DNA from: Oscillatoriaceae cyanobacterium Prado104
GTDB taxonomy: Bacteria > Cyanobacteriota > Cyanobacteriia > Cyanobacteriales > Microcoleaceae
NCBI GenBank assembly: GCA_025454405.1
Contig: JALOON010000040.1
Span: 1-64,000, forward strand
Reading direction: 5' to 3'
DNA: 64,000 nt
The position numbers and the translations under genes are program-made. Shown here piece after piece: positions 1 through 64,000 of this stretch (the stretch's first letter is position 1; the number at the start of each line of letters is the position of its first letter). Under the pieces are notes generated by a model that searched no databases, was not told the DNA's origin, and was given only the letters and a program-made list of their open reading frames with translations.

Positions 1-32
1 GTTGCCTTTACGAACCGTTGCCTTTACGAACC
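1..32. repeat. Two tandem copies of a 16-bp unit
   Basis: The unit GTTGCCTTTACGAACC occurs twice head to tail at the window edge. It may be the end of a longer array lying outside the window. No function is evident. Confidence 0.8.
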
Positions 33-89
33 TAGGATTTTAGGAGTCTTTAGCGGGTGTGGGGAGACAGGGGTCAAAATTGACTGTAC

Positions 90-269
90 CTAGAGCATAC
101 CAGATGTCGGCTCGCGATCGGGCGGATTTTTAGCAGCCATCACCGCGTCGTAGGGCCCTGGTTGCGGTTCGCCGTTAGTTTCGTACTCGCGTATAGGCCC
201 TGAAAAGCTTTGCGAGGTAGTAAGTCGAACGGCTTTTGCGAATACAGTTCGATACTTGGTTTTTGTCAT
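90..269 (-). CDS. Small unrecognised protein, 59 aa
   Basis: An ATG at 269 is preceded at good spacing by GGAG (minus-strand context GAAGGAGAAAATCA), and the frame runs 59 codons to TAG at 90. The protein is basic at the N-terminus (MTKTKYRTVFAKAVRL) and rich in Pro, Gly and Glu in its second half (GEPQPGPYDAV, NPPDREPTSGML). It has no cysteine, membrane segment or recognisable domain. The strong ribosome binding site is the main reason to list it; the composition looks like a short, largely disordered peptide. It is divergent from the EAL gene at 674. I do not recognise the family. Confidence 0.45.
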   Translation of the reverse strand: MTKTKYRTVFAKAVRLTTSQSFSGPIREYETNGEPQPGPYDAVMAAKNPPDREPTSGML

Positions 270-673
270 TGATTTTCTCCTTCAAACTGTTTCAGGATTG
301 ACTCTATTTTCACTTTGCCATCTGCGAACTAAGGAATCAAAAAACGAGCAACTGTAGTTGCTATTTAGAGAAAAGAGCTTACATATTGAGGTGTAAATAA
401 TAAGAACAACAGTAGAATATTGAGTTATCTCCTTACCTTTATCTCGCCCAGTGTATTTAAATACATAAACGCTTAAAATTTAGTGATTTTTCCGCACTTG
501 AAAGCGAGGTTTCCTTATATTCGATCGGACATTCAATTTAGATTATTAATCTATTTCTTTAACAGCAGTAACTAAAACTTGTATATCTTGAGAGAGATGA
601 ATTAATAGCTGAATTAGCCTATAATTCCCGATTAGTCTTTCTAACATTCCCTATAAAACTTAAGGAGATTCTC
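270..673. other. Intergenic region between divergent genes
   Basis: About 400 bp between the 59-aa ORF (leftward) and the EAL gene (rightward), so promoters for both should lie here. It is AT-rich with no ORF of note, no clear stem-loop and no tRNA. The only firm site is the AAGGAG ribosome binding site at about 662-667 for the GTG at 674. Confidence 0.5.
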
Positions 674-1798
674 GTGCAAATAAGTAGTAAAGCCTTCGGC
701 TCCTGTTCTCGCTGTGAAAATCTATTCAATAAAATAGAGGGCAGCGGAGGTTTATACTTATGGTTTCCCGTATCGCACATTTTGAATAAGGTGATTTCTG
801 CGCTGGCAAAGACCGATCTGGAATGCCTGCTTTTGGAAGAGGGGAGATGTTTGTACGTTATGCTTAATGGCACAGCGAGGGAAAAGTTTAACGAGACAGC
901 ACAGTCGGTACTTACAAATCAGGAATTAAAAGAGACAAAAGTTTTATGGATGCGCGAACAGGAACAACCGAAACTGGGCGATTTTTCTCGGATAACGTCC
1001 TTAGACTTTTTTATTAACTTAAGCCAGTCTAATTGGCTGTTAGATTTAATGTCTCAAGAACGGCTTACTACGCATTTTCAGCCGATCGTTCACTGTTCGG
1101 ATACTTCTAAAATTTTTGCATACGAAGCGCTGCTGCGGGGAATTGACGAGCGGGGAAATTTAATTCCTCCGGGCAAGCTTTTTTCTCAAGCAGAATCGGC
1201 GGGTATCATTTTTCAATTAGATGCTTTAGCGCGGACTCGTGCGATCCGCGAAGCTAAAACGCACGATATCGAAGAACTACTTTTTATTAATTTTTCTCCG
1301 ACTTCCGTGTACGATCCGGCTACGTGCTTGCGCAGGACAGTGCAGGCTATTGATGAATCGGGAATTCCTCACAGTAATATTGTTTTTGAAGTAGCAGAAT
1401 CCCAACACCCCCCGGATATCGCTCATTTGATTAAGATTCTTAAATTTTACCGAGACGCGGGATTTTTAATTGCTTTGGATGATTTTGGCAGCGGTTCTTC
1501 TAATTTAAATTTGATGCATCAGTTGCGTCCCGATTTTATTAAGTTAGATATGCAATTAATTCGCAACGTACATCAAGATTATTATAAAGCACTAATTACT
1601 GAAAAAATGTTAGAAATTGCCGGGGGTCTGGAAATTAAAACTGTTGCTGAAGGTGTGGAAACTGTAGAAGAGTTAGAGTGGGTGCGGGAAAGGGGAGCGT
1701 CTTTTGTTCAAGGTTATTTGATTGCTAAACCAGCTTCTCCACCAATAAAAGTTACTAGAAATATTGGTGGTGTAGAACCTGTTGCTGTCTCTGTTTGA
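674..1798 (+). CDS. EAL-domain cyclic-di-GMP phosphodiesterase
   Basis: A 374-aa cytosolic protein starting at GTG 674, which has an AAGGAG ribosome binding site 7 bases upstream. Residues 1-115 are an uncharacterised N-terminal region with a CSRC pair at 11-14. The EAL domain fills about 130-365. The metal and substrate residues expected of an active phosphodiesterase are visible: Glu151 in EALLRG, Asn in FINFSP, Glu in FEVAES, the Asp pair in LDDFGSG, Lys in FIKLD, Glu in AEGVET and Gln in VQGYL. It should therefore hydrolyse c-di-GMP to pGpG. There is no GGDEF domain, receiver or transmembrane segment, so the input must come through the N-terminal region or a partner. It appears monocistronic. 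Confidence 0.9.
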   Translation: MQISSKAFGSCSRCENLFNKIEGSGGLYLWFPVSHILNKVISALAKTDLECLLLEEGRCLYVMLNGTAREKFNETAQSVLTNQELKETKVLWMREQEQPKLGDFSRITSLDFFINLSQSNWLLDLMSQERLTTHFQPIVHCSDTSKIFAYEALLRGIDERGNLIPPGKLFSQAESAGIIFQLDALARTRAIREAKTHDIEELLFINFSPTSVYDPATCLRRTVQAIDESGIPHSNIVFEVAESQHPPDIAHLIKILKFYRDAGFLIALDDFGSGSSNLNLMHQLRPDFIKLDMQLIRNVHQDYYKALITEKMLEIAGGLEIKTVAEGVETVEELEWVRERGASFVQGYLIAKPASPPIKVTRNIGGVEPVAVSV

Positions 1799-1958
1799 GC
1801 GGTCTCGGACGCATCAAGCTCGAAGAAAACGGGTTTTCGATCGTTTCTAGGGATACAGCTAAGTATTTTTGTAAAAAAACGGTTTTCGATCGCCCCTTGG
1901 TAATTCCGATGAATCAAATGTTGGCAGTTGCCAAAAAGCGCAACCGCCAACGAGTGTT

Positions 1959-2870
1959 TTAAACACTCAAATTGCGGCGTAAAAAGCTTTCTACAGATTC
2001 CATCTTCATGCCGTAGATTGATTCTAAGTTTTTCACTTCTTCGGGGGTGCAGAAAAACTCGTTAGCCAGCAATACCCGCAACGTTCCCAAGCCTTTTTGA
2101 GCTTGAGGATTCAACAAACCCAAGACATTGCGCAGTCCGTCAAATACCACCAGCGGCGGGTTAATTACCACAGGTTCGCGATCGAACAATTGTCCGAAAA
2201 TGCGGGCAATGTCGTCTCTGGTCAGCACATCCGGGCCGCCGACTGGTAAAATTTTGTTGCGCGCGCCTTCGACTGTTGGCGACTCGACAGCAATCTTTGC
2301 TAAGTCATCGGTACTGACAATTGAAGTGCGATTTTTGCCGTCGCCAATTAGCAGGTAAAGTCCGGTTTCTCGAAACCTTTCTGCTAGCGGCAACAAGCTT
2401 GAAGCAAAACCGGCCGGTCGCAAAATGGTATAATTCAATCCGCTATTTTGCAGGTATTTTTCGACTTCCCGCTTGGCTTTAAATACTGCGGAATCTTCGT
2501 ATCCCCGATCGACTCCCAGTACGGAAATAAAGACAAAGTGCTGCACTCCGGCTGCTTTGGCGCAGTCGATCAGTTCGATGTTGGCGCGGTAATGCACTGC
2601 TTGAACGTCACCGCCCGTGCCGTGGGTGCTGATGATATATTGCACTCCTTGGCAGGCTTTTTGAATGTCTTTGTCTTGTTTCAAGTCGCCGATAAAAATT
2701 TCGGCACCGCGATTTTCTAGTTCAGAGTAGCGAGATGCGAGGCGAATAAATGCGCGGACAGGCTTTTCTTGCTGTCTGATTTCTCGTACAATTCGGCGGC
2801 CTAGTGCGCCTGTTGCTCCAGTTACTAAGAACATGATTTTTTGTTGTTGGTTGTTATCGAGATTTGGCAC
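1959..2870 (-). CDS. NmrA-like/SDR-family NAD(P)-binding protein
   Basis: An atypical short-chain dehydrogenase of the NmrA/NAD(P)H-binding group, 303 aa from a GTG at 2870 or 291 aa from the ATG at 2834. The Rossmann dinucleotide motif is at the start of the shorter form (FLVTGATGALGRRIVREI), followed by a second strand with Arg for the NADP phosphate (PVRAFIRLASR) and a GDL strand end (IFIGDLKQD). Family members usually begin within a few residues of the glycine motif, so the ATG at 2834 is the likelier start, although neither start has a good ribosome binding site. No classical YxxxK active site is evident, as is common in NmrA-type proteins, so catalysis is not assured. The substrate is unknown. 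Confidence 0.8.
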   Translation of the reverse strand: MPNLDNNQQQKIMFLVTGATGALGRRIVREIRQQEKPVRAFIRLASRYSELENRGAEIFIGDLKQDKDIQKACQGVQYIISTHGTGGDVQAVHYRANIELIDCAKAAGVQHFVFISVLGVDRGYEDSAVFKAKREVEKYLQNSGLNYTILRPAGFASSLLPLAERFRETGLYLLIGDGKNRTSIVSTDDLAKIAVESPTVEGARNKILPVGGPDVLTRDDIARIFGQLFDREPVVINPPLVVFDGLRNVLGLLNPQAQKGLGTLRVLLANEFFCTPEEVKNLESIYGMKMESVESFLRRNLSV

Positions 2871-2884
2871 TTACCCAATATTCC

Positions 2885-3067
2885 GGCAGGGGTTTAAACC
2901 CCTGCCTCATAGCTTAAGTCCTCTGAAAGAGGACTGAGGAGTTTATTGAGATTGGAGCAAGATGCAAGATGGGTTTTTATTAATTTTATAACTCACAATT
3001 TAAATTTCGACAATCCGATCTGTCATAGGTGCAGAGAAACCGGGTTTCTTCAAGAAACCCGGTTTCT
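2885..3067. repeat. Two palindromic intergenic repeats
   Basis: Three stem-loop sequences occupy the gap. A perfect palindrome centred on GGGGTTTAAACCCC lies at 2885-2906. AGTCCTCTGAAAGAGGACT follows at 2917-2935, joined to the first by a CTCATAGC stretch. The pair AGAAACCGGGTTTCTT / AAGAAACCCGGTTTCT is at 3034-3067. The first two belong to the family seen again at 37.3-37.5 kb. The last belongs to the AAACCGGGTTT family found at 14.4, 20.7, 32.5 and 39.1 kb. Confidence 0.75.
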
Positions 3068-3109
3068 GGGATGTGCTCGATCGACTTGCAATCTGCTGTA
3101 ACTCATAAA

Positions 3110-3895
3110 TCAAATTTCGACAATTACGGGGGCGTGGTCGCTGGGTTTGACTAATTTTCTGGGTTCGATATCTATTGTAGAGTTTTTGGCTCGATCGTAC
3201 AGGGTTGGGCTGAGATAATGGTGGTCAATTCTCCAACCTTTATTGCGGCCAAATGCGCCGGCGCGATAATCCCACCAGCTATAATGACCGCCTTCCGAGG
3301 TGAATTTGCGAAAGGCATCTTTTAATCCTAATTCGGTAATTTCTGTTAGCGCTTGGCGTTCGGCTGCTGATAAACCGACTAAGTTGGCACAGGCTTTGGG
3401 ATTGTGAATATCTCGATCTTCCGGCACTATGTTAAAGTCGCCGCAAATGCACAAATTTGGAAATTTGTCTAGGGCTACTTTGAGATATTCTTTGAGCAGT
3501 TCGAGCCAGCTTAGTTTGTAAAAATATTTATCGCAGCCGACTTCGGAACCGTTGGGAACGTAGGCGGAAATAACGCAAATATCGCCGACAATTCCGGTGA
3601 TGAGGCGTTTTTGTTCGTCAAAGCCTCCGGCGGTTTCTGCGCCGAGAATGGGGGAAAATCCGGTGCTGATTTGGGAGATGGGTTCTCGGCTGAGAATGGC
3701 GACGCCGTTGTAGGATTTTTGACCGGAAAAGTAGCAGTTGTAGCCGAGGTTGGTGAAGGGCGCGATCGGAAATTCTTTGTCTGTGACTTTGGTTTCTTGC
3801 AAGCAGAGAATTTCTGTTGGGTTGGCTTGCAACCAGTTTGTAACTTGTTCGAGGCGGGTGCGAATTGAGTTGACGTTCCAGGTGGCGATTTTCAT
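3110..3895 (-). CDS. xth: Exodeoxyribonuclease III (AP endonuclease)
   Basis: A 261-aa member of the Mg-dependent exonuclease-endonuclease-phosphatase family that nicks DNA at abasic sites and degrades 3' ends in base excision repair. Motifs run in order: MKIATWNVNSIRTRL at the N-terminus, LQETK with the metal-binding Glu, GVAILSRE, GDFNIVPEDRDIHNP with catalytic Asp and Asn, WRIDHHYLS, and the C-terminal SDHAPVIVEI with the Asp-His pair. The frame is open 14 codons further upstream, but MKIATWN is the family's start. The ATG at 3895 overlaps the stop of the short upstream ORF in a TAATG arrangement, so translation may be coupled. Length is normal. Confidence 0.95.
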   Translation of the reverse strand: MKIATWNVNSIRTRLEQVTNWLQANPTEILCLQETKVTDKEFPIAPFTNLGYNCYFSGQKSYNGVAILSREPISQISTGFSPILGAETAGGFDEQKRLITGIVGDICVISAYVPNGSEVGCDKYFYKLSWLELLKEYLKVALDKFPNLCICGDFNIVPEDRDIHNPKACANLVGLSAAERQALTEITELGLKDAFRKFTSEGGHYSWWDYRAGAFGRNKGWRIDHHYLSPTLYDRAKNSTIDIEPRKLVKPSDHAPVIVEI

Positions 3896-4059
3896 TAATC
3901 TAGCAATCCTAAATGTAATGCGAGCATCAGCCGCCAAGTTTTGGGTTCTGGCGCGTAGATCCAGAGAGCCGAATCAACTGATAAATTTGCTGCGTTGAGA
4001 GCGTTTATTAGTCTTTTACCTTCTTCTATTTCTTGACTTACCAATGTTGCTGTAGCCAT
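3895..4059 (-). CDS. Truncated partner of the HEPN gene, 54 aa
   Basis: This short frame starts at ATG 4059, inside the last codons of the HEPN gene (22-bp overlap), and ends in TAATG on the exonuclease start. It begins MATATLVSQEIEEGKRLI and continues NAANLSVDSALWIYAPEPK and TWRLMLALHLGLLD. The first 45 residues look like the N-terminus of a longer protein (roughly 140-150 aa as I recall) that accompanies HEPN proteins in bacteria; the expected remainder is absent. The overlap with HEPN preserves the usual two-gene order. I read it as a 3'-truncated gene whose end was replaced by the exonuclease gene. Whether the stub is made is unknown. Confidence 0.5.
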   Translation of the reverse strand: MATATLVSQEIEEGKRLINALNAANLSVDSALWIYAPEPKTWRLMLALHLGLLD

Positions 4060-4394
4060 TGTAAAACTCCGTGAGTGGGGTCAGTAATTGCTGAATAAAT
4101 ATTGAGGGCTTTTTGTCGGTCATGTTTTTGGTAACGGCTTTCTTCTGACCAGTCTTTAATCTCTAACCATCGCACTGAAAAATTAGGGTCGTTGAGGAGA
4201 GACTTTAACTCTTTATCAAGTTTAGCAACTTTAACCAGTTTTTCTAAATCGTGGGTGTAACTGTCCAGCACATTTTTCTTGTCAGGAAAATCAAATTTAT
4301 GAGTTTGCTTGGCAATGCAAGCCTTTAAAGCGCATTCGATGACATAACCGCTTAGGTAGTAAGCACCTGAGTATTGACGATTTTTGAGCAGCAC
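4038..4394 (-). CDS. HEPN-domain protein, 5' end damaged or non-canonical start
   Basis: A 118-aa HEPN-type helical protein from GTG 4394. The characteristic start of the fold is visible: a basic helix, then GAYYLSGYVIECALKACIAK, followed by a helix pair and SRYQKHDRQKALNIYSAI near the end. HEPN proteins are often RNases or partners of nucleotidyltransferases in toxin-antitoxin and defence modules. The HEPN-like reading (LALIRLKEVEV) continues upstream of the GTG for 14 codons to a TAG at 4437-4439 without any ATG, GTG or TTG. The natural N-terminus therefore seems to have been cut or shifted out of frame. The downstream partner gene is also truncated, so the pair is probably decaying. Confidence 0.65.
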   Translation of the reverse strand: MLLKNRQYSGAYYLSGYVIECALKACIAKQTHKFDFPDKKNVLDSYTHDLEKLVKVAKLDKELKSLLNDPNFSVRWLEIKDWSEESRYQKHDRQKALNIYSAITDPTHGVLQWLQQHW

Positions 4395-4611
4395 TTCTAC
4401 TTCTTTAAGTCGAATGAGTGCTAGGTTCTTTAAATCCTACCTATTCAAAAGTTTAGCATACCTCCATAAAATCTTACTATCTTACCTCTAGTTTAGCAGA
4501 CTCAGGAATTACTCGATACCAAAGAAACCGATTTTTTTGCCTCTTTAAAATCTCCAAAGCAGTATTTCATAAAAAAGCGGTTTGTGCGTCATCGACTAAA
4601 GTTGATAATTA

Positions 4612-6039
4612 TCAATTTTTGTTGCGGGTTTTGTTTATTATATATTCTCCGATCGCGCGTTCGATCGTAAAGTGCGATCGACCGTTTTGTTTGACTGTTT
4701 CAACTAATGACCTGCGTCCTAAAGATTGCATGACTTTCAAGATTTCTGGCGGTGATAGTTGCAGGTTTTCCGGTATTTGGGAAATGTCGGCTGGTGCGGG
4801 GGTACTTGCCAGCCAAGAGATAACTTGTTGTTCGGATTCGGTGAGTCGATCGAAATGCTGTTGCAGCAAAGATTCTATGTCTCCTAAAAATAGGGGTTTA
4901 TAGGATAGGAATTCGGAAACGCTGCCGCCGAATAAATCTTGAATCGAAGTTGCCATTATATTTAACCATAAAGGATTACCTCGGTAAAGGTCGATTAGTT
5001 CTAACCATCGATCGGGTTCTGCTAAACCTTTTTCTATAAATATCTCTTGTGCTTCCGGACCTAAACCGTTGAGTTGCAGGGATTTGCAGGGGCGGTTTTC
5101 GCCTTCTAAGGCAGCGATTTCTCTGGGTTTTTCCCAACTTAAAAGGATGAGGCTACTGTTATGGGATGATTCTGTTAGTTGTTTGAAAAATGTACCGTAA
5201 TTTTCATATCCCGATCGATAGTTTCCAGCGAGTTGTTGAGGAGTGAAAATCGTTTGCAGGTCATCGAGGATGATGAGACAGCGGGATGAACGCAAATATT
5301 CTAGTAGGGGCAATCCCCCCGTGGTTGCCCTTTCTTCGGCGGGGGCGGGCACGGGGGAACCCCCTCCGCTAGACGCTCCGCCCCTACTGAGGAATTGAAT
5401 TAAGTTTGTTTGGAGTGTTTGCAGGGGTGGAGAATTGCGGAGACTGCGGTAAATAATATAATCGAATTCCTGTTGAATTTGCGGGATTAGTTGGAGAGTA
5501 AGGGCGGTTTTGCCAATACCGAATAAGCCGTATATCGCGATGAGACGGGTGCGGTTTTCCAAAATCCACTGTTTGAGGGTGGTGAGTTCGGATGTGCGGT
5601 TATAGAATAAGTTGGGTTCTGGTGCATCGGATAAGTCCAATCGCAGTTTGGGCTGACTGTTGCTAGAGTTTTCCTGATTTTGCTTCTCTAAGTTTGGGGT
5701 TTCTAAGGATTCAGGATGATTTCCACAAATCTTGAATTTACCAACTTGTGCATTGTCGCCAAAATGTGATGAAACTATCGAAAATTGCCATCTTTCCACT
5801 GTATATGCAAAGTTAGATTGATTGATGTCTTCACCTAATGTTTCCGATAGAAGTTTCCATAATTTTGCTGCGACTTTCTTGACATGAGGTTCGCTACGGT
5901 GACAGGTTTTGGCAATTTCCGGGTATTTCTGGCGTTGCCAAGTACCGCGTAATATACCTTCTTGTAGGTGATTGAGGTGTTTTCCTGTCTTAGCGAATAC
6001 GAGATCGTCAGCCAATTTTAAGACTTCTTGAACGTCCAT
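4612..6039 (-). CDS. NB-ARC ATPase with N-terminal cyanobacterial HTH domain
   Basis: A 475-aa STAND-type ATPase. Residues 1-85 form the DNA-binding-like domain typical of cyanobacterial NB-ARC/WD40 proteins (MDVQEVLKLADDLVFAKTGK, then EIAKTCHRSEPHVKKVAAKL). The NB-ARC part has Walker A IYGLFGIGKTALTLQL, Walker B RCLIILDDLQTIF and a winged-helix region near the end (SQIPENLQLSPPEILKVMQ). Many relatives carry WD40 repeats after this point; here the protein ends at TRNKN with no repeats, so it is either a short family form or truncated. Between Walker A and B a Gly/Ala/Pro-rich stretch (RGGASSGGGSPVPAPAEE) corresponds exactly to an inserted palindromic DNA element at 5303-5388. The likely role is an intracellular signal or danger sensor; its ligand is unknown. 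Confidence 0.85.
   Translation of the reverse strand: MDVQEVLKLADDLVFAKTGKHLNHLQEGILRGTWQRQKYPEIAKTCHRSEPHVKKVAAKLWKLLSETLGEDINQSNFAYTVERWQFSIVSSHFGDNAQVGKFKICGNHPESLETPNLEKQNQENSSNSQPKLRLDLSDAPEPNLFYNRTSELTTLKQWILENRTRLIAIYGLFGIGKTALTLQLIPQIQQEFDYIIYRSLRNSPPLQTLQTNLIQFLSRGGASSGGGSPVPAPAEERATTGGLPLLEYLRSSRCLIILDDLQTIFTPQQLAGNYRSGYENYGTFFKQLTESSHNSSLILLSWEKPREIAALEGENRPCKSLQLNGLGPEAQEIFIEKGLAEPDRWLELIDLYRGNPLWLNIMATSIQDLFGGSVSEFLSYKPLFLGDIESLLQQHFDRLTESEQQVISWLASTPAPADISQIPENLQLSPPEILKVMQSLGRRSLVETVKQNGRSHFTIERAIGEYIINKTRNKN
5303..5388. mobile_element. 86-bp inverted-repeat element inside the NB-ARC gene
   Basis: The ends AGTAGGGGC and GCCCCTACT are perfect inverted repeats. Inside lies a GC-rich sequence with further short palindromes (GGGGCAATCCCCCC, GGGGGAACCCCC). 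It keeps the reading frame open and adds about 28 residues between Walker A and Walker B. It has the look of a non-coding palindromic repeat (MITE or REP type) that landed in a coding region. Confidence 0.65.
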
Positions 6040-6305
6040 AGGTGGAGTAGGGAGGTTGGTTTTGCCTATTCTATCCTACTCTATCCTACCGTTTGATACT
6101 TTAGCAACTAAATCCTACTTTATCCTATTGATTGAAATCAGGAAAGGTAAAAAAAAGCCTACTAAATCCTATTGATTTGATTGGATATGAGTATATATTT
6201 TAAATATACTAAAAGATGAGACTGCAAGAACAGTCTATAAAGATAGCAAAAGTCTATATCCGGCTGCGCTCTTAGTAGGCAATTCTAACTAAACAAGAGG
6301 TAATT

Positions 6306-6872
6306 TTGATGCTGAACAGTAATGACGAAGAAAAAGCCAGAAACTTTTTGAAAGAATTTACAGAAAGATTAGGAACAGCAAGGGATAGAAAATTTACGTT
6401 TCTCTTCCTGGGGCGTACAAGAGTTGGCAAGTTAAGAACTGTTAACACCTTGAAAGCATCTTGCCTGATGACAACATTAATAGCTTCGGTCGGCGCGTTA
6501 GTAGCAATTGGTGTTATTAGTGAAACTGCTTTAGCTTTGCCAAGACGAGAAATCTACAAAATTTCTGATATAAACCAGAACGATATAGACGTCTTTTGCA
6601 GAGGTAAGTATGGAGATTATACATCTGCTCGCCTCGATTCAGGGAATGATGTTGTTATCTGTGCGTCACGGCAATTGAGCGAGCAGAATACTCGGCAGAC
6701 TGAATTTGGAACAGGTGGAGCAACTATCACCAATGGTACCACAAACAATGGTGAGCAGTGGATCGAGCAGCGTCATCATCTCTCGGAGGTTTGTGAGCAT
6801 AAGCATCCGCACAAGGGTACTTGGGTTGGCGACGGGGGACGTTCTTGTTATGATAGCTACTGGAAGTGGTAA
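6306..6872 (+). CDS. Chimeric ORF: GTPase-like stub joined to a secreted protein
   Basis: A 188-aa frame preceded by AAGAGG. Residues 1-45 resemble the start of a dynamin/Ras-like GTPase: a charged helix, then FTFLFLGRTRVGKLRTVNTL, which reads as a degraded P-loop (GRTGVGKSSTVNTL would be normal). Residues 49-80 form a signal peptide or membrane anchor (LIASVGALVAIGVISETALA followed by LPRRE). The remainder is a hydrophilic domain with four cysteines (VFCRGKYG, VVICAS, SEVCEH, SCYDSY) that I do not recognise. The secreted protein probably once had its own start, at TTG 6450 or ATG 6468, and the GTPase 5' end was fused to it. Expression as one protein is doubtful. Confidence 0.5.
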   Translation: MMLNSNDEEKARNFLKEFTERLGTARDRKFTFLFLGRTRVGKLRTVNTLKASCLMTTLIASVGALVAIGVISETALALPRREIYKISDINQNDIDVFCRGKYGDYTSARLDSGNDVVICASRQLSEQNTRQTEFGTGGATITNGTTNNGEQWIEQRHHLSEVCEHKHPHKGTWVGDGGRSCYDSYWKW

Positions 6873-7109
6873 ACTCAATATCCACTATGCGAGTTGCCTT
6901 CAAAATAAGCAAATGCAACTCAGTAAAAGTGATATCGCTCATAAACATTAAGGAAAAAGGCGATTCTGCCAAGGCAAATTTGCTTTGTCGGATCGCATTT
7001 TTTAATGCTAGAGCGATCGCTTTTCAATTTAGAAATAACCAAAAGGCGATCGCCCATCATCTCCCATTTTCTAAAAAGTGCGATCGCCCTAACTACTAGA
7101 TCGATTAAC
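6873..7109. other. Intergenic region with HIP1-bounded palindrome
   Basis: Non-coding stretch holding GCGATCGC sites at about 7013, 7047 and 7080. The last two bracket a CATCATCTCCCATTTTCT segment, one member of the HIP1-bounded palindrome family seen at several gene ends in this window. Confidence 0.5.
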
Positions 7110-7225
7110 CTATTTTACTGCGACAGCTAACTGCAACCCCAATTTATCTAGGAGAGTTATCAAAGCATAAATTTCCTCGCCCCCACTCTCAGACAACATT
7201 CGATCGAGCTTCTCATATATAGAGA
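7110..7225 (-). pseudogene. Remnant of a HigA-like (COG3636-type) antitoxin
   Basis: Reading leftward, the frame SIYEKLDRMLSESGGEEIYA followed by LITLLDKLGLQLAVAVK ends at TAG 7110. This matches the C-terminal recognition helix and LLDALGLRLAV-type ending of small Xre antitoxins of the HigA/COG3636 group. The N-terminal two-thirds is missing and the frame is joined, slightly out of phase, to the truncated gene at 7384. It cannot be functional by itself. Confidence 0.45.
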
Positions 7226-7384
7226 ATGTTTAACATCAATGAGCAACTGACAGGCTTTGACAAAAGCAACGGGCGAAACTGGCAATGCACCATAGGAATC
7301 CCAGTCAGCTTCTAGTTGAGTAAGTTGCGTCAAACGCTCTAATATTGGATCTAAGGAAACATCAGTTAATGTTGTTTGAGACAT
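7160..7384 (-). pseudogene. Truncated cyanobacterial hypothetical protein
   Basis: The first 45 residues (MSQTTLTDVSLDPILERLTQ, then LEADWDSYGALPVSPVAF) look like the N-terminus of a conserved cyanobacterial protein that is normally longer. After IDVKHSLY the frame passes a short TATATAT run and loses similarity (MRSSIECCLRVGARKFML). The sequence beyond encodes an antitoxin remnant in another frame. I read it as a recombination junction plus frameshift rather than a real 74-aa product. Confidence 0.45.
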
Positions 7385-7453
7385 GGGTTTTACAAATTTA
7401 ATTATTTATATTATAACATATTTATTGTATAAAAATGTTTGGAAGGGACAATT

Positions 7454-8086
7454 TTAGACTGAGGTTTCTTCTTTGACACGGGCAGAATAATATTTTTTCA
7501 TCGATTCTTGAGAAATAATGGTATGACAAAATTCGTCTCTCGGCAAATCCCCTCTCGCTTCCAGCCAAGGCATTTCACTGCAAATTAGGCGTTCCAAAGT
7601 TTCATCATCATACTCAAAATAAGCCTCAGCAACTTCTTCGAGAAATTCCTCGATTTGTTCGGGAAGTTGCGGTCGATCGACTTTTTCTGAAATTGCTTCC
7701 CAACTAAATTGACTTGTATATTGCTCTAATAACGCTGGAACTACTGGGCCGTTAACCCACGCTTCAAAATCGGAATTAAAAAGAGGCGTTCCATAAATTG
7801 CTAAATCCCAAGCTTGAGCGTAATACAGGAGTTTTTGTAGCTTGTAGGCGTTGATTTCTACATCGGATTGCGAGGCTAACCAAATAAAATAATTTGCAAT
7901 CTCCCGATCGCTCAGTGTTTCCGAATCGATCGAAACTGCAACAACTTTCAGTTGACCCTTAGCTAGATGTTCCAATAGTTCAGCAACAGACAAGTTGAAT
8001 TGTTCAGCAATTTGCTCGATTTTTTGCCATACAGGATAATTTACAGTTACTTGATATTCAGTTTTAATTGAGTGAGCTTGAGTCAT
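7454..8086 (-). CDS. Panacea (SocA/DUF4065) domain protein with N-terminal DNA-binding-like domain
   Basis: A 210-aa protein from ATG 8086. Residues 1-50 form a small helical N-terminal module (YQVTVNYPVWQKIEQIAEQF, LSVAELLEHLAKGQLKVVAV). Residues 60-205 show the Panacea/SocA signature: IANYFIWLASQSDVEINAYK, LQKLLYYAQAWDLAIYGTPL, FEAWVNGPVVPALLEQY and a C-terminal acidic region. Panacea domains act as hyperpromiscuous antitoxins or proteolytic adaptors and normally sit next to their toxin. Here the adjacent genes are a truncated ORF and an antitoxin remnant, so the toxin is missing or was lost. It may also be a stand-alone GepA-like protein. Confidence 0.75.
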   Translation of the reverse strand: MTQAHSIKTEYQVTVNYPVWQKIEQIAEQFNLSVAELLEHLAKGQLKVVAVSIDSETLSDREIANYFIWLASQSDVEINAYKLQKLLYYAQAWDLAIYGTPLFNSDFEAWVNGPVVPALLEQYTSQFSWEAISEKVDRPQLPEQIEEFLEEVAEAYFEYDDETLERLICSEMPWLEARGDLPRDEFCHTIISQESMKKYYSARVKEETSV

Positions 8087-8265
8087 GGCTGGTATTTCTT
8101 AGCAGTGACTTAAAGAATTATAGCAAATAGTGCTAAATTTAAGCATGAGAGGGAAAGCGATCTGGCCCTTCATCTCCCAACTTTTGAAAAAGGGATCTCG
8201 CGCCTCTTCCCCCCGTACTTGCAAAAAAATTACACCCAAGATAAACTAGGAAAGAGAAACTAAGC
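8087..8265. other. Intergenic region with a degenerate HIP1-type palindrome
   Basis: Around 8157-8202 lies a decayed copy of the HIP1-bounded repeat (GCGATCTGGCCCTTCATCTC ... AAAAAGGGATCTCGC). No gene is seen before the HicB-like remnant at 8266. Confidence 0.4.
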
Positions 8266-8364
8266 AACCTCAAAGAAGCTACAAAACTCTATCTCGAAGA
8301 GTCTCCTTTACCCGACGAAATCACTCCCTGGTTTGTAACTAGCATAGAGGTTAGCTATGCCTAG
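8266..8364 (+). pseudogene. C-terminal remnant of a HicB-like antitoxin
   Basis: The frame reads NLKEATKLYLEESPLPDEIT then PWFVTSIEVSYA and stops at TAG 8362. This is the typical end of HicB/UPF0150-type antitoxins (NLKEALELYLEE ... TSIEV). Upstream the frame closes at TAA 8242, so the HicB-fold N-terminus is lost. No HicA-like toxin is visible nearby. Confidence 0.45.
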
Positions 8365-8408
8365 GTAGCCCAAAATATCCAGCCGAGAAATAACATGAGG
8401 ATAAAACA

Positions 8409-8681
8409 ATGTCTGAAAGAGAACAATTGATGCTTGAGATTGCCCAAACACCCGATAGTTTAGTGAGAGAAGTTTTGAATTTCTTGCTCTTCATTAAATC
8501 TCGAGCAAATCGAGCTAATTTTACCAACCCTAGTTCACAAAAATCCGAAATTCCCTCATTCTTAAATTTCATAGATTTGGTTAATTCTGAAATACCAACA
8601 GAAGAGAACGCACAGCTACCGACAGACTTATCAAAAAACTTAGATAGCTACTTGTATGGCTCACCCAAGGAAGAAGAATGA
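8409..8681 (+). CDS. DUF2281-like antitoxin, 90 aa
   Basis: A small acidic protein beginning MSEREQLMLEIAQTPDSLVR and EVLNFLLFIKSR, the helical N-terminus typical of DUF2281/VapB-like antitoxins (two-helix interaction module followed by a flexible tail). The tail is rich in Ser, Pro, Asn and Glu. It overlaps the downstream PIN gene by the 4-bp ATGA, the classical antitoxin-toxin coupling. It should neutralise the PIN protein and autoregulate the operon. Confidence 0.75.
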   Translation: MSEREQLMLEIAQTPDSLVREVLNFLLFIKSRANRANFTNPSSQKSEIPSFLNFIDLVNSEIPTEENAQLPTDLSKNLDSYLYGSPKEEE

Positions 8682-9088
8682 GAAAAGTCTTTGCTGATAC
8701 AGGTTATTGGATTGCCTTACTCAATCCTAATGATAGTTTACATCAAAAAGCTAGAGACATTACAACATCTCTAAAGGGTGTACCTATTGTCACCAGTGAA
8801 ATGGTATTTACTGAATTACTAAATGCTTTTTCTGGAAAAGGGAGTTTTTACAGACAAAAAGCTGTTAAATTTATCGAACACTCCTTTGAGAATCCTGAAA
8901 TCGAAGTAGTCATTCATACCAATGAACTCTTTAAAAGTGCACTCGATCTATACAATAGCCGACCCGATCGAGCATGGAGTCACACAGATTGCACGTCATT
9001 TAAAATTATGCAGCAACAAAATATATTAGAAGCACTCGCCTACGATAAACATTTTGAACAAGCTGGATTTGTCGCTTTGCTGCGTTAA
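8678..9088 (+). CDS. PIN-domain ribonuclease toxin (VapC-like)
   Basis: A 136-aa PIN-domain protein. The acidic metal-binding residues of an active PIN RNase are present: Asp7 in FADTGYWIAL, Glu46 in MVFTELLNAF, Asp104 in SHTDCTSF and Asp123 in AYDKHFEQAGF. The length and layout match VapC-type toxins that cleave tRNA or rRNA. The ATG sits inside the end of the antitoxin gene (ATGA overlap). A HIP1-bounded palindrome follows immediately at 9090-9130. The gene appears intact. Confidence 0.85.
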   Translation: MRKVFADTGYWIALLNPNDSLHQKARDITTSLKGVPIVTSEMVFTELLNAFSGKGSFYRQKAVKFIEHSFENPEIEVVIHTNELFKSALDLYNSRPDRAWSHTDCTSFKIMQQQNILEALAYDKHFEQAGFVALLR

Positions 9089-9176
9089 GCGATCGCCCCT
9101 CCTTTCCCAACTTTTGAAAAAGCGCGATCGCCATTCAGAGTAGCCTCATAGTTAAAAACACGAGCAGTTTTTAGGC

Positions 9177-9213
9177 AATATGATGTCCGAGAACTTGCCC
9201 CGGACATCATATT
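9177..9213. terminator. Bidirectional stem-loop between PIN toxin and ThDP enzyme genes
   Basis: A perfect 13-bp stem (AATATGATGTCCG / CGGACATCATATT) with an 11-nt loop lies between two convergent genes. Each side is AT-rich after the stem but lacks a long T-run, so termination is likely rather than certain. Confidence 0.6.
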
Positions 9214-9228
9214 ACCATTTTCCTAACT

Positions 9229-10866
9229 TTAGATGTGGCAGCTTAAAGCACCAGATAACTGACTGAATCGAGCATTTTCTCGATAGTCGATCGGGCAGTC
9301 AATCACGCTGGGAACATCTTGCTCCAAGGCTTCTTTGAGAATCGGAATTAAATCCGTTGCCGCTTCCACGCGATAGCCTTTTAAACCCATACTTTCGGCA
9401 AATTTCACAAAGTCTGGATTGCCAAACTTGATGAAAGATGACTTGCCAAAATGGTCTTCCTGCTTCCACTCAATTAACCCGTAGCCGCCGTCATTAAAGA
9501 TGAGAGTCACGAAGTTAGTACCTGCGCGCAAAGCAGTTTCTAACTCCTGACAGTTCATCATAAAACCGCCGTCGCCCGTCGCTGCGATCACTTTACGATC
9601 GGGATAAATTAATTTCGCCGCGATCGCCCCCGGAATCGCAATTCCCATCGCTGCAAACCCGTTGGAAATCAAACAAGTATTCGGTCGATCGCAGTGATAG
9701 TGACGCGCGATCCACATTTTATGCGCGCCCACATCAGATATTAGAATATCTTCCGGCCCCAATACTTGCCGCAAGTCGTAAATCAGTTTTTGCGGCTTAA
9801 TTGGAAAGCCATCATCGTCCGCATATTGTTCGTAGTCGGCGCGGATCTCTGCCCGCAATTGTTTGGCAAAAGGGTCAGGTTTGCCGAGTCGATCTGCCCG
9901 TTGGAAAATCTCGTTCAAAGAGTCAGAAATATCCCCAACAACTTCGACTATCGGAATGTAACTGCTGTCAACTTCTGCTGGCAAAGCGCCGATGTGGACG
10001 ATCGGAATTTTGCCCTCTGGATTCCATTTTTTCGGGGAATACTCAATTAAATCGTAGCCGACAGCAATCACTAAATCCGTTTGTTCAAAAGCGCAGCTAA
10101 TGTAATCCCGCTTTTGCAATCCCGTCGTCCACAGTGCCAAAGGATGAGTGTAAGGAATTACCCCTTTGCCCATGAAAGTATTAGCTACTGGAATGTTCAA
10201 GCGAGTAGCAAATTCAGTAAACGCCTCGCTAGCATTAGCTCTAATCGTGCCATTTCCTACCAATAGCAAAGGATTTTTTGCTTTGGAAATAGCCACAGCT
10301 GCTTTGTTAATGCTTTGGTAAGCGGCAAAGGTTTTTTCGCGATTGTCCTTGGCAAGCGGCTCTCCTTCTACAGCCATTGCAGCGATATTTTCTGGCAAGT
10401 CAATGTGTACTGCACCGGGCTTTTCGGTTTGAGCAACCTTAAAAGCTTTGCGAACAATTTCTGATGTGGTACTGGGGCGAACTATTTGAGCGTTCCACTT
10501 AGTAACTGGCGCAAACATCGCTACCAAATCTAAATATTGGTGCGATTCTATGTGCATCCTGTCAGTGCCGACTTGTCCGGTAATTGCTACTAGGGGAGCA
10601 CCGTCTAAGTTGGCATCAGCAACGCCTGTCATCAGGTTGGTTGCGCCGGGGCCTAAGGTGGACAAGCAAACGCCTGCTTTGCCGGTGAGGCGGCCGTAAA
10701 CATCGGCCATGAAAGCTGCGCCTTGTTCGTGTCGGGTAGTAATAAATTTAATTGAAGAGTTTTTCAGAGCTTCTAGAACTTCGAGGTTTTCTTCTCCTGG
10801 CAGTCCGAATACGTATTCTACTCCTTCGTTTTCAAGGCATTTTACAAGTAGTTGAGCTGTGTTCAT
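9229..10866 (-). CDS. Acetolactate synthase-family ThDP enzyme, probably 2-oxoglutarate decarboxylase
   Basis: A 545-aa thiamine diphosphate enzyme from ATG 10866, which has AGGAG upstream; the longer frame lacks this support. Catalytic Glu is in TTRHEQGAAFMADVYGRLTG, the central FAD/Rossmann-like domain follows, and the ThDP-Mg motif is GDGGFMMNCQELETA ... FNDGGYG. Sequence alone suggests acetolactate synthase. However, it lies directly downstream of an aldehyde dehydrogenase on the same strand. That arrangement is known in cyanobacteria such as Synechococcus PCC 7002 for 2-oxoglutarate decarboxylase and succinic semialdehyde dehydrogenase, which together replace the 2-oxoglutarate dehydrogenase step. 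No small regulatory subunit is present. I favour the decarboxylase from context; family membership is certain. Confidence 0.85.
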   Translation of the reverse strand: MNTAQLLVKCLENEGVEYVFGLPGEENLEVLEALKNSSIKFITTRHEQGAAFMADVYGRLTGKAGVCLSTLGPGATNLMTGVADANLDGAPLVAITGQVGTDRMHIESHQYLDLVAMFAPVTKWNAQIVRPSTTSEIVRKAFKVAQTEKPGAVHIDLPENIAAMAVEGEPLAKDNREKTFAAYQSINKAAVAISKAKNPLLLVGNGTIRANASEAFTEFATRLNIPVANTFMGKGVIPYTHPLALWTTGLQKRDYISCAFEQTDLVIAVGYDLIEYSPKKWNPEGKIPIVHIGALPAEVDSSYIPIVEVVGDISDSLNEIFQRADRLGKPDPFAKQLRAEIRADYEQYADDDGFPIKPQKLIYDLRQVLGPEDILISDVGAHKMWIARHYHCDRPNTCLISNGFAAMGIAIPGAIAAKLIYPDRKVIAATGDGGFMMNCQELETALRAGTNFVTLIFNDGGYGLIEWKQEDHFGKSSFIKFGNPDFVKFAESMGLKGYRVEAATDLIPILKEALEQDVPSVIDCPIDYRENARFSQLSGALSCHI

Positions 10867-10923
10867 TTCCGTTTTTCTCCTCTGAATGCGGGTATTTTTT
10901 GTCGTCGTTGTCAACTTCTCGCA

Positions 10924-11023
10924 AATTTTGCAACCGCAGATGGTGCGGATTAACGCGGATTAACGCGGCTGAATTTTGCAACCACAGATGGTGCGGATTA
11001 ACGCGGATTAATGCGGATGAACT
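10924..11023. repeat. 48-bp tandem duplication between the two TCA-bypass genes
   Basis: Two copies at 48-bp spacing share ATTTTGCAACC[G/A]CAGATGGT and GCGGATTAACGCGGATTAA. Similar CAGATG/GGATGAACGCAGATGA motifs appear at 34316-34352, so this is part of a dispersed intergenic family. It separates the stop of the dehydrogenase from the start of the decarboxylase. Confidence 0.75.
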
Positions 11024-11057
11024 TAGATTTTTGCGAGAAGTTGAAGATCGCGCGCTG

Positions 11058-12425
11058 TTATTTAACCCACACTGTTTTGATGTTGACAAATTCGTGGATT
11101 CCTTGGATGCTCAATTCGCGTCCGTAGCCGGAGCGTTTGATTCCGCCAAAGGGCAATCTGGGGTCGGATTTTACCAAACCGTTGATGAATACGGCACCGG
11201 CTTCTAGTTCGGAAATAAAGCGATCGCTCTCATCTCTTACTGTCGTCCAAGCTGACGCACCCAAACCAAAAGATGTGCTGTTGGCAAGTTCGATCGCTTC
11301 ATCGATGTTTGCTACTCGGAATACTAAGGCTACCGGACCGAAAAATTCTTCCTGACGAGCCGTAGCGTCGGGGGGAATTTCTGTCAGAATGGTTGGCAGG
11401 TAAAAGTTACCAGCTAGCTCTGATAAAGCCCGACCGCCTGTTAGCAATTTAGCTCCCGATTTCACGCAGGTTTGTACTTGCTCGTCGAGTTCTTTGAGCA
11501 TGGCTGGGGTCGCTAAAGGGCCGATGTCGGTTTCGGGAAGCATCGGATTGCCTACTTTTAGTTGCTCGAATTTTTCGACGAATCCTTGGATAAATTCGTC
11601 GGCGATTTCGTCGTCTAAAATAAAGCGTTTGGCTGCGATGCAGGATTGACCGTTGTTCAGCAGGCGCGCCGTGACAGCAGTTGATAAAGCTGCAGCTAAA
11701 TCGGCGCTGGACATGACAATAAATGGGTCGCTTCCGCCCAATTCCAGCACTACTTTTTTCAAGTTTTTACCGGCATTTGCCGCCAAACTTTCACCAGCGG
11801 GTTCGCTTCCCGTGAGAGTCGCAGCTTTCACGCGATCGTCTGCAACTATTTTAGCTACTTTGTCGGCACCTACTAACAAAGTTTGAAAAACTCCTTCGGG
11901 AAAACCGGCTTGCGCGAAGATTTCTTCAATTTTCAAAGCGCACTGCGGCACGTTGGAGGCGTGTTTGAGCAAGCCGACATTGCCCGCCATCAGGGCTGGT
12001 GCCGCAAACCGGAAAACTTGCCAAAATGGGAAATTCCAGGGCATGACGGCTAAAATAACGCCTAGGGGTTGGTAGCGGACAAAGCTGGTGCTGGCGTCAG
12101 TTGTTGCCGGTACGTCTGCCATGAATTGAGCGGCATTTTTGGCGTAATAGTGGCAAACTAAGGCGCATTTTTCGACTTCTGCGATCGCGGATTTGAAAGT
12201 TTTGCCCATTTCCAGGGTCATCATTTCGGCATAAATTTCGCGATCGCGCTCCAAGATATCCGCAGCTTTGTGCATCCAAATCGCTCGCTGCTCGAAGGGG
12301 AGGCGGCGGTATTTGTTAAAAGCTTGCTGCGCTAATTCCAGCTTGGATTCTATGGCCGCGTCAGTTAGCGGCTCGAAGGTTTGCAACGTTTCTCCCGTTG
12401 CGGGATTGATAGTAGCAATAGCCAT
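11058..12425 (-). CDS. NAD(P)-dependent aldehyde dehydrogenase, probably succinic semialdehyde dehydrogenase
   Basis: A 455-aa aldehyde dehydrogenase from ATG 12425, with AAAGGAG at ideal spacing; nine further upstream codons are spurious. It has the family's LELGGSDPFIV segment with catalytic Glu, NNGQSCIAAKRF with the nucleophilic Cys, and the PWNFPFWQ cofactor loop. The ending GGIKRSGYGRELSIQGIHEF is typical of the GabD/SSADH group. Oxidising succinic semialdehyde made by the adjacent ThDP enzyme would yield succinate and complete the cyanobacterial TCA bypass. The downstream gene starts 191 bp after its stop, so the two may be one transcript despite the tandem repeat between them. Confidence 0.85.
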   Translation of the reverse strand: MAIATINPATGETLQTFEPLTDAAIESKLELAQQAFNKYRRLPFEQRAIWMHKAADILERDREIYAEMMTLEMGKTFKSAIAEVEKCALVCHYYAKNAAQFMADVPATTDASTSFVRYQPLGVILAVMPWNFPFWQVFRFAAPALMAGNVGLLKHASNVPQCALKIEEIFAQAGFPEGVFQTLLVGADKVAKIVADDRVKAATLTGSEPAGESLAANAGKNLKKVVLELGGSDPFIVMSSADLAAALSTAVTARLLNNGQSCIAAKRFILDDEIADEFIQGFVEKFEQLKVGNPMLPETDIGPLATPAMLKELDEQVQTCVKSGAKLLTGGRALSELAGNFYLPTILTEIPPDATARQEEFFGPVALVFRVANIDEAIELANSTSFGLGASAWTTVRDESDRFISELEAGAVFINGLVKSDPRLPFGGIKRSGYGRELSIQGIHEFVNIKTVWVK

Positions 12426-13215
12426 TGTTTTATCTCCTTTTGCAAAATACAAAACTCCCTTCTAGTTCTCAAGCTAGGCAGGGAGTTGTATCAACCTATT
12501 ACAAAATTGGAATTTGCCAGTCACGTTTTCAGGTCTTGCCGGTTCGCAAGGGTCGCGATTTTTTTAAATTGCTAGATTTCAATTATAGTGCAGGCGATCG
12601 ATCCCAAATATTAAGAAAATTCCCGTCTCCGCGTTCAATTATTGCTCTGTTCGGTTATTTGACAAGGGGGCGATCGCGCTCGGGCGACAATCGTAACATC
12701 CGGAGATTCCCGTAGGGGTTCTAGTATTTTGGCGACAATTCTAACACCAACACTTTAATACCGATGTCAATACATAGATCCAAATGCTTCGCCCAGCCTC
12801 AGCGTCGAGACTTGGCATTCCGATCGCGTTTGGGCGACAATTTTAACATCATCACCTTAATACATTGGTAACAAGTTAAGCGTGCATGGAAGTTGTCAGG
12901 GGGATTTGAGCAGATCTCTCAAAGAGAAAGTGGTCAGAACATCGGTGTCGATCGTCTAAGGGTGCAACAATTAACTTAACATTATCTAGAGAAGGCATCT
13001 CGGAAATATTCTCTATATCTAAGAGTTGAATAATTTTCGCCCGATCGACTAACAAATCTATCGATCGACATCGCCCGCTCGCACTTTATCATTTTGATTC
13101 TATTTTAGCATGGGTTAGGGGATGAGTCTCAAATATCAAATCGGTTGACGTTAGAACGGAAAAATTGTAAAATTATAGTTAGGAGTACAAGTCGCTCAAA
13201 AGGAATGATTAAACC
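12426..13215. other. 790-bp intergenic region with motif repeats and a short unexplained frame
   Basis: No convincing gene. Three direct copies of GGCGACAAT[T/C]NTAACA[T/C]C occur at 12683, 12730 and 12833. On the minus strand 12876 to about 13080 an open frame reads DLLVDRAKIIQLLDIENISE, MPSLDNVKLIVAPLDDRHRC and onward to MHA-stop. It looks protein-like but has no start codon with a ribosome binding site and is not recognised; it may be a gene remnant. HIP1 sites flank the area. Confidence 0.4.
12681..12850 (+). repeat. Three direct copies of a GGCGACAATT-type motif
   Basis: The copies are CGGGCGACAATCGTAACATC (12681-12700), TTGGCGACAATTCTAACACC (12729-12748) and TTTGGGCGACAATTTTAACA (12829-12848). 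The last two are followed by the shared words CACTTTAATA / CACCTTAATA. Same orientation and 48- and 100-bp spacing suggest binding sites or a decayed repeat element. Confidence 0.5.
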
Positions 13216-13566
13216 GTGCAACTAGAAGAATACTTCAAGTTTCTAGCACCTGATGACATTCGCTTGAAAGATTCGCGGATTGGAATTGAAACTATCCTTT
13301 ACGAGTACATTTATCGAGCTCGCACCCCAGAGGAAATTGCCAATATTTACACTTCGCTGAGTCTCGAACAAGTTTATGCAACCATTCTGTATTATCTTCA
13401 CAACAAAGAAGCTGTTAGCAAGTACATCGCTGACTGGTTGGAATGGGGACGCAAAATGCGAGAAGAACAGCAGCGAAACCCGTCGCCTGCGGTGCGGAAA
13501 CTGATGCAGTTAAAGGCCCAAAGAAAAGGCAAAAAGGCGCAAGATGCTCAAATATCTCATGGATGA
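13216..13566 (+). CDS. DUF433-type antitoxin
   Basis: A 116-aa protein starting at GTG 13216. It contains a DUF433-like winged-helix core (DSRIGIETILYEYIYRARTP, EEIANIYTSLSLEQVYATIL, YYLHNKEAVSKYI) and a basic tail. In cyanobacteria this family is the standard antitoxin partner of DUF5615 (PIN-like) toxins, and the next ORF, overlapping by 23 bp, is the beginning of exactly such a toxin. Because that toxin is truncated, this antitoxin is probably an orphan. Confidence 0.75.
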   Translation: MQLEEYFKFLAPDDIRLKDSRIGIETILYEYIYRARTPEEIANIYTSLSLEQVYATILYYLHNKEAVSKYIADWLEWGRKMREEQQRNPSPAVRKLMQLKAQRKGKKAQDAQISHG

Positions 13567-13672
13567 AAATGTCAATCCAATTTATATTAATCAACTGCGG
13601 CGGCGGGAATCAGATTTGATAATTCGGGCTGTGGGAGAACCCGATACTCCTGGCAAAGGTATTTTTGCTTGA
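13544..13672 (+). pseudogene. Truncated DUF5615 PIN-like toxin, 42 aa
   Basis: The frame MLKYLMDENVNPIYINQLRR continues to RAVGEPDTPGKGIFA and stops at TGA 13670. The DEN motif near the start carries the first acidic residues of the Mut7-C/DUF5615 PIN-like fold. Family members run to about 110-120 aa with further acidic residues, all missing here. It overlaps the DUF433 gene as in intact pairs. The break point is followed directly by the ribosome binding site of the next toxin-antitoxin pair. Confidence 0.65.
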
Positions 13673-13687
13673 TAAAGAGGAGGAGGA

Positions 13688-13996
13688 GTGAAAACAATCG
13701 AGGAAATTCGCCAACAACTTCAATCCGGGGAGTTAGAGGTAAGCGTTCATGCTTTGAGACGGATGGTAGAACGTAACATCAGTGAAATAGAAATTAGACA
13801 GGTGGGAGAAAATGCTATAATTATAGAAGACTATCCAGATGATAAATATTCGCCAAGCTGTTTAGTCTTAGGATTTAGCAGAGAAGGAAAAGTTTTACAC
13901 GTACAGGTTTCTCGAAAAGAATCAGATAGTCTCAAAATAATTACTCTTTATGAGCCTGATGAAAATCAGTGGATTAACTACTCGCAGCGGAGGTAA
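13688..13996 (+). CDS. DUF4258 protein, putative toxin
   Basis: A 102-aa protein from GTG 13688 with a strong AGGAGGAG ribosome binding site. It shows the DUF4258 signature: HALRRMVERNISEIEIRQVG near the N-terminus, then IEDYPDDKYSPSCLVLGF, VLHVQVSRK and a final ITLYEPDENQW. This fold is related to RelE/MqsR-like RNases, with the HxxxRMxERnI segment conserved. The next gene, two bases after its stop, encodes an MqsA-like zinc finger, so the two look like a type II toxin-antitoxin pair in toxin-first order. Confidence 0.75.
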   Translation: MKTIEEIRQQLQSGELEVSVHALRRMVERNISEIEIRQVGENAIIIEDYPDDKYSPSCLVLGFSREGKVLHVQVSRKESDSLKIITLYEPDENQWINYSQRR

Positions 13997-13998
13997 AA

Positions 13999-14226
13999 AT
14001 GTTTCAGTGTCATGTTTGCGGTTCCACAGAGGTACAAGAAAATCTGGTTGATGAAGTGTTTCGAGTTAATGGTAAACTGTTTGTTGTTGAGAAAATTCCA
14101 GCTACAGTTTGCTCGCGCTGCGGTGAAGTAACTTTTAGTATGGAGAAGGCTGAAAGAGTCCGCAAAATGCTAAACGGAGATAGCAAACCTGTCAAGTCGA
14201 TCGAAGTGGACGTTTTTGCTTATTAA
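13999..14226 (+). CDS. YgiT-type (MqsA-like) zinc-finger antitoxin
   Basis: A 75-aa protein with two CxxC pairs (CHVCGS at 4-9 and CSRCGE at about 38-43) that form the MqsA/YgiT zinc ribbon. A C-terminal stretch follows in which MEKAERVRKMLNG would contact DNA or the toxin. It lacks the long Xre helix-turn-helix extension of E. coli MqsA, as is usual in cyanobacterial DUF4258 partners. The start follows the toxin stop by two bases, with GGAGG inside the toxin end. Confidence 0.8.
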   Translation: MFQCHVCGSTEVQENLVDEVFRVNGKLFVVEKIPATVCSRCGEVTFSMEKAERVRKMLNGDSKPVKSIEVDVFAY

Positions 14227-14522
14227 GCAAACCTAGGGACACACTGCCATGTCCTTACAATCGGATAAGATCGATCGGGATTTGGTATGAATAGTAGCAC
14301 AAGAGAAGTTCGATCGCCCTTGTTTGAGAACGGAAAAGGGCGATCGCCCTTCCAGATCGCGGTTATTTCATTTTATTAGGTAAGTGCGATCGAACTGAGA
14401 TATTGCAGCATTCTCAATAAGCCCAAAGAAACCGGGTTTCTGACGAAAAATATTGGATGGGATGCAAAGTCTTTGCCAGAAACCCGGTTTCTGAACCGCA
14501 GCGAAAGAAGTGCGATCGAACC
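14227..14522. repeat. Intergenic palindromes (HIP1 pair and AAACCGGGTTT pair)
   Basis: Holds a GCGATCGCCC-bounded segment at about 14311-14352 and the inverted pair AGAAACCGGGTTTCTG (14427-14442) / CAGAAACCCGGTTTCT (14477-14492). It separates convergent transcription units and may act as a transcript end. No gene is seen. Confidence 0.6.
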
Positions 14523-15047
14523 CTAATTAACTATGTTGTCGTCGATATCTAAATTTTGGATTGATAGTTCTGAAGGTAGCGGAACAGTTATTTGCAGGTA
14601 TACGCCAATTTTTATGTGATTATTCTCAAAAGTTATATTAGTTACGTTAACTTTATTATTTTCAGATAAACCGTCTTGAATAGGGAATTTCGCAGGTGGC
14701 TTAGTTTTATATCCAGCATCTTCAAGCCATTCAGCAATATTTCTCCAATTACCTATTTTTTCATTACCTTTGCCGAGCAGACTTTTAACATACTTATAGA
14801 CACTAGCACAGAGGTCACTTTCAACACCTTTAGCATCCTTGCCCAGCTTTTCGGCGATTTCACCGGGACTGCAACCGCAAAGCAAACCGCGCAAGTGAAG
14901 CTTTTCAACGGGGGTGAGTCGTTTTCCCTTAGCTGAGGCCAAGTCGGTGTAGAGAGTTTCCAAGTCCCAGTGGTGGGCGGCTTGGCTGAATTGCTCGTTG
15001 GGTGCCATAGGTTGACGGGTCGAAAATTCCTGATGCAATCCTAACAT
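14523..15047 (-). CDS. Small HTH protein related to N-termini of cyanobacterial STAND/WD40 proteins
   Basis: A 174-aa protein (161 aa if it starts at the ATG at 15008). The core HWDLETLYTDLASAKGKRLT, PVEKLHLRGLLCGCSPGEIA and EKLGKDAKGVESDLCASVYK is the LuxR-like helix-turn-helix domain that usually heads large cyanobacterial NACHT or WD40 proteins. It continues with NWRNIAEWLEDAGYKTK. The last 45 residues are beta-rich (VNVTNITFENNHIKIGVYLQ). Here the domain stands alone and no ATPase follows. It faces away from the GIY-YIG/VWA module across the 83-bp repeats. The function is probably regulatory; the target is unknown. Confidence 0.65.
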   Translation of the reverse strand: MLGLHQEFSTRQPMAPNEQFSQAAHHWDLETLYTDLASAKGKRLTPVEKLHLRGLLCGCSPGEIAEKLGKDAKGVESDLCASVYKYVKSLLGKGNEKIGNWRNIAEWLEDAGYKTKPPAKFPIQDGLSENNKVNVTNITFENNHIKIGVYLQITVPLPSELSIQNLDIDDNIVN

Positions 15048-15263
15048 AATTCCTGATGTAAGCTGGAAAAATCAAAGGTAGGGCTAGCTTATTATAAGTA
15101 AAGGTCGAAAGGCAAAGGGTGCAGTTTGCAGGTCAAAAGTTTTGTGAGAGTGCTTTTGAGGCATTACTAACTAAAGTTAACGCTCGGGCAGGAGATATAG
15201 GCGAAAACCTGATGTACTTTGGCTTTGGTTGCACTTTTAGGCACGGGCAGAAAAATTTCTCAA

Positions 15264-15491
15264 TTATTTTCTGGGATTTTGCATAATTTTCTGAAATTTC
15301 CCTGATATATAAGTAGGAGGCTGCCAGAGGTTTTCTCGGAGAGCATCTAATTTCTGGGATTTTGCATAATTTTCTGAAATTTCCCTGATATATAAATAGG
15401 AGGCTGCCAGAGGTTTTCTCGGAGAGCATCTAATTTCTGGGATTTTGCATAATTTTTGGAATTTTCCCAGATATATAAATAGGAGGCTGCA
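15264..15491. repeat. 83-bp tandem repeat, three copies
   Basis: The segment beginning TCTGGGATTTTGCATAATTT recurs at 15270, 15353 and 15436, an exact 83-bp period. Copies one and two are nearly identical through TTCTCGGAGAGCATCT. Copy three diverges after ATAAATAGGAGGCTGC. The array fills the space upstream of the GIY-YIG gene. The rest of 15048-15610 holds no gene. Apparent leftward ORFs here are translations of the repeat. Confidence 0.9.
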
Positions 15492-15610
15492 ATGCGCCTT
15501 CTGCAGACTGAACTCTTTGTGAGTGCGATCGGGCAAAGCTTTGCTATGCAAAATTTTTGCTTAGTAATTGGTGGTTGTAGACAATAAACACAGTAAGGAG
15601 GAAACAGTAT

Positions 15611-16054
15611 ATGGGATGGAGTGATTGGCATGAATGCAGTTTTGACAGCAATGGCAAGATAGATCTCAGATCGGTAAAGACGTATGCACCTAACCAGCCT
15701 GGAATTTATGCGATCGCAATGAAAGATGCAGATACTGGTGACTATGTTGTTCAGTACATTGGAATGTCTACAACAAATATCGAGACAAGGCTGAAAAAGC
15801 ATTTTACGGGAGAGGGAAATAAGTACATTAAGACGAGATTGGAACAAAAAAAAGATAAACACAGAACAATGGAGAGAGTTAATGCTCTGTATTTTATGTT
15901 TTTAGAGACTTCAAAAGAGCAAGCTAGAGGTATGGAATCTCTTTTTGTCCGCGGTACTGTACCAATTGGAAACGTTCAGCAAAATTTAAGCCAGTCATAC
16001 CTGCCACGAGATTTGCGAGATTCCAAGGTTGAGGTTGAGTTAGATGACGATTAG
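15611..16054 (+). CDS. GIY-YIG superfamily protein at the head of the VWA/PP2C/kinase module
   Basis: A 147-aa protein with a strong AAGGAGGA ribosome binding site. The GIY-YIG nuclease fold is recognisable: GIY at 31-33, YIG at 49-51, the conserved Arg60 in NIETRLKKHF, Glu109 in GMESLFVRG and Asn at 121 or 125 (IGNVQQN), in the order expected of a catalytically competent member. It ends with an acidic tail (VEVELDDD). It is the first of four same-strand genes; the VWA gene starts 48 bp later with its own ribosome binding site. It could be a nuclease effector or a DNA- or RNA-binding sensor of the signalling module. No other nuclease domain is attached. Confidence 0.75.
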   Translation: MGWSDWHECSFDSNGKIDLRSVKTYAPNQPGIYAIAMKDADTGDYVVQYIGMSTTNIETRLKKHFTGEGNKYIKTRLEQKKDKHRTMERVNALYFMFLETSKEQARGMESLFVRGTVPIGNVQQNLSQSYLPRDLRDSKVEVELDDD

Positions 16055-16102
16055 GCTTTGCGATTAATTACAAGTTTTTAACCAGTTCTTAAGGAGACAC
16101 AA

Positions 16103-16765
16103 ATGCCATTAGATATTGAATTCGCCAAAAACCCTGAGCCACGCTGTCCGGTTGTACTGCTACTAGATACATCTGGCTCCATGTCAGGTGAGCGAATAGA
16201 TGAATTAAATGCAGGACTAGCTAGTTTCAAACAGGATGTAGAGAAAGATACAACAGCATCACTGCGCGTGGAAGTTGCTATCATAACCTTTGATAGTTCT
16301 GTGAATCTTATCCAAGATTTTGTCACAATCGATAACTTTTATGCTCCACAATTGACCGCTACCGGAACGACTGCGATGGGTCAAGGTATTGAATTAGCAC
16401 TTAACGAAGTAGAGAGTCGAAAAGCAATCTATAAAAGTAATGGCATTCAGTATTACCAACCTTGGGTATTTTTAATCACTGATGGGGGGCCAACTGACAG
16501 TTGGCAAAGTGCAGCTCAGCGGGTAAGGCAAGCAGATGCCGACCGCAAGATCAGTTTTTATGCAGTTGGGGTTCAGGGAGCAGATATGAACATCTTGGGA
16601 CAAATAGCTCCTGTTAATACCCCACCATTAATGCTCAAAGGATTGCAATTTCAGGAGTTGTTTCGCTGGCTTTCTGACTCAATGAAGAGAGTATCAAGCA
16701 GTAAAGTAGGTGGCGGGCAGACTTCTCTTCCTGCCGTTACTGGATGGGCGCAAACAAATACATAA
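16103..16765 (+). CDS. VWA-domain protein (TerY-like)
   Basis: A 220-aa von Willebrand factor A protein. The metal ion-dependent adhesion site is complete: DTSGSMS at 22-28, the Thr of TATGTTAMGQGI, and Asp in LITDGGPTD. The size and the run PVVLLLDTSGSMSGERIDEL match TerY, the VWA protein of TerY-P triads (VWA, PP2C phosphatase, protein kinase) described by Anantharaman and colleagues. There is no signal peptide, so it is cytosolic and probably scaffolds metal-dependent protein contacts within the module. The PP2C gene begins 15 bp after its stop. Confidence 0.9.
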   Translation: MPLDIEFAKNPEPRCPVVLLLDTSGSMSGERIDELNAGLASFKQDVEKDTTASLRVEVAIITFDSSVNLIQDFVTIDNFYAPQLTATGTTAMGQGIELALNEVESRKAIYKSNGIQYYQPWVFLITDGGPTDSWQSAAQRVRQADADRKISFYAVGVQGADMNILGQIAPVNTPPLMLKGLQFQELFRWLSDSMKRVSSSKVGGGQTSLPAVTGWAQTNT

Positions 16766-16780
16766 ATGTGAGGCTGAATT

Positions 16781-18136
16781 ATGCAGTGGCAAATTGTTGG
16801 TTGTAGTGCGATAGGAACTAAGCACATAACAGGAGGAACTCCATGTCAAGATGCTGTGTGTTATGAAAGGATTAGCGATCGAATTATCATTGGTGCTGTG
16901 TCAGATGGCATGGGCAGTGCTAGGCGATCGGATGTTGGTTCTAAACTGGCAGTGAAGACAGCACTCTCTCAAATAAAGAGTACACAGTGTTGGCTGAATC
17001 AACCCAAAAATGACGAAGGAGCGCGGGAGATTTTTCGGATCGTCTTGGGAAAAGTTCAAGCCGCACTCAAAAAGGAAGCAGACAGTGGAGGTTATTCAGT
17101 AAAAGACTTAAATTGTACTTTACTGGCTTTTGTCGCTACGCCCGAATGGTTAGCAGCGATGCAAGTTGGCGATGGATTGATTGTGGTACGTCCAAAAGGT
17201 CAAGATTACCAGCTTGTTTTCATGCCAGATAAAGGCGAGTTTTGCAATGAAACTACCTCTGTTACTTCTTCCCATGCCCTCGAAGAGATGGAAGTTTGTG
17301 TCAAGTCAGGTTCTTACGCATTTATCTGTGCAGCAACCGATGGTATAGAAAATATATCCTTGGTCAAACCTGAAAATTGGAGACCTTTTGAGGGATTCTT
17401 TAAACCTTTGGAAGAACAAATAATGCTGTCAACAAAAAACCTAGCTCACAAGCAACAAGAAATTGATGATTTCTTGAATTCAGAACAAATCAATCAAAAA
17501 ACAGATGATGATAAGACATTACTGTTGTGTGCATACAGTGACTTTACTAATTTTCAAAATCAAAACACTGTCTCTCAGAATAACTTACAATATCAAACAG
17601 CCAATACACGACAATCTAAAATAACAGGAACGGTGCAATCATCTACAAATGACACAGTTAGCCAAAAACAAAAAAGACGTGAAGATATAGAATCTGAAAT
17701 AGCAGCTATTACAGATCGTATATATCGTATATTTGAAAATGGTGTAGCTTATGGTATTACTCCAGAAATCAAGATCGATCGGTCTTACTTAATATGTGAT
17801 ATTATATCCGACCGCAGTTTGAACGATAAGGATATGTTATCTCACGTCGTTCATAAAGCAGTTATCGATAGTAAAATATTAAGCTTCATACCAATCAAAA
17901 AAATCAAAGTATATAACTTCATAAAAGATAGTCAAACACCTTGTTGGATCGAAGAGTTTAATGTACCTCATAGGTTCTTAGAGATAGCTACAGTTATAAC
18001 TATTGCAGCAGGTTTAACATTTTTTTTTGGATTAATGAAAACATTACTGCCTGAAGTTTTAGGCATAATTATTTCCTTTATATTTAGTCTAATCGTTATT
18101 TCCTGTATTTGGTTTTTGAGAGTCAAAACAAACTAA
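16781..18136 (+). CDS. PP2C-family protein phosphatase with C-terminal membrane anchor
   Basis: A 451-aa protein. Residues 1-250 form a PP2C domain of the PP2C_2 type: GTKHITGGTPCQDAV, then GAVSDGMGSARRSDVGS with the metal-binding Asp42 and Gly43, NCTLLAFVATPEWLAAMQVG (DG follows) and a late DDDKTLLLCAY aspartate. A low-complexity linker (about 255-305) leads to an alpha/beta segment (IESEIAAITDRIYRIF and following). Two hydrophobic helices then occupy about 395-445 (TVITIAAGLTFFFGLMKTLL, GIIISFIFSLIVISCIWFL). TerY-P phosphatases are usually just the catalytic domain, so this membrane-anchored extension is unusual. It should reverse phosphorylation by the kinase encoded next. Confidence 0.85.
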   Translation: MQWQIVGCSAIGTKHITGGTPCQDAVCYERISDRIIIGAVSDGMGSARRSDVGSKLAVKTALSQIKSTQCWLNQPKNDEGAREIFRIVLGKVQAALKKEADSGGYSVKDLNCTLLAFVATPEWLAAMQVGDGLIVVRPKGQDYQLVFMPDKGEFCNETTSVTSSHALEEMEVCVKSGSYAFICAATDGIENISLVKPENWRPFEGFFKPLEEQIMLSTKNLAHKQQEIDDFLNSEQINQKTDDDKTLLLCAYSDFTNFQNQNTVSQNNLQYQTANTRQSKITGTVQSSTNDTVSQKQKRREDIESEIAAITDRIYRIFENGVAYGITPEIKIDRSYLICDIISDRSLNDKDMLSHVVHKAVIDSKILSFIPIKKIKVYNFIKDSQTPCWIEEFNVPHRFLEIATVITIAAGLTFFFGLMKTLLPEVLGIIISFIFSLIVISCIWFLRVKTN

Positions 18137-18142
18137 ACTACT

Positions 18143-18787
18143 ATGACACGCTTAAAATGTTCAGACACGGGTGAGTGGATTAACTTAGGTAAAGAGATTA
18201 GTAACAGTGGCGAGGGGAGAATCTATCAAACAAGTAAGGCAGGCTTTTTAGCAAAAATTTACCATACAATTACTCAAGATAAAATCGACAAGTTACAGGC
18301 AATGGTAAAAAAACCGCCTGTCGATCCTACGCGATCGCAAGGTCACGTTTCTATCGCCTGGCCAAAGTGCCTACTACAAGATAGCTATGGCAAAAACTTA
18401 GGTTTTTTGATGCCGGCAATTGGCAATGGACAGACGCTAATCAATGTATATAATCCAGCTCTTCGCGAAAAAAAAGCAGCCGGCTTCAACTGGTTTTACT
18501 TGCATACAACAGCGAAGAATATTGCCTCAATAGTCAAAGCAATTCACAAGAATAGCTATGTGGTAGGCGATCTAAAGCCTGATAATCTGTTAGTGACTCC
18601 TAATGCGTGTGTTTCTATTATTGACACAGATTCATTTCAAATAGTAGATAGACAAACACGCAAAATTTATCGCTGTCCTGTAGCATCTCAAGAATTTACA
18701 CCTAGAGAGATGTTTAGTAAAGACTTACAAAAAGTAGATAGGTCAGAATTTCAAGATAGCTTCGCAGTAAGCTCTCGATGCCTCTAA
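18143..18787 (+). CDS. Protein kinase N-terminal portion (TerY-P type), gene split
   Basis: A 214-aa frame holding the kinase N-lobe and the start of the C-lobe. Visible are a glycine-rich loop (NSGEGRIYQ), Lys38 in GFLAKIYH, the catalytic loop YVVGDLKPDNLLVTP, the DFG-equivalent IIDTDSFQIV and an APE-like SQEFTPREMF. These variants (VGD for HRD, DTDSF for DFG) are normal in kinases of TerY-P modules. After DRSEFQDSFAV the frame runs into SSRCL and a stop. The frame encoding the rest of the C-lobe starts at 18778. About 50 residues (the aF-aG region) appear to be missing, so the kinase is probably inactive as sequenced unless the assembly is wrong. Confidence 0.75.
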   Translation: MTRLKCSDTGEWINLGKEISNSGEGRIYQTSKAGFLAKIYHTITQDKIDKLQAMVKKPPVDPTRSQGHVSIAWPKCLLQDSYGKNLGFLMPAIGNGQTLINVYNPALREKKAAGFNWFYLHTTAKNIASIVKAIHKNSYVVGDLKPDNLLVTPNACVSIIDTDSFQIVDRQTRKIYRCPVASQEFTPREMFSKDLQKVDRSEFQDSFAVSSRCL

Positions 18788-20388
18788 ATATAATACATCC
18801 TGAACTTCAGAAATTATTTCGTAAATGCTTTAATGACGGTCATCATAAACCTAATGCTCGACCTAGTGCAGCCGATTGGGAAACAGCCTTGGAAGTGGCA
18901 ATTTCAGAATTAGCTCAATGTTCAGTTGAGTCTGGGCATCACTATGCGAAAAGTTATGGTAAATGTTATTGGTGCGAAAGAAAGCGTCAACTTAGTTATG
19001 ATATGTTTGCAAGTCCTTCCGGTATGCCAAAACCTACAGTGTCACCGGTAACAAATAAAAATCCAATAAAGCAGCAACAAGTGCAGCCTGTAAAGCAACA
19101 GGTACAGCCTATAAAACCAGTTGTAACTCCTGTCAATAATTTACCAATAAAACCTCCCCCTAAGCCAAATAAAATAAAAAATTTAATAGGTACAGGAGCA
19201 ATTATGTTAACCTTAAGTGCTATTTCTTTACCTTCATTTTTTAATCAGGCAAACAAAGCAAAACAATCTAAAGCCAAACAAGATGTAGCTTCAATGAACA
19301 AAGCGCAACAAGCTTTTTTTGCAGAAAAAACATCCTTTGCCAGTAACATTTCTGATTTAGGTCTTGGAATCAAAGCAGAAACAGACAATTATAAATATCA
19401 AATTTCTAAACAATTGAATGATTCAGTAGTTATAGCCGTTGCAGAGCCAAAACAATCTGGTCTCAAAGGTTATGTTGGTATTGTGCTGGCAAGTGAGCCA
19501 AATATGAAGTTACCTGGAGTTACCACTTCAGCACTTTATTGCGAACAATCTCAAGCCTCTACTTCTTTCCCCGATCTGTCAAAAGTTGTTAGTCAAAGAC
19601 CTGATGGAGGTCATAACGTTAACTGTCCAGTGGGTTATGTTCAATGGGAGTCAACTCAAAATTCGACCCCTAACTCAAACCCTAAAGAAGAAGTGCGATC
19701 GCAAACTAATTCATCTACACCCTCGGATTCAACTGAACGAGTAAACTTTGATAAAGGTAGTACAGGAGCAACAATTAGTAACAGCATAATAACAAATCAA
19801 AAAAAGCGCTACTTACTCAACTGCGGTAGTGGAGAGCGCATGACTGTGAAAATCAGGCAGGGGGATATTAATATTGCAATTATTGCTCCTAACGGTCAAA
19901 CAATTGGTAATGCTGTGAATGGCGCAACCCAATGGCAGGGTCAACTGCCTAGTGATGGAGACTATATTATTGAAGTTTCTGCACCCAATCAGTCAAACTA
20001 CACACTTAATATTGAAGTCTTACCTTCCATAAATACTCCGGTCAGTTCGACACCTGAGCAAACTATCAAGAATTTTTATGAGCTGACAGTCAAAGATAAT
20101 AAGGCAGCCGGAAAAGCATTTACTACAGAGGAATTCAAGAAAAAAAACAATCCAAAACAGACAGATCCTCAAAAAACATGGGTCAGCACTTTTAATTTTA
20201 TCGAAGTCACTCAGATCGAGACTATCGAAAAATCGCCTACTAGAGCGAAAATGAAAGTTTGGTTGCGCTATTCTTTTAAAGATGGCAGACCCGAAGCCTG
20301 TGAATACAGAGATTGTACTCTTGTACTCAAGAATAATAAATTTTTAATAGATGACATTGGCGAATATACTCCAATATCTTGCTCTTAA
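18778..20388 (+). CDS. Kinase C-terminal portion: zinc ribbon, membrane span, pilin-like, PPC-like and NTF2-like domains
   Basis: A 536-aa frame shifted relative to the kinase start. It opens with the kinase C-lobe end (NIIHPELQKLFRKCFNDGHH, ARPSAADWETAL) and a CYWCERK zinc-ribbon end. A Pro/Gln linker and a membrane helix follow (about 135-160). Next comes a type IV pilin-like G/H domain (KQDVASMNKAQQAFFAEKTS, NISDLGLGIKAETDNYKY), then a PPC-like beta domain (about 315-420, ending NYTLNIEV). The C-terminus is an NTF2/IMS-like domain (TPEQTIKNFYELTVKDNKAA). The intact protein would be a membrane kinase with an extracytoplasmic sensor. The ATG 18778 is probably not a real start. Confidence 0.7.
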   Translation: MPLNIIHPELQKLFRKCFNDGHHKPNARPSAADWETALEVAISELAQCSVESGHHYAKSYGKCYWCERKRQLSYDMFASPSGMPKPTVSPVTNKNPIKQQQVQPVKQQVQPIKPVVTPVNNLPIKPPPKPNKIKNLIGTGAIMLTLSAISLPSFFNQANKAKQSKAKQDVASMNKAQQAFFAEKTSFASNISDLGLGIKAETDNYKYQISKQLNDSVVIAVAEPKQSGLKGYVGIVLASEPNMKLPGVTTSALYCEQSQASTSFPDLSKVVSQRPDGGHNVNCPVGYVQWESTQNSTPNSNPKEEVRSQTNSSTPSDSTERVNFDKGSTGATISNSIITNQKKRYLLNCGSGERMTVKIRQGDINIAIIAPNGQTIGNAVNGATQWQGQLPSDGDYIIEVSAPNQSNYTLNIEVLPSINTPVSSTPEQTIKNFYELTVKDNKAAGKAFTTEEFKKKNNPKQTDPQKTWVSTFNFIEVTQIETIEKSPTRAKMKVWLRYSFKDGRPEACEYRDCTLVLKNNKFLIDDIGEYTPISCS

Positions 20389-20875
20389 AGAAGAGGTTAC
20401 ATTGTATTGATTAATAGAAGCGATCGCCCTTTCCCCCGAAGTGCGATCGCTTTCCTTTTTATACTTTTCCAGCTTGCCATCTGCAGCCATTTTCTCTGCC
20501 CCACTGTATCCACGCCTCAGCCATTTGTTTGAGCCTGCCGCGCTGTTCTGATTTAACAGGATTAGCACCTGTAATCGCTTGCAATGCCCAAAATCAAGGA
20601 TCGGGTTCGTACCTCGCAGGTTCCTGAAAATATTACTCGATCGAGACTTACGCACTTCTACCAAAGAAACCGGGTTTTTTCCCGAATCTACGGGTAACAA
20701 CGAAGGATTTTCTCCAAAAACCCGGTTTCTGAACCCCCATTCGTAAGTCCTATCTATTATACAGTGCCTTACTTTTCCACAACCAGCCCGATAACAATTA
20801 ATTACATTCTTTTGCTTCTCATAAAAGCGATCGCCCCTCATTCCAAAAGCGCGATCGCCCTTAATCGCATTTCCC
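20389..20875. repeat. Intergenic region with HIP1 pairs and AAACCGGGTTT inverted repeat
   Basis: Contains a HIP1 pair at 20421-20451, the inverted pair AAAGAAACCGGGTTTTT (20663-20679) / AAAAACCCGGTTTCTG (20716-20731) with GAATCT and GAAGGATT in the loop, and another HIP1 pair at 20827-20859. The loop sequence is shared with the copy at 39136-39202, so the whole roughly 70-bp unit is dispersed. No gene is seen; the leftward ORF here is a translation of the repeats. Confidence 0.65.
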
Positions 20876-21280
20876 TTAATTACTAAACAAACTCGGCTCT
20901 ACATGAAAAAAACTACCGAGAATCAATGCTAGCTCTTTGCCAATACTTCGCTGACCTTTAATCACTTCATCCACTACTGTTTCAGAGCCGATAATTTTTA
21001 CCAAATCCCCCGGTTGTAAATCTCTTTGCTCCATCAAAAACAGCAATATAGAATGAGGCGTAGCAGTGCTTCCCGGTGCATAATATTCTTGCTCAAATCT
21101 TTCTATTAATGCAATCAGCAATTCATATAATTCATCTTCTTCAGGAGTGCGATCGCGCCTGTGCATTAACTCTTCCACAACAGCCAATGCTTTTTCATTA
21201 TCCGCTTCATTTCTAATTATTTTTGGCTGGTACTGAGACAATAAATCTTTGTATTTATCTGGATTAAAAGTAAGGGTCAT
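20876..21280 (-). CDS. higA: HigA-type antitoxin
   Basis: A 134-aa protein from ATG 21280, with AAGGAG upstream; the ten extra upstream codons lie within the toxin gene and are not needed. The N-terminal half is an acidic helical region (EADNEKALAVVEELMHRRDR, TPEEDELYELLIALIERFEQ). The C-terminal half is an Xre-like HTH (SILLFLMEQRDLQPGDLVKI, IGSETVVDEVIKGQRSIGKE) as in HigA/COG5499 antitoxins. It follows the HigB toxin gene and overlaps it by 17 bp. HigA neutralises HigB and represses the operon. Confidence 0.85.
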   Translation of the reverse strand: MTLTFNPDKYKDLLSQYQPKIIRNEADNEKALAVVEELMHRRDRTPEEDELYELLIALIERFEQEYYAPGSTATPHSILLFLMEQRDLQPGDLVKIIGSETVVDEVIKGQRSIGKELALILGSFFHVEPSLFSN

Positions 21281-21563
21281 TTTTCCACTTCTCCTTATCG
21301 TACTCCGCATGAGTGAGAATATATTTGATATAAATTAATTGGCTTTCATAATCAATACTCACTATTAGCCGATAGTTATTACCTTTGATGTTAAAAACTG
21401 TAAATCCCCCAACGGCTTCAGCTTTAGGAAAAACAGATTGTACGTTAACTAAGTTAGACCATTTAGCCTTGCTAGCAATCTTAAACCAGTTATCCAAGGC
21501 TTCCCGACAATCGCTATGACTTTCGCTATACTCGCGGATTCGTCGGTAGCTGATTATGTGCAT
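21264..21563 (-). CDS. higB: HigB-type mRNA interferase toxin
   Basis: A 99-aa RelE/HigB-fold protein starting MHIISYRRIREYSESHSDCR. The HigB_toxin family pattern is clear: EALDNWFKIASKAKWSNLVN, VFPKAEAVGGFTVFNIKGNN, YRLIVSIDYESQLIYIKYIL and the C-terminal THAEYDKEKW. The toxin gene precedes the antitoxin, the normal HigBA order. The protein would cleave translated mRNA when HigA is degraded. It seems complete. Confidence 0.9.
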   Translation of the reverse strand: MHIISYRRIREYSESHSDCREALDNWFKIASKAKWSNLVNVQSVFPKAEAVGGFTVFNIKGNNYRLIVSIDYESQLIYIKYILTHAEYDKEKWKNDPYF

Positions 21564-21749
21564 TTACTATAATATAAGCTGTAAACTGAATTTCATGTTA
21601 GCTCGATCGACTTTTTTGGTCAAGTGCGATCGCCCTTGATTTCCAAAAGTGCGATCGCCCCTCATTCCCCAAAAGTAATCTTCCATGATTTAATTAAAAT
21701 AGCGAAGCCTTTTTCACTATAAAACAAAAAAGCATTTTCAAAAAAAAGA

Positions 21750-22166
21750 GTGGCAAATAACATACCTAGATTACTTCCAGGTGAAGGCACAGTCGGACAG
21801 TTTGGCGAATTGAACAAAATCCGTCGCACAGGAGACAACCTGACACCCCACCATATTCCATCCGATGCTTATATGAAACAAATAGGAATCTTTGGTTACA
21901 CTAGAAACAAGGGTATTGCTATCTTGATGGAACAGCCATATCCAGGAACGGGGGGCCGTCATCGGCGCACGCAATCCTACGGACAAAGACCAGACTTTAG
22001 TCTATCACCCCGGCAAGCTCTAGCTCGTGCGCTGTAGGATGTGCGATCGATTTATCGTCAAGATCGGTTGTATACTCCACAGATTAGGCGGAATTTACAA
22101 CAAGTCATCAAACAAAACAAGCTGCTATGGTTAGGTACTTTTGATAAAGTGAGAAATACAAGATGA
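21750..22166 (+). pseudogene. Orphan polymorphic-toxin C-terminal domain with in-frame amber stop
   Basis: From GTG 21750 the frame reads a toxin tip: GTVGQFGELNKIRRTGDNLT, then PHHIPSDAYMKQIGIFGYTR and SLSPRQALARAL, to TAG at 22035. The same frame stays open through DVRSIYRQDRLYTPQIRRNL and QQVIKQNKLLWLGTFDKV to TGA 22164, exactly overlapping the immunity gene start (ATGA). The GDNLTPHHIP motif is what I associate with nuclease-like tips of polymorphic toxins. There is no secretion or RHS region upstream. I read it as a displaced toxin cassette inactivated by one amber codon, perhaps from TGG. Confidence 0.6.
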
Positions 22167-22744
22167 ATGCTATTCAATGGATAGAAATATTAAATGCCAA
22201 TAAATTCATGCGTTCTGATGAAGAAGTAATGAGTTTTGAATACGCTTTGGCCGAACTCGCTCTAGATCGCAACAGCGAATATTTGCCAGCACTTTATCTA
22301 GTTTTAGACGATCGATGCGAACAACATGAAGTCATGTACGGACTGATTCATTTTCTGGAGTCTTTTGAACTAAAAGACCAGTTGCGGGCGTTTATTGATA
22401 CCACAGATCGGACGATCGTTAATGCTAAAGAATGGACAATGATTCTACTTTATGGAATTCTAAATCAAGATTTAGCTCGGAATTTATATAGTGAGATGTT
22501 ACATTCTACTCATTCTCCTAATCGGGCATTATGTACCACTTTGCTGCAAGAAATAGCTGCTAATGAATCTCCGCCTTTATCTTCGCGTGCTGAATCTGTT
22601 ATTTCCGGCGCAACTGCGATCGACATTAATATTGATGAAATTCAGAGCGATATTTCAAGCTTTCTCAAACACATTCAAGAGGGCAATATCTTGGTACTCT
22701 TGCAAGACGATCGACCCATAGCCGAAATTAAACCTATTAAGTAG
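22163..22744 (+). CDS. Imm30-like immunity protein fused to a Phd-type antitoxin tail
   Basis: A 193-aa protein. Residues 1-130 fit the Imm30 immunity family: EYALAELALDRNSEYLPALY, LVLDDRCEQHEVMYGLIHFL (ESFEL follows) and AKEWTMILLYGILNQDLARN. After a short linker, residues 150-193 read TAIDINIDEIQSDISSFLKH, IQEGNILVLLQDDRPIAEIK, the N-terminal module of Phd/YefM-type antitoxins. The start overlaps the toxin frame by 4 bp. The immunity domain would protect against the toxin tip just upstream. The antitoxin tail has no toxin beside it and may be a chance fusion or a repressor module. Confidence 0.7.
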   Translation: MNAIQWIEILNANKFMRSDEEVMSFEYALAELALDRNSEYLPALYLVLDDRCEQHEVMYGLIHFLESFELKDQLRAFIDTTDRTIVNAKEWTMILLYGILNQDLARNLYSEMLHSTHSPNRALCTTLLQEIAANESPPLSSRAESVISGATAIDINIDEIQSDISSFLKHIQEGNILVLLQDDRPIAEIKPIK

Positions 22745-22842
22745 AAATGAGCGATCGCCCTTTGGAAAAAAGTGCGATCGCCCATTGCAAGCTGGACGGA
22801 CGAGGTGGCACAATAAGGGAAACTTCCAACATATTGCAAGGC

Positions 22843-23013
22843 ATGAGCGACAGCGAGCGGATTTCAGTGGTTTTGCCAACAAAGGCGAAAAAAGAGCTAG
22901 AAAAATTGTGCGAGATCGAAAAGCGATCGATCTCCAACTTTGTCTACCTTCTGATTCAAGAGGCGATCGATCGAGCCAAAGCATCCGGCAAACTCAAATC
23001 AACCGATGAGTGA
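22843..23013 (+). CDS. Ribbon-helix-helix (CopG-like) protein, 56 aa
   Basis: A short RHH protein: SERISVVLPTKAKKELEKLC then EIEKRSISNFVYLLIQEAID. The strand (RISVVLP) and two helices fit CopG/Arc-type DNA-binding folds such as solo antitoxins. The frame is open upstream to ATG 22747. That 32-codon extension is a translation of a HIP1-bounded palindrome, so ATG 22843 is preferred although its ribosome binding site (CAAGG) is close. No toxin follows. Confidence 0.6.
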   Translation: MSDSERISVVLPTKAKKELEKLCEIEKRSISNFVYLLIQEAIDRAKASGKLKSTDE

Positions 23014-23058
23014 AACTAAAACTTTATTTATAGTGCTTAAATTTTTAATCGAGAAGTG

Positions 23059-23123
23059 CGATCGTTTGTAGTAAGGACTTTAGTCTGCGTAAAATTACCA
23101 GGACTGAAGTCCCCACTACGAAC
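23059..23123. repeat. Palindromic repeat GTAGTAAGGACTTTAGTC family
   Basis: GTAGTAAGGACTTTAGTC on the left and GACTGAAGTCCCCACTAC on the right form imperfect inverted repeats around a short spacer. Related sequence occurs at 63145-63312. It is a dispersed intergenic element of unknown role. Confidence 0.6.
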
Positions 23124-23197
23124 CAAATTGTTCGATCGCGCCTCATATTAATTACTCAACAAATTCTCCCGATCTTACCTCGGCTTGAATCGAATGG

Positions 23198-24763
23198 CTA
23201 ATGACTCCGATCGAACAAATAGATATCATCTCGATGATATTTCAATTGAAATTCAGGAGTATTTTTTAGCTTAACAATCAGGTTGCTAACAAACTCTCGA
23301 TCGCTCATCCACCCAGGATAGCGTTGGTTCAACAATACATACTCAAATTTCGCAAGATTTGCAGGCGGATTTTGAGCTTGAGTTAATCTTAATACAGGGC
23401 GGTGCGCTAGGTGAGGAGCAATGCTAGCAGTTGTCAAAACGCTGCCTTTTGTGTTGACAAGGGCGATCGCTTCCCGAGTAGCTTGCCAAGTGCTTATTTC
23501 ATCTAAATAAATGCTCCAAAAATAACCGTACTTTGCCAAAATCAAGAACATTAACAGCGACCACAAAATCAGCAATTTTGGCAAATTAGCAAATAACAAT
23601 TTTCCCCAATTCCACAGGCGGCGCACCCACAGGCGGCGCATCCAAATATGTCGCGCGGATTTCCAAGAAATGCGTTTCGATACTCGCTGCCAAATTTGCG
23701 GCACCCAACGGCGGCGATTCCACAGAAAATTTCCGGCACTTTGCCAAAAACTTTTGCTGTTTTTCTGGCGATCGACCAAAGTAGCAATTACGGCAATTAA
23801 CAAGAAAGGAAACACAGGCACGGAATACTGGTGAATCAAATCTCGCTGGGCATCAATATCAGACAGCACATTCATTAATAGCATCGGCGCAGCACCAACT
23901 AACGGCGACAAGCAGCGCGGGGAAACCCACCAAATTACAGGCAAAAATAACAGAATTAAATATCCAAAAGTATCTGCTGAAAAAATCTTGCCTGCTACTA
24001 TATGCGGTTTCAATACTAAATTAACAACTATTTCCAAAACCGAATTTCCCAAATATTCATAGCGCCCGATTCCCGCGTGTTGCCTCCCTTCGTTAAAATA
24101 GGGTACAACAACTTGAGTAGCTATTAAAAACCAAGCCGCGCCTAAAAATATAGCGATGCACCCGCAGCGGCGATTTTTTTCAAAGAAAAACAGCCAGATA
24201 CCCATCGCTACGACAGTTAAAGAAAGTACGGCTTTGCAGCTCAAAATTAAGGCAACAGCAGCGCAAAACCACAGGATTTTCTGCAACCGGGCTGCGAGAA
24301 TTGCTGCGAGAATTGCGGGCATTGCTATCACTTCGGAATGAAAGTCAAAAAGATTGACATTAAATACTGCGGGATACAGCAAATAAACTGCTGCAACAGC
24401 CATTGCTTTTGCTTCGTTCAATCCTGCTTGACGCGCTAAACTCCAACTCGGCCAAGCACCTATAGCTAGAGAAACAGCTTGCACTAAAAACAGCCAGTGT
24501 ACGTCGGGATATATTTTGTAAAGTAATGCTAGGGGATAGAAAATAAATGCAGCGTGATCGCCTAAAATATTAATTGACATTAATGAGGAAAAAGGCGTTT
24601 GATTTTGTGATATTAAATAAATTGCTTGGTCAAAAATTGCTAAGTCAAATGCAGTTGACTGAAACAAAGCGTGTCGCGTACTGCTAGCGATAAAAAATAT
24701 TAAGGATGCAAGGGCGATCGACCAACTTAGAGGATGATTTTTTAGTTGTTTAAAATCGTTCAT
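23198..24763 (-). CDS. DUF2079 polytopic membrane protein
   Basis: A 521-aa integral membrane protein from ATG 24763; the frame is open 41 codons further to a TTG but without typical sequence. It begins with a membrane span (SWSIALASLIFFIASSTRHA) and the DUF2079 signature ALFQSTAFDLAIFDQAIYLI, with further spans throughout and FDFHSEVIAMPAILAAILAA. The basic segment WRRRWVPQIWQRVSKRISWK and a short tandem duplication (RRLW.VRRLW) at about 23612-23643 are local peculiarities. DUF2079 resembles glycosyltransferase-like GT-C proteins; function unproven. It is divergent from pstS, sharing a 254-bp promoter region. Confidence 0.8.
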   Translation of the reverse strand: MNDFKQLKNHPLSWSIALASLIFFIASSTRHALFQSTAFDLAIFDQAIYLISQNQTPFSSLMSINILGDHAAFIFYPLALLYKIYPDVHWLFLVQAVSLAIGAWPSWSLARQAGLNEAKAMAVAAVYLLYPAVFNVNLFDFHSEVIAMPAILAAILAARLQKILWFCAAVALILSCKAVLSLTVVAMGIWLFFFEKNRRCGCIAIFLGAAWFLIATQVVVPYFNEGRQHAGIGRYEYLGNSVLEIVVNLVLKPHIVAGKIFSADTFGYLILLFLPVIWWVSPRCLSPLVGAAPMLLMNVLSDIDAQRDLIHQYSVPVFPFLLIAVIATLVDRQKNSKSFWQSAGNFLWNRRRWVPQIWQRVSKRISWKSARHIWMRRLWVRRLWNWGKLLFANLPKLLILWSLLMFLILAKYGYFWSIYLDEISTWQATREAIALVNTKGSVLTTASIAPHLAHRPVLRLTQAQNPPANLAKFEYVLLNQRYPGWMSDREFVSNLIVKLKNTPEFQLKYHRDDIYLFDRSH

Positions 24764-24915
24764 AGTCTTGCCGGGGCGAGTTGATAGGAAGATATTAGGA
24801 GCGGCTGCCGATTCACCAACAGCCTGGGCAAGATTCCTATTTTTAATTGCCAAATTAATTTTATGACTATCAAAATATTTTTGCAATACTCCACAATCTG
24901 ATTCTTTGGGAAAAA

Positions 24916-24945
24916 TTTAAACTTATCATAACCTAAATTAATCAA
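24916..24945 (+). promoter_or_regulatory. Possible Pho box upstream of pstS
   Basis: TTTAAACT and CATAACCT lie 11 bp apart (24916-24923 and 24927-24934). They match 6 and 7 of 8 positions of the cyanobacterial PhoB/SphR box CTTAACCT with the usual 3-bp spacer. A third copy is weak. Phosphate starvation control of pstS is expected; the site is inferred. Confidence 0.35.
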
Positions 24946-25017
24946 AATTTAAATATTGGCTGCTATCCTACAACAAGATTCGCTACTCACCATAGTTAAC
25001 GCACAGGAATAAATTAT

Positions 25018-26043
25018 ATGGCGCTCAACTTGATGAAATTTAAGCTTAATGGCTTGACAATAGCGGGTGCATCAGCATTTGTAGCAGCGGCGATCGGTCT
25101 GGCTGTTCCAGCGATTCAGGCTCAAGGACAAAGAGTAGTCAAAATCGACGGTTCCAGCACCGTTTACCCGATTACCGAAGCAGTCGCCGAAGAGTTTCAG
25201 AAAGCCAACAGAGGCATACAAGTTACCGTGGGTGTCTCCGGTACAGGTGGTGGCTTCAAAAAATTCTGCCGCGGCGAAACTGACATTTCCAACGCTTCCC
25301 GACCGATTTTGAAAGCGGAAATGCAGGCCTGCGCTCAAGCTGGTGTTAGATACATAGAACTGCCAGTTGCTTACGACGCTTTGACAGTGGTAGTCAACAA
25401 CCAAAATACCTGGGCGCAAAACTTGACAGTTGCCGAACTCAAGAAAATGTGGGAACCCGGAGCTCAGGGCAAAATCAATAACTGGAACCAAATTCGGGCA
25501 GGATTTCCTAACGCACCTTTAAAGCTTTTTGGTGCTGGTACGGCTTCTGGAACTTTTGACTATTTTACTGAAGCGATCGTCGGCAAATCCAAATCCAGTC
25601 GGGGCGACTTTACAGCTAGCGAAGATGACAACGTGTTAGTCAACGGTGTTTCTCGCGACAAAAATGCCATAGGTTACTTCGGCTACGCTTATTACGAAGC
25701 CAATAAGGGCAAAATCAGAGCAGTGGCAATCAATGGTGGTAAAGGTCCTGTATTACCTTCTGCACAGACAGTACAAAATGGCACTTATCAACCGCTATCG
25801 CGTCCTCTGTTCATTTACGTTAGTGTCAAGTCGGCAGATAAGCCGGAAGTGAAGCAGTTTGTCGAATACTACATCAAAAATGGTGCTAAATTAGCCCGCG
25901 ATGTCAAGTACGTAGCTCTGCCTCCACAGGCTTATACAACTACTATGGGTCATTTTACGAAGCGTCGTGTAGGCACTATTTTCGGTGGCGAAGAAGCTGT
26001 TGGTTTGACAATTGAGGAACTGTTGAAGCGCGAAGCCCGATAG
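25018..26043 (+). CDS. pstS: Periplasmic phosphate-binding protein PstS
   Basis: A 341-aa protein starting [20 protein letters not shown], with a hydrophobic signal peptide and probable cleavage after AIQA (about residue 35). The mature part has the PstS phosphate-binding loops: [39 protein letters not shown] (ASRP follows) and the second-lobe [18 protein letters not shown]. It binds phosphate and delivers it to the PstC-PstA permease encoded next. Length is typical. It is the first gene of pstS-pstC-pstA-pstB. Confidence 0.95.
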
Positions 26044-26216
26044 TGAGTTTGTCAGTATTTATTTAGTCAGCAGTCATTAGTTACGGGCGTAAATCCCGAT
26101 CGTGGCTCTGCATTTACTTACAAAAATTCTAATTCTATTGATATTTTGGAGGGTCAACTTGCAAGTCACGACTAATGACTGATGACTAATGACTAATAAC
26201 TAATTGTTAATAACTG

Positions 26217-27146
26217 ATGGCTCAAAAATCACTGAAATTATCCAAACAAGCTGCGTTTTCCCCAAAGCTCGTGAGAGATTTGCGTGAAGGCGCAATCGCT
26301 TTTTTGCTGTTCCTGGCAGCCTTTTCCTCAGTAATAACTACTTTCGCCATTCTTTACATCCTAGTTTCGGAGTCATTGGGTTTCTTCCAAAAAGTTTCTT
26401 TGGTGGAATTTCTCACGAGTACAGAATGGACTCCCCTATTTTCCGAGCCTCGCTACGGGATTTTGCCCCTAGTTTCGGGTACTTTGGTAATTGCGGGAGT
26501 GTCAATGATGGTGGCAATTCCTATGGGTACAATCATTGCGATTTATCTGAGCGAATTTGCTGACAGTCGGGTGCGCGAAGTGATGAAGCCCGCATTGGAA
26601 TTGCTGGCCGGAGTTCCCACGGTAATTTACGGCTATTTTGCTTTCTTATTTGTGACTCCGATGTTGCAAAAAGTGCTGCCGGATTTACCGGGCTTCAATA
26701 TGTTGAGTGCGGGATTGGTGGTAGGAATTATGATCGTACCTTTCATCAGTTCGATCGGGGAAGATGCGATGCGATCGGTGCCAGTATACTTGAGGGAAGG
26801 CGCTTACGCAATGGGAGCAACCAGATTTCAGACAGCAAAGTCGGTAGTTTTTCCGGCGGCGCTTTCGGGAATTTCTGCTTCTTATATTTTGGCAATTTCT
26901 CGTGCTGTGGGCATTACAATGGTCCCCGCGATCGCCTCTGGTTTGCAGCCGAGTTATACCTGGAATCCAATGGAACCCGGTGCTACAATTGCTGCTTATA
27001 TCGTGCAAGTGAGTCTCGGTGATTTGCCGCACGCTAGCCTTGAGTATCAAACAATTTTTGTGGCCGGCTTGACTCTAGTGTTGATGACTTTGGTCTTTAA
27101 CATTATCGGTCACTTTATGAGCAAGCGTTACAGGGAAATCTACTAA
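26217..27146 (+). CDS. pstC: Phosphate ABC transporter permease PstC
   Basis: A 309-aa inner-membrane permease with six predicted spans. It contains the PstC-type start region (EWTPLFSEPRYGILPLVSGT), the EAA-like loop (AYAMGATRFQTAKSVVFPAA, LSGISASYILAISRAVG) and a final span. It pairs with PstA to form the channel and docks PstB through the EAA loop. ATG 26217 has no Shine-Dalgarno; the 173-bp gap after pstS carries repeated TAATGACT words. A 128-bp inverted-repeat element separates it from pstA. Confidence 0.95.
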   Translation: MAQKSLKLSKQAAFSPKLVRDLREGAIAFLLFLAAFSSVITTFAILYILVSESLGFFQKVSLVEFLTSTEWTPLFSEPRYGILPLVSGTLVIAGVSMMVAIPMGTIIAIYLSEFADSRVREVMKPALELLAGVPTVIYGYFAFLFVTPMLQKVLPDLPGFNMLSAGLVVGIMIVPFISSIGEDAMRSVPVYLREGAYAMGATRFQTAKSVVFPAALSGISASYILAISRAVGITMVPAIASGLQPSYTWNPMEPGATIAAYIVQVSLGDLPHASLEYQTIFVAGLTLVLMTLVFNIIGHFMSKRYREIY

Positions 27147-27194
27147 TAATTTAGGTAAGGGTAATACCAATTTTTGGTGAGGCTGCATTGCATT

Positions 27195-27322
27195 CGATCC
27201 CCCCTAACCCCCCTTAATAAGGGGGGGACAAGATTCTTCTCAAAGTCCCCCTTCTTAAGGGGAGCCACTGCGATCTTGGGGTTCCCCCAAATGAAGCAAG
27301 TGGCGTGGATTTAGGGGGATCG
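27195..27322. mobile_element. MITE-like element between pstC and pstA
   Basis: The ends CGATCCCCCCTAA and TTAGGGGGATCG are inverted repeats (one G different). The interior has two more hairpins, CCCCCCTTAATAAGGGGGGG and TCCCCCTTCTTAAGGGGAG. It has no coding capacity. Such GGGGG-rich stem-loop elements are common cyanobacterial intergenic repeats. Folded in the pst mRNA it could change the expression ratio of the genes on either side. Confidence 0.75.
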
Positions 27323-27449
27323 ATATCTGTGAAACGACCCATTAAATTGGTATAAAAAGAAAGTTTTGAGGCTTGAGTTAACCAAACACAAAAATCAGAA
27401 CTCCTAACTAATTACCAATCGGCAACTACCAACTACTAACTCCCAAAAC

Positions 27450-28373
27450 ATGGCAGTAGAAAATATACGAGAAATCCGCAAAATAATTGCCAAAGCTAAG
27501 CTGTGGGACAATATTTTCGCTGCGATCGGCTTATTGTTGATGCTAGTAGGCGCGATCGTTCTGCTAGCATTAATCGTCGATTTGGCGATCGATGGCGTAC
27601 CCCGTCTTTCATGGCAATTCTTGACCTCATTCCCCTCCCGCCGCCCTGATGACGCAGGCATACTTTCTGCTTGGGTAGGCTCGATCGCGGTTATGTTAGT
27701 AACAGCTTTTGCCGCGATTCCCTTGGGTATTGCATCAGGTATTTACTTAGAAGAGTATGCCCGGAAAAACTGGTTTGCTGATTTTATTGAAATTAATGTC
27801 ACTAACTTGGCCGGAGTTCCTTCAATCGTCTACGGACTTTTAGCTTTAGGTTTTTTTGTTTATCAATTAAACTTAGGCCAGAGCGTTCTCACCGCAGGTT
27901 TAACTTTAGCACTGCTGATTTTGCCTGTAGTAATTGTAACCACTCGCGAAGCAATTCGGGCGATTCCTAACAGTATTAGAGAAGCTTCCTACGCCACAGG
28001 CGCTACTAAATGGCAGACGATTTGGGATCACGTTTTGCCCTATTCCGCCGGCAGTATTATGACAGGAGTCATCGTGGGATTGTCAAGGGCGATCGGAGAA
28101 ACAGCACCTTTAATTACAATTGGAGCTCTCACTTTTATTGCCTTTTTGCCAGAATCTCCCCTGCAATCAGAAGTTCCTTACATTTCCTTCAAATGGCTGC
28201 TGTCACCCTTCACAGTCATGCCCCTGCAAATGTTTAACTGGGTATCCCGCCCGCAACCGGAATTTCAAAATAACGCAGCAGCAGCAGGCTTGATTATACT
28301 CGTCATGACCTTGGCAATGAATGGCTTGGCAATTTATCTCCGCTATATTTTCCGCAGAAACATCAAATGGTAA
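27450..28373 (+). CDS. pstA: Phosphate ABC transporter permease PstA
   Basis: A 307-aa permease with six spans. PstA features include the first-span region followed by [20 protein letters not shown], the segment [20 protein letters not shown], and the EAA loop region [20 protein letters not shown] plus [20 protein letters not shown]. It forms the heterodimeric channel with PstC. Its last codons overlap the start of pstB by 7 bp, so the two are translationally coupled. Confidence 0.95.
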
Positions 28374-29089
28374 AAAAAATCCGAACCCAATCCTCTACTT
28401 CAACTGTTAATAAGGTAAAAGCTGAAGTCAGAAACCTGAACTTTTTCTACGGTTCAGTTCACGCGCTAAAAAACATCAACCTCGCCGTTGACAACAAAAA
28501 AGTTACAGCGCTAATCGGCCCTTCTGGCTGCGGTAAAACTACGTTGCTGCGCTGTTTTAATCGGATGCACGATTTATATCCCGGCAATCGCTATGAAGGG
28601 GAAATTTTACTGGATTCCGATGAGATTAATATTCTCAGCCGCAAGGTAGATCCGATCGAAGTTCGGATGCGGATTAGTATGGTATTTCAAAAGCCCAATC
28701 CTTTTCCCAAGTCAATCTATGAAAATGTTTTGTGGAATGAAGTAAAAGACAGATTAAATGATTTGGCGTTTAATCTTTCCGGCGGTCAACAGCAGCGTTT
28801 GTGCATTGCTAGGGCTTTAGCGACGGAACCTGAAATTATTTTATTTGATGAGCCAACTTCTGCTTTAGATCCGATCGCAACTTCCAGTATAGAAGATTTA
28901 ATTGCTGAGTTGAAAGAACAAGTGACAATTCTGATTGTTACTCACAACATGCAGCAAGCGGCGCGGGTTTCTGACTATACAGCTTTCATGTACTTAGGCG
29001 AACTGGTCGAGTTTGACAAGACTCAGACCATTTTTAACAGTCCTGCCAAGCAGCAAACGCGAGAATATGTAGAGGGTCGATTCGGGTAA
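28367..29089 (+). CDS. pstB: Phosphate ABC transporter ATPase PstB with internal deletion
   Basis: A 240-aa ABC ATPase with Walker [11 protein letters not shown]-loop [17 protein letters not shown], signature [10 protein letters not shown], Walker [14 protein letters not shown] and the switch His in TVTHN-like IVTHNMQ. Compared with the second PstB here (29215-30030), the segment between SIYEN and LW[N/D]EVKDRL is missing: about 25 residues of the helical subdomain (in the intact copy it begins [20 protein letters not shown]). PstB is normally about 255-270 aa. All catalytic motifs remain and the frame is kept, but coupling to PstC/PstA is likely affected. It overlaps pstA. Confidence 0.9.
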
Positions 29090-29096
29090 TTAGGGA

Positions 29097-29168
29097 AGTT
29101 ATGAGTTTTGAATTTTGAGTTTTGAGTTAAAGATGGTTCTTAATTCAAAACTCAAAACTTAAAACTCC
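29097..29168. repeat. CAAAACT-type heptamer repeats between convergent pst sets
   Basis: TGAGTTTTGAATTTTGAGTT faces AACTCAAAACTTAAAACTCC, giving an imperfect inverted repeat between the two convergent pstB genes, followed by GATCGAC tandem triplets. It may serve as a bidirectional terminator. Confidence 0.55.
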
Positions 29169-29214
29169 TTACCAACGATCGACGATCGACGATCGACTCT
29201 CAACTCTCAACTGT

Positions 29215-30030
29215 TTAATTAGTTATACTATCTATGCGACTGTAAGTACCCACATATTCTGAAGTAGTTTTCTGTTTGGGATTCAGGAAAATAGAAGGAG
29301 CTGAAGCATATTCTACAAGCTCGCCAACTCGACTTCCTTTTTCAATCTTGATGTTGAAAAAAGCAACAAGGTCTGAAACTCTTGAAGCCTGCTGCAAGTT
29401 ATGAGTGACAATCACAATTGTGTAATGCTTCTTCAGTTTTTGGATCAATTCTTCGATGCGTAAAGTCGAAACAGGATCGAGGGCAGAACAGGGTTCATCC
29501 ATCAAAATTACCTCGGGTTGCAGTGCCAAAGCTCTCGCAATGCAAAGCCGTTGCTGCTGGCCTCCCGATAAAGTCATCGCATTTTTATTGAGCCGGTCTT
29601 TTACTTCGTCCCACAGTGTTGTTTGACGGAGAGCATCTTCGACAAGCTCGTCAATATTTCCGCGATAGCCGTTGACGCGAAGTCCCAAAGCGATGTTCTC
29701 GTAAATAGATTTGGGGAAGGGATTGGGTTTTTGAAAGACCATACCGATGCGCCGGCGAACTTCGATTAAATTGAACTCTTGAATATCTCGATCGTAAAAA
29801 GTTATTTTTCCGGTTATTTTAGCGTTTTTCACTAAATCGTTAATTCGGTTAAAGCAACGCAGTAAAGTAGTTTTACCGCAACCAGAAGGACCGATAAATC
29901 CTGTAACTTGATTTTTGTAAATTTCCATATTAATTCCTTGTATAGCTGCAATGCTATTGTAGGATACCGAGAGTTGCTGGACTCGCAAAATAGCTTCTAG
30001 GGTTGTTGGTATTTCAAAATCTGTTTGCAT
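29215..30030 (-). CDS. pstB: Second phosphate ABC transporter ATPase PstB
   Basis: A 271-aa full-length PstB. ATG 30030 ([20 protein letters not shown]) is preferred over the longer frame, whose extra 27 codons translate a TTGAGAGTTGACA repeat. Motifs: [80 protein letters not shown]. It is downstream of the fused PstC-PstA gene on the same strand with a 216-bp gap that contains a 14-bp tandem repeat. It may serve both permease sets, since the other PstB has lost part of its helical domain. Confidence 0.95.
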
Positions 30031-30148
30031 AGGTATTGTAGTAGTTGAGAGTTGACAGTTGAGAATTGAGAGTTGACAATTATGCAGTAAAAGAGTCAAA
30101 ACTTTTGTCAAATTTCCCTGTGAGGTCTTGTTCGTTAGGTTATTTGTT

Positions 30149-30212
30149 TCCTAATCTTAGTGTCCTAACCTTAGTGTCCTAATCTTAGTGTCCTAATCTT
30201 AGTGTCCTAATC
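30149..30212. repeat. 14-bp tandem repeat, four and a half copies
   Basis: The unit TCCTAATCTTAGTG repeats at 30149, 30163 (one base different, TCCTAACC), 30177 and 30191, with a partial fifth copy at 30205. It lies between the fused permease gene and the downstream pstB. CTAACCTTA resembles a Pho box, but the 14-bp period differs from the 11-bp Pho spacing. Confidence 0.9.
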
Positions 30213-30246
30213 GATCTGGTGGCCGCTACAAGACTATATCGATGAC

Positions 30247-32172
30247 TTATTGCTTTTTATTGCCATAGCAATATCTTAAGATGATAGCAAAAATATTGAT
30301 GGCCAGCAAAATCCCGATTAGCAAGATAATTGCTGCTGCTGCATTTTGTTGAAAATCGGCTTCAGGCCGGGAAACCCAGTTAAAGATTTGAACTGGTAAA
30401 GCAGTAAAAGGACTCTGCAATCCTTCCAGAGATAAAGCAGGCGTAAAGACAATAAAAGTAGATGCACCTACAGCAATTAGCGGTGCAGTCTCGCCAATTG
30501 CGCGGGAAAGGGATAAAAAAATTCCGGTTAAAATACCGGGCATTGCAGATGGCAGAACTAGATGCCACAAAACCTGCCACCGAGTCATTCCCATAGCACT
30601 ACCGCCTTCGCGCAAGCTATCGGGAACTTGACGCAATGCTGAACGAGTCGCGATAATTAATGCTGGTAAAGCAATTATCGATAGGGTAAGACCGGCGGAG
30701 ATTATACTGTACTGTCCAGTCAAAAATCCCAATCCGTAAACGAAGATTCCCAAGCCTAGCAAGCCGTAAATAATAGAGGGGATTGCAGCTAAATTTGCCA
30801 GGTTAATTTCGAGGAATTGGCTCAACAGATTGTCGGGGAGGTATTCTTCGAGATAAATGGCGGCTCCTACTCCAATAGGTATTGCAAAAATTGCAGTTAA
30901 TCCCAGCAACCAAAATGTTCCTACTAAAGCTACATAAATGCCTGCTTCTTTGGGATCTCTGGAGGCAAATGCAGTGATGAATTGCCAGTTGAGATGGGAG
31001 AAACCATTTTGAAAGACATCTACTAATAATAGCCCTAAAATGGTTAGTGGAAATAAAGGCGGAATAATTGAGAAAATTTTGAACAGTCGATCGAGTAAAT
31101 GGCGTTTGGCGAAAGCAGGTTGAAAAATATGACGAGATTTCGGAGTTTTTTCAGGAGAATATCGATCGCTCTTTGACTTATAATTAATTGCTAAATTTTG
31201 TGTCTCTACCTCTGGGCTATAGATTGTAACTTCTAGCATTCGATCGCGGTGGCGTCGGACAAGCAAGTAACTGAGGGTATTGAGGATCGAGGTCATTAAA
31301 AATATTACTGTCCCCAAGGTAAAAATGGTGTGAAATTCTAATGAGTTAAAAGCTACATCGCCCAAACTTAGCTGAATGATAAAAGCAGTAATTGTAGATA
31401 CTGGTTCTAGGGGATTCAGGGTCAATGTGGGGATTTGTCCTGCGGCAATAGAGGCGATAAGGGTTTCTCCCAAAGATCGAGAAGCTGCTAAGGTAAAGGA
31501 AGCAATGATGCCAGGAAATGCTAGGGGTAAAATTATTTTAGTAATGATTTCCGGTTGAGTAAAACCTAAAGCATAAGCTGCCTCTCGTAATTTTTGGGGT
31601 ACGTTTTGAATGGCATCTTCACTCATAGAAGACACGATAGGCACAACCATCACGCCCGTTACTAAACCTGCACTTAAAGGGCTAAATCCTGCTAGATTGG
31701 GGATAAATTTTTGCAGCAACGGGGTGATACATAGCAGGGCAAAATAGCCATAAACTACGGTGGGAATTCCCGATAGAGTTTCTATAACTGGTTTGAGCAG
31801 GTAACGGATTTTTTGGGGAGCGTATTCGCTTAGGTAGATGGCAGTGAGCAAGCCAATTGGTACTGCAACTGTCATGGCGATCGCAGTTGTCAATAGCGTA
31901 CCGCTGGTAAGTACCATAATGCCAAAAGTTTTGTTGGGAAACAGCGGCGTCCACTGCGTATCTGTCAAAAATCTCCACAAAGGTACTTGTTGAAAGAAAA
32001 TCGCTGTTTCATAAATCAGCATAGCCATAATAGCTATGGTGATGAATGCTGGAATACACCCAATTATCACCAACACAGCCTGTAAAGTGTAATCTCCCCA
32101 GATGGCTGAGGTTAAATTGCGATGCCAAAGTTTAGATTTCGGCTGTTGTATAAGTGAGGTGGCGGTTTTCAT
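30247..32172 (-). CDS. Fused PstC-PstA phosphate permease
   Basis: A single 641-aa open frame encodes both permease subunits. Residues 1-310 are PstC-like (LTDTQWTPLFPNKTFGIMVL, SGIPTVVYGYFALLCITPLL, LREAAYALGFTQPEIITKII). A basic hydrophilic linker follows at about 311-365 (RRHRDRMLEVTIYSPEVETQ). Residues 366-641 are PstA-like ([59 protein letters not shown]). Both halves keep their EAA loops and six spans, so the fusion should be functional as a built-in heterodimer. The start is ATG 32172 with AAAGG upstream. No pstS lies upstream; it must share a binding protein encoded elsewhere, perhaps the pstS at 25 kb. Confidence 0.9.
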   Translation of the reverse strand: MKTATSLIQQPKSKLWHRNLTSAIWGDYTLQAVLVIIGCIPAFITIAIMAMLIYETAIFFQQVPLWRFLTDTQWTPLFPNKTFGIMVLTSGTLLTTAIAMTVAVPIGLLTAIYLSEYAPQKIRYLLKPVIETLSGIPTVVYGYFALLCITPLLQKFIPNLAGFSPLSAGLVTGVMVVPIVSSMSEDAIQNVPQKLREAAYALGFTQPEIITKIILPLAFPGIIASFTLAASRSLGETLIASIAAGQIPTLTLNPLEPVSTITAFIIQLSLGDVAFNSLEFHTIFTLGTVIFLMTSILNTLSYLLVRRHRDRMLEVTIYSPEVETQNLAINYKSKSDRYSPEKTPKSRHIFQPAFAKRHLLDRLFKIFSIIPPLFPLTILGLLLVDVFQNGFSHLNWQFITAFASRDPKEAGIYVALVGTFWLLGLTAIFAIPIGVGAAIYLEEYLPDNLLSQFLEINLANLAAIPSIIYGLLGLGIFVYGLGFLTGQYSIISAGLTLSIIALPALIIATRSALRQVPDSLREGGSAMGMTRWQVLWHLVLPSAMPGILTGIFLSLSRAIGETAPLIAVGASTFIVFTPALSLEGLQSPFTALPVQIFNWVSRPEADFQQNAAAAIILLIGILLAINIFAIILRYCYGNKKQ

Positions 32173-32677
32173 TTAAACCTTTAATCTTTAGTTATCGCAA
32201 GTAAAAAATATACTGATAATTTGAGAATAATTAGTTGTTAGTGCTAGATAATTAGTCTGCCTTCGACAATTAATTTTCAGTTAAATCTGTGGCGAATGCA
32301 GGCGCAAAAATCAACGCTTAACAATTAACAATTAATGATTATTAGTAGATGGTTATTTTTATAACTTAGCCCCAGACAAATTTATCACAATTGAACAAAA
32401 AAATGGTTAAATTTAGGTAAGCAATTCAATAACTTAGGGTTAAAGTAGCGGACAAGTTGAAAGAAAGGTCGATCGAATCGGGTCGATCTAAAATCTTGCA
32501 CCAATATTAGAAACCGGTTTTCTGGTAAAAATCCTGCAACAAAGCCACGATCGATCGAACCAAACCCGGTTTCTCTCTTGCTTATTGAGAATGGTGCAAG
32601 AGATCGGGTCGATCGAACTCCACCAGATCCCCATCTCACCCCATAATAGTGAATAACACTTAACAATTCTTAAAAAA
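32173..32677. other. Intergenic region between divergent permease and ubiD genes
   Basis: About 500 bp with promoters for both sides. It contains AGAAACCGGTTTTCT (32509-32523) and AAACCCGGTTTCT (32562-32574), an inverted pair of the AAACCGGGTTT family, and TTAACAATTAACAATTAATG near 32320. No clear Pho box was found upstream of the permease gene. No gene is seen. Confidence 0.5.
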
Positions 32678-34186
32678 ATGGCTAGAGACTTGCGGGGATT
32701 CCTCAAACTGCTGGAAGACAGGGGACAACTGCGCCGGATTAGCGCATTAGTCGATCCCGACTTAGAAATTGCCGAAATTTCCAACCAGATGCTGCAAAAA
32801 GGCGGCCCGGGATTGCTGTTTGAAAACGTCAAAGGCGCAGAATTCCCCGTCGCCATCAACCTGCTGGGCACGGAAGAACGAGTTTGCTGGGCGATGAATA
32901 TGGAAAAGCCGATCGAACTAGAAGAGCTCGGCAAAAAATTGGGAATGCTGCAACAGCCAAAACCGCCGAAAAAGATTTCTCAAGCGGTAGAATTCGGCAA
33001 AGTTTTGTTCGACGTAGTAAAAGCCAAACCGGGGCGCGACTTTTTCCCCGCATGCCAGCAAGTGGTAATTGAAGGAGAAGGGTTGGATTTAAACAAAATC
33101 CCGATGATTCGCCCCTATGCGAAAGATGCGGGCAAAATTATCACTCTCGGTTTGGTAATTACCAAGGATTGCGAAACCGGCACGCCGAATGTGGGCGTTT
33201 ATCGGTTGCAATTGCAGTCAAAAAATACCATGACTGTGCACTGGTTGTCGGTACGGGGCGGCGCGCGACACTTGCGAAAAGCGGCGCAAGCAGGTAAAAA
33301 GTTAGAAATTGCGATCGCCCTTGGAGTAGATCCGTTAATTATTCTCGCCGCAGCAACTCCCATTCCTGTAGATTTATCCGAATGGTTATTTGCGGGACTT
33401 TACGGTGGGTCCGGCGTAAGTTTAGCCAAGTGCAAAACAGTAGATTTAGAAGTACCGGCGGACTCGGAAATCGTGTTAGAAGGAACGATTACTCCGGGTG
33501 AAATTCTGCCCGACGGACCTTTTGGCGATCACATGGGTTATTACGGCGGCGTCGAAGATTCGCCGCTAATTCGGTTCCACTGCATGACGCACAGAAAAGA
33601 CCCGATTTATCTCACCACATTTAGCGGGCGGCCGCCGAAAGAAGAAGCGATGATGGCGATCGCATTAAACCGCATTTATACCCCAATTTTGCGGCAGCAA
33701 GTATCGGAAATTGTCGATTTCTTTTTGCCGATGGAAGCGCTGAGTTACAAAGCAGCAATTATTTCGATCGACAAAGCTTATCCCGGTCAAGCTAGGAGGG
33801 CTGCTTTGGCATTTTGGAGCGCTTTGCCGCAGTTTACTTACACTAAGTTTGTGATTGTTGTGGATAAAAGTATCAACATTCGCGATCCGCGTCAAGTTGT
33901 GTGGGCAATTAGTTCTAAAGTTGACCCGGTGCGAGATGTATTTATTTTGCCGAATACGCCTTTTGACAGTTTGGATTTTGCCAGCGAGAAAATCGGTTTG
34001 GGAGGCAGAATGGGGATTGATGCGACTACGAAAATCCCGCCGGAAACCGATCACGAATGGGGTGAAGTTTTGGAGTCCGATCCGGATGTGGCGGCGATGG
34101 TAGAAAGGCGTTGGGCCGAGTACGGTTTGGATGATTTGAAGTTGGGAGAAGTCGATCCGAATTTGTTTGGCTACGATATGAGGTAG
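32678..34186 (+). CDS. ubiD: UbiD-family prenylated-FMN decarboxylase
   Basis: A 502-aa UbiD-family decarboxylase starting MARDLRGFLKLLEDRGQLRR. The family core is visible: the N-terminal DPDLEIAEISNQMLQKGGPG, the middle segment NVGVYRLQLQSKNTMTVHWL, the catalytic region ILPDGPFGDHMGYYGGVEDS and the C-terminal GIDATTKIPPETDHEWGEVL. UbiD enzymes use prenylated FMN made by UbiX to remove a carboxyl group from aromatic acids. In cyanobacteria the likely substrate is the 4-hydroxybenzoate-derived precursor of plastoquinone. No ubiX is in the window. Length is normal. Confidence 0.92.
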   Translation: MARDLRGFLKLLEDRGQLRRISALVDPDLEIAEISNQMLQKGGPGLLFENVKGAEFPVAINLLGTEERVCWAMNMEKPIELEELGKKLGMLQQPKPPKKISQAVEFGKVLFDVVKAKPGRDFFPACQQVVIEGEGLDLNKIPMIRPYAKDAGKIITLGLVITKDCETGTPNVGVYRLQLQSKNTMTVHWLSVRGGARHLRKAAQAGKKLEIAIALGVDPLIILAAATPIPVDLSEWLFAGLYGGSGVSLAKCKTVDLEVPADSEIVLEGTITPGEILPDGPFGDHMGYYGGVEDSPLIRFHCMTHRKDPIYLTTFSGRPPKEEAMMAIALNRIYTPILRQQVSEIVDFFLPMEALSYKAAIISIDKAYPGQARRAALAFWSALPQFTYTKFVIVVDKSINIRDPRQVVWAISSKVDPVRDVFILPNTPFDSLDFASEKIGLGGRMGIDATTKIPPETDHEWGEVLESDPDVAAMVERRWAEYGLDDLKLGEVDPNLFGYDMR

Positions 34187-34398
34187 TCGTTGTAGGGTGC
34201 GCCGCCATGAAAAATCCTGAAAGTCGATCGACAATCTCATAGCGACGCACCTGACAAACCTTTAAGGCGATCGGTAATATATGGATTTATTGTATTTTTA
34301 ATTTATATAAAAACCGCAGATGCAAGGCAGATAAACACAGATGAACGCAGATGAATGAATTTTGGAGCAGAAATTGTCGATCGGTCTACTTAATTAAG

Positions 34399-35280
34399 CT
34401 ATAGTTGCTCGATCTTTGTTTTTAATTCTATAAGGTCGGGATGCTGAGTAATGTCTAGCTGAGTAATTGCCCAATCAAAAAATGAATTCAGAGAAATAAA
34501 GGGAGAATTTTGTTGCTGAATTTCCTTTTGAATATCTTTACCATTAAACCAAATTAAATATTGCTGCTGCGTCCAAAATTCTTCTGGTACAAATCGCTGT
34601 TGATAGACAACAAGGTTTTCTTCAAATTTGTCTGGTGTAACTGATTCAACAGCATTTCTAAATCGATCGACTAATTTTAACGCTTCATTTTTGCAGTCTT
34701 GCAAAATTAACGATTCAGGTAGTTTACTTTTATTCGTCCATGTAGTTTTGAGTTGTTCTCGGGCTGCGATCGCGTTTACCAAGCCACCCAATGCCCATCT
34801 TACAGCTTGGTAAGCTTGCAAGTTTCTGGCGCTAGTTTCAATTAATTTTGAAATCCGATCGACTCCTGGTGAATTTTTATGCCCCCACTTAGAAGTTGGA
34901 TTGTCCAGCTTTTCAGCATACTTTTCCGTCCAATAAGTGTGAATCAAATTAGCATCTAAAAGATAATTTTCAACACAAGTTCGATAACTTAAAAAAATAG
35001 ATTTATTGCCAGATTTATTTTCTCTTTGGAGTAGTTGGCAGTTGTCAGTTGGATTCACATCAAAATCTCGATCGAGAAAAACGATGTATTTCGGATTTAC
35101 TGCCCGGTTCGCCGAGAAGTATCCTTCAGCAAATTTTGAAAATGTAAACTTAGTTCCAACCGGAACGATTGTGCATCTATTACCCGGTATGCTATCGACT
35201 AATCTATTAAGTAATTTATAGTCTAAACTCGTTGGCGATCCTTCACAAAAAAGTATTTTTCCACTACTAACAACACTCAT
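34399..35280 (-). CDS. DUF4435 (TOPRIM-like) protein, probable effector of a PARIS-like pair
   Basis: A 293-aa protein beginning with the TOPRIM-like core of DUF4435: KILFCEGSPTSLDYKLLNRL with a conserved Glu, a middle strand, and KYIVFLDRDFDVNPTDNCQL with the DxD acidic pair. A Cys/Glu segment RTCVENYLLDANLIHTYWTE and a helical C-terminus follow. DUF4435 is the AriB nuclease of the PARIS anti-phage system. It starts two bases after the stop of an ABC-type AAA gene, the AriA-AriB arrangement. By analogy it would be released when the ATPase senses a phage protein and would cleave host tRNA. Function here is inferred. Confidence 0.65.
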   Translation of the reverse strand: MSVVSSGKILFCEGSPTSLDYKLLNRLVDSIPGNRCTIVPVGTKFTFSKFAEGYFSANRAVNPKYIVFLDRDFDVNPTDNCQLLQRENKSGNKSIFLSYRTCVENYLLDANLIHTYWTEKYAEKLDNPTSKWGHKNSPGVDRISKLIETSARNLQAYQAVRWALGGLVNAIAAREQLKTTWTNKSKLPESLILQDCKNEALKLVDRFRNAVESVTPDKFEENLVVYQQRFVPEEFWTQQQYLIWFNGKDIQKEIQQQNSPFISLNSFFDWAITQLDITQHPDLIELKTKIEQL

Positions 35281-35282
35281 AA

Positions 35283-36344
35283 TTACTCCTCTAAGCGGAC
35301 AATGTATGCTTCAGGTACTAACTGCTCTATATAATCAGAGTGAGTTGTAATAATAAATTGATTGTTTTTTCCTAACTTGGGCAAAGCTCTCAATAATGCT
35401 TGTTGCAGAGGTGGATGTAAGTGCAACTCAATTTCATCAATCAAAATCGTCGAATTATGAACATTCCAATTAGCAAAGTCCATCATCATCGGAAATATAG
35501 CGCGTTCGCCCCCAGACATTTCAGAAATCTCATACTGGTTTTTGCCATCGTATAGATAAAACCAGGGTTCGCTGAGAATGTCATCAATCCCTTCTCGTGG
35601 AACAGGCCCCTCAAAGCTACGTTCTGGAAAAACAGCTTGATAAGCTTGCTCAATTTCAGCATATATGTCTTTTTGGCCTGGGCGGAATTGCTGAATTCTT
35701 CCGCTTTCAACATCTTGATGAAATTGCCGCCACTTTGACAGGCGATCTCGTAAAATATCTTCCGTAATTTCAATTTTTTCATCCTGGTTTTCAGTAGTTA
35801 GGCTGGTAGAAGTTCTCTGCTCTGTGTACCAAAGAATTGTCCCTACTCGTTCAAACACCTGAAAACCTTCAGATTTAAGGATTTGCTTGGCATATTCCCG
35901 TCCTTTGAATTGAAACAATTCACTCGAAGTGTTTGCCTGAACCCGTTCACCTTGCCATTTAAGAGATACAATATGTTTGTCTGCAGGAAGAACTGGTAAA
36001 TGGCGACCGCTATTTTGCAATTTTTGGTGAAACTCGCGAACTGCGCAAATTTCTTGAGAAGAAAATTGCACTTTTAGAGTAACGTCTCGTTCAAACTTTC
36101 CCCAATTGCTACCTAGCAATTCATAGTTAAATCCCGGCCATTCTAATTCAGAAAGGCTCTGCAATCGACCTGTTGCTTCTCCCAGTGTTGCTGCTATTGC
36201 CTGTAAAATACTTGTTTTGCCAGTCCCATTCATCCCTATTAAAACTATCAGATCTCGTGCTAATCCAGTTTCTGGGTCGGTGAAATCTAATTCTCGCTCT
36301 CTAATTTTTTTAAAATACTTTAACTTGATAGATTGAACTTTCAT
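35283..36344 (-). CDS. ABC/RecF-type AAA ATPase, probable sensor of a PARIS-like pair
   Basis: A 353-aa ATPase from ATG 36344 (MKVQSIKLKYFKKIRERELD). Walker A is IVLIGMNGTGKTS at about 33-45. An inserted variable middle region occupies 110-270. The signature ISEMSGGERAIFPMM, Walker B STILIDEIELHLHPPLQQ and the switch His in FIITTHSDYIEQLVPEAY complete the site. The layout matches AAA_15/AAA_21 ATPases such as OLD, Gabija and PARIS AriA. There is no TOPRIM domain fused; instead a DUF4435 gene follows two bases later, favouring the PARIS type. Two XRE-like genes sit directly upstream on the same strand. Confidence 0.75.
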   Translation of the reverse strand: MKVQSIKLKYFKKIRERELDFTDPETGLARDLIVLIGMNGTGKTSILQAIAATLGEATGRLQSLSELEWPGFNYELLGSNWGKFERDVTLKVQFSSQEICAVREFHQKLQNSGRHLPVLPADKHIVSLKWQGERVQANTSSELFQFKGREYAKQILKSEGFQVFERVGTILWYTEQRTSTSLTTENQDEKIEITEDILRDRLSKWRQFHQDVESGRIQQFRPGQKDIYAEIEQAYQAVFPERSFEGPVPREGIDDILSEPWFYLYDGKNQYEISEMSGGERAIFPMMMDFANWNVHNSTILIDEIELHLHPPLQQALLRALPKLGKNNQFIITTHSDYIEQLVPEAYIVRLEE

Positions 36345-36435
36345 AGTTTGAATTGAATAAAGGTAAAGTCTTCCTATCAAAAACGTACTCTCAGCCTAAA
36401 CCGAATTAATCCCATTATACCGCCGGCAAACCAGC

Positions 36436-36648
36436 CTACTGTTCCAAAACCTCAACCAAGTCTTCAATCATCAAATCGAAAACAGCAGCCAGTTTCTGCA
36501 AAGCTGTATAATCCACTGTTGCCAGTTTGGGAGCTTGCGCGTATTTTTTAACTGTACTGTAGGGAATGCCCGTGCGATCGGAAACTTCTTTCAGCGTCCA
36601 ACCTTTCTCTTGTGCTAGTTCTCGAACTCGCAACCGAATTAATCCCAT
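36436..36648 (-). CDS. XRE-family HTH protein, copy 2 (70 aa)
   Basis: A 70-aa Cro/C1-type helix-turn-helix protein: MGLIRLRVRELAQEKGWTLK, EVSDRTGIPYSTVKKYAQAP, then KLATVDYTALQKLAAVFDLM. It is 66 of 70 residues identical to the protein encoded 233 bp upstream. It lies 91 bp before the AAA ATPase gene, same strand, so it is a plausible repressor of the defence pair. HTH proteins of this size bind short operators as dimers. The duplication includes the intergenic spacer. Confidence 0.85.
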   Translation of the reverse strand: MGLIRLRVRELAQEKGWTLKEVSDRTGIPYSTVKKYAQAPKLATVDYTALQKLAAVFDLMIEDLVEVLEQ

Positions 36649-36668
36649 TACACCGCCAGCAAATCAGC

Positions 36669-36881
36669 TTACTTTTCCAAAACTTCCACCAAGTCTTCAA
36701 TCATCAAATCGAAGACAGCAGCTAGTTTCTGCAAGGCTGTATAATCCACAGTTGCCAGTTTTGGAGCTTGTGCGTAATTTTTGACCGTACTGTAAGGAAT
36801 CCCCGTTCTCTCGGAAACTTCTTTCAGCGTCCAACCCTTTTCCTCAGCTAGTTCCCGAACTCGCAACCGAATTAATCCCAT
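36669..36881 (-). CDS. XRE-family HTH protein, copy 1 (70 aa)
   Basis: Near-identical partner of the gene at 36436 (differences: Glu13, Glu24, Asn35, Lys70). The 20-bp spacer between the copies (including CACCGCCAGCAAATCAGC) resembles the sequence after the second copy, so the 233-bp repeat is a whole-gene tandem duplication. It is first in the leftward unit XRE-XRE-AAA-DUF4435. Autoregulation is likely but the operator is not identified. Confidence 0.85.
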   Translation of the reverse strand: MGLIRLRVRELAEEKGWTLKEVSERTGIPYSTVKNYAQAPKLATVDYTALQKLAAVFDLMIEDLVEVLEK

Positions 36882-37010
36882 TTATGCTTGACAGAAGCTA
36901 CGTCTTTAGCTTTTAATAAAAGTGTTAGATATAGCGATCGCCCTCCGACCTCAGAAATCAAGGGCGAACGCCTTTCTTTTACCACCCGCAAACGCGGGAA
37001 GGATTACCCT

Positions 37011-37250
37011 ATGATACCAAAAGAACTGACCTATCGCGATCGACTTCTACCCTGGCACTTAATTCGCCACCTTCCCAACTGCCAGCGTATCACAGTCGCC
37101 CGCTTCGCCCGCCGCCCCGATGCTGAATCTTATCTCTATGCGTTGTGCCGTTTAATGCCCGAGGTTTCCCATACAATTGTGTTCGTAAATGTGCTGTGCG
37201 CGAGCGAAACTAGCATACCAATTCCGATGCAATTGTCGATCGAACGTTAG
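37011..37250 (+). CDS. Small conserved-looking cyanobacterial protein, 79 aa
   Basis: ATG 37011 has AAGGA at good spacing. The protein reads MIPKELTYRDRLLPWHLIRH, LPNCQRITVARFARRPDAES, YLYALCRLMPEVSHTIVF and a short tail. The basic, Trp/Arg-containing core gives the impression of a small cyanobacterial family of unknown function. The frame is open upstream to 36888, but that part translates a HIP1-type repeat. The tail after VFVNVL may be altered. Not recognised further. Confidence 0.55.
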   Translation: MIPKELTYRDRLLPWHLIRHLPNCQRITVARFARRPDAESYLYALCRLMPEVSHTIVFVNVLCASETSIPIPMQLSIER

Positions 37251-37608
37251 CGCGAAATTTTGCATTTGTGCCTGCGATCCGGCCGGGAATTAATTCCCGG
37301 CCTCATAGCGAAAGTCCACGCTCAGTGGACTGCATAAATAAAGTGCGATCGAACACTTGAAGAAAGATTGAAGATTGAAGATAAGTGCGATCGAACATTT
37401 GAACAAGGGATTGAAAGTGCGATCGACTTTTCAGTCGTCTTCAGACGACTTTCGCTATGAGGCGGGGGTTTAAACCCCCGACGGACTTTCGCTCTCTCGG
37501 CGAAGGTTTAAACCCCCGACGGACTCAAAGCTTTGTGCTACAAGCCATTTGCGCTCACAAAAAATTGGTAAACTATAATAAATAAACTTGAGTCAAGGAG
37601 TCACATCA
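37251..37608. repeat. Intergenic palindromic repeat cluster
   Basis: Copies of the GCCTCATAGCGAAAGTCC family lie at 37290-37330 (with GGGAATTAATTCCC and the GTCCACGCTCAGTGGAC hairpin) and at 37428-37525 (GTCGTCTTCAGACGAC, CGGGGGTTTAAACCCCCG twice, each followed by ACGGACT). Short GTGCGATCGAACA units lie between. It resembles the cluster at 2885-2935. The DUF4058 gene's AAGGAG is at about 37595-37600. No gene is seen. Confidence 0.7.
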
Positions 37609-38397
37609 ATGCCATCTCCATTTCCCGGTGTAGATCCGTATTTAGAACATCCCGATTTCTGGCCTGGAATACATAACTTATTGATTGCGGAAATTGCCAG
37701 ATTTCTATCTCCGCAACTGCGTCCTAAATACCGAGTTGCGGTGGAAGTGCGAATGTATGAAACTAGCGGGGAAAATTCCCTGGCTGTTGGCATTCCCGAT
37801 ATCACCATACAGCGCCGATCGACTGCAAGCAACCCTTCAATGCCTAATGTAGCTGTCTTGTCACCGGCAGTACAACCCGTGAAAGTGACGCTTCCTATCC
37901 CCGAGATAGTGAGGGAAGCTTATTTAGCAATCAAACAAGTAGAAAAAAAAGAAGTGGTGACAACGATCGAAATCCTGTCACCTACTAACAAACGATCGGG
38001 TAAAGGGCGGGAAATGTATGAAAAAAAACGCGAACAAATTCTGGGCAGTCGCACTCATTTGATTGAAATAGATTTACTGCGACGCGGCGAACCCATGCCC
38101 GTTTTTGGCAATAATATTAATAGTCTGTATCGGATTTTGGTCTGTCGGGGAAATCGCCTGCCTTCCGGCGATATGTATGCTTTTAACCTGCAAAATTCAA
38201 TTCCTGCTTTCCCAGTTCCTTTACGCCCGGAAGATGTCGAACCTATTGTAGATTTGCAACAGCTTTTCAACCAAGTATACGATATTGCAGGTTACGATAT
38301 GGAGATAGATTACAGTCGCGAGCCAATACCGCCTTTGTCAGAAACCGATACAGTTTGGGCTGATGTTTGGTTGCGCGATCGAGGATTGCGGAGTTGA
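37609..38397 (+). CDS. DUF4058 family protein
   Basis: A 262-aa member of a family abundant in filamentous cyanobacteria. The start MPSPFPGVDPYLEHPDFWPG is the family hallmark and fixes ATG 37609, which has AAGGAG upstream. Other conserved segments: HNLLIAEIARFLSPQLRPKY, AVEVRMYE, GIPDITIQ, EVVTTIEILSPTNKRSGKGR, IEIDLLRRGEPMP and the C-terminal tyrosine-rich region. The EILSPTNK and DLLRRG pattern recalls nuclease-like (PD-(D/E)XK) cores, but function is unproven. Its last bases overlap the start of the next ORF (TTGA). Confidence 0.88.
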   Translation: MPSPFPGVDPYLEHPDFWPGIHNLLIAEIARFLSPQLRPKYRVAVEVRMYETSGENSLAVGIPDITIQRRSTASNPSMPNVAVLSPAVQPVKVTLPIPEIVREAYLAIKQVEKKEVVTTIEILSPTNKRSGKGREMYEKKREQILGSRTHLIEIDLLRRGEPMPVFGNNINSLYRILVCRGNRLPSGDMYAFNLQNSIPAFPVPLRPEDVEPIVDLQQLFNQVYDIAGYDMEIDYSREPIPPLSETDTVWADVWLRDRGLRS

Positions 38398-38636
38398 TTG
38401 CATTATTATATTTTAGAGTTTGTGTCACAATTGAGGAACGATCGATTAATCCCACTGACGAACAAGCCCAAGCCTGTCTGCGCGTCTGCCAGATGCTGTC
38501 TAATTTCTACAGGGACATTCAACTATTCCGTTTTAACCCACGAAGTCGCGAAGTTTACATCTTTGCAGGCGAAGAATTGCAAATTAGAGTATTCCCCTCT
38601 GGAGACTGGAGTTTTATAAATGAAACCGAACTTTAA
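38394..38636 (+). CDS. DUF6888-like protein, 80 aa
   Basis: The frame reads SINPTDEQAQACLRVCQMLS, NFYRDIQLFRFNPRSREVYI and FAGEELQIRVFPSGDWSFIN, the pattern of the small cyanobacterial family DUF6888. The start is uncertain: TTG 38394 overlaps the stop of the DUF4058 gene (TTGA), giving 80 aa; no ATG is available. It overlaps the following DUF6887 gene by 17 bp, the usual pairing of these two families. The role is unknown; overlapping starts suggest coupled production in fixed ratio. Confidence 0.65.
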   Translation: MIALLYFRVCVTIEERSINPTDEQAQACLRVCQMLSNFYRDIQLFRFNPRSREVYIFAGEELQIRVFPSGDWSFINETEL

Positions 38637-39108
38637 AGAAATGAGCGTTCCCGATCTCAGGAAATATGTCCTAACGCACCGGGACGATATGGAAGCTATT
38701 GAGGCATTATTTCACCATCCGAGTCTGAAGTGGACAACCATGCCTCCCTTAGTGACTGGCGATGGTATGCCAATTGAAGAAAATATTCAGCTTGCGGAGG
38801 AGGAAATAAGGAAAAGAGTTGAAATTTCTAATGAAAAACAACAACAAAGGGAAAAAGCACGGGAGGAAGAATTGCGCCACAAATTAGAGCGGGAAATTGA
38901 GGCAAAACTTCGATCGCAAATTGAATTGGAAGTCGAACAGAAGTTGCAGGAAAAATTAGAAACAGAGATTGATGAGTTGATAGGCGCGATCGCCCAATTT
39001 TTAGCATCAACTAGCGGGTTTTCATCAAGACTGGCAGGACCGATCGCACTTTTGGCGATCGAGCAAGGGATTGAGGATTTTGGCGATTTTGAGGATTTGC
39101 GGAATTAA
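38620..39108 (+). CDS. DUF6887-like protein with coiled-coil extension
   Basis: A 162-aa protein. Residues 1-70 match DUF6887 (MKPNFKEMSVPDLRKYVLTH, RDDMEAIEALFHH, PPLVTGDGMPIEENIQLAEE). Residues 75-130 are a strongly charged coiled coil (REKAREEELRHKLEREIEAK, LRSQIELEVEQKLQEKLETE). The C-terminus is a short helical part (GPIALLAIEQGIEDFGDFED). The coiled coil is not part of the basic family and is probably an added oligomerisation arm. It follows and overlaps DUF6888. Confidence 0.7.
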   Translation: MKPNFKEMSVPDLRKYVLTHRDDMEAIEALFHHPSLKWTTMPPLVTGDGMPIEENIQLAEEEIRKRVEISNEKQQQREKAREEELRHKLEREIEAKLRSQIELEVEQKLQEKLETEIDELIGAIAQFLASTSGFSSRLAGPIALLAIEQGIEDFGDFEDLRN

Positions 39109-39135
39109 GTGCGATCGAGACTTATGCGCTTCGAC

Positions 39136-39202
39136 AAAGAAACCGGGTTTTTACCGAATCTTTGCGCTGTAGCGAAGGATTCTCGAAAAAACCCGGTTTC
39201 TG
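39136..39202. repeat. AAACCGGGTTT inverted repeat unit
   Basis: AAAGAAACCGGGTTTTT and AAAAAACCCGGTTTCTG flank a loop with GAATCTTTGCG and GCGAAGGATTCTC, nearly the same unit as at 20663-20731. It lies after the DUF6887 gene and could act as its terminator. Confidence 0.65.
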
Positions 39203-39273
39203 AGCCCCGGTCTAAATTCTATTCAATTTGATAAACTTTAAAGTAACGTTCAGTCACTTCTGAGATTTGCAGT

Positions 39274-40886
39274 ATGTTGGAATGGTTGCTCACGATCGGC
39301 GCAGCAGAATTAGGAAAAGCGATCTTTGAACAAGTCCTGAAGTTGGGGCAATCTGCGGCCGAGGATTATGTGAAAGATTTCTTTAAAGGCTGTCTTCAGG
39401 AAGGAATCGCGACTGCGAAACCAGAGGTGACAAAAAAAGCAGTGGCTGAAGCGTTGAAGGCGTTTTTAATGCTTGTGACCGATGAATTAGAGGATCGAGA
39501 ACTGTCTAAAGAGGTAAAGCTTTTGAAAAAGATTGTAGATCGATCGACGCTACAGCATTATCAACTATTTGGCAGCAGTCTACGTTAAAAGGCAAGCCGT
39601 TTCCGATAATACCAGAGGAATTTGACTGGCCGCGTGTGGGGCGTGAATATTTGAAAAAAGTGCGCCGAATTATACGAGAAACACCCGAATTGCGATCGCT
39701 CCTGGAAACTGAACTGCTGGAAGATATTGCCCGAAATACAACGCCACTTTCACCAGGTTTTGATATTGCCAAATATCGAGAGAGTTTGCAGTATAGCTAT
39801 GGGCATCTGAAATTATACGCGCTCGACAGTACCGATCGCGTTGATGCTATCAAACTTTGGAATATGTTCGTTGAGCAGACAGTTCGACAGGCATTGCCAC
39901 CAATGCGATATGAACTGCCGCTGGATGTGAAACGCCAACTGCAAGAACAGGGGCAATTGGGGCCCGATTTATCACCTGAAGCACTGGAAAACTATCGGCA
40001 AGAATATTTTCGGCAACCCTCGCAGAAGGCTTTGGAGGCAGTTGCAGATTCTCAACGGGCAGTGATTTTGGGCGATCCGGGTGCGGGAAAGTCCACGCTT
40101 TTGCAGTATCTTGCTTTGGATTGGGTAGAGGGGAAAACTGAATTGTTACCCCTATTGATTGAGTTGCGAGAATATGCGATCGCCCAGACTCACAACTTCC
40201 TAGAATTTCTGCATTGCGGGCGTGGTGTAAATTGGCAATTCGATCGGCAACAACTCGATTTCGTCCATCGCACATTTTTAGAATATTTCTGTGCTGTGGA
40301 GATTGTGAATCAATTTGAAAAGCAACGAACTCTGACATTTGAACAATTGCGCGATGAGATTTTCGGTCAATACTGGCAAGATGAGACATGGCACGAGGTT
40401 CTACAGCTAATTTGTGGCATGATTGATGCAATATTTGTAGGTAATATTATTAATTTATTAATGCGTCAAGATGTGGACAGGAGCCAGTTTTTGGATACAG
40501 AAAAAGACATGACCTATGGTGATACTCGTCTTAAGAAGGAAGCAATTAACAATCTACTACTGGCTGCTCAATGTTTAATGATTGTCCCAAACCGCATTGC
40601 TTTAGAAAATACAGAAAGACAGCTTCTATATTTACTAAAGCAAGAGATTGAGGTAGAACATCCCGATCTTTTTAGCAACTCAGCAGTTAAGGAAATCATA
40701 CGCATTTTAGCTGCGACATGGCAAGGGAACACAGAGGTATTAACGTGGTTAAAATCACATCTTATTAACCTCAAAAAACAAGAGTCTTACTTCTTCATTT
40801 TCATTCCCATAGCTCTCTTACAAGGATGGAAAGACGATCCTGAAACTTTATTATGGATAAAAAAGCAAATTCAACAGGCTGAATAG
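39274..40886 (+). pseudogene. Decayed NACHT-family NTPase (frameshift and central deletion)
   Basis: Two frames make one broken gene. The first (39274-39588, 104 aa) is the N-terminal helical domain seen in cyanobacterial NACHT proteins (EWLLTIGAAELGKAIFEQVL). It leaves frame near 39550-39588, and the sequence continues one base over (TALSTIWQQSTLKGKPFPII, PEEFDWPRVGREYLKKVRRI). The second part holds Walker A AVILGDPGAGKSTLLQYLAL and LLPLLIELREYAIAQ. It then jumps from LEFLHCGRGVNWQFDRQQL to the late-NACHT segment DFVHRTFLEYFCAVEIVNQF, so Walker B and the sensor region are missing. NACHT proteins are NLR-like immune sensors; this one cannot hydrolyse NTP normally. Confidence 0.75.
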
Positions 40887-41294
40887 AACCCATTTGACAT
40901 CTTTTTAACGATCGCCCGCTATTCGCTATCGGATCGATTGCGAGCATATGACCAATTGCGGACGAGTGGCCTTAGCATCAATAAGCGTAAAAAAATCATT
41001 AGCTTTCGGGCTGTTTTTCGTTGTTCGATCGAGTACCTAAACAAATATTTTTGGTTTTGATAAGAATTTTACACCGCTCCATGATGTTCTACGACCTATG
41101 CCTTGGTTTCCCCATCTTGTAAATATCCTGATGCAATCCCTGATTGGTAAACCTTTTTACGGCAAAAAGATTTTGAAGAATGCCAATGCTTTTCCTTTAA
41201 AATAATCTGGCATCGCCTGCAAAACTCATCCCGATCGATTAAGATACGATCGTTAATTTAACTGCGAGAGTCAAAGGCAACGCTCGATCGAATT
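40887..41294. other. Intergenic region with a 54-codon unexplained frame
   Basis: No clear gene. On the plus strand 41041-41205 an open frame reads TNIFGFDKNFTPLHDVLRPM, PWFPHLVNILMQSLIGKPFY and GKKILKNANAFPLK before TAA. It looks like a protein end but has no start codon with a ribosome binding site; I take it as a gene remnant of unknown origin. CGATCGATTAAGATACGATCG lies just before the GAF gene. Confidence 0.35.
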
Positions 41295-41807
41295 ATGTCG
41301 CAATTTTTAGATGAAATTTTCAGCAACAACAAAACGGCAGACGCTGTTTTTTCAGCTTTGATGCCAGCTTTAGGGGAAATATTGAAGTGCGATCGCGTTT
41401 TTCTCTACCTCCGCCACCCGCAAACTCAAACAGGCAAAGTACCTTACTGCTGGTGCCGCAACTCTAGCTATCCCGATGTTAGCGATTCTGAATGGAAAAA
41501 AGAACCGGAATTTTTACAGCAAGAAGACCCCATGTTTGCAGCAGCGCTGCGATGCGAACCGTCTATTTTTGTGGAGGATGTTGAAACGGCAAATCCTGAA
41601 ATTGTCAGCAAAGATTTTGAGGCAAAATCCTTTGGACATCGCGCTTTGATTCACGCCCACCTGTGTTCCGACGGCTTGCTGTGGGGAATTTTACAGCCTT
41701 GCATCTTCGATAGACCCCGAATTTGGACGGATTTCGATCGCCAAGTTATTGCAGCAGTTGTTGAAAATTCTTCATCCTTAGCTGTTGATTATATAACCGC
41801 AGCCTAG
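41295..41807 (+). CDS. GAF-domain protein
   Basis: A 170-aa single GAF domain: MSQFLDEIFSNNKTADAVFS, MPALGEILKCDRVFLYLRHP, an internal YCWCRNSSYPDVSDSEWKKE, then SFGHRALIHAHLCSDGLLWG and DFDRQVIAAVVENSSSLAVD. The PhyR-type CDRVFLYLR strand and the WTDFDRQ helix are typical of phytochrome-like or light-sensing GAFs, but there is no bilin-attachment Cys-His pair. It probably binds a small ligand or mediates dimerisation. No output domain is attached. Confidence 0.8.
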   Translation: MSQFLDEIFSNNKTADAVFSALMPALGEILKCDRVFLYLRHPQTQTGKVPYCWCRNSSYPDVSDSEWKKEPEFLQQEDPMFAAALRCEPSIFVEDVETANPEIVSKDFEAKSFGHRALIHAHLCSDGLLWGILQPCIFDRPRIWTDFDRQVIAAVVENSSSLAVDYITAA

Positions 41808-41931
41808 CTATCAAAATATGAGTGCTAAAAATCAATTGAATTACCATATTCTGGACGCTGCTAGACAAAAAAGGGGCTTCTAATCTTGCAGAACAGCAAC
41901 AAGTATTGCGTCCGGGACAAACTTGTTAATC

Positions 41932-42318
41932 TCAGTCTAAATTGTCAGACCGATCGAACACAACTTCAAAGATTCCTTCTGGCAAAAACTTGCGCAGAGA
42001 TCGCGCGCGATCGTCCGCATCTTGACGGTTGCGAAAACGACCGATCGTATGATTTTGAGCGGCCGGTAAAAAAAGATTTTGGTCAATCTGAAAAGTTTAT
42101 TGGCTGTTTCGCCGGGATTGACCGGACTTAACAGCCACGCTATCCCTCCCCACCGTGTAGACGGATGGAGAATCCCGCTAAATCAGTTGAATCAATTGCC
42201 TCAGTTGCTCGACATTAACGCCGCCACGGGCAGCAATAACTACCGCTGGCCTTCGGGCAGATTATTAACAAAATCAGTAATTGCGTTGCTTTTGACAGCC
42301 AGTGTACCCGTAGCAAAG
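41932..42318 (-). pseudogene. Decayed SPOR-like protein gene
   Basis: Read leftward from about 42318, one frame gives FATGTLAVKSNAITDFVNNL and PEGQR then stops. The next frame over continues AVVIAARGGVNVEQLRQLIQ, a third gives RDSPSVYTVGRDSVAVKSGQ, and the end reads NHTIGRFRNRQDADDRARSL and RKFLPEGIFEVVFDRSDNLD before TGA 41932. The last piece is a SPOR-like repeat (IGRF.xRxDADxR...LR). Order is kept across at least two frameshifts and stops, so this is a former gene, not chance. Confidence 0.5.
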
Positions 42319-42352
42319 TTACAATCAAACAGGAATTTGGGTAAATACTGCC

Positions 42353-42493
42353 ATGTCAGACTTAAATCGCGGAATCATGAAATTCAAGGGAGCTGACAGC
42401 CCTGCTGCGATCGTTGTTTCAGCGATCGCGATTGCGGGCGGAATCGGCTTTCTCATCTGGTGGGCGCTGCAATCCGCCTACGCTTTAAGCTAA
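42353..42493 (+). CDS. Single-span 46-aa cyanobacterial membrane protein
   Basis: ATG 42353 opens MSDLNRGIMKFKGADSPAAI, VVSAIAIAGGIGFLIWWALQ, SAYALS. The hydrophobic stretch at 19-40 is one transmembrane helix with a basic, hydrophilic N-terminus. The sequence has the look of a highly conserved small photosynthetic membrane protein of cyanobacteria, perhaps photosystem-associated; I cannot name it with certainty. A strong terminator follows 23 bp after its stop. The ribosome binding site is weak. Confidence 0.8.
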   Translation: MSDLNRGIMKFKGADSPAAIVVSAIAIAGGIGFLIWWALQSAYALS

Positions 42494-42515
42494 AAATTAT
42501 CAAGTATTGCTCGGG

Positions 42516-42552
42516 AGGCAGAATTCAATCAGAATTCTGCCTTCTGTATTTT
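42516..42552 (+). terminator. Rho-independent terminator
   Basis: An 11-bp perfect stem AGGCAGAATTC / GAATTCTGCCT with a 5-nt loop, followed by TCTGTATTTTTT. It ends the 46-aa membrane protein transcript. Confidence 0.85.
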
Positions 42553-42625
42553 TTCCGTTCCATTCGTAGTGGAAAGTCTGAGCGTAAATGTCACATCTTT
42601 TACCCAAAATGAGTCAGCCCTCCTA

Positions 42626-43345
42626 TTAAAATACCAAAAAATTTAGCTCGGTACACTGCTCTAATTTTCCCTGGATGAAAGCTAATTTTTCCGCTGCTAA
42701 TTCCTCTTGCTGTCGGTTCAGCCAAATTGCTTTTAAACCCGCAGCTTTAGCACCCCAATAATCTGCTTTAAAACTGTCGCCGATATGTACGGCATCCCCA
42801 GCAGTGCAGCCTTGCTTTTGCAAAGCAATCTCAAAAATTTGAGAGTCGGGTTTTGCCGCGCCTGCTTCGGTTGAAATTGTCACTGATGTGAAATATTCAG
42901 CGAGGTTTAACGCTTTTAATACTGAATAAAGTCGGGTATCAAAATTCGAGATTACTCCTAGTTCAATTCCTTGTTGTTGCCATTTATTTAATGCCGGTAC
43001 TACATCGGGATAGACAAACCAAGGTTCGGCTGTGGCAAAATGAGCGTAGAGTTCGGCAAAAAAAGCAGAATAGTCGGAAAATTGGTTGAAGACTCCTGCT
43101 AGTCGAAATGCTTTAGCCGAAACTGCTTGCCACCATTCAAATTCTAAGTCGGGAATTTTTGCTATTTCTACTCCAGGAAATGCCATCGGCGGTGCTGAGG
43201 TGAAGCTTTGCATAAAAGCTGTATGTATCTGTTCGCTTTCAACTTCTACTCCAAAGTTTTTGGCTGTTTTTGCGTAGGCTGCGCCGACGCTGCCGCGCAC
43301 GTCGAATAGCGTGCCTGCGGCATCTAAAAAAATAGCTTTAGTCAT
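42626..43345 (-). CDS. HAD-family hydrolase (HDHD3/REG2-like)
   Basis: A 239-aa haloacid dehalogenase superfamily protein. Motif I is FLDAAGTLFD, with the nucleophilic Asp and Ala in place of the usual second Asp, as in HDHD3/REG-2-like members. Motif II is GVISNFDTRL (Ser/Asn), motif III is the Lys of AGAAKPDSQIF and motif IV is VHIGDSFKADYWGAKAAG. The cap region at 17-105 is helical (C1 type). It probably is a small-molecule phosphatase; substrate unknown. It stands alone between convergent and repeat-rich regions. Confidence 0.88.
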   Translation of the reverse strand: MTKAIFLDAAGTLFDVRGSVGAAYAKTAKNFGVEVESEQIHTAFMQSFTSAPPMAFPGVEIAKIPDLEFEWWQAVSAKAFRLAGVFNQFSDYSAFFAELYAHFATAEPWFVYPDVVPALNKWQQQGIELGVISNFDTRLYSVLKALNLAEYFTSVTISTEAGAAKPDSQIFEIALQKQGCTAGDAVHIGDSFKADYWGAKAAGLKAIWLNRQQEELAAEKLAFIQGKLEQCTELNFLVF

Positions 43346-43514
43346 TTAAATTGATTAATTAGCGATCGACAATTGTTCTGCTGGCGTATTTTATCATTTT
43401 CCGAGCATTCCGAGTTTAAACAACCGGGTTTTTAAGAGATTGATGGTTGGTCTCAAGTATTGTCGCCTGCGTTAAGATTTTGCTTTCTGCCTGCAGATTT
43501 TATCGCGATCGCAG

Positions 43515-43619
43515 CTAAATTTCCGATCGCTGCGGTGATGCGACAGGGATTTCGATCGCAAATTCAACGCCGCCTGTTGTTAAATTCTTCACTGACAATA
43601 TTCCTCCGTGTACTTGAGT
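43515..43619 (-). pseudogene. C-terminal remnant of a histidine kinase
   Basis: The leftward frame TQVHGGILSVKNLTTGGVEF continues AIEIPVASPQRSEI to TAG 43515. This is the G2-box end of a HATPase_c domain (HGG.L.V...TGGVEF.IEIP). Upstream the sequence passes into CAAAACT repeats and no kinase body remains. Confidence 0.45.
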
Positions 43620-43700
43620 TAAAGACAATTCAAAACTCAAAACTCAAAACTCATAACTCATAACTCATAACTCCCCGAAGCTGTCCCAGGTCAACTATCA
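43620..43700. repeat. CAAAACT/CATAACT heptamer array
   Basis: AATTCAAAACTCAAAACTC followed by three CATAACT units and CAACTGTCAACTGTC. It belongs to the same heptamer family as the arrays at 29.1, 51.1, 55.6 and 59.7 kb. It sits beyond the stop of the S9 peptidase gene. Confidence 0.7.
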
Positions 43701-43704
43701 ACTG

Positions 43705-45606
43705 TCAACTGTCAATGACACCGGAATGATTGGCAATATTACCTGCAGGTTCAAATCTACCGCCTAAATATTTGGCAAGAAATTCTTCAGCGATCGCGTA
43801 AAAATGCAAGCGATTTTCCGGCCTCGCAAATCCGTGTCCTTCGTCTGTATAAATTACGTATTCTACCGGTTTGCCGGCTTGCTTCATGGCATTGACAATT
43901 TGCTCGCTTTCTGATACTTTAACTCGCGGATCGTTGGCACCTTGAGCAATTAACAAAGGCTTTTGAATTCGATCGACAAAAAATAAGGGCGAGATCGATT
44001 TTAAAAACTCTGGTTCTGTTTCCAAATTGCCGATGCGGTGATACATATTTGCTTTGAGAGGTTCCCAGTAAGGCGGAATTGTTTGCAGTAGCGTAATCAA
44101 GTTACTCGGGCCGACAATATCAATGGCGCAAGCAAAGACATCGGGAGTAAAAGTCAATGCCACTAATGCAGCATAACCGCCGTAGGAACCGCCCATAATC
44201 GCAATTTTATCTCGTTGCGAAACTCCTGTTTCTACCAGCCAATTTACACCATCCAGCAAGTCATCGTGCATTTTTGCCGCCCATTCGCGATTGCCAGCAT
44301 TAAGAAAGTCTTTGCCGTAGCCGGTGGAACCGCGAAAATTGATTTGCAAAACGGCGTAACCTCGATTTGCCAGCCATTGGGCTTCCGAATCGTAACCCCA
44401 AGAATCGCGGGCCCAAGGACCTCCGTGAACTAGCAAAACTGTCGGTATGGGTGTGGGAATTCCCAACGGTTTTGTCAGGTAGCAGTGAATGGTTAAACCA
44501 TCTCTCGCGGTATAAAAAATGGGTTCCATTGATGACAGGGGCAAACCTTCGAGTTTGGGTTGGTTGCTGAACAAGAAGGTGAAGGTTTTAGAAGTTCGAT
44601 CGAACGCATAATAGTAAACCGGACCGTCGTCTGTCACGCAAGCAACCAACCAATTAGTATCGGCGAGATTGCGGCTAACGATGTCGAATTCGCCGGGATG
44701 TAATTTGCCGATCGCCTCAAAATCTGCTGTGATGCTTGGATCTAAAATCTGCCATTCTTGCTTGTCCTTGTAGAAGGAAACCGCTTGAATTTCTCGCGTG
44801 GTGGGATGTATGAAAATATCGCTAACATCGTATTCTGGATCGGAGGCAATTTCAGTTTCTTGTTTGGCTGCCAAATCGAGGGCAATTAAACGTTGGGCGT
44901 TAGCATCGTGATTGCCAATTATATAAAGAATTTTGCCGTTTTCGGAGAACTCGACGGCACCGCCTTCTTCATCTGGTCCCCAACTGCGCAGCCTTTCCCA
45001 AGAGTTTTCTCTTGTTTCTCGAAACAGCAATTCCGAACCGCCGTCTGCTGTTGTAGCTGTAGCTGCCCGCACTTGAAATTGGGCGTCAGCATTCCAACCG
45101 ACGATGTTTCCAGGATTGTCAGTATCGAATTCAACGGCACCGTTTTTGAGATTGATACGGTAAACATCGTGTTTGCTGCGATCGCAGATGTTCAATCCCA
45201 CTAATATTTCATTGGGGAAGTTGCGATCGAGGGCAATTGGTTGTGCTTGAATTCCTTGAAATGGTGTCAAGTTGCGCACGAGATTTGACTGGATATTTAC
45301 TAAGAATAAATGCCAGTTTTCGTCACCATCGGTATCTTGGAGGTAGATTAACTCTTCGCCGCTGTAAGTCCAAAAAAAGATGCGGATGCCGCGTTTTTTA
45401 TCGGCTGTTAGTTGGCGATCGTCTTGTTGACCTAAAGTACGCATTTGCACTTGCAGGATGTTGTTTTCATCGGGTGCAATGTAAGCGAGATACTTGCCGT
45501 CGGGTGAAAGGCGGGGGCTAGTTTTTTCGGGGTTGCCGAATAGAATTTCCCGATCGATTAAAGGTGGAAGTTCTGTTTTTTGCTTTTGAATAGTGGAATT
45601 CTGCAT
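43705..45606 (-). CDS. S9-family serine peptidase (prolyl oligopeptidase/acylaminoacyl peptidase type)
   Basis: A 633-aa cytosolic peptidase. Residues 1-370 form the beta-propeller (ISPDGKYLAYIAPDE-type blades; here SPRLSPDGKYLAYIAPDENN). Residues 390-620 are the alpha/beta-hydrolase domain with oxyanion HGGP, the nucleophile elbow IAIMGGSYGGYAALVALTF, Asp in AQGANDPRVKVSESE and His in YTDEGHGFARPENR. It probably trims short peptides or removes N-acylated residues. No signal peptide. The gene is flanked by repeat arrays on both sides. Confidence 0.93.
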   Translation of the reverse strand: MQNSTIQKQKTELPPLIDREILFGNPEKTSPRLSPDGKYLAYIAPDENNILQVQMRTLGQQDDRQLTADKKRGIRIFFWTYSGEELIYLQDTDGDENWHLFLVNIQSNLVRNLTPFQGIQAQPIALDRNFPNEILVGLNICDRSKHDVYRINLKNGAVEFDTDNPGNIVGWNADAQFQVRAATATTADGGSELLFRETRENSWERLRSWGPDEEGGAVEFSENGKILYIIGNHDANAQRLIALDLAAKQETEIASDPEYDVSDIFIHPTTREIQAVSFYKDKQEWQILDPSITADFEAIGKLHPGEFDIVSRNLADTNWLVACVTDDGPVYYYAFDRTSKTFTFLFSNQPKLEGLPLSSMEPIFYTARDGLTIHCYLTKPLGIPTPIPTVLLVHGGPWARDSWGYDSEAQWLANRGYAVLQINFRGSTGYGKDFLNAGNREWAAKMHDDLLDGVNWLVETGVSQRDKIAIMGGSYGGYAALVALTFTPDVFACAIDIVGPSNLITLLQTIPPYWEPLKANMYHRIGNLETEPEFLKSISPLFFVDRIQKPLLIAQGANDPRVKVSESEQIVNAMKQAGKPVEYVIYTDEGHGFARPENRLHFYAIAEEFLAKYLGGRFEPAGNIANHSGVIDS

Positions 45607-45691
45607 TGTTTTTCCCTCTGTTATTCTGTAAGGTATTTACTTGCTCCGACACTGAGAAACCTGACTTTTTACAAACTAAATTCGTAAATTT

Positions 45692-45981
45692 GTAGGTTGG
45701 GTTGAGCGAAGCGAAAACCCAACGTTTCACAAAACCTAATACCATTTTCATAAAGTAGCGCTACATATCTACTGCCCAACCCCTTGAGTAATAGGTAGTT
45801 GCCCAATTTATCTGCAGCATGACTTTATGAATTTCGAAACCCAATGTTTTACCAAACCCAACGTTTCAGAAAGTACAACGTTTCAGAAAGTTCAACGTTT
45901 CCCAAAGTCTAACTTTTTAGAAAGCCCAACGTTTTACAAATGGATGGTGGGTTGGGTTTTGCTTCGCTCAACCCAACCTAC
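45692..45981. mobile_element. Inverted-repeat element with internal CAACGTTT tandem units
   Basis: The outer arms GTAGGTTGGGTTGAGCGAAG (45692 onward) and CTTCGCTCAACCCAACCTAC (to 45981) are inverted repeats of about 31 bp with one base missing. Inside, 45839-45942 holds about six 16-18-bp units of CAACGTTTCAGAAAGT type. A shorter relative of the arm is at 63186-63214. No coding capacity. The element fills the gap between the S9 peptidase and NADH dehydrogenase genes (45607-45991). Confidence 0.75.
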
Positions 45982-45991
45982 AACGATCGGT

Positions 45992-47185
45992 TTACTTTGC
46001 CAGCAATTCCTGAATTGGTTTGCTAATCCAATTGAAACCGACTTTTAATTGATGCTCGAATGTTGGCATTCGATAAAGATAAGCCAAGCGACGGGCAATG
46101 TGTGCTAATTGTCCGTCGAGTTTGATTCCTAAACCCGCAAGCGTGGCGCTATCAATTCCTAATGTCATCATTTCTCCCAAGGCTTGATACCTGAAGGGCA
46201 GCATCGGCCGATCGGTCAAGGATGCCCAAATGTTCCAGGCGGTATAATCAGCTTGTTGGAAGGCTGTTTGCGCGGTGGAGGGGACTTTTTGACCCGCTGC
46301 ATCGTGACACTCAACTAAGTCTCCCAAAGCAAAGATTTCTGGATAGTCGATAACTTGCATCGTGGGAGTAACGGTTATTTGACCGCGACGGTTTTGTTTG
46401 AATGGGAGCGATCGCACTGTGTTAGAAACTTGAGTTCCTACTGTCCACAACACGATATCTACTGGCAAAATATCTACTTGCCCTTTGTAAATTAGAGAAA
46501 TTGTGTCGGGTCCGATCGACTCTACTTCTGTTTCTAAATCGAGCCAAATCTGCCGTTTTTCTAATGCTTTGGTTGCGGTTTCTCGGTTGTATTCCGGCGA
46601 GGTTCTCAGAATTGTATCGCTTTGTTCGACCAAGCGCAATCGGCCTTTTTCTCCTAGTCGATCTGCTAATTTGCAAGCTAATTCTACTCCCGAATAACCG
46701 CCGCCGACGATCGCGATGCGAATTTTATCGGTGTCGCTGCTTTCGAGAAATCGCAGTCTTTCTTCTAAGCGGTAAGCGTCGGCGAGAGAGCGAAATGAGT
46801 AAGCGTATTCAACTGCACCTTTGACTTTATCTAGGGGCGTTTCGCCACCTAAAGCTAAAACTAACCGATCGAACTTCAATTCGGGCCCGTCGTGCAACTG
46901 TACTTGCTTTGATTCCAACTCAATACCGGCAACGGTAGATTGACAAAATCGCACTCCCGTGTTTGCTAAAAGTTCGGCAAAAGGCGGAGCGATTTCCCAC
47001 GTTTGCATTTCGCCGGTCAGGAGTTCGTACAGTAAGGGAAGGAAGAGAAAGCGATCGTGGCGATCGATCAGGACAATTTCGGGTTTTTCCTGCTTGGAGA
47101 AGGGCAACTGACTCAAGCGCAGGGCCGTATAGAGTCCGCCGAAGCCTCCGCCGAGAATGCAAATCCGGGGTTGTTGTTGAGTCAT
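45992..47185 (-). CDS. ndh: Type II NAD(P)H dehydrogenase (NDH-2)
   Basis: A 397-aa single-subunit flavoprotein from ATG 47185 (MTQQQPRICILGGGFGGLYT); twelve upstream codons are not conserved-looking. It has the FAD-binding GGGFGGLYTALRL, the second dinucleotide motif IRIAIVGGGYSGVELACKLA for NADH and the FAD-ribityl-binding EIFALGDLVE. A C-terminal amphipathic part gives peripheral membrane attachment (HIARRLAYLYRMPTFEHQLK). It oxidises NAD(P)H and reduces plastoquinone without pumping protons, often as a redox sensor in cyanobacteria. Length is slightly shorter than some family members. Confidence 0.93.
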   Translation of the reverse strand: MTQQQPRICILGGGFGGLYTALRLSQLPFSKQEKPEIVLIDRHDRFLFLPLLYELLTGEMQTWEIAPPFAELLANTGVRFCQSTVAGIELESKQVQLHDGPELKFDRLVLALGGETPLDKVKGAVEYAYSFRSLADAYRLEERLRFLESSDTDKIRIAIVGGGYSGVELACKLADRLGEKGRLRLVEQSDTILRTSPEYNRETATKALEKRQIWLDLETEVESIGPDTISLIYKGQVDILPVDIVLWTVGTQVSNTVRSLPFKQNRRGQITVTPTMQVIDYPEIFALGDLVECHDAAGQKVPSTAQTAFQQADYTAWNIWASLTDRPMLPFRYQALGEMMTLGIDSATLAGLGIKLDGQLAHIARRLAYLYRMPTFEHQLKVGFNWISKPIQELLAK

Positions 47186-47631
47186 AGTGTTTTGTTTGAG
47201 GGGCGATCGGTAGCAAGGCAACTTCTTTCATTGTAACGAGACCGGAGGATGCTACAAACCGAGCTGCTGTTCGATGCACTTTCTGTTTCCCGTTAAGTCA
47301 CCTACAATCCCAAATCTAAAATTTCAAATCTCAAATAGTTTAATCCGGTAGCGAGCTGTTTTTTCCCCGATCCCCATCCGTGTTTCCCGCCCCCTGCTGC
47401 CAAGCTGGCGGTCGATCGGCAGCTAAAAGCTCCAACAGTTGCTAGGTTCTCTTAAACTGCGGTATTTTGGAGTCTATAGCGAGAGCTATTAGCCGGTATC
47501 AAATTTCCTGAATGTCCCCAAAAGTAATTTTGTACTATTATAATTAATAGCAAATTTTTGCGGCAAATAAAAGCATCTATAACAGCATCTACTATAAAAC
47601 TTGTCTGGTTAGCTCGAAGGAAAAATTTTTT
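47186..47631. other. Intergenic promoter region between ndh and the PAS kinase
   Basis: About 450 bp between divergent genes. TTGTACTATTATAATTAATA at 47531-47550 contains a TATAAT-like -10. AAGGA at 47619 precedes the kinase ATG. No repeat family of note and no gene. Confidence 0.4.
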
Positions 47632-50600
47632 ATGCAAATTTCTGCAAATTCTTCTAAGTTTATGAACGGCGACAGCAATAACGAAGATGCCCCATCTTTG
47701 TTAAGCAGCGAAGAACGATATCAAACTTTAGTAGCTAATATTCCCGGCGCAGTTTACCGTTGTACTTGCGAATTTTCAGACTCTGAACTCGGACTGAAAC
47801 GGACTATGGTGTTTTTGAGCGAGGTAATTCAAGAAATATCTGGCTATCCGCCGTCGGATTTTATTAACGATCGCGTTCGTTCTTTTTCCAGCATAATTTA
47901 CCCTCAAGATCGATCGCAGGTGGAAGCTGCTATTAGAAAAAGCGTAGCAGCAAAAGTACCGTACATCCTCGAATACCGCATTCTCCTGGCTGACGGCAGA
48001 ATTAGGTGGGTTTACGAAAAAGGGCGATCGGTTTGCTGCGACACCCCTGGCGAACCAGGGGAATTTTTAACGGCAGCAGGGCAGCCGCTGCCACCTGCGT
48101 GTCTCGACGGAGTAATTTTGGATATTACCGAACGCAAGCGGGCAGAGGAAGATTTGCGGCACACTCAAGAGTTTTTGAATGCGGTACTAAAAAATTTACC
48201 TGTCAGCGTATTTATTAAAGATGCTGCCACCCAAAGATTTATTTACTGGAATAAAGCCAGCGAAGAATTGTTTGGCTATTCTCGATCGTCCGCGATCGGC
48301 AAAAGTGCAGGCGAATTGTTTCCCCCAGAGCTGGCAAAGCGTTTGGAAGCAAAAGATATCGAAGCTTTTGCAACTAGAAAATGCGTCGAAATACCCGAAG
48401 CAATTATTCAAATTCCACACCAGGGAGAGCGGGTAGTTCATGCGAAAAAAGTGCCATTATTCGATGAATTTGACAACCCAGATTACATTTTAGGTATTGC
48501 CCGAGATATTACCGAAACCAAAAAAACAGAAATCGAACTATCGCGTTTGGCCCTCGTCGCTCAAAAAACGCAAAATGGGGTAGTTATTACTGATGCTAAC
48601 GGCTGCATAGAGTGGGTGAACGAAGCATTTACTCTAATTAGCGGTTACGTTCTCTCAGAAGTGCGGGGCAAAAAACCGGGGGCCGTACTTCAAGGTGCAA
48701 AAACAGACCCGCTAACTGTCGCTCAACTGCGGGCAGCTTTGGCGGCGGGAGAACCCTTTAATAAGGAAATTTACAATTACACCAAAGAGGGAAAGGGTTA
48801 TTGGGTAACGCTGTCGATCGCCCCTATTTATCACGAAAATGGCGAATTGGAAGGTTTTATTGCGGTGCAAAGCGATATTACCGCTCGCAAGCAAGCAGAG
48901 GAAGCCCTCAGGGAAAGCGAGAGTTATTACCGCTGCATTGTCGAAACAGCATCCGAGGGCGTTTGGATGTTTGATGCCAACAGTAAAACGACTTTTGCTA
49001 ACAGCATGATGGCCCAAATGTTGGGATATACAGTAGAGGAAATGCTGGGAAAATCGCTGTTTGATTTTATGGACAGCGAGGCAGTGGCGATCGCTGAAAC
49101 TTACGTCGAGCGCAGGCGGCAAGGTATCCGAGAACGCCACGATTTTAAGTTTAGACGCAAAGACGGCTCTCACTTGTGGGCAATTATTTCGGCGACGCCA
49201 ATGTTCGATGCTGGCGGCGAATTTTCTGGGGTGTTGCGGATGATTACCGACATCAGCGATCGCAAACAAGCCGAAGCGGAATTGCGGCAAACACTCAAAG
49301 AATTGGAATTTGAAAAATTTGCTTTAGATCAATCGGCGATCGTTTCAATTACCGATGAATTTGGCGTCATTACCTACGTCAACGATCAATTTAGCGAACT
49401 CTTTCAATATTCCCGAGAAGAACCGATCGGCAAAACTCACAAATTAGTCAATTCCGGCTATCACTCAACGGATTTTTTCAAGGAACTTTGGTCAACCATC
49501 CGCAAAGGAAACGTGTGGCGGGGAGAAATGAAAAATCAAGCTAAAGATGGCAGGTATTTTTGGCTGGATACGACAATTGTACCTTGCTTAAATTCTCAGG
49601 GAGAACCGCATCAATATGTAGCAATTCGGAAAGATATTACTGACAAAAAACAAGCAGAAGAATCTTTGCGGCTGTCGGAAAGCAAGCTGAGAACTAAAAA
49701 TCAAGAGTTGGCAAAAGCCCTGCGCGACTTGCAGCAAACTCAAAGCATGATGGTGCAAAATGAAAAAATGGTGAGTTTGGGACAGTTAGTAGCGGGCGTC
49801 GCTCACGAAATCAACAATCCAGTCAGTTTTATTTACGGCAACGTTTCCCACGCTGACGATTACTTTCAAGACTTGCTGCAAATGCTGCTGCTTTACCAGC
49901 GAGAATACCCGAATCCGACACCAGCCATTCAAGCAGAGATGGATGATGTAGATTTGAATTTCCTGCTGCAAGATTTGCCGAAACTGTTAAATTCGATGAA
50001 AATGGGAGCAGAAAGAATTCGCCAAATCGTGCTGTCCCTGAAGAATTTCTCGCGCTTGGATGAAGCTGAACAAAAACAGGTGGACATTCACGAAGGAATT
50101 GAAAGCACGTTGTTGATTTTGCAGCACAGGTTGAAAGAAACGGCGGGACACCCAAAAATTGTGCTGCTGAAAGAGTACGGAAATTTGCCGCGAGTGCAGT
50201 GCTATGCGGGACAATTAAATCAGGTTTTCATGAATATTATCGGCAACGCGATCGATGCTTTGGAAGATGCAATGGAAACCGGAAGATGGGCTGATGGGGA
50301 GCACTCACCTATTCCTTATTGTCCTTCGCCAACGCTGCGGATTTGTACGGAGGTAAAGTACCGAGAGGATGTTTTGATGCAGCCAGAACATGGTGTTTCC
50401 GAGGCTGCTATTAGACCTCCCACTCATATCGCGATCCGGATTGCTGACAACGGGCCGGGGATTCCCCAAGAGGTTCAGCAAAGACTGTTCGATCCGTTTT
50501 TTACGACGAAAGAACCCGGTAAAGGTACTGGTTTGGGATTATCTATCAGCTATCAAATTGTGGTGGAAAAACACGGCGGTAAACTTAAATGCCATTCGGC

Positions 50601-50667
50601 ACCGGGCCAAGGTACGGAATTCACGATCGAGATTCCTGCAAGCAAAACAGAATTGCCACCCGCGTGA
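47632..50667 (+). CDS. Multi-PAS sensor histidine kinase
   Basis: A 1011-aa cytosolic kinase with about five PAS/PAC units (roughly 25-170, 180-300, 300-430, 430-555, 560-690). Each ends in an xDITxRKxAE linker (LDITERKRAEEDL, ARDITETKKTE, QSDITARKQAEE, ITDISDRKQAE, RKDITDKKQAEE). The dimerisation domain has the phosphoacceptor His725 in VAGVAHEINNPVSFIYGNVS. The ATPase domain has the N box NQVFMNIIGNAIDAL, G1 IADNGPGIP and G2 GKGTGLGLSISYQIV. There are no transmembrane spans and no receiver domain, so the response regulator is elsewhere. The first PAS has an insertion (DTPGEPGEFLTAAGQPLPPA). Ligand unknown; PAS3 (GKKPGAVLQGAKTDP) resembles redox or oxygen-sensing PAS loops. Confidence 0.93.
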   Translation: MQISANSSKFMNGDSNNEDAPSLLSSEERYQTLVANIPGAVYRCTCEFSDSELGLKRTMVFLSEVIQEISGYPPSDFINDRVRSFSSIIYPQDRSQVEAAIRKSVAAKVPYILEYRILLADGRIRWVYEKGRSVCCDTPGEPGEFLTAAGQPLPPACLDGVILDITERKRAEEDLRHTQEFLNAVLKNLPVSVFIKDAATQRFIYWNKASEELFGYSRSSAIGKSAGELFPPELAKRLEAKDIEAFATRKCVEIPEAIIQIPHQGERVVHAKKVPLFDEFDNPDYILGIARDITETKKTEIELSRLALVAQKTQNGVVITDANGCIEWVNEAFTLISGYVLSEVRGKKPGAVLQGAKTDPLTVAQLRAALAAGEPFNKEIYNYTKEGKGYWVTLSIAPIYHENGELEGFIAVQSDITARKQAEEALRESESYYRCIVETASEGVWMFDANSKTTFANSMMAQMLGYTVEEMLGKSLFDFMDSEAVAIAETYVERRRQGIRERHDFKFRRKDGSHLWAIISATPMFDAGGEFSGVLRMITDISDRKQAEAELRQTLKELEFEKFALDQSAIVSITDEFGVITYVNDQFSELFQYSREEPIGKTHKLVNSGYHSTDFFKELWSTIRKGNVWRGEMKNQAKDGRYFWLDTTIVPCLNSQGEPHQYVAIRKDITDKKQAEESLRLSESKLRTKNQELAKALRDLQQTQSMMVQNEKMVSLGQLVAGVAHEINNPVSFIYGNVSHADDYFQDLLQMLLLYQREYPNPTPAIQAEMDDVDLNFLLQDLPKLLNSMKMGAERIRQIVLSLKNFSRLDEAEQKQVDIHEGIESTLLILQHRLKETAGHPKIVLLKEYGNLPRVQCYAGQLNQVFMNIIGNAIDALEDAMETGRWADGEHSPIPYCPSPTLRICTEVKYREDVLMQPEHGVSEAAIRPPTHIAIRIADNGPGIPQEVQQRLFDPFFTTKEPGKGTGLGLSISYQIVVEKHGGKLKCHSAPGQGTEFTIEIPASKTELPPA

Positions 50668-50699
50668 TAAATGATAATATCGAAATGATACCCAAACAA

Positions 50700-50905
50700 T
50701 GATACCAAACCGCGATCGGGTACGCTGGCAATTATACCAAACCGCGAGCGGGGACGCTCGCACTGCTCTCAAATCGCTAATATCGAAATGATACCAAACC
50801 GCGAGCGGGGGCGCTCGCACTGCTTTCAAATCGCTAATATCGAAAGATACCCAAACCGCGAGCGGGGACACTCGCACTGCTCTCAAATCGGTAACAGTGA
50901 CAGAT
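50700..50905. repeat. 57-bp tandem repeat with GCGAGCG hairpins
   Basis: Three copies at exact 57-bp spacing (marker ACCGCGAGCGGGG at 50741, 50798, 50855) plus a degenerate partial copy at about 50711. Each has the hairpin GCGAGCGGGGACGCTCGC and the words CAAATCGCTAATATCGAA. The same hairpin in opposite orientation recurs at 58872-58976. It lies 40-240 bp after the kinase stop. The rest of 50668-51176 has no gene and ends in a CAAAACT array (51100-51172). Confidence 0.9.
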
Positions 50906-51097
50906 GGAAAAAATCGATTGCGGCAACAAAACAACATCAAATTGCGTCTGAATGTTTGGTAGCTTTTGCAGTTTTTCCGAAAATCTATGTAATATCGCGG
51001 ACGCTCTAACGCCATTAATATCTCGCCGGGGCGGGTTTTTGAGATTATCAATTCTTGGCGAATATTGTTGAAAAACCAGCCCCTACTCCCGAACAAC

Positions 51098-51172
51098 TCA
51101 AAACTCAAAACTCCTCAAAACTTTTCTTCAACTCAAAACTCAAAACTCAAAACTCAAAACTCAAAACTCCTT
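51098..51172. repeat. CAAAACT heptamer array before the M48 gene
   Basis: Five or more head-to-tail CAAAACT units preceded by degenerate ones. It ends only a few bases before the M48 start and so occupies the leader region of that gene. Confidence 0.8.
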
Positions 51173-51176
51173 ACCT

Positions 51177-52028
51177 ATGTTTAAAAAATTTTGGCTGACT
51201 TGTCGGCGTACCTGCGGTCGGGGAATTTACCTATTTCTGTCGTTAATGGTTGTAGCTGGTATCTGGGTGATTTCCCCGGAACCTACGCAAGCGTTTTCTT
51301 TGCCGGAACTGATTTTTCGGGGAATTCAAGTTATTCAATTGTCGAATTTGTCCGATCGCCAAGAAGTAGCTTTGGGACAGCAAATTAATCGGCAATTGAC
51401 AAACAGCGAATTTAATATTTACAGAGATCGCGCTACTTTAGCATACATCAACCGCATCGGTCAGCGACTGGCCGAAGAGAGCGATCGCCCGGATATTCCC
51501 TATACTTTTCAAGTGATTGATGACGACAAAATTAATGCTTTTGCGACAATGGGCGGTTTTATTTACGTGAATAAAGGTTTGATGGCAGCGGCCGATAATG
51601 AGGCTCAATTAGCCAGCGTTATCGGTCACGAAATCGGCCATATCAGCGCCCGCCATTCGATCCAACAAATGCGTCAAATGGCGATCGCATCGGGTTTAGC
51701 TGCTGCTACCGGACTCGATCGATCGCAGGTAGTTCAGATTGGAGTGGAACTAGCTTTGCGCCGCCCCCACAGCCGTCAAGCTGAATACGAAGCCGATAGT
51801 TTGGGATTGCAAACTATGGGGCGTGCGGGCTACGCTCAATCAGCAATGGTTGATTTTATGAAAAAATTGCTTAACAGGCCTTCGCCTCCGAGTATCTTGA
51901 GCACTCATCCGGCTACGGCCGATCGAATTGCTGCGATTTCTCAGGAAATTGACCCGAATCTTGCTAGCGGCGAAGGCTTGAATGATGCGGCTTACAGACA
52001 GGAAATCCGACGGCTTTTAGGTTCTTAA
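51177..52028 (+). CDS. M48-family zinc metalloprotease
   Basis: A 283-aa exported protease. The N-terminus is basic (MFKKFWLTCRRTCGR) followed by a hydrophobic span (IYLFLSLMVVAGIWVISPEP), a signal peptide or anchor. The zinc site is IGHEIGHISARHS with His150 and His154, and the third ligand is the Glu of QAEYEADSLGLQTMGRAGYA. The C-terminus has STHPATADRIAAI as in BepA/YfgC-like M48 proteins. It likely degrades misassembled envelope proteins. No TPR domain. The start at ATG 51177 follows a CAAAACT array directly and has no Shine-Dalgarno. Confidence 0.92.
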   Translation: MFKKFWLTCRRTCGRGIYLFLSLMVVAGIWVISPEPTQAFSLPELIFRGIQVIQLSNLSDRQEVALGQQINRQLTNSEFNIYRDRATLAYINRIGQRLAEESDRPDIPYTFQVIDDDKINAFATMGGFIYVNKGLMAAADNEAQLASVIGHEIGHISARHSIQQMRQMAIASGLAAATGLDRSQVVQIGVELALRRPHSRQAEYEADSLGLQTMGRAGYAQSAMVDFMKKLLNRPSPPSILSTHPATADRIAAISQEIDPNLASGEGLNDAAYRQEIRRLLGS

Positions 52029-52034
52029 GAGCCG

Positions 52035-52085
52035 GGAGACACGCTCTAGCTTAGTTTCCCCGCGCTACGGGCGATCGCGCAACAG
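52035..52085. repeat. Direct repeat flanking the HNH gene, left copy
   Basis: A 51-bp sequence beginning GGAGACACGCTCTAGCTTAG and ending GGGCGATCGCGCAACAG. It matches 47 of 51 positions of the copy at 53814-53864, in the same orientation on the far side of the HNH gene. It starts seven bases after the M48 stop codon. Confidence 0.85.
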
Positions 52086-52253
52086 CAAATGCGAACATTG
52101 GTTGCTCGGTATGTAACAATAAAAGTTGCTAGCAACAGATCGCATCAAATCCGCGTGATTCATCCCCGTCATAACTGGGAGGGTGCCTCGCTTGTTTAAT
52201 TTCGAGCCTGGGCGAAATTTATTCGTAACGACGCACCCTACGTACACTTGAGG

Positions 52254-53387
52254 ATGTCCGAGCAGAAAGATCGACTAACGGTTAATTTATTGTGTGGTAT
52301 AAAAATGGTTGCTATGAAACCTCTGACTTTGCGAGAAGTAACGTTTGAATTAATAGATTCAGAAATATTTAAAATTCCCGATACTAGAACGCGGCTTGAT
52401 ACTCTGCAAAATTATTTTTTCCCGCGATTAGAAATATTACTGAGAGACACTTTAGATATTGTGCAAAAAGTTTATGGAGTAAATCCTTATGAATCGATGA
52501 CTTTTTCTTACAGACCCAACCATAGAAAAGATGCCACGGTCAATAAGGATATTGTAGGAGATGTGCATATAGGTATTCATGGAAAATCGAGAACTGCAAA
52601 AGATGGTTATCTCACCAGGAAACGAAAAAATGGACAGCCATATATTCTTCACAGTACTCTTTTAAACTACACAATAAATCCCGACGGCAGTATGTATGTA
52701 ATTTTATTTTTATGTTATGAAGATTGTGTGGCGGTAAATTCAGATTTTTTTGCCAGCATCCACAACCTATTTAAGAGCAATTTTAGCTTGTTAAACCAAA
52801 TATTTACACTCAATCAAATATATTATAGTAGTGCAGAAGAATTTGTAGATTTCTCACAAGCATTTAGCGCCGATAATTTAAGCAAATTTGAAACATATAC
52901 TTTTAATTTTTATTCAGTTAATTACTATTTCCCACTTCATTATAGTCGGGGATTATGGGAGTTAAGGAAAGCATTTATAGCCTTATATCCTTTACTAGAT
53001 TCTTTAATGCGCATTGAAAAAGGCGAAGCACCTCAACTAAGTAAAATGTTAAAAAAATATAAAAATTGGTATTTGGCAGGTGGGGCAAATTATGAGAACG
53101 AAATCGAATCTGCTGATTTTGAAAATACGGAACCTTCTTTGCCAGAGCTTGATAGTTACTCTTTTGTAAGAGCTGGTTTGTGGTGGGAAATTTTAGCTCG
53201 TGACAACTGGACATGTTGTAGTTGTAAACGTTCTGCTCAAAAACATGGTGTTGTTTTGCACGTTGACCATAAAATACCTCGTTCAAAGGGAGGTACTAAT
53301 GATAAAAGCAATCTTCAGACCTTGTGTATGAAATGCAACATTGGTAAAAGCAACAAAGATTCTACCGATCTTCAAAATAGAATTTGA
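52254..53387 (+). CDS. HNH endonuclease-domain protein with uncharacterised N-terminal domain
   Basis: A 377-aa frame from ATG 52254 (GAGG directly upstream); starts at 52305 or 52314 are also possible, the last giving MKPLTLREVTFELIDSEIF. Residues about 25-300 are an unrecognised alpha/beta domain, with RPNHRKDATVNKDIVGDVHI, GIHGKSRTAKDGYLTRKRKN and several aromatic-rich helices. Residues 305-370 are an HNH/McrA-like nuclease: WEILARDNWTCCSCKRSAQK, VVLHVDHKIPRSKGGTNDKS and NLQTLCMKCNIGKSNK, with two CxxC zinc pairs and the catalytic His-Asn. Base composition is AT-rich compared with its neighbours, and 51-bp direct repeats flank it, both consistent with recent acquisition. Possibly a restriction-type effector. 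Confidence 0.75.
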   Translation: MSEQKDRLTVNLLCGIKMVAMKPLTLREVTFELIDSEIFKIPDTRTRLDTLQNYFFPRLEILLRDTLDIVQKVYGVNPYESMTFSYRPNHRKDATVNKDIVGDVHIGIHGKSRTAKDGYLTRKRKNGQPYILHSTLLNYTINPDGSMYVILFLCYEDCVAVNSDFFASIHNLFKSNFSLLNQIFTLNQIYYSSAEEFVDFSQAFSADNLSKFETYTFNFYSVNYYFPLHYSRGLWELRKAFIALYPLLDSLMRIEKGEAPQLSKMLKKYKNWYLAGGANYENEIESADFENTEPSLPELDSYSFVRAGLWWEILARDNWTCCSCKRSAQKHGVVLHVDHKIPRSKGGTNDKSNLQTLCMKCNIGKSNKDSTDLQNRI

Positions 53388-53813
53388 GCAACGCAGTAGA
53401 TTGTTCAATGTTGCTCGATCGGATGGTAACGAAATTTAGTTGAATTTGAGTCATTTTAGCCGTAAGGCTTGCAATGCGATCGAAGTATACCCAAATATAT
53501 AGCGTGTTGGCTCGATCGACCCTCACCATCCCCCACCGCAGCCGCCGCAACGGGCGAACCAGCATTCGTGTCGATCGCCCCCTAAAATAAAGTTTTACGT
53601 TGATTATGAAAAAACTGCCCCCATCGCCGGCCCCGAGCTTCTGACTTCAGCCTGCTGCTCGACTTCCTGCCTGTACTAGCGTTGTGCGGGTGTTGGGATT
53701 CCCGAAGCAACAGTCTCAAACGCGGCAAAATCGATCGCCAACGTGAAATTTGCGTGGCAATTATGTTACATTTTTTAGCACAGTTAGGAATGCGATCGGG
53801 CAATGCCAGCAGC

Positions 53814-53864
53814 GGAGACAAGCTTTAGCTTAGTTTCCCAGAGCTACGGGCGATCGCGCAACAG
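53814..53864. repeat. Direct repeat flanking the HNH gene, right copy
   Basis: Right-hand copy of the 51-bp repeat (GGAGACAAGCTTTAGCTTAG ... GGGCGATCGCGCAACAG). It is followed without gap by a stem-loop element. Together the two copies bound a 1.78-kb segment whose only gene is the HNH protein. Confidence 0.85.
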
Positions 53865-53946
53865 ACCTCTTGTAAAAAGCCTCTTGTAAAAAGCAAGTCT
53901 AAGGCAGGCAGAATGCCTACCCCACAAGAGTTTTTACCAGAGGTCT
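53863..53946. repeat. Stem-loop element upstream of petB
   Basis: AGACCTCTTGTAAAAA and TTTTTACCAGAGGTCT pair with one mismatch around a 52-nt centre that repeats CCTCTTGTAAAAAG and contains the palindrome GGCAGGCAGAATGCCTACC. The surrounding 53388-54095 region holds no gene; the last 100 bp must include the petB promoter. Confidence 0.6.
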
Positions 53947-54095
53947 CATAGAATTCCTCACGTCAGCTCCAAACTTTTAAGCAGCCGCAAGCAGTTGGAA
54001 GCAACGGCAAGCTGACTGCTGCGGGGCGAAAAAAACCCTGTGGGTGCTGCCCTCAATCTCAACCACAGCAATATTCTTTTAGGAATTCTAGCTCC

Positions 54096-54733
54096 ATGTT
54101 TTCTAAACAAATCACCGACTCAAAAGCCTACCAGTGGTTTGAGGAACGCCTAGTAAGTACGTACCTCCCCACGTCAACATCTTCTACTGCTTGGGCGGCG
54201 TAACTCTAGTTTGCTTTCTGATTCAGTTTGCGACCGGCTTTGCCATGACTTTCTACTACCGCCCCACGGTAGCAGAAGCCTTTACCTCAATCCAGTACCT
54301 GATGACAGAAGTCAACTTCGGCTGGCTGATCCGCTCGATTCACCGCTGGTCTGCGAGCATGATGGTACTGATGATGATCTTGCACATCTTCCGGGTTTAC
54401 CTGACCGGTGGCTTCAAAAAGCCCCGCGAATTGACCTGGGTGACCGGAGTGATCTTGGCAGTCATCACTGTTTCTTTCGGCGTGACCGGTTATTCTCTCC
54501 CTTGGGATCAAGTCGGTTACTGGGCTGTCAAAATCGTTTCCGGCGTCCCCGAAGCTATCCCCTTTGTCGGTTCTACACTGGTTGAACTCCTGCGCGGCGG
54601 TGTCGCTGTAGGTCAAGGTACTTTGACTCGCTACTACAGCTTGCACACCTTCGTTTTGCCTTGGCTGATTGCAGTGTTCATGCTCGCTCACTTCTTGATG
54701 ATTCGCAAGCAAGGCATCTCGGGCCCGTTGTAA
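54096..54733 (+). pseudogene. petB: Cytochrome b6 gene with a 31-nt deletion frameshift
   Basis: Cytochrome b6 of the b6f complex, broken as sequenced. ATG 54096 reads [19 protein letters not shown] then shifts frame and stops at 54201. The correct frame resumes at about 54155 ([20 protein letters not shown]) and runs to GPL-stop at 54733. It includes the haem ci Cys in FYCLGG, the haem b His-containing segments ([40 protein letters not shown]) and the PWDQ loop. A 222-codon petB needs 669 nt including stop; this locus has 638, so 31 nt are missing around the EIQ-DDIS segment. No start codon with a ribosome binding site serves the 180-aa remainder. petD follows normally. Confidence 0.85.
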
Positions 54734-54912
54734 ATTTTGAGTGTGGGGGCGATTTGCTGCCCCCCTGCTGAATTTTAAGTTGAAAATTCAGAATTCATCA
54801 CTCATGATAAATATTTACCACCGATAGATCCTGCGCTCGCCCCGCTGATTCCCACTGATGAATGCAGCGAGATACCAGGTTCAGGTAAAACTAAAAGGAG
54901 AACACGCTTACA

Positions 54913-55395
54913 ATGTCTATTGTCAAAAAACCGGATTTGAGCGATCCCGCTCTCCGCGCCAAACTCGCTAAGGGCATGGGTCACAACTATTACGGCGAAC
55001 CCGCTTGGCCCAATGACTTGCTCTACGTTTTCCCCGTGGTAATTTTAGGGACAATTTCTCTGTGCGTCGGTTTGGCAGTGCTCGACCCGGCTTTAGTTGG
55101 CGAACCCGCCAATCCTTTTGCTACTCCGCTAGAAATTCTGCCGGAATGGTATCTGTGGCCGGTGTTCCAAATCCTGCGCGTTTTGCCTAACAAATTGTTG
55201 GGTATTGTCGCCATGGGTTCTGTGCCCCTCGGTCTGATTTTGGTGCCGTTCATTGAGAACGTTAATAAGTTCCAAAATCCATTCCGCCGCCCGGTTGCTA
55301 CTGCTGTTTTCCTATTCGGAACTGCGGTAACTATCTGGTTGGGTATTGGTGCTATTTTCCCGATCGACAAATCTTTCACGCTGGGTCTGTTCTAA
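54913..55395 (+). CDS. petD: Cytochrome b6f complex subunit IV
   Basis: A 160-aa thylakoid membrane protein with three spans ([20 protein letters not shown] at the stromal N-terminus). The Qo-site motif is [20 protein letters not shown] (PEWY), and the C-terminal span is [20 protein letters not shown]. It pairs with cytochrome b6 to form the quinol-oxidising core. AAAAGGAG precedes the start. It is downstream of petB with a 179-bp gap. It is intact and of exact family length, in contrast to petB. A good terminator follows. Confidence 0.97.
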
Positions 55396-55456
55396 GATTT
55401 CAGCTCGATCGATTTTAACCCCTGAGGGTGGGAAACACTAATTTAATTTTTGAACG

Positions 55457-55492
55457 AAGCTACCCATTACTTACTTTTTGGGTAGCTTTTTT
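55457..55492 (+). terminator. petBD terminator
   Basis: A 10-bp perfect stem AAGCTACCCA / TGGGTAGCTT with a 12-nt loop, running into a TTTTTT tract. Confidence 0.88.
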
Positions 55493-55584
55493 GGCTTTAC
55501 CGCAGATATATCGATCGTACTAAATCCGGGTTAGTCTGGTGGGGCTGGGTTTACGAATGTCAAATGTCAAATGTCAACTGTCAG

Positions 55585-55912
55585 GGGAAGTTCTGAGTTT
55601 TAAGTTTTAAGTTTTGAGTTTTAAGTTTTGAGTTTTGAATTTTGAACTGTCTTTAACTCAAAATTCAAAACTCAAAACTCCCGAGAACTATCTTTAACTC
55701 ACAACTCAAAATTCAAAACTCAAAACTCCCGAAAACTGTCTTTAACTCAAAACTCCCGAACAACTCAAAACTTACAACTCCCGAAACTTAAAACTCTCTT
55801 TCAACTCAAAACTCAAAACTCAAAACTCCCTCTTCAACTCAAAACTCAAAACTCAAAACTCAAAACTCCCGAAAAACTCAAAATTCACAACTCAAAACTC
55901 CTTACCAACTGT
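55585..55912. repeat. Long CAAAACT heptamer array
   Basis: About 330 bp made almost only of CAAAACT units and variants (TAAAACT, CAAAATT, CACAACT) interrupted by CCCGAA and CTTTAACT words. The leftmost part runs in the opposite sense (GAGTTTTAAGTTTT), so the array as a whole can fold back. It fills the petD-HIT gap. It is the largest of five such arrays here. Confidence 0.9.
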
Positions 55913-55923
55913 CAACTGTCCTA

Positions 55924-56271
55924 TCAGCCGGGAGGCCATTTCATGAAGCGCCCGCCGAGAATGTGCAGGTGCAAGTGATCCACAGTCTGGCCGCCATCAT
56001 TGCCATTATTAATCACAACGCGGTAGCCGTTGGTAAGTCCGGCTTGTTCTGCTACTCGCTTGACAGTCAGCAGCAAGTGTCCCATAAGTTTGTGGTCTTC
56101 CGATTCGGCATCGCCTAGCTTGGCAATAGGTTGTTTGGGAATAACCAGGATGTGGACTGGTGCTTGGGGATTGATATCTCGGAAAGCCAGGGCCAAATCG
56201 TCCTCGTAAACGATGTCGGCGGGAATCTCGCGACGGATGATTTTACTAAAAATGGTTTCTTGACTTGTCAT
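55924..56271 (-). CDS. HIT-family nucleotide-binding protein
   Basis: A 115-aa histidine triad protein from ATG 56271 (MTSQETIFSKIIRREIPADI). The triad is in DHLHLHILGGRFMKWPPG (HxHxH), preceded by PVHILVIPKQPI and RVVINNGNDGGQTV, as in the Hint/PKCI branch that hydrolyses nucleoside phosphoramidates. The open frame extends 144 codons upstream, but that region translates purine-rich GGAAGAA repeats and is not protein-like. The ribosome binding site region consists of the repeat, so translation may be weak. It is convergent with petD. Confidence 0.93.
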   Translation of the reverse strand: MTSQETIFSKIIRREIPADIVYEDDLALAFRDINPQAPVHILVIPKQPIAKLGDAESEDHKLMGHLLLTVKRVAEQAGLTNGYRVVINNGNDGGQTVDHLHLHILGGRFMKWPPG

Positions 56272-56635
56272 AAGAAGGAAGAAGGAAGGCACTACACGGA
56301 TTATGACACGGATACACGGATGAATTATGGAGTGTGTATCGGATGTTATAACGATTTTGTTGGGGAGGAAGAAGGAAGAGGGAAGAAGGAAGAAGGAAGA
56401 GGGAAGAAGGAAGAAGAAAACGTTTTTGCTGTTTCCTGTTTGTGCTTCCAAAGTCGATCGTACTTGATAAGATTGCCAAAATTGCTTTCCTATCTGAAAA
56501 ATATCTGCGTCGATCTGCAGTCTCCCGATCGAGCAAACATTTACCAAAAATTTGGGTTGAAAGCCTCGTGCTTCTAGCACGAATTTTTGACAAATCTTAA
56601 TTTTTATCCAGCATCTTTTGTGATAAACAGGAAAA
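56272..56635. repeat. Intergenic region with GGAAGAA purine repeats
   Basis: GAAGAAGGAAGAGGGAAGAA-type repeats occupy about 56272-56290 and 56365-56422; similar tracts follow comM (58840-58866) and DUF1825 (59672-59694). Between them is TTATGACACGGATACACGGA, a relative of the 10.9-kb repeat. No gene. The left end of the TnpB element should lie near 56580-56636. Confidence 0.6.
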
Positions 56636-57308
56636 ATGATAGTAAGAGAAGCCAAGCTACTAAATGGAATACAGGAGCAATACCGCGCTCTGGACGAGGC
56701 CATCCGTACAGCTCAGTTTATCAGAAATAAAGCAATTCGATACTGGATGGATAATCGGGGCGTGGGTAAAGCTAATTTGTATGCGCTTTGCAAAGACTTA
56801 GCCCGAGAATTTCCTTTTGCTAGAAAGTTAAACTCGGCAGCACGTCAAGCTAGTGCAGAGAGGGCATGGTTTTCTATTTCGAGTTTTTATAGTCGTTGCA
56901 AAAAGAAGGAGAAGAAAAGCGGTATCGCCTCACTATACTTCCCAAGATTGTTCTCATTGTGGTAAGAGAGTGAAAAAAACATTAAGTACCAGAACTCACT
57001 CATGCCCTAATTGCAAGATAGAAATTTGTCGCGATACAAACGCGGCGTTAAATATCTTGAAAAAGGGGATGAGAATTTTAGGAATCCAATGGCAAAACAG
57101 TACCTTTGGGCAAAAGGAATCTGCCTCGTGCGAGGGAAAGCGTGGGGAGAAAACTGCCTCTACTATTGATGGGCAACCAGATATTAGCAAGCAGACTTCT
57201 GTGAACCACGAACAAGAATCCCCGTCTGTTCTACGACGGGGAGTATGTCAAGCAAGAACTATAATAGATGATGATGGAACCAAGGTAGCCGAACAAGGAT
57301 CGAAGATA
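56636..57308 (+). pseudogene. TnpB (IS200/IS605-family) remnant
   Basis: The first frame (ATG 56636) is a TnpB N-terminus: LNGIQEQYRALDEAIRTAQF, IRNKAIRYWMDNRGVGKANL. After about 80 codons it jumps to the C-terminal region in a shifted frame: SPHYTSQDCSHCGKRVKKTL, STRTHSCPNCKIEICRDTNA and ALNILKKGMRIL. The zinc ribbon (CxxC...CxxC) and final RDxNA Asp are kept, but the central RuvC residues are deleted. Its normal stop is lost and the frame stays open into comM. RNA-guided nuclease activity is impossible, but the 3' end still carries the hairpin typical of the element's right end. Confidence 0.8.
57219..57242 (+). ncRNA. Right-end hairpin of the TnpB element (possible omega-RNA end)
   Basis: TCCCCGTC / GACGGGGA form an 8-bp stem with an 8-nt loop, followed by GTATGTCAAG. 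Hairpins of this kind, at the 3' end of tnpB, mark the IS605-family right end and the 3' part of the guide-carrying omega RNA. With the nuclease destroyed, it is a relic; transcription is unknown. Confidence 0.4.
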
Positions 57309-58838
57309 ATGCTTGCTAGGGTTTGGAGTGCGTCGATCGTCGGAATTGAGGCGGTTAAAGTAGGTGTCGAGGCTGATGTATCGGGGGGATTGCCGAAAAT
57401 TGTGGTTGTGGGATTGCCCGATTCTGCAGTACAGGAAGCTAAAGAAAGAGTTAAGTCTACACTAAAAAATTCAGGATATGCTTTTCCGATGCGGAGTATT
57501 GTGATTAATTTAACTCCGGCGGATTTGCGCAAGGAAGGACCGAGTTTCGATTTGCCCATTGCTGTAGGAATTCTGGCCGCATCGGAACAAGTCAGCACCG
57601 ATCTTTTGGGAGATTATTTATTTTTAGGCGAACTTTCTTTAGATGGAACTTTGCGGCCAGTGGCAGGGGTTTTGCCGATCGCCGCTGCTGCCAAACAAAT
57701 GGGTATTTCGGGATTGGTAGTACCTGCAGCTAACGCGCCGGAAGCTGCTTTAGTGCATGGAATATCGGTTTACGGTTTTGAGAATATTTTTGCAGTTACT
57801 GATTTTTTGAATAACCCTCACGTATATTCGCCAGTCAAAGTAAACGGTAGAGAAGAGCTAACAAAAACGCGATTTTCCAGTCTAGATTTGCAGGATGTCA
57901 AAGGGCAAATTCACGCGAGGCGCGCTTTGGAAATTGCGGCTGCGGGGGGACACAATTTAATATTTGTCGGACCTCCAGGCAGCGGTAAAACGATGCTGGC
58001 GAGACGTTTGCCCGGTATATTGCCGCCGCTAACTTTTGAGGAAGCTTTAGATGTGACTCAAATTCATTCAGTGGCCGGGTTGTTGAAGGATAAAGGCAGC
58101 TTAGTGAGCGATCGACCTTTTCGCAGTCCCCACCATTCAGCATCGGGACCTTCTCTCGTCGGTGGGGGCAGTTTTCCCCGTCCGGGCGAAATTTCTTTAG
58201 CACATAGAGGCATACTTTTTCTAGATGAATTAACCGAATTTAAAAGGGATGTTTTAGAGTTTTTGCGACAGCCGTTAGAAGATGGTTTCGTAACAATTTC
58301 TCGCACCAGACAATCGGTGATGTTTCCGGCACAATTTACCTTAGTTGCGAGTACCAATCCTTGTGCTTGCGGTTACTGGGGCGATCCGATCCAGCAGTGT
58401 ACTTGTTCGCCGCAAAAAAGAGAACAATATTGGGCAAAACTATCGGGGCCTTTGATGGATCGGATCGATTTGCAAGTAGCGGTTAACCGTTTGAAACCGG
58501 AGGAAATTACCAGACAAGCGGCGGGGGAGGCGTCGGAACCGGTGCGGGTGAGGGTGCAGCAGGCGCGAGAGATGGCAACTCGCCGTTTTCAGTCAGAATC
58601 TAACCTGCGCTGCAATGCCCAAATGCAAAGCAGTCACATCAATCAATGGTGTCAGTTAGATGAGGCTTCTCGTAATTTATTAGAAATGGCGATTCGGAAA
58701 TTGGGGCTGTCGGCGAGGGCGAGCGATCGAATTTTGAAAGTTGCTAGAACTATAGCCGATTTGTCGGGGGATGAAAGTTTAAAAACCAGTCACGTAGGCG
58801 AGGCAATTCAGTACCGGACGATCGATCGAATGCAGTGA
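57309..58838 (+). CDS. comM: ComM/YifB-family Mg-chelatase-like AAA ATPase
   Basis: A 509-aa protein from ATG 57309 (MLARVWSASIVGIEAVKVGV) with AAGGA at good spacing. The N-terminal half is the LonC-like ChlI domain (VVVGLPDSAVQEAKERVKST, LPIAVGILAASEQV). The AAA core has Walker A FVGPPGSGKTMLARRLPGIL, Walker B GILFLDELTEFKRDVLEFLR, and the zinc-like STNPCACGYWGD cysteines, then the Mg_chelatase C-terminal helices. ComM is a hexameric helicase that promotes branch migration during natural transformation. The frame is open 152 codons upstream through the TnpB remnant, so a TnpB-ComM fusion protein is possible if an upstream start is used. Confidence 0.93.
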   Translation: MLARVWSASIVGIEAVKVGVEADVSGGLPKIVVVGLPDSAVQEAKERVKSTLKNSGYAFPMRSIVINLTPADLRKEGPSFDLPIAVGILAASEQVSTDLLGDYLFLGELSLDGTLRPVAGVLPIAAAAKQMGISGLVVPAANAPEAALVHGISVYGFENIFAVTDFLNNPHVYSPVKVNGREELTKTRFSSLDLQDVKGQIHARRALEIAAAGGHNLIFVGPPGSGKTMLARRLPGILPPLTFEEALDVTQIHSVAGLLKDKGSLVSDRPFRSPHHSASGPSLVGGGSFPRPGEISLAHRGILFLDELTEFKRDVLEFLRQPLEDGFVTISRTRQSVMFPAQFTLVASTNPCACGYWGDPIQQCTCSPQKREQYWAKLSGPLMDRIDLQVAVNRLKPEEITRQAAGEASEPVRVRVQQAREMATRRFQSESNLRCNAQMQSSHINQWCQLDEASRNLLEMAIRKLGLSARASDRILKVARTIADLSGDESLKTSHVGEAIQYRTIDRMQ

Positions 58839-58871
58839 GAAGAAGGAAGAAGGAAGAAGGAAGAGTTGATA

Positions 58872-58976
58872 AGTGCGAGCGTACCGCTCGCTAGCCGTGC
58901 ACCAACAGTGCGAGCGTCCCCGCTCGCTGGCGGTGCACCAACAGTGCGAGCGCCCCCGCTCGCTGGCGGTACCTCA
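58872..58976. repeat. 35/36-bp tandem repeat with GCGAGCG hairpins
   Basis: Three copies beginning AGTGCGAGCG at 58872, 58907 and 58943, each with a hairpin (GCGAGCGTCCCCGCTCGC type) and CCGTGCACCAAC / GCGGTGCACCAAC. Copies are contiguous, so this is not a spaced array. The hairpin is the same family as at 50.7 kb. The remainder of 58839-59222 (DUF1825 promoter region) has no gene. Confidence 0.85.
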
Positions 58977-59222
58977 ACATTACCAGTGTCGGAAACTCGC
59001 GAACCTTGTCAATGTGAGGGCTTCAATGCGCCCTGTTTTCCCAGAACGCTCCACCACAGAGACATCGAACGGATATCTTGCTAGCATCTGTACGGGGATT
59101 GCTACTGCTGCTTGAGTCTTGAGGGGTAGGAAATGACCGGCCCAACTGATAAAATAGTAGAAAAAGCTGCCGGATTTCCCGCGTAGATCAAAATTAGCTG
59201 ATATTAAAAAGTTAGGAAACCT

Positions 59223-59546
59223 ATGGGATTTTTTGATTCAGAAATTGTTCAACAAGAAGCCAAGCTGTTGTTTGAAGATTATCAATCGCTCATCAAACTC
59301 GGTAGCAACTATGGCAAGTTCGATCGCGAAGGAAAGAAAATGTTCATCGCTCAGATGGAAGAAATGATGGAGCGTTACCGCATTTTCATGAAGCGCTTCG
59401 AGCTGTCTGAGGACTTCATGGCTCAGATGACTGTCGAGCAGTTGAAAACGCAACTCAATCAATTTGGCATTACGCCCCAGCAAATGTTCGACCAAATGCA
59501 CGCGACTCTGGAGCGGATGAAATCAGAGGTGGAAAAACAATCTTAA
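59223..59546 (+). CDS. DUF1825 family protein
   Basis: A 107-aa, highly charged helical protein found almost only in cyanobacteria: MGFFDSEIVQQEAKLLFEDY, QSLIKLGSNYGKFDREGKKM, FIAQMEEMMERYRIFMKRFE and a C-terminal LKTQLNQFGITPQQMFDQM. It has no cysteines or membrane segment and probably forms a helical bundle or coiled coil. Function unknown. It is monocistronic with its own terminator. Length is exact for the family. Confidence 0.93.
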   Translation: MGFFDSEIVQQEAKLLFEDYQSLIKLGSNYGKFDREGKKMFIAQMEEMMERYRIFMKRFELSEDFMAQMTVEQLKTQLNQFGITPQQMFDQMHATLERMKSEVEKQS

Positions 59547-59621
59547 TTTCCTTAGCAATGAACTGCCATTTTTTCAAATGTTTGTTTTCACTATTGTTTG
59601 AGTTTTTTAGCTGGTTAAAGC

Positions 59622-59655
59622 CGCATTTTCACAAATAGGAAATGCGGCATTTCCT
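59622..59655 (+). terminator. Stem-loop terminator after DUF1825
   Basis: GCCGCATTT / AAATGCGGC form a perfect 9-bp stem with an 11-nt loop, followed by ATTTCC. The short T-run makes it a moderate terminator. Confidence 0.65.
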
Positions 59656-59669
59656 GCTAGCTGATGTTA

Positions 59670-59776
59670 GAGAAGAAGAAGAAGAAGAAGAATGAAAGAA
59701 GAACAACTATCAACTCTCTTTCAACTCAAAACTCAAAACTCAAAACTCAAAACTCAAAACTCAAAACTCCCGAACA
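59670..59776. repeat. GAAGAA tract and CAAAACT array
   Basis: GAAGAAGAAGAAGAAGAAG at 59672-59692 and six CAAAACT units at 59724-59768, followed by CTCAACTGACT before the convergent penicillin-binding protein gene. Confidence 0.8.
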
Positions 59777-59788
59777 ACTCTCAACTGA

Positions 59789-61708
59789 CTAAGGTCGATC
59801 GAAAGCCGAAGGCGGTTTAAAATCTTCTTCAGGAACGCCCTGCAAAGCTTGACTCATAAAATCGCGCCACACCGGGGCTACCATCGTACCGCCAGTAGCA
59901 CCGTAACTCATCGGCGTGTAATCGTCATTACCGATCCAAACCGCAACCGACAACTGCGGCACGTAACCTACAAACCAGATATCCCGTTCCGAGGAAGTCG
60001 TACCGGTTTTTCCAGCAGCGGGCCGCCCAATTTGGGCCGATGTAGCAGTACCGCTGGTAAGTACGCCTTTCAAGGAACTATTAATCGCAGCAGAAGCCCA
60101 AGGATCGAGTACCAATTTGGGTTTTGGCGTATTGTCCAACAACACGTTGCCGCTGCTGTCAGTGACTTGCACGATGAACGTCGTGTCAGAATGCCAGCCG
60201 TTGTTGGCAAAGGTAGCAAAAGCCCCGGCCATCTCCAGAGGAGTCAAGTCAACTGCACCCAAGGGCAAAGAAATCACCGGTTCCATCGGACTCCTGATGC
60301 CGAGAATCCGACAAATTTCGATCACTTTATTCAGTCCGATTTCCTGGCCGAGCTTGACAACCGGAATGTTTAGCGATACTTCTAAAGCTCTGCGGATGCT
60401 GACTGCACCGGAAAAACCGCCACCGTAGTTTTGCGGGTAGTAGTAGCCGTCGCCGTCGCGGTAGCCGACAGGAGTATCGTAGACGATCGACTCTGGACCG
60501 TATTTGCCCGTTGCAAAGGCGGCATAGTAGACAAAGGGCTTAAAGGCCGAACCGGGTTGGCGGCGGGATTGAATTGCGCGGTTGAACTGGCTTTTTTTGT
60601 AATCGACGCCTCCCACCATAGCTTTGACGAAGTGGGTGCGCGGATCGACGGCGGCTAAAGCAATTTGACCTTGGTCGTAGTCGTAAAACAATCCTCGATA
60701 GTAAAGTCGATCGTGCCAAGCTTTGACAGTTTCTTCAGCAACGCGCTGCAATTTAAGGTCGATCGTAGTTTGAACTCGCATCCCTCCTTTAACCACAGCA
60801 TCTCGCCCGAACCTGCGAGTCAACTCCTGCACCACCGCTTCCGTCACGTAAGGAACTTGAGAACGCCCAAACGAGGTAATTTTACCCAGCTTAATTTTTT
60901 GCTTGCGGGCTGCCGCTTCTTCGTCTGGAGTAATCCACTTGAGCTCCTTCATCCGGGCTAACACAATCTCCTGCCGCTCTTTCGACAACTTGTAGTTGGC
61001 GAAGGGACTGTACTCTTCGGGGGCGGAAATGATGCCGGCGAGCATTGCCGATTCGGCGAGGTTCAGATCTGCTGCCGACTTGTTAAAGTAACTTTGAGAA
61101 GCGGTCTCGACGCCGTAGAGGTTGTGACCCAAATAAATTTGGTTCAGATAAAGCTGCAAAATTTGGTCTTTGTTAAGAATCTGTTCCAACCGGATCGACA
61201 TCACCGCTTCAGCTACCTTCCGGCTGAATTTTGACTGCGGGGACAGAAACAAATTTTTGACTAACTGCATGGTCATGGTCGAACCACCTTCCACGGTGCG
61301 ACCTTTTTCTAAGTTAACCATGAAGGCGCGAGCGATACCGCCGGGGTTAATGCCTTTGTGCGTAAAAAAGCTGCTATCTTCGATCGCCAGTACAGCTCGT
61401 TTCAGGTGCGGCGAAATTTTGTCCAGGGGTACGACATCTCGGTTAGCTTCGTCGTGGATGCTAGCTAAGGGGCGGCCGTTGATATCGTAAATGTGCGTAG
61501 TTTCTGTGGGAGAGTAGGTTTGCAAGACGCGAACATCTGGCAAATTCCGGAAGCTGATCGCTAAGCCAACCAGTCCGCCAGCAACTACCGAACTGGCAAG
61601 CATTGTAATGCTGAGTATGGTTCCGGCGGTCACTTTACTGACTGATTGAACAAACTCGAAGACGGGAGCTGAGTTTTCCGTGTTGTTTCGGATTGCATTG
61701 CTTGACAC
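59789..61708 (-). CDS. Class A penicillin-binding protein (PBP1A type)
   Basis: A 639-aa bifunctional peptidoglycan synthase starting at GTG 61708. A single anchor lies at about 30-55 (GTILSITMLASSVVAGGLVG). The glycosyltransferase domain at 75-250 has AVLAIEDSSFFTHKGINPGG with catalytic Glu, GGSTMTMQLVKNLF and RKVAEAVMSIRLEQ. The transpeptidase domain has SxxK in RRQPGSAFKPFVYYAAF, SLN in LEVSLNIPVVKLGQ and KTGTT in GRPAAGKTGTTSSERDIWFV. Both activities should be intact. It acts on the periplasmic face. Upstream of tyrS in divergent orientation with a 188-bp promoter region. The C-terminus is short, with no PASTA or repeat tail. Confidence 0.95.
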   Translation of the reverse strand: MSSNAIRNNTENSAPVFEFVQSVSKVTAGTILSITMLASSVVAGGLVGLAISFRNLPDVRVLQTYSPTETTHIYDINGRPLASIHDEANRDVVPLDKISPHLKRAVLAIEDSSFFTHKGINPGGIARAFMVNLEKGRTVEGGSTMTMQLVKNLFLSPQSKFSRKVAEAVMSIRLEQILNKDQILQLYLNQIYLGHNLYGVETASQSYFNKSAADLNLAESAMLAGIISAPEEYSPFANYKLSKERQEIVLARMKELKWITPDEEAAARKQKIKLGKITSFGRSQVPYVTEAVVQELTRRFGRDAVVKGGMRVQTTIDLKLQRVAEETVKAWHDRLYYRGLFYDYDQGQIALAAVDPRTHFVKAMVGGVDYKKSQFNRAIQSRRQPGSAFKPFVYYAAFATGKYGPESIVYDTPVGYRDGDGYYYPQNYGGGFSGAVSIRRALEVSLNIPVVKLGQEIGLNKVIEICRILGIRSPMEPVISLPLGAVDLTPLEMAGAFATFANNGWHSDTTFIVQVTDSSGNVLLDNTPKPKLVLDPWASAAINSSLKGVLTSGTATSAQIGRPAAGKTGTTSSERDIWFVGYVPQLSVAVWIGNDDYTPMSYGATGGTMVAPVWRDFMSQALQGVPEEDFKPPSAFDRP

Positions 61709-61896
61709 GTCGATTTCACTTCCTCACTCGATTTGGGGCTTGAGACTTTTTATTTTAGATGGCAGATGGGACAATTGCCAGCTCGTGTTGACCGGCTCGT
61801 GTTGGTTGGTAAGCTTTGAGATTATAGTTTGATAGTTGCGTTTTTCTGCGTCAATCAGTGAGTTTAACTAATTCCGCTGCATTTTGGCAAAATATT

Positions 61897-63132
61897 ATGA
61901 TGTCGGACGATCGAACCCCCAATTTTGCTGCTGGCGTTTCCGGAATTTACCGAGGCGTCAGCGAGATTTTTCCCGCGAAGCTGGATTCTGAGAATCCTGA
62001 CGAAAATTTAGCTCAGCGGTTGGCGAAGACCGATCGGCCTTTGCGAGTTAAGCTGGGAATTGACCCGACGGGGAGCGACATTCACTTAGGTCACAGCATT
62101 TGCGTCCGCAAGCTGCGAGCTTTTCAGGATGCGGGCCATAAGGCTGTTCTCCTGATCGGGGATTTTACCGCAAGAATTGGCGATCCGACTGGGAAATCGG
62201 AAGTTCGCCGCCAGTTAACTGAAGAACAGGTGGCTCAAAATGCCAAGACTTACTTAGATCAAGTGCGTCCGATTTTAGATTTTGACACGCCCGGACGTTT
62301 GGAGATCCGCTACAACTCCGAATGGCTGTCGAAATTGGATTTGGCAAAAATTCTGGAACTGCTGGGAACGATGACGGTGCAGCAGATGCTGGCAAAAGAA
62401 GGATTTGATACCAGAATCGAACAGGAAAATCCGATTTATTTGCATGAGTTTTTGTACCCGATAATGCAGGGTTACGATTCGGTAGCTTTAGAGGCTGATG
62501 TGGAGTTGGGGGGAACCGACCAAAAGTTTAATATTGCGGTGGGAAGAGATTTGCAGCGGTATTTCGGGATGAAGCCGCAGTTTGGTTTGCTGATGCCGAT
62601 TTTGCTCGGGACTGACGGCGTGCAGAAGATGTCGAAGTCTTTAGGCAATTATGTAGGTTTGTCAGAAGACCCGCTAACTATGTATTCTAAGTTAGAAAAG
62701 ATTCCCGATAATTTAATCGCGCAGTATTTTGAACTATTGACAGATTTACTTCTTGATGAATTGCCGGAAAATCCGCGCGACAAACAGAAATTTTTGGCAT
62801 GGGATGTGGTGCGACAGTATCGGGGTAAAGAAGTGGCCGATCGCGCGCAACAAGATGCAATTGCTTTGGTTAAAGGTGCTGCGGGACAAGCTGATGCCGT
62901 GCCGGAGTTTTCTTTAGCAAACGTGCAGTTTCCTGCTAAGTTGTTTTATATTGCCAGCGCTAGCGGGCTTTGTAAAAGTAGCGGTGAAGCGAGGAAATTG
63001 ATGCAGGGCGGCGGGATGAAGTTGGAGGGCGATAAAGTTGCTGATGTTAACCTAACTTTTGAATCTCCCGAAGAACTCAACGGCAAGGTTTTGCAAGTTG
63101 GGAAAAATAAGTTTGTCCGGTTAATCGTATAA
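61897..63132 (+). CDS. tyrS: Tyrosyl-tRNA synthetase
   Basis: A 411-aa class I aminoacyl-tRNA synthetase. ATG 61897 is the likely start, since the upstream GTG at 61858 adds 13 codons without a better ribosome binding site. It has the HIGH motif as [13 protein letters not shown], the tyrosine-binding [20 protein letters not shown] (DVELGGTDQ follows), the class signature KMSKS in [13 protein letters not shown], and a C-terminal S4 RNA-binding domain ([20 protein letters not shown]). The KMSKS form marks it as TyrZ-like. Essential for translation. pyrF starts 195 bp downstream. Confidence 0.96.
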
Positions 63133-63133
63133 T

Positions 63134-63325
63134 TCGCTCCCTGTTCGTAGTAAAGACTAAAGTCTTTATTGTTTCGTAGTAATTGTAGGTTGGGTTGAGG
63201 AACGAAACCCAACTGCATGGGAAACTAGGATAACAATGACTGAAGTCCCTATTAGGAACAGTACGAAAGGTGAGAAGCTAAGATAATCGGGATTAAAATC
63301 CCTACTACGAACGATACTAACGATA
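63134..63325. repeat. Intergenic repeats between tyrS and pyrF
   Basis: Contains TTCGTAGTAAAGACTAAAGT (63146), GTAGGTTGGGTTGAGGAACG with AAACCCAAC (63186-63213), and ACTGAAGTCCCTATTAGGAA and GGGATTAAAATCCCTACTAC (63240-63308). These are members of the 23.1-kb and 45.7-kb repeat families packed together. CTAACGATACTAACGATACT precedes the pyrF ATG. Confidence 0.6.
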
Positions 63326-63327
63326 CT

Positions 63328-64000
63328 ATGAGAGAAAATAAAATCATTGTTCCTTTGGATGTTCCGACTGAAGAAGAGGCGATCGCCCTGCTTGACAAAC
63401 TTCCTGATGTATCTTTTTGGAAAGTAGGTTTGGAGCTTTTCGTAAGCTGCGGCCCGGCAATTATTGCGATTCTAAAAGAGCGGCAAAAACGGATTTTCCT
63501 GGATCTCAAATTTCACGATATTCCGAATACTGTGGCTGGTGCTTGTCGGGCGGCTGCTAAGTATCATGTAGATTTATTGACAATTCATGCTACTTGCGGT
63601 AAAGATGCTCTGCAAGCGGCGCAGTTGGCCTTGGCAGAAGGGTTGGCAACTGTTAACCAACCGATTCCTAAATTGATTGCAATTACGCTGCTGACGAGTT
63701 TGAATTCGCGACAGTTAGCTTTTGAGTTGAAAGTTCCTTTAGAGTTGCCGGAATATGCTTTGCACATGGCTCTTTTAGCTCAGGAAACAGGTTTGGCCGG
63801 TGCTGTTTGTTCTCCGCAAGAAGTGGAACAATTAAGAAGGACTTGCGGGGATGATTTTCTATTAGTTTGTCCCGGCGTGCGACCGAAATGGGCCGAGGGA
63901 GGCGATCAAAAGCGATCGATGACTCCAAAGGCTGCGATCGATGCGGGTGCAGATTATTTGGTAATTGGGCGGCCGATTACTGCTGCGGGCGATCCGGTAG
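63328..64000 (+). CDS. pyrF: Orotidine 5'-phosphate decarboxylase (3' end beyond window)
   Basis: The first 224 codons are present; only a short C-terminal piece should be missing. Motifs of the group I enzyme are clear: [20 protein letters not shown], the binding Lys of FWKVGLELF, and the catalytic Asp-Lys-x-x-Asp in [29 protein letters not shown] then [11 protein letters not shown] follow, and the phosphate-binding end [13 protein letters not shown]. It converts OMP to UMP in pyrimidine synthesis. The start ATG 63328 is supported by the family N-terminus ([11 protein letters not shown]). Confidence 0.96.

Follow-up and report, generated by a model that had tools for sequence, protein, structure and literature searches.

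The petB gene of Oscillatoriaceae cyanobacterium Prado104, which stands upstream of petD in the 64,000-nt stretch of DNA analysed here (the window), lacks 31 nt that its relatives possess and is broken over two reading frames. We consider this gap to be probably a sequencing or assembly fault of the draft genome, the organism itself carrying an ordinary intact petB-petD operon. This reading is preferred because petB is thought to be indispensable and because the draft shows comparable small gaps in further conserved genes. A short stretch would have been dropped in assembly or in gap closing, leaving petB 31 nt short, with gap closing, the removal of unknown bases and the collapse of a bubble as candidate steps; by our inference the gaps in petB and in the other genes arose in assembly. 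The petB break is most likely no real feature of the organism, and of the broken genes it is petB for which a genuine loss is least plausible.

That petB is essential in cyanobacteria is in part general knowledge, and no paper title on petB knock-outs in cyanobacteria stood among the literature matches listed. The cytochrome complex that includes the petB product is described, in passages of two papers, as common to the photosynthetic and respiratory chains (PMC13354564; PMC6616624), and the reference list of the first names a 1992 title on the essential function of subunit IV. The case calls for caution, since a draft rated 99.94% complete can display a presumably essential gene as broken, and genes called lost from it, among them petB and mnmG, need checking against reads. 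A genuine and fixed deletion would run counter to the idea that oxygenic phototrophs need an intact cytochrome b6.

The petB locus and the missing segment

The best matches among named genomes identify the region as the petB-petD of a Microcoleus-type cyanobacterium. A preliminary description had proposed that petB is broken by a 31-nt deletion and measures 638 nt from ATG to stop against a gene of 222 codons, and both statements are borne out. From the ATG at 54096 to the end of the downstream-frame stop at 54733 the locus measures 638 nt (remainder 2 on division by three), while the relatives have 222 codons. The absent 31 nt, equivalent to 10 codons and 1 base, belong between 54153 and 54154 (Table 1), within petB at CGCCTAGTAAGTACGTACC (54147–54165). 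At the break a single 31-nt gap accounts for the difference from the nearest relative (G009, locus L003; 89% identity over the query in the petB search), and the 100 bases of the window that were compared contain 1 mismatch. As in Microcoleus and its relatives, petB shares an operon with petD, and codons 1–19 and 30–222 align to the 222-codon genes; the difference lies in the broken frame and the missing 31 nt. The coding sequence thus occupies two frames over 638 nt in place of a single open frame some 222 codons long, and the heme c_i cysteine and the remaining protein are still present in the DNA, the second frame being free of stops through codons 30–222.

Table 1. Features of the petB-petD region (window coordinates).
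Feature	Coordinates	Strand	Description	Profile match
petB, 5′ piece	54096–54203	+	Cytochrome b6 codons 1–19, then 16 out-of-frame codons to TAA (54201–54203)	
petB, deletion junction	54150–54158	+	CTAGTAAGT; 31 nt of relatives missing at 54153/54154	
petB, 3′ piece	54152–54733	+	Codons 30–222 and stop, −1 frame, from Ser30	
petD	54913–55395	+	Subunit IV, intact, 160 aa	TIGR01156, positions 1–160 of 160

Under a rival reading, slippage between short repeats truly removed the 31 nt, and in the sequenced culture some or most of the many chromosome copies carry the deletion while intact copies sustain the cell. CTAG occurs in the 5′ flank; the 3′ end of the segment reads CTAC in the nearest relative, but an ancestor with ACT-AGT at codons 29–30 would have had CTAG there. 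Since AGT is a possible reading of Ser30 in the window, a CTAG…CTAG repeat with a period of 31 nt may predate the loss; if CTAG did stand at both ends in the ancestor, the breakpoint is ambiguous by up to 4 nt. One gap cleanly explains the difference from the nearest relative, cyanobacteria are often polyploid, and the breaks in other conserved genes of this genome may likewise be genuine. Against such a deletion, no base is exactly shared across the junction when the sequence of the nearest relative is used, no second petB allele was found in the assembly, and slippage at petB does not by itself account for the cuts in three other conserved genes. Taken together we regard slippage as unlikely. 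It is highly improbable that a polyploid cell keeps a high-copy null petB beside a minority intact allele, or that recoding yields a working cytochrome b6 from a gene broken in its N-terminal part.

A deletion that is real and fixed would require either a shortened cytochrome b6 started at the TTG at 54191 or −1 frameshifting within the overlap of the two frames (54143–54203). The downstream frame of 180 codons is indeed intact and constrained, and the 180-aa piece beginning at this TTG scores 321.6 bits against the NF002990 cut-off of 325. The TTG is the first ATG, GTG or TTG of the downstream frame. It directly follows the Cys codon (54188–54190) equivalent to that of the heme c_i cysteine, so a product started there would be without this cysteine as well as the N-terminal segment. 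We take the heme c_i cysteine, at position 42 here, to be Cys35 of the published numbering. Cys35 is stated to hold heme c_i (PMC3555230). The 25 same-genus relatives with a petB match all keep the segment, which also speaks against a fixed deletion, and we hold this explanation to be extremely improbable. Programmed frameshifting in petB was rejected as a candidate, neither an X-XXY-YYZ heptamer nor a run of five equal bases occurring near the break.

Two further observations concern the flanks of the petB-petD pair. Upstream of petB, an ORF of 379 aa (52248–53387) matches an IscB model weakly at its C-terminal end (49.9 bits against a cut-off of 175), a match that probably reflects just an HNH domain, itself an inferred assignment. 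Short, dense repeats of the aactcaaaactc type were seen by eye 3′ of petD, between 55560 and 55800.

Relatives, constraint and the search for a second copy

When the genome under study is left out, a petB match is present in 25 of 28 genomes of the same genus and none was found in the other three; in all 25 the gene is unbroken, has 222 codons and contains the segment. For named genomes the set comprised the best 80 of 565 confirmed loci and may overlap the same-genus set in species. Within it, 79 of the 80 loci give one ungapped match through the petB site, the exception being a Hormoscilla locus (L070) with a shift of about 1 nt near codon 44. This frameshift of about one base in the Hormoscilla petB (L070:2873–3537) is possibly a sequencing error.

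Beyond assembly error, the preliminary description had offered a second petB copy and a tiny intervening event as explanations of the break, and neither of these stood up. The draft (G000) comprises 8.54 Mb in 161 contigs with a completeness of 99.94%, and searches of it with a Pfam family, with local DNA and with a full-length protein from a relative match only the petB locus; the second copy whose search the preliminary description had called for was therefore not found. A degenerate pattern written for the missing petB segment, searched as an exact match, likewise hit nothing elsewhere in the draft; this search would overlook a copy that used other codons than those in the pattern. An inserted element or intron at the petB site is ruled out, as nothing is inserted there and the comparison with the nearest relative shows a loss.

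The codons that remain in petB appear to be under constraint. Comparison with the nearest relative over 212 shared codons (34 synonymous and 7 non-synonymous codon differences) gives a dN/dS of 0.056, slightly higher than the 0.038–0.045 obtained for three pairs of intact petB relatives. Four of the seven residues that differ from the nearest relative occur elsewhere in the genus, and the other three replacements (A11, T74 and I76) are found in loci of other cyanobacteria. The 41 bases 5′ of the petB ATG are identical to those of the nearest relative, as counted by eye, and petA has one match in the genome, an open frame of 336 aa without a stop. A decayed pseudogene was considered and rejected, since with the dN/dS noted above constraint is not relaxed and no more stops occur in codons 30–222. 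It is very unlikely that petB is an old null or pseudogene, because its remaining codons are constrained, petD is intact and the petA frame is open; the loss is either recent or not real. The same three observations count against the loss of cytochrome b6f function in an organism that manages without it, a reading which the broken petB frame and the lack of any other copy found would favour but which we find scarcely credible.

Other broken genes in the same draft

Of the three options in the preliminary description, assembly error has the strongest support, since frame-breaking gaps of the same kind, judged against relatives, occur in three further genes that lie on three other contigs. These conserved genes, broken in the manner of petB, encode MnmG, an asparaginase_2 protein and a GAF-GAF-cyclase; the mnmG case emerged from an ortholog comparison and the other two from a screen for frame breaks. 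The mnmG gene has a frame-breaking gap of 83 nt and was found in the draft only as two halves (L117:9670–11500, contig C8). The 83-nt segment is present in six of the seven relatives searched, the seventh giving just a 32-nt match. In the asparaginase_2 gene (L132:18375–19216, contig C6) the frame-breaking gap is 100 nt and all seven relatives carry the segment. The cyclase gene (L125:8468–11604, contig C16) has a net frame-breaking gap of 49 nt against the nearest relative; the net figure is 49 nt against five of the seven relatives and 52 nt against two, so that all seven are longer there. The breaks in mnmG, asparaginase_2 and the cyclase could be real losses.

Within the window itself, at 39253–40883, a gene for an NNH2-NACHT protein (STAND type) is likewise broken, with positions 1–57 of the NNH2 profile in one frame and positions 81–180 in another. 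In both the asparaginase_2 and the NNH2-NACHT gene a single Pfam family matches in two frames, the second asparaginase_2 piece scoring 20.2 bits, which is under the cut-off of 27. By eye, the NACHT part of the NNH2-NACHT gene also seems internally shortened.

Published assembly errors offer a partial parallel to the petB gap. The error finder Kastor deals with genes split by a false deletion where the references are intact, which resembles the situation of petB, although it addresses only indels of 1–2 nt, with deletion errors tied to homopolymers in long reads (PMC12007338). The petB gap differs in being 31 nt long, with no run of five equal bases nearby. Kastor skips indels longer than 2 nt on the ground that these more probably represent true variants (PMC12007338), and this we count against a fault of the draft, as we do the fact that the sampled contigs contain no unknown bases in their interior.

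Extent of frame breaks in the draft

A codon-usage screen for frame breaks was run on the draft and on a second genome of the genus (G003). It returned 95 candidates against 1531 coding segments in the draft and 44 against 641 in the second genome, so that this raw screen, which is not specific, gives no excess in the draft. Narrowing the list by criteria chosen after it had been seen (a coding signal ending 20 nt or more before the stop, with a summed score of 75 or higher) left 12 candidates in 1.85 Mb of the draft and 5 in 0.80 Mb of the second genome. Convincing breaks made up 3 of the 12 in the draft (asparaginase_2, NNH2-NACHT and the cyclase) against 0 of the 5 in the second genome, among which no broken core gene was apparent. 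A further 8 of the 12 represent neighbouring genes, a transposase or unclear cases (judged partly by eye), and a TPR-CHAT candidate in the draft is ambiguous because of its own repeats.

The ortholog comparison set the same 1.85 Mb of the draft against the 0.80 Mb of the second genome, which is assembled in 6 contigs, with ORFs searched both ways at an identity of at least 75%. In the draft, 71 ORFs of the second genome were each covered by a single match, 12 remaining uncovered; in the opposite direction 73 were so covered and 11 were not. Each direction yielded one gene split over two frames, mnmG in the draft and a DUF2887 gene in the second genome. The latter is whole in the draft (L117:453–1610) and lies in two frames at about 954363–955521 of G003:C1, where unlike sequence separates the two pieces. 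Split genes thus occur also in a 6-contig genome, a point that counts against a fault of the draft, although mnmG encodes a conserved enzyme whereas the DUF2887 gene has no known function. As the raw screen gave no excess over the second genome and each direction gave one split gene, the draft may not be broadly faulty and some of its breaks may be real.

The remaining uncovered ORFs were mostly short, repeats or ends, and were set aside by eye. For a 364-aa gene only a diverged C-terminal end was found. Two further genes, 718 and 714 aa long, match one contig of the draft in part only; at their sites there the open frames measure 560 and 934 aa, the 934-aa site with an extra small piece in another frame.
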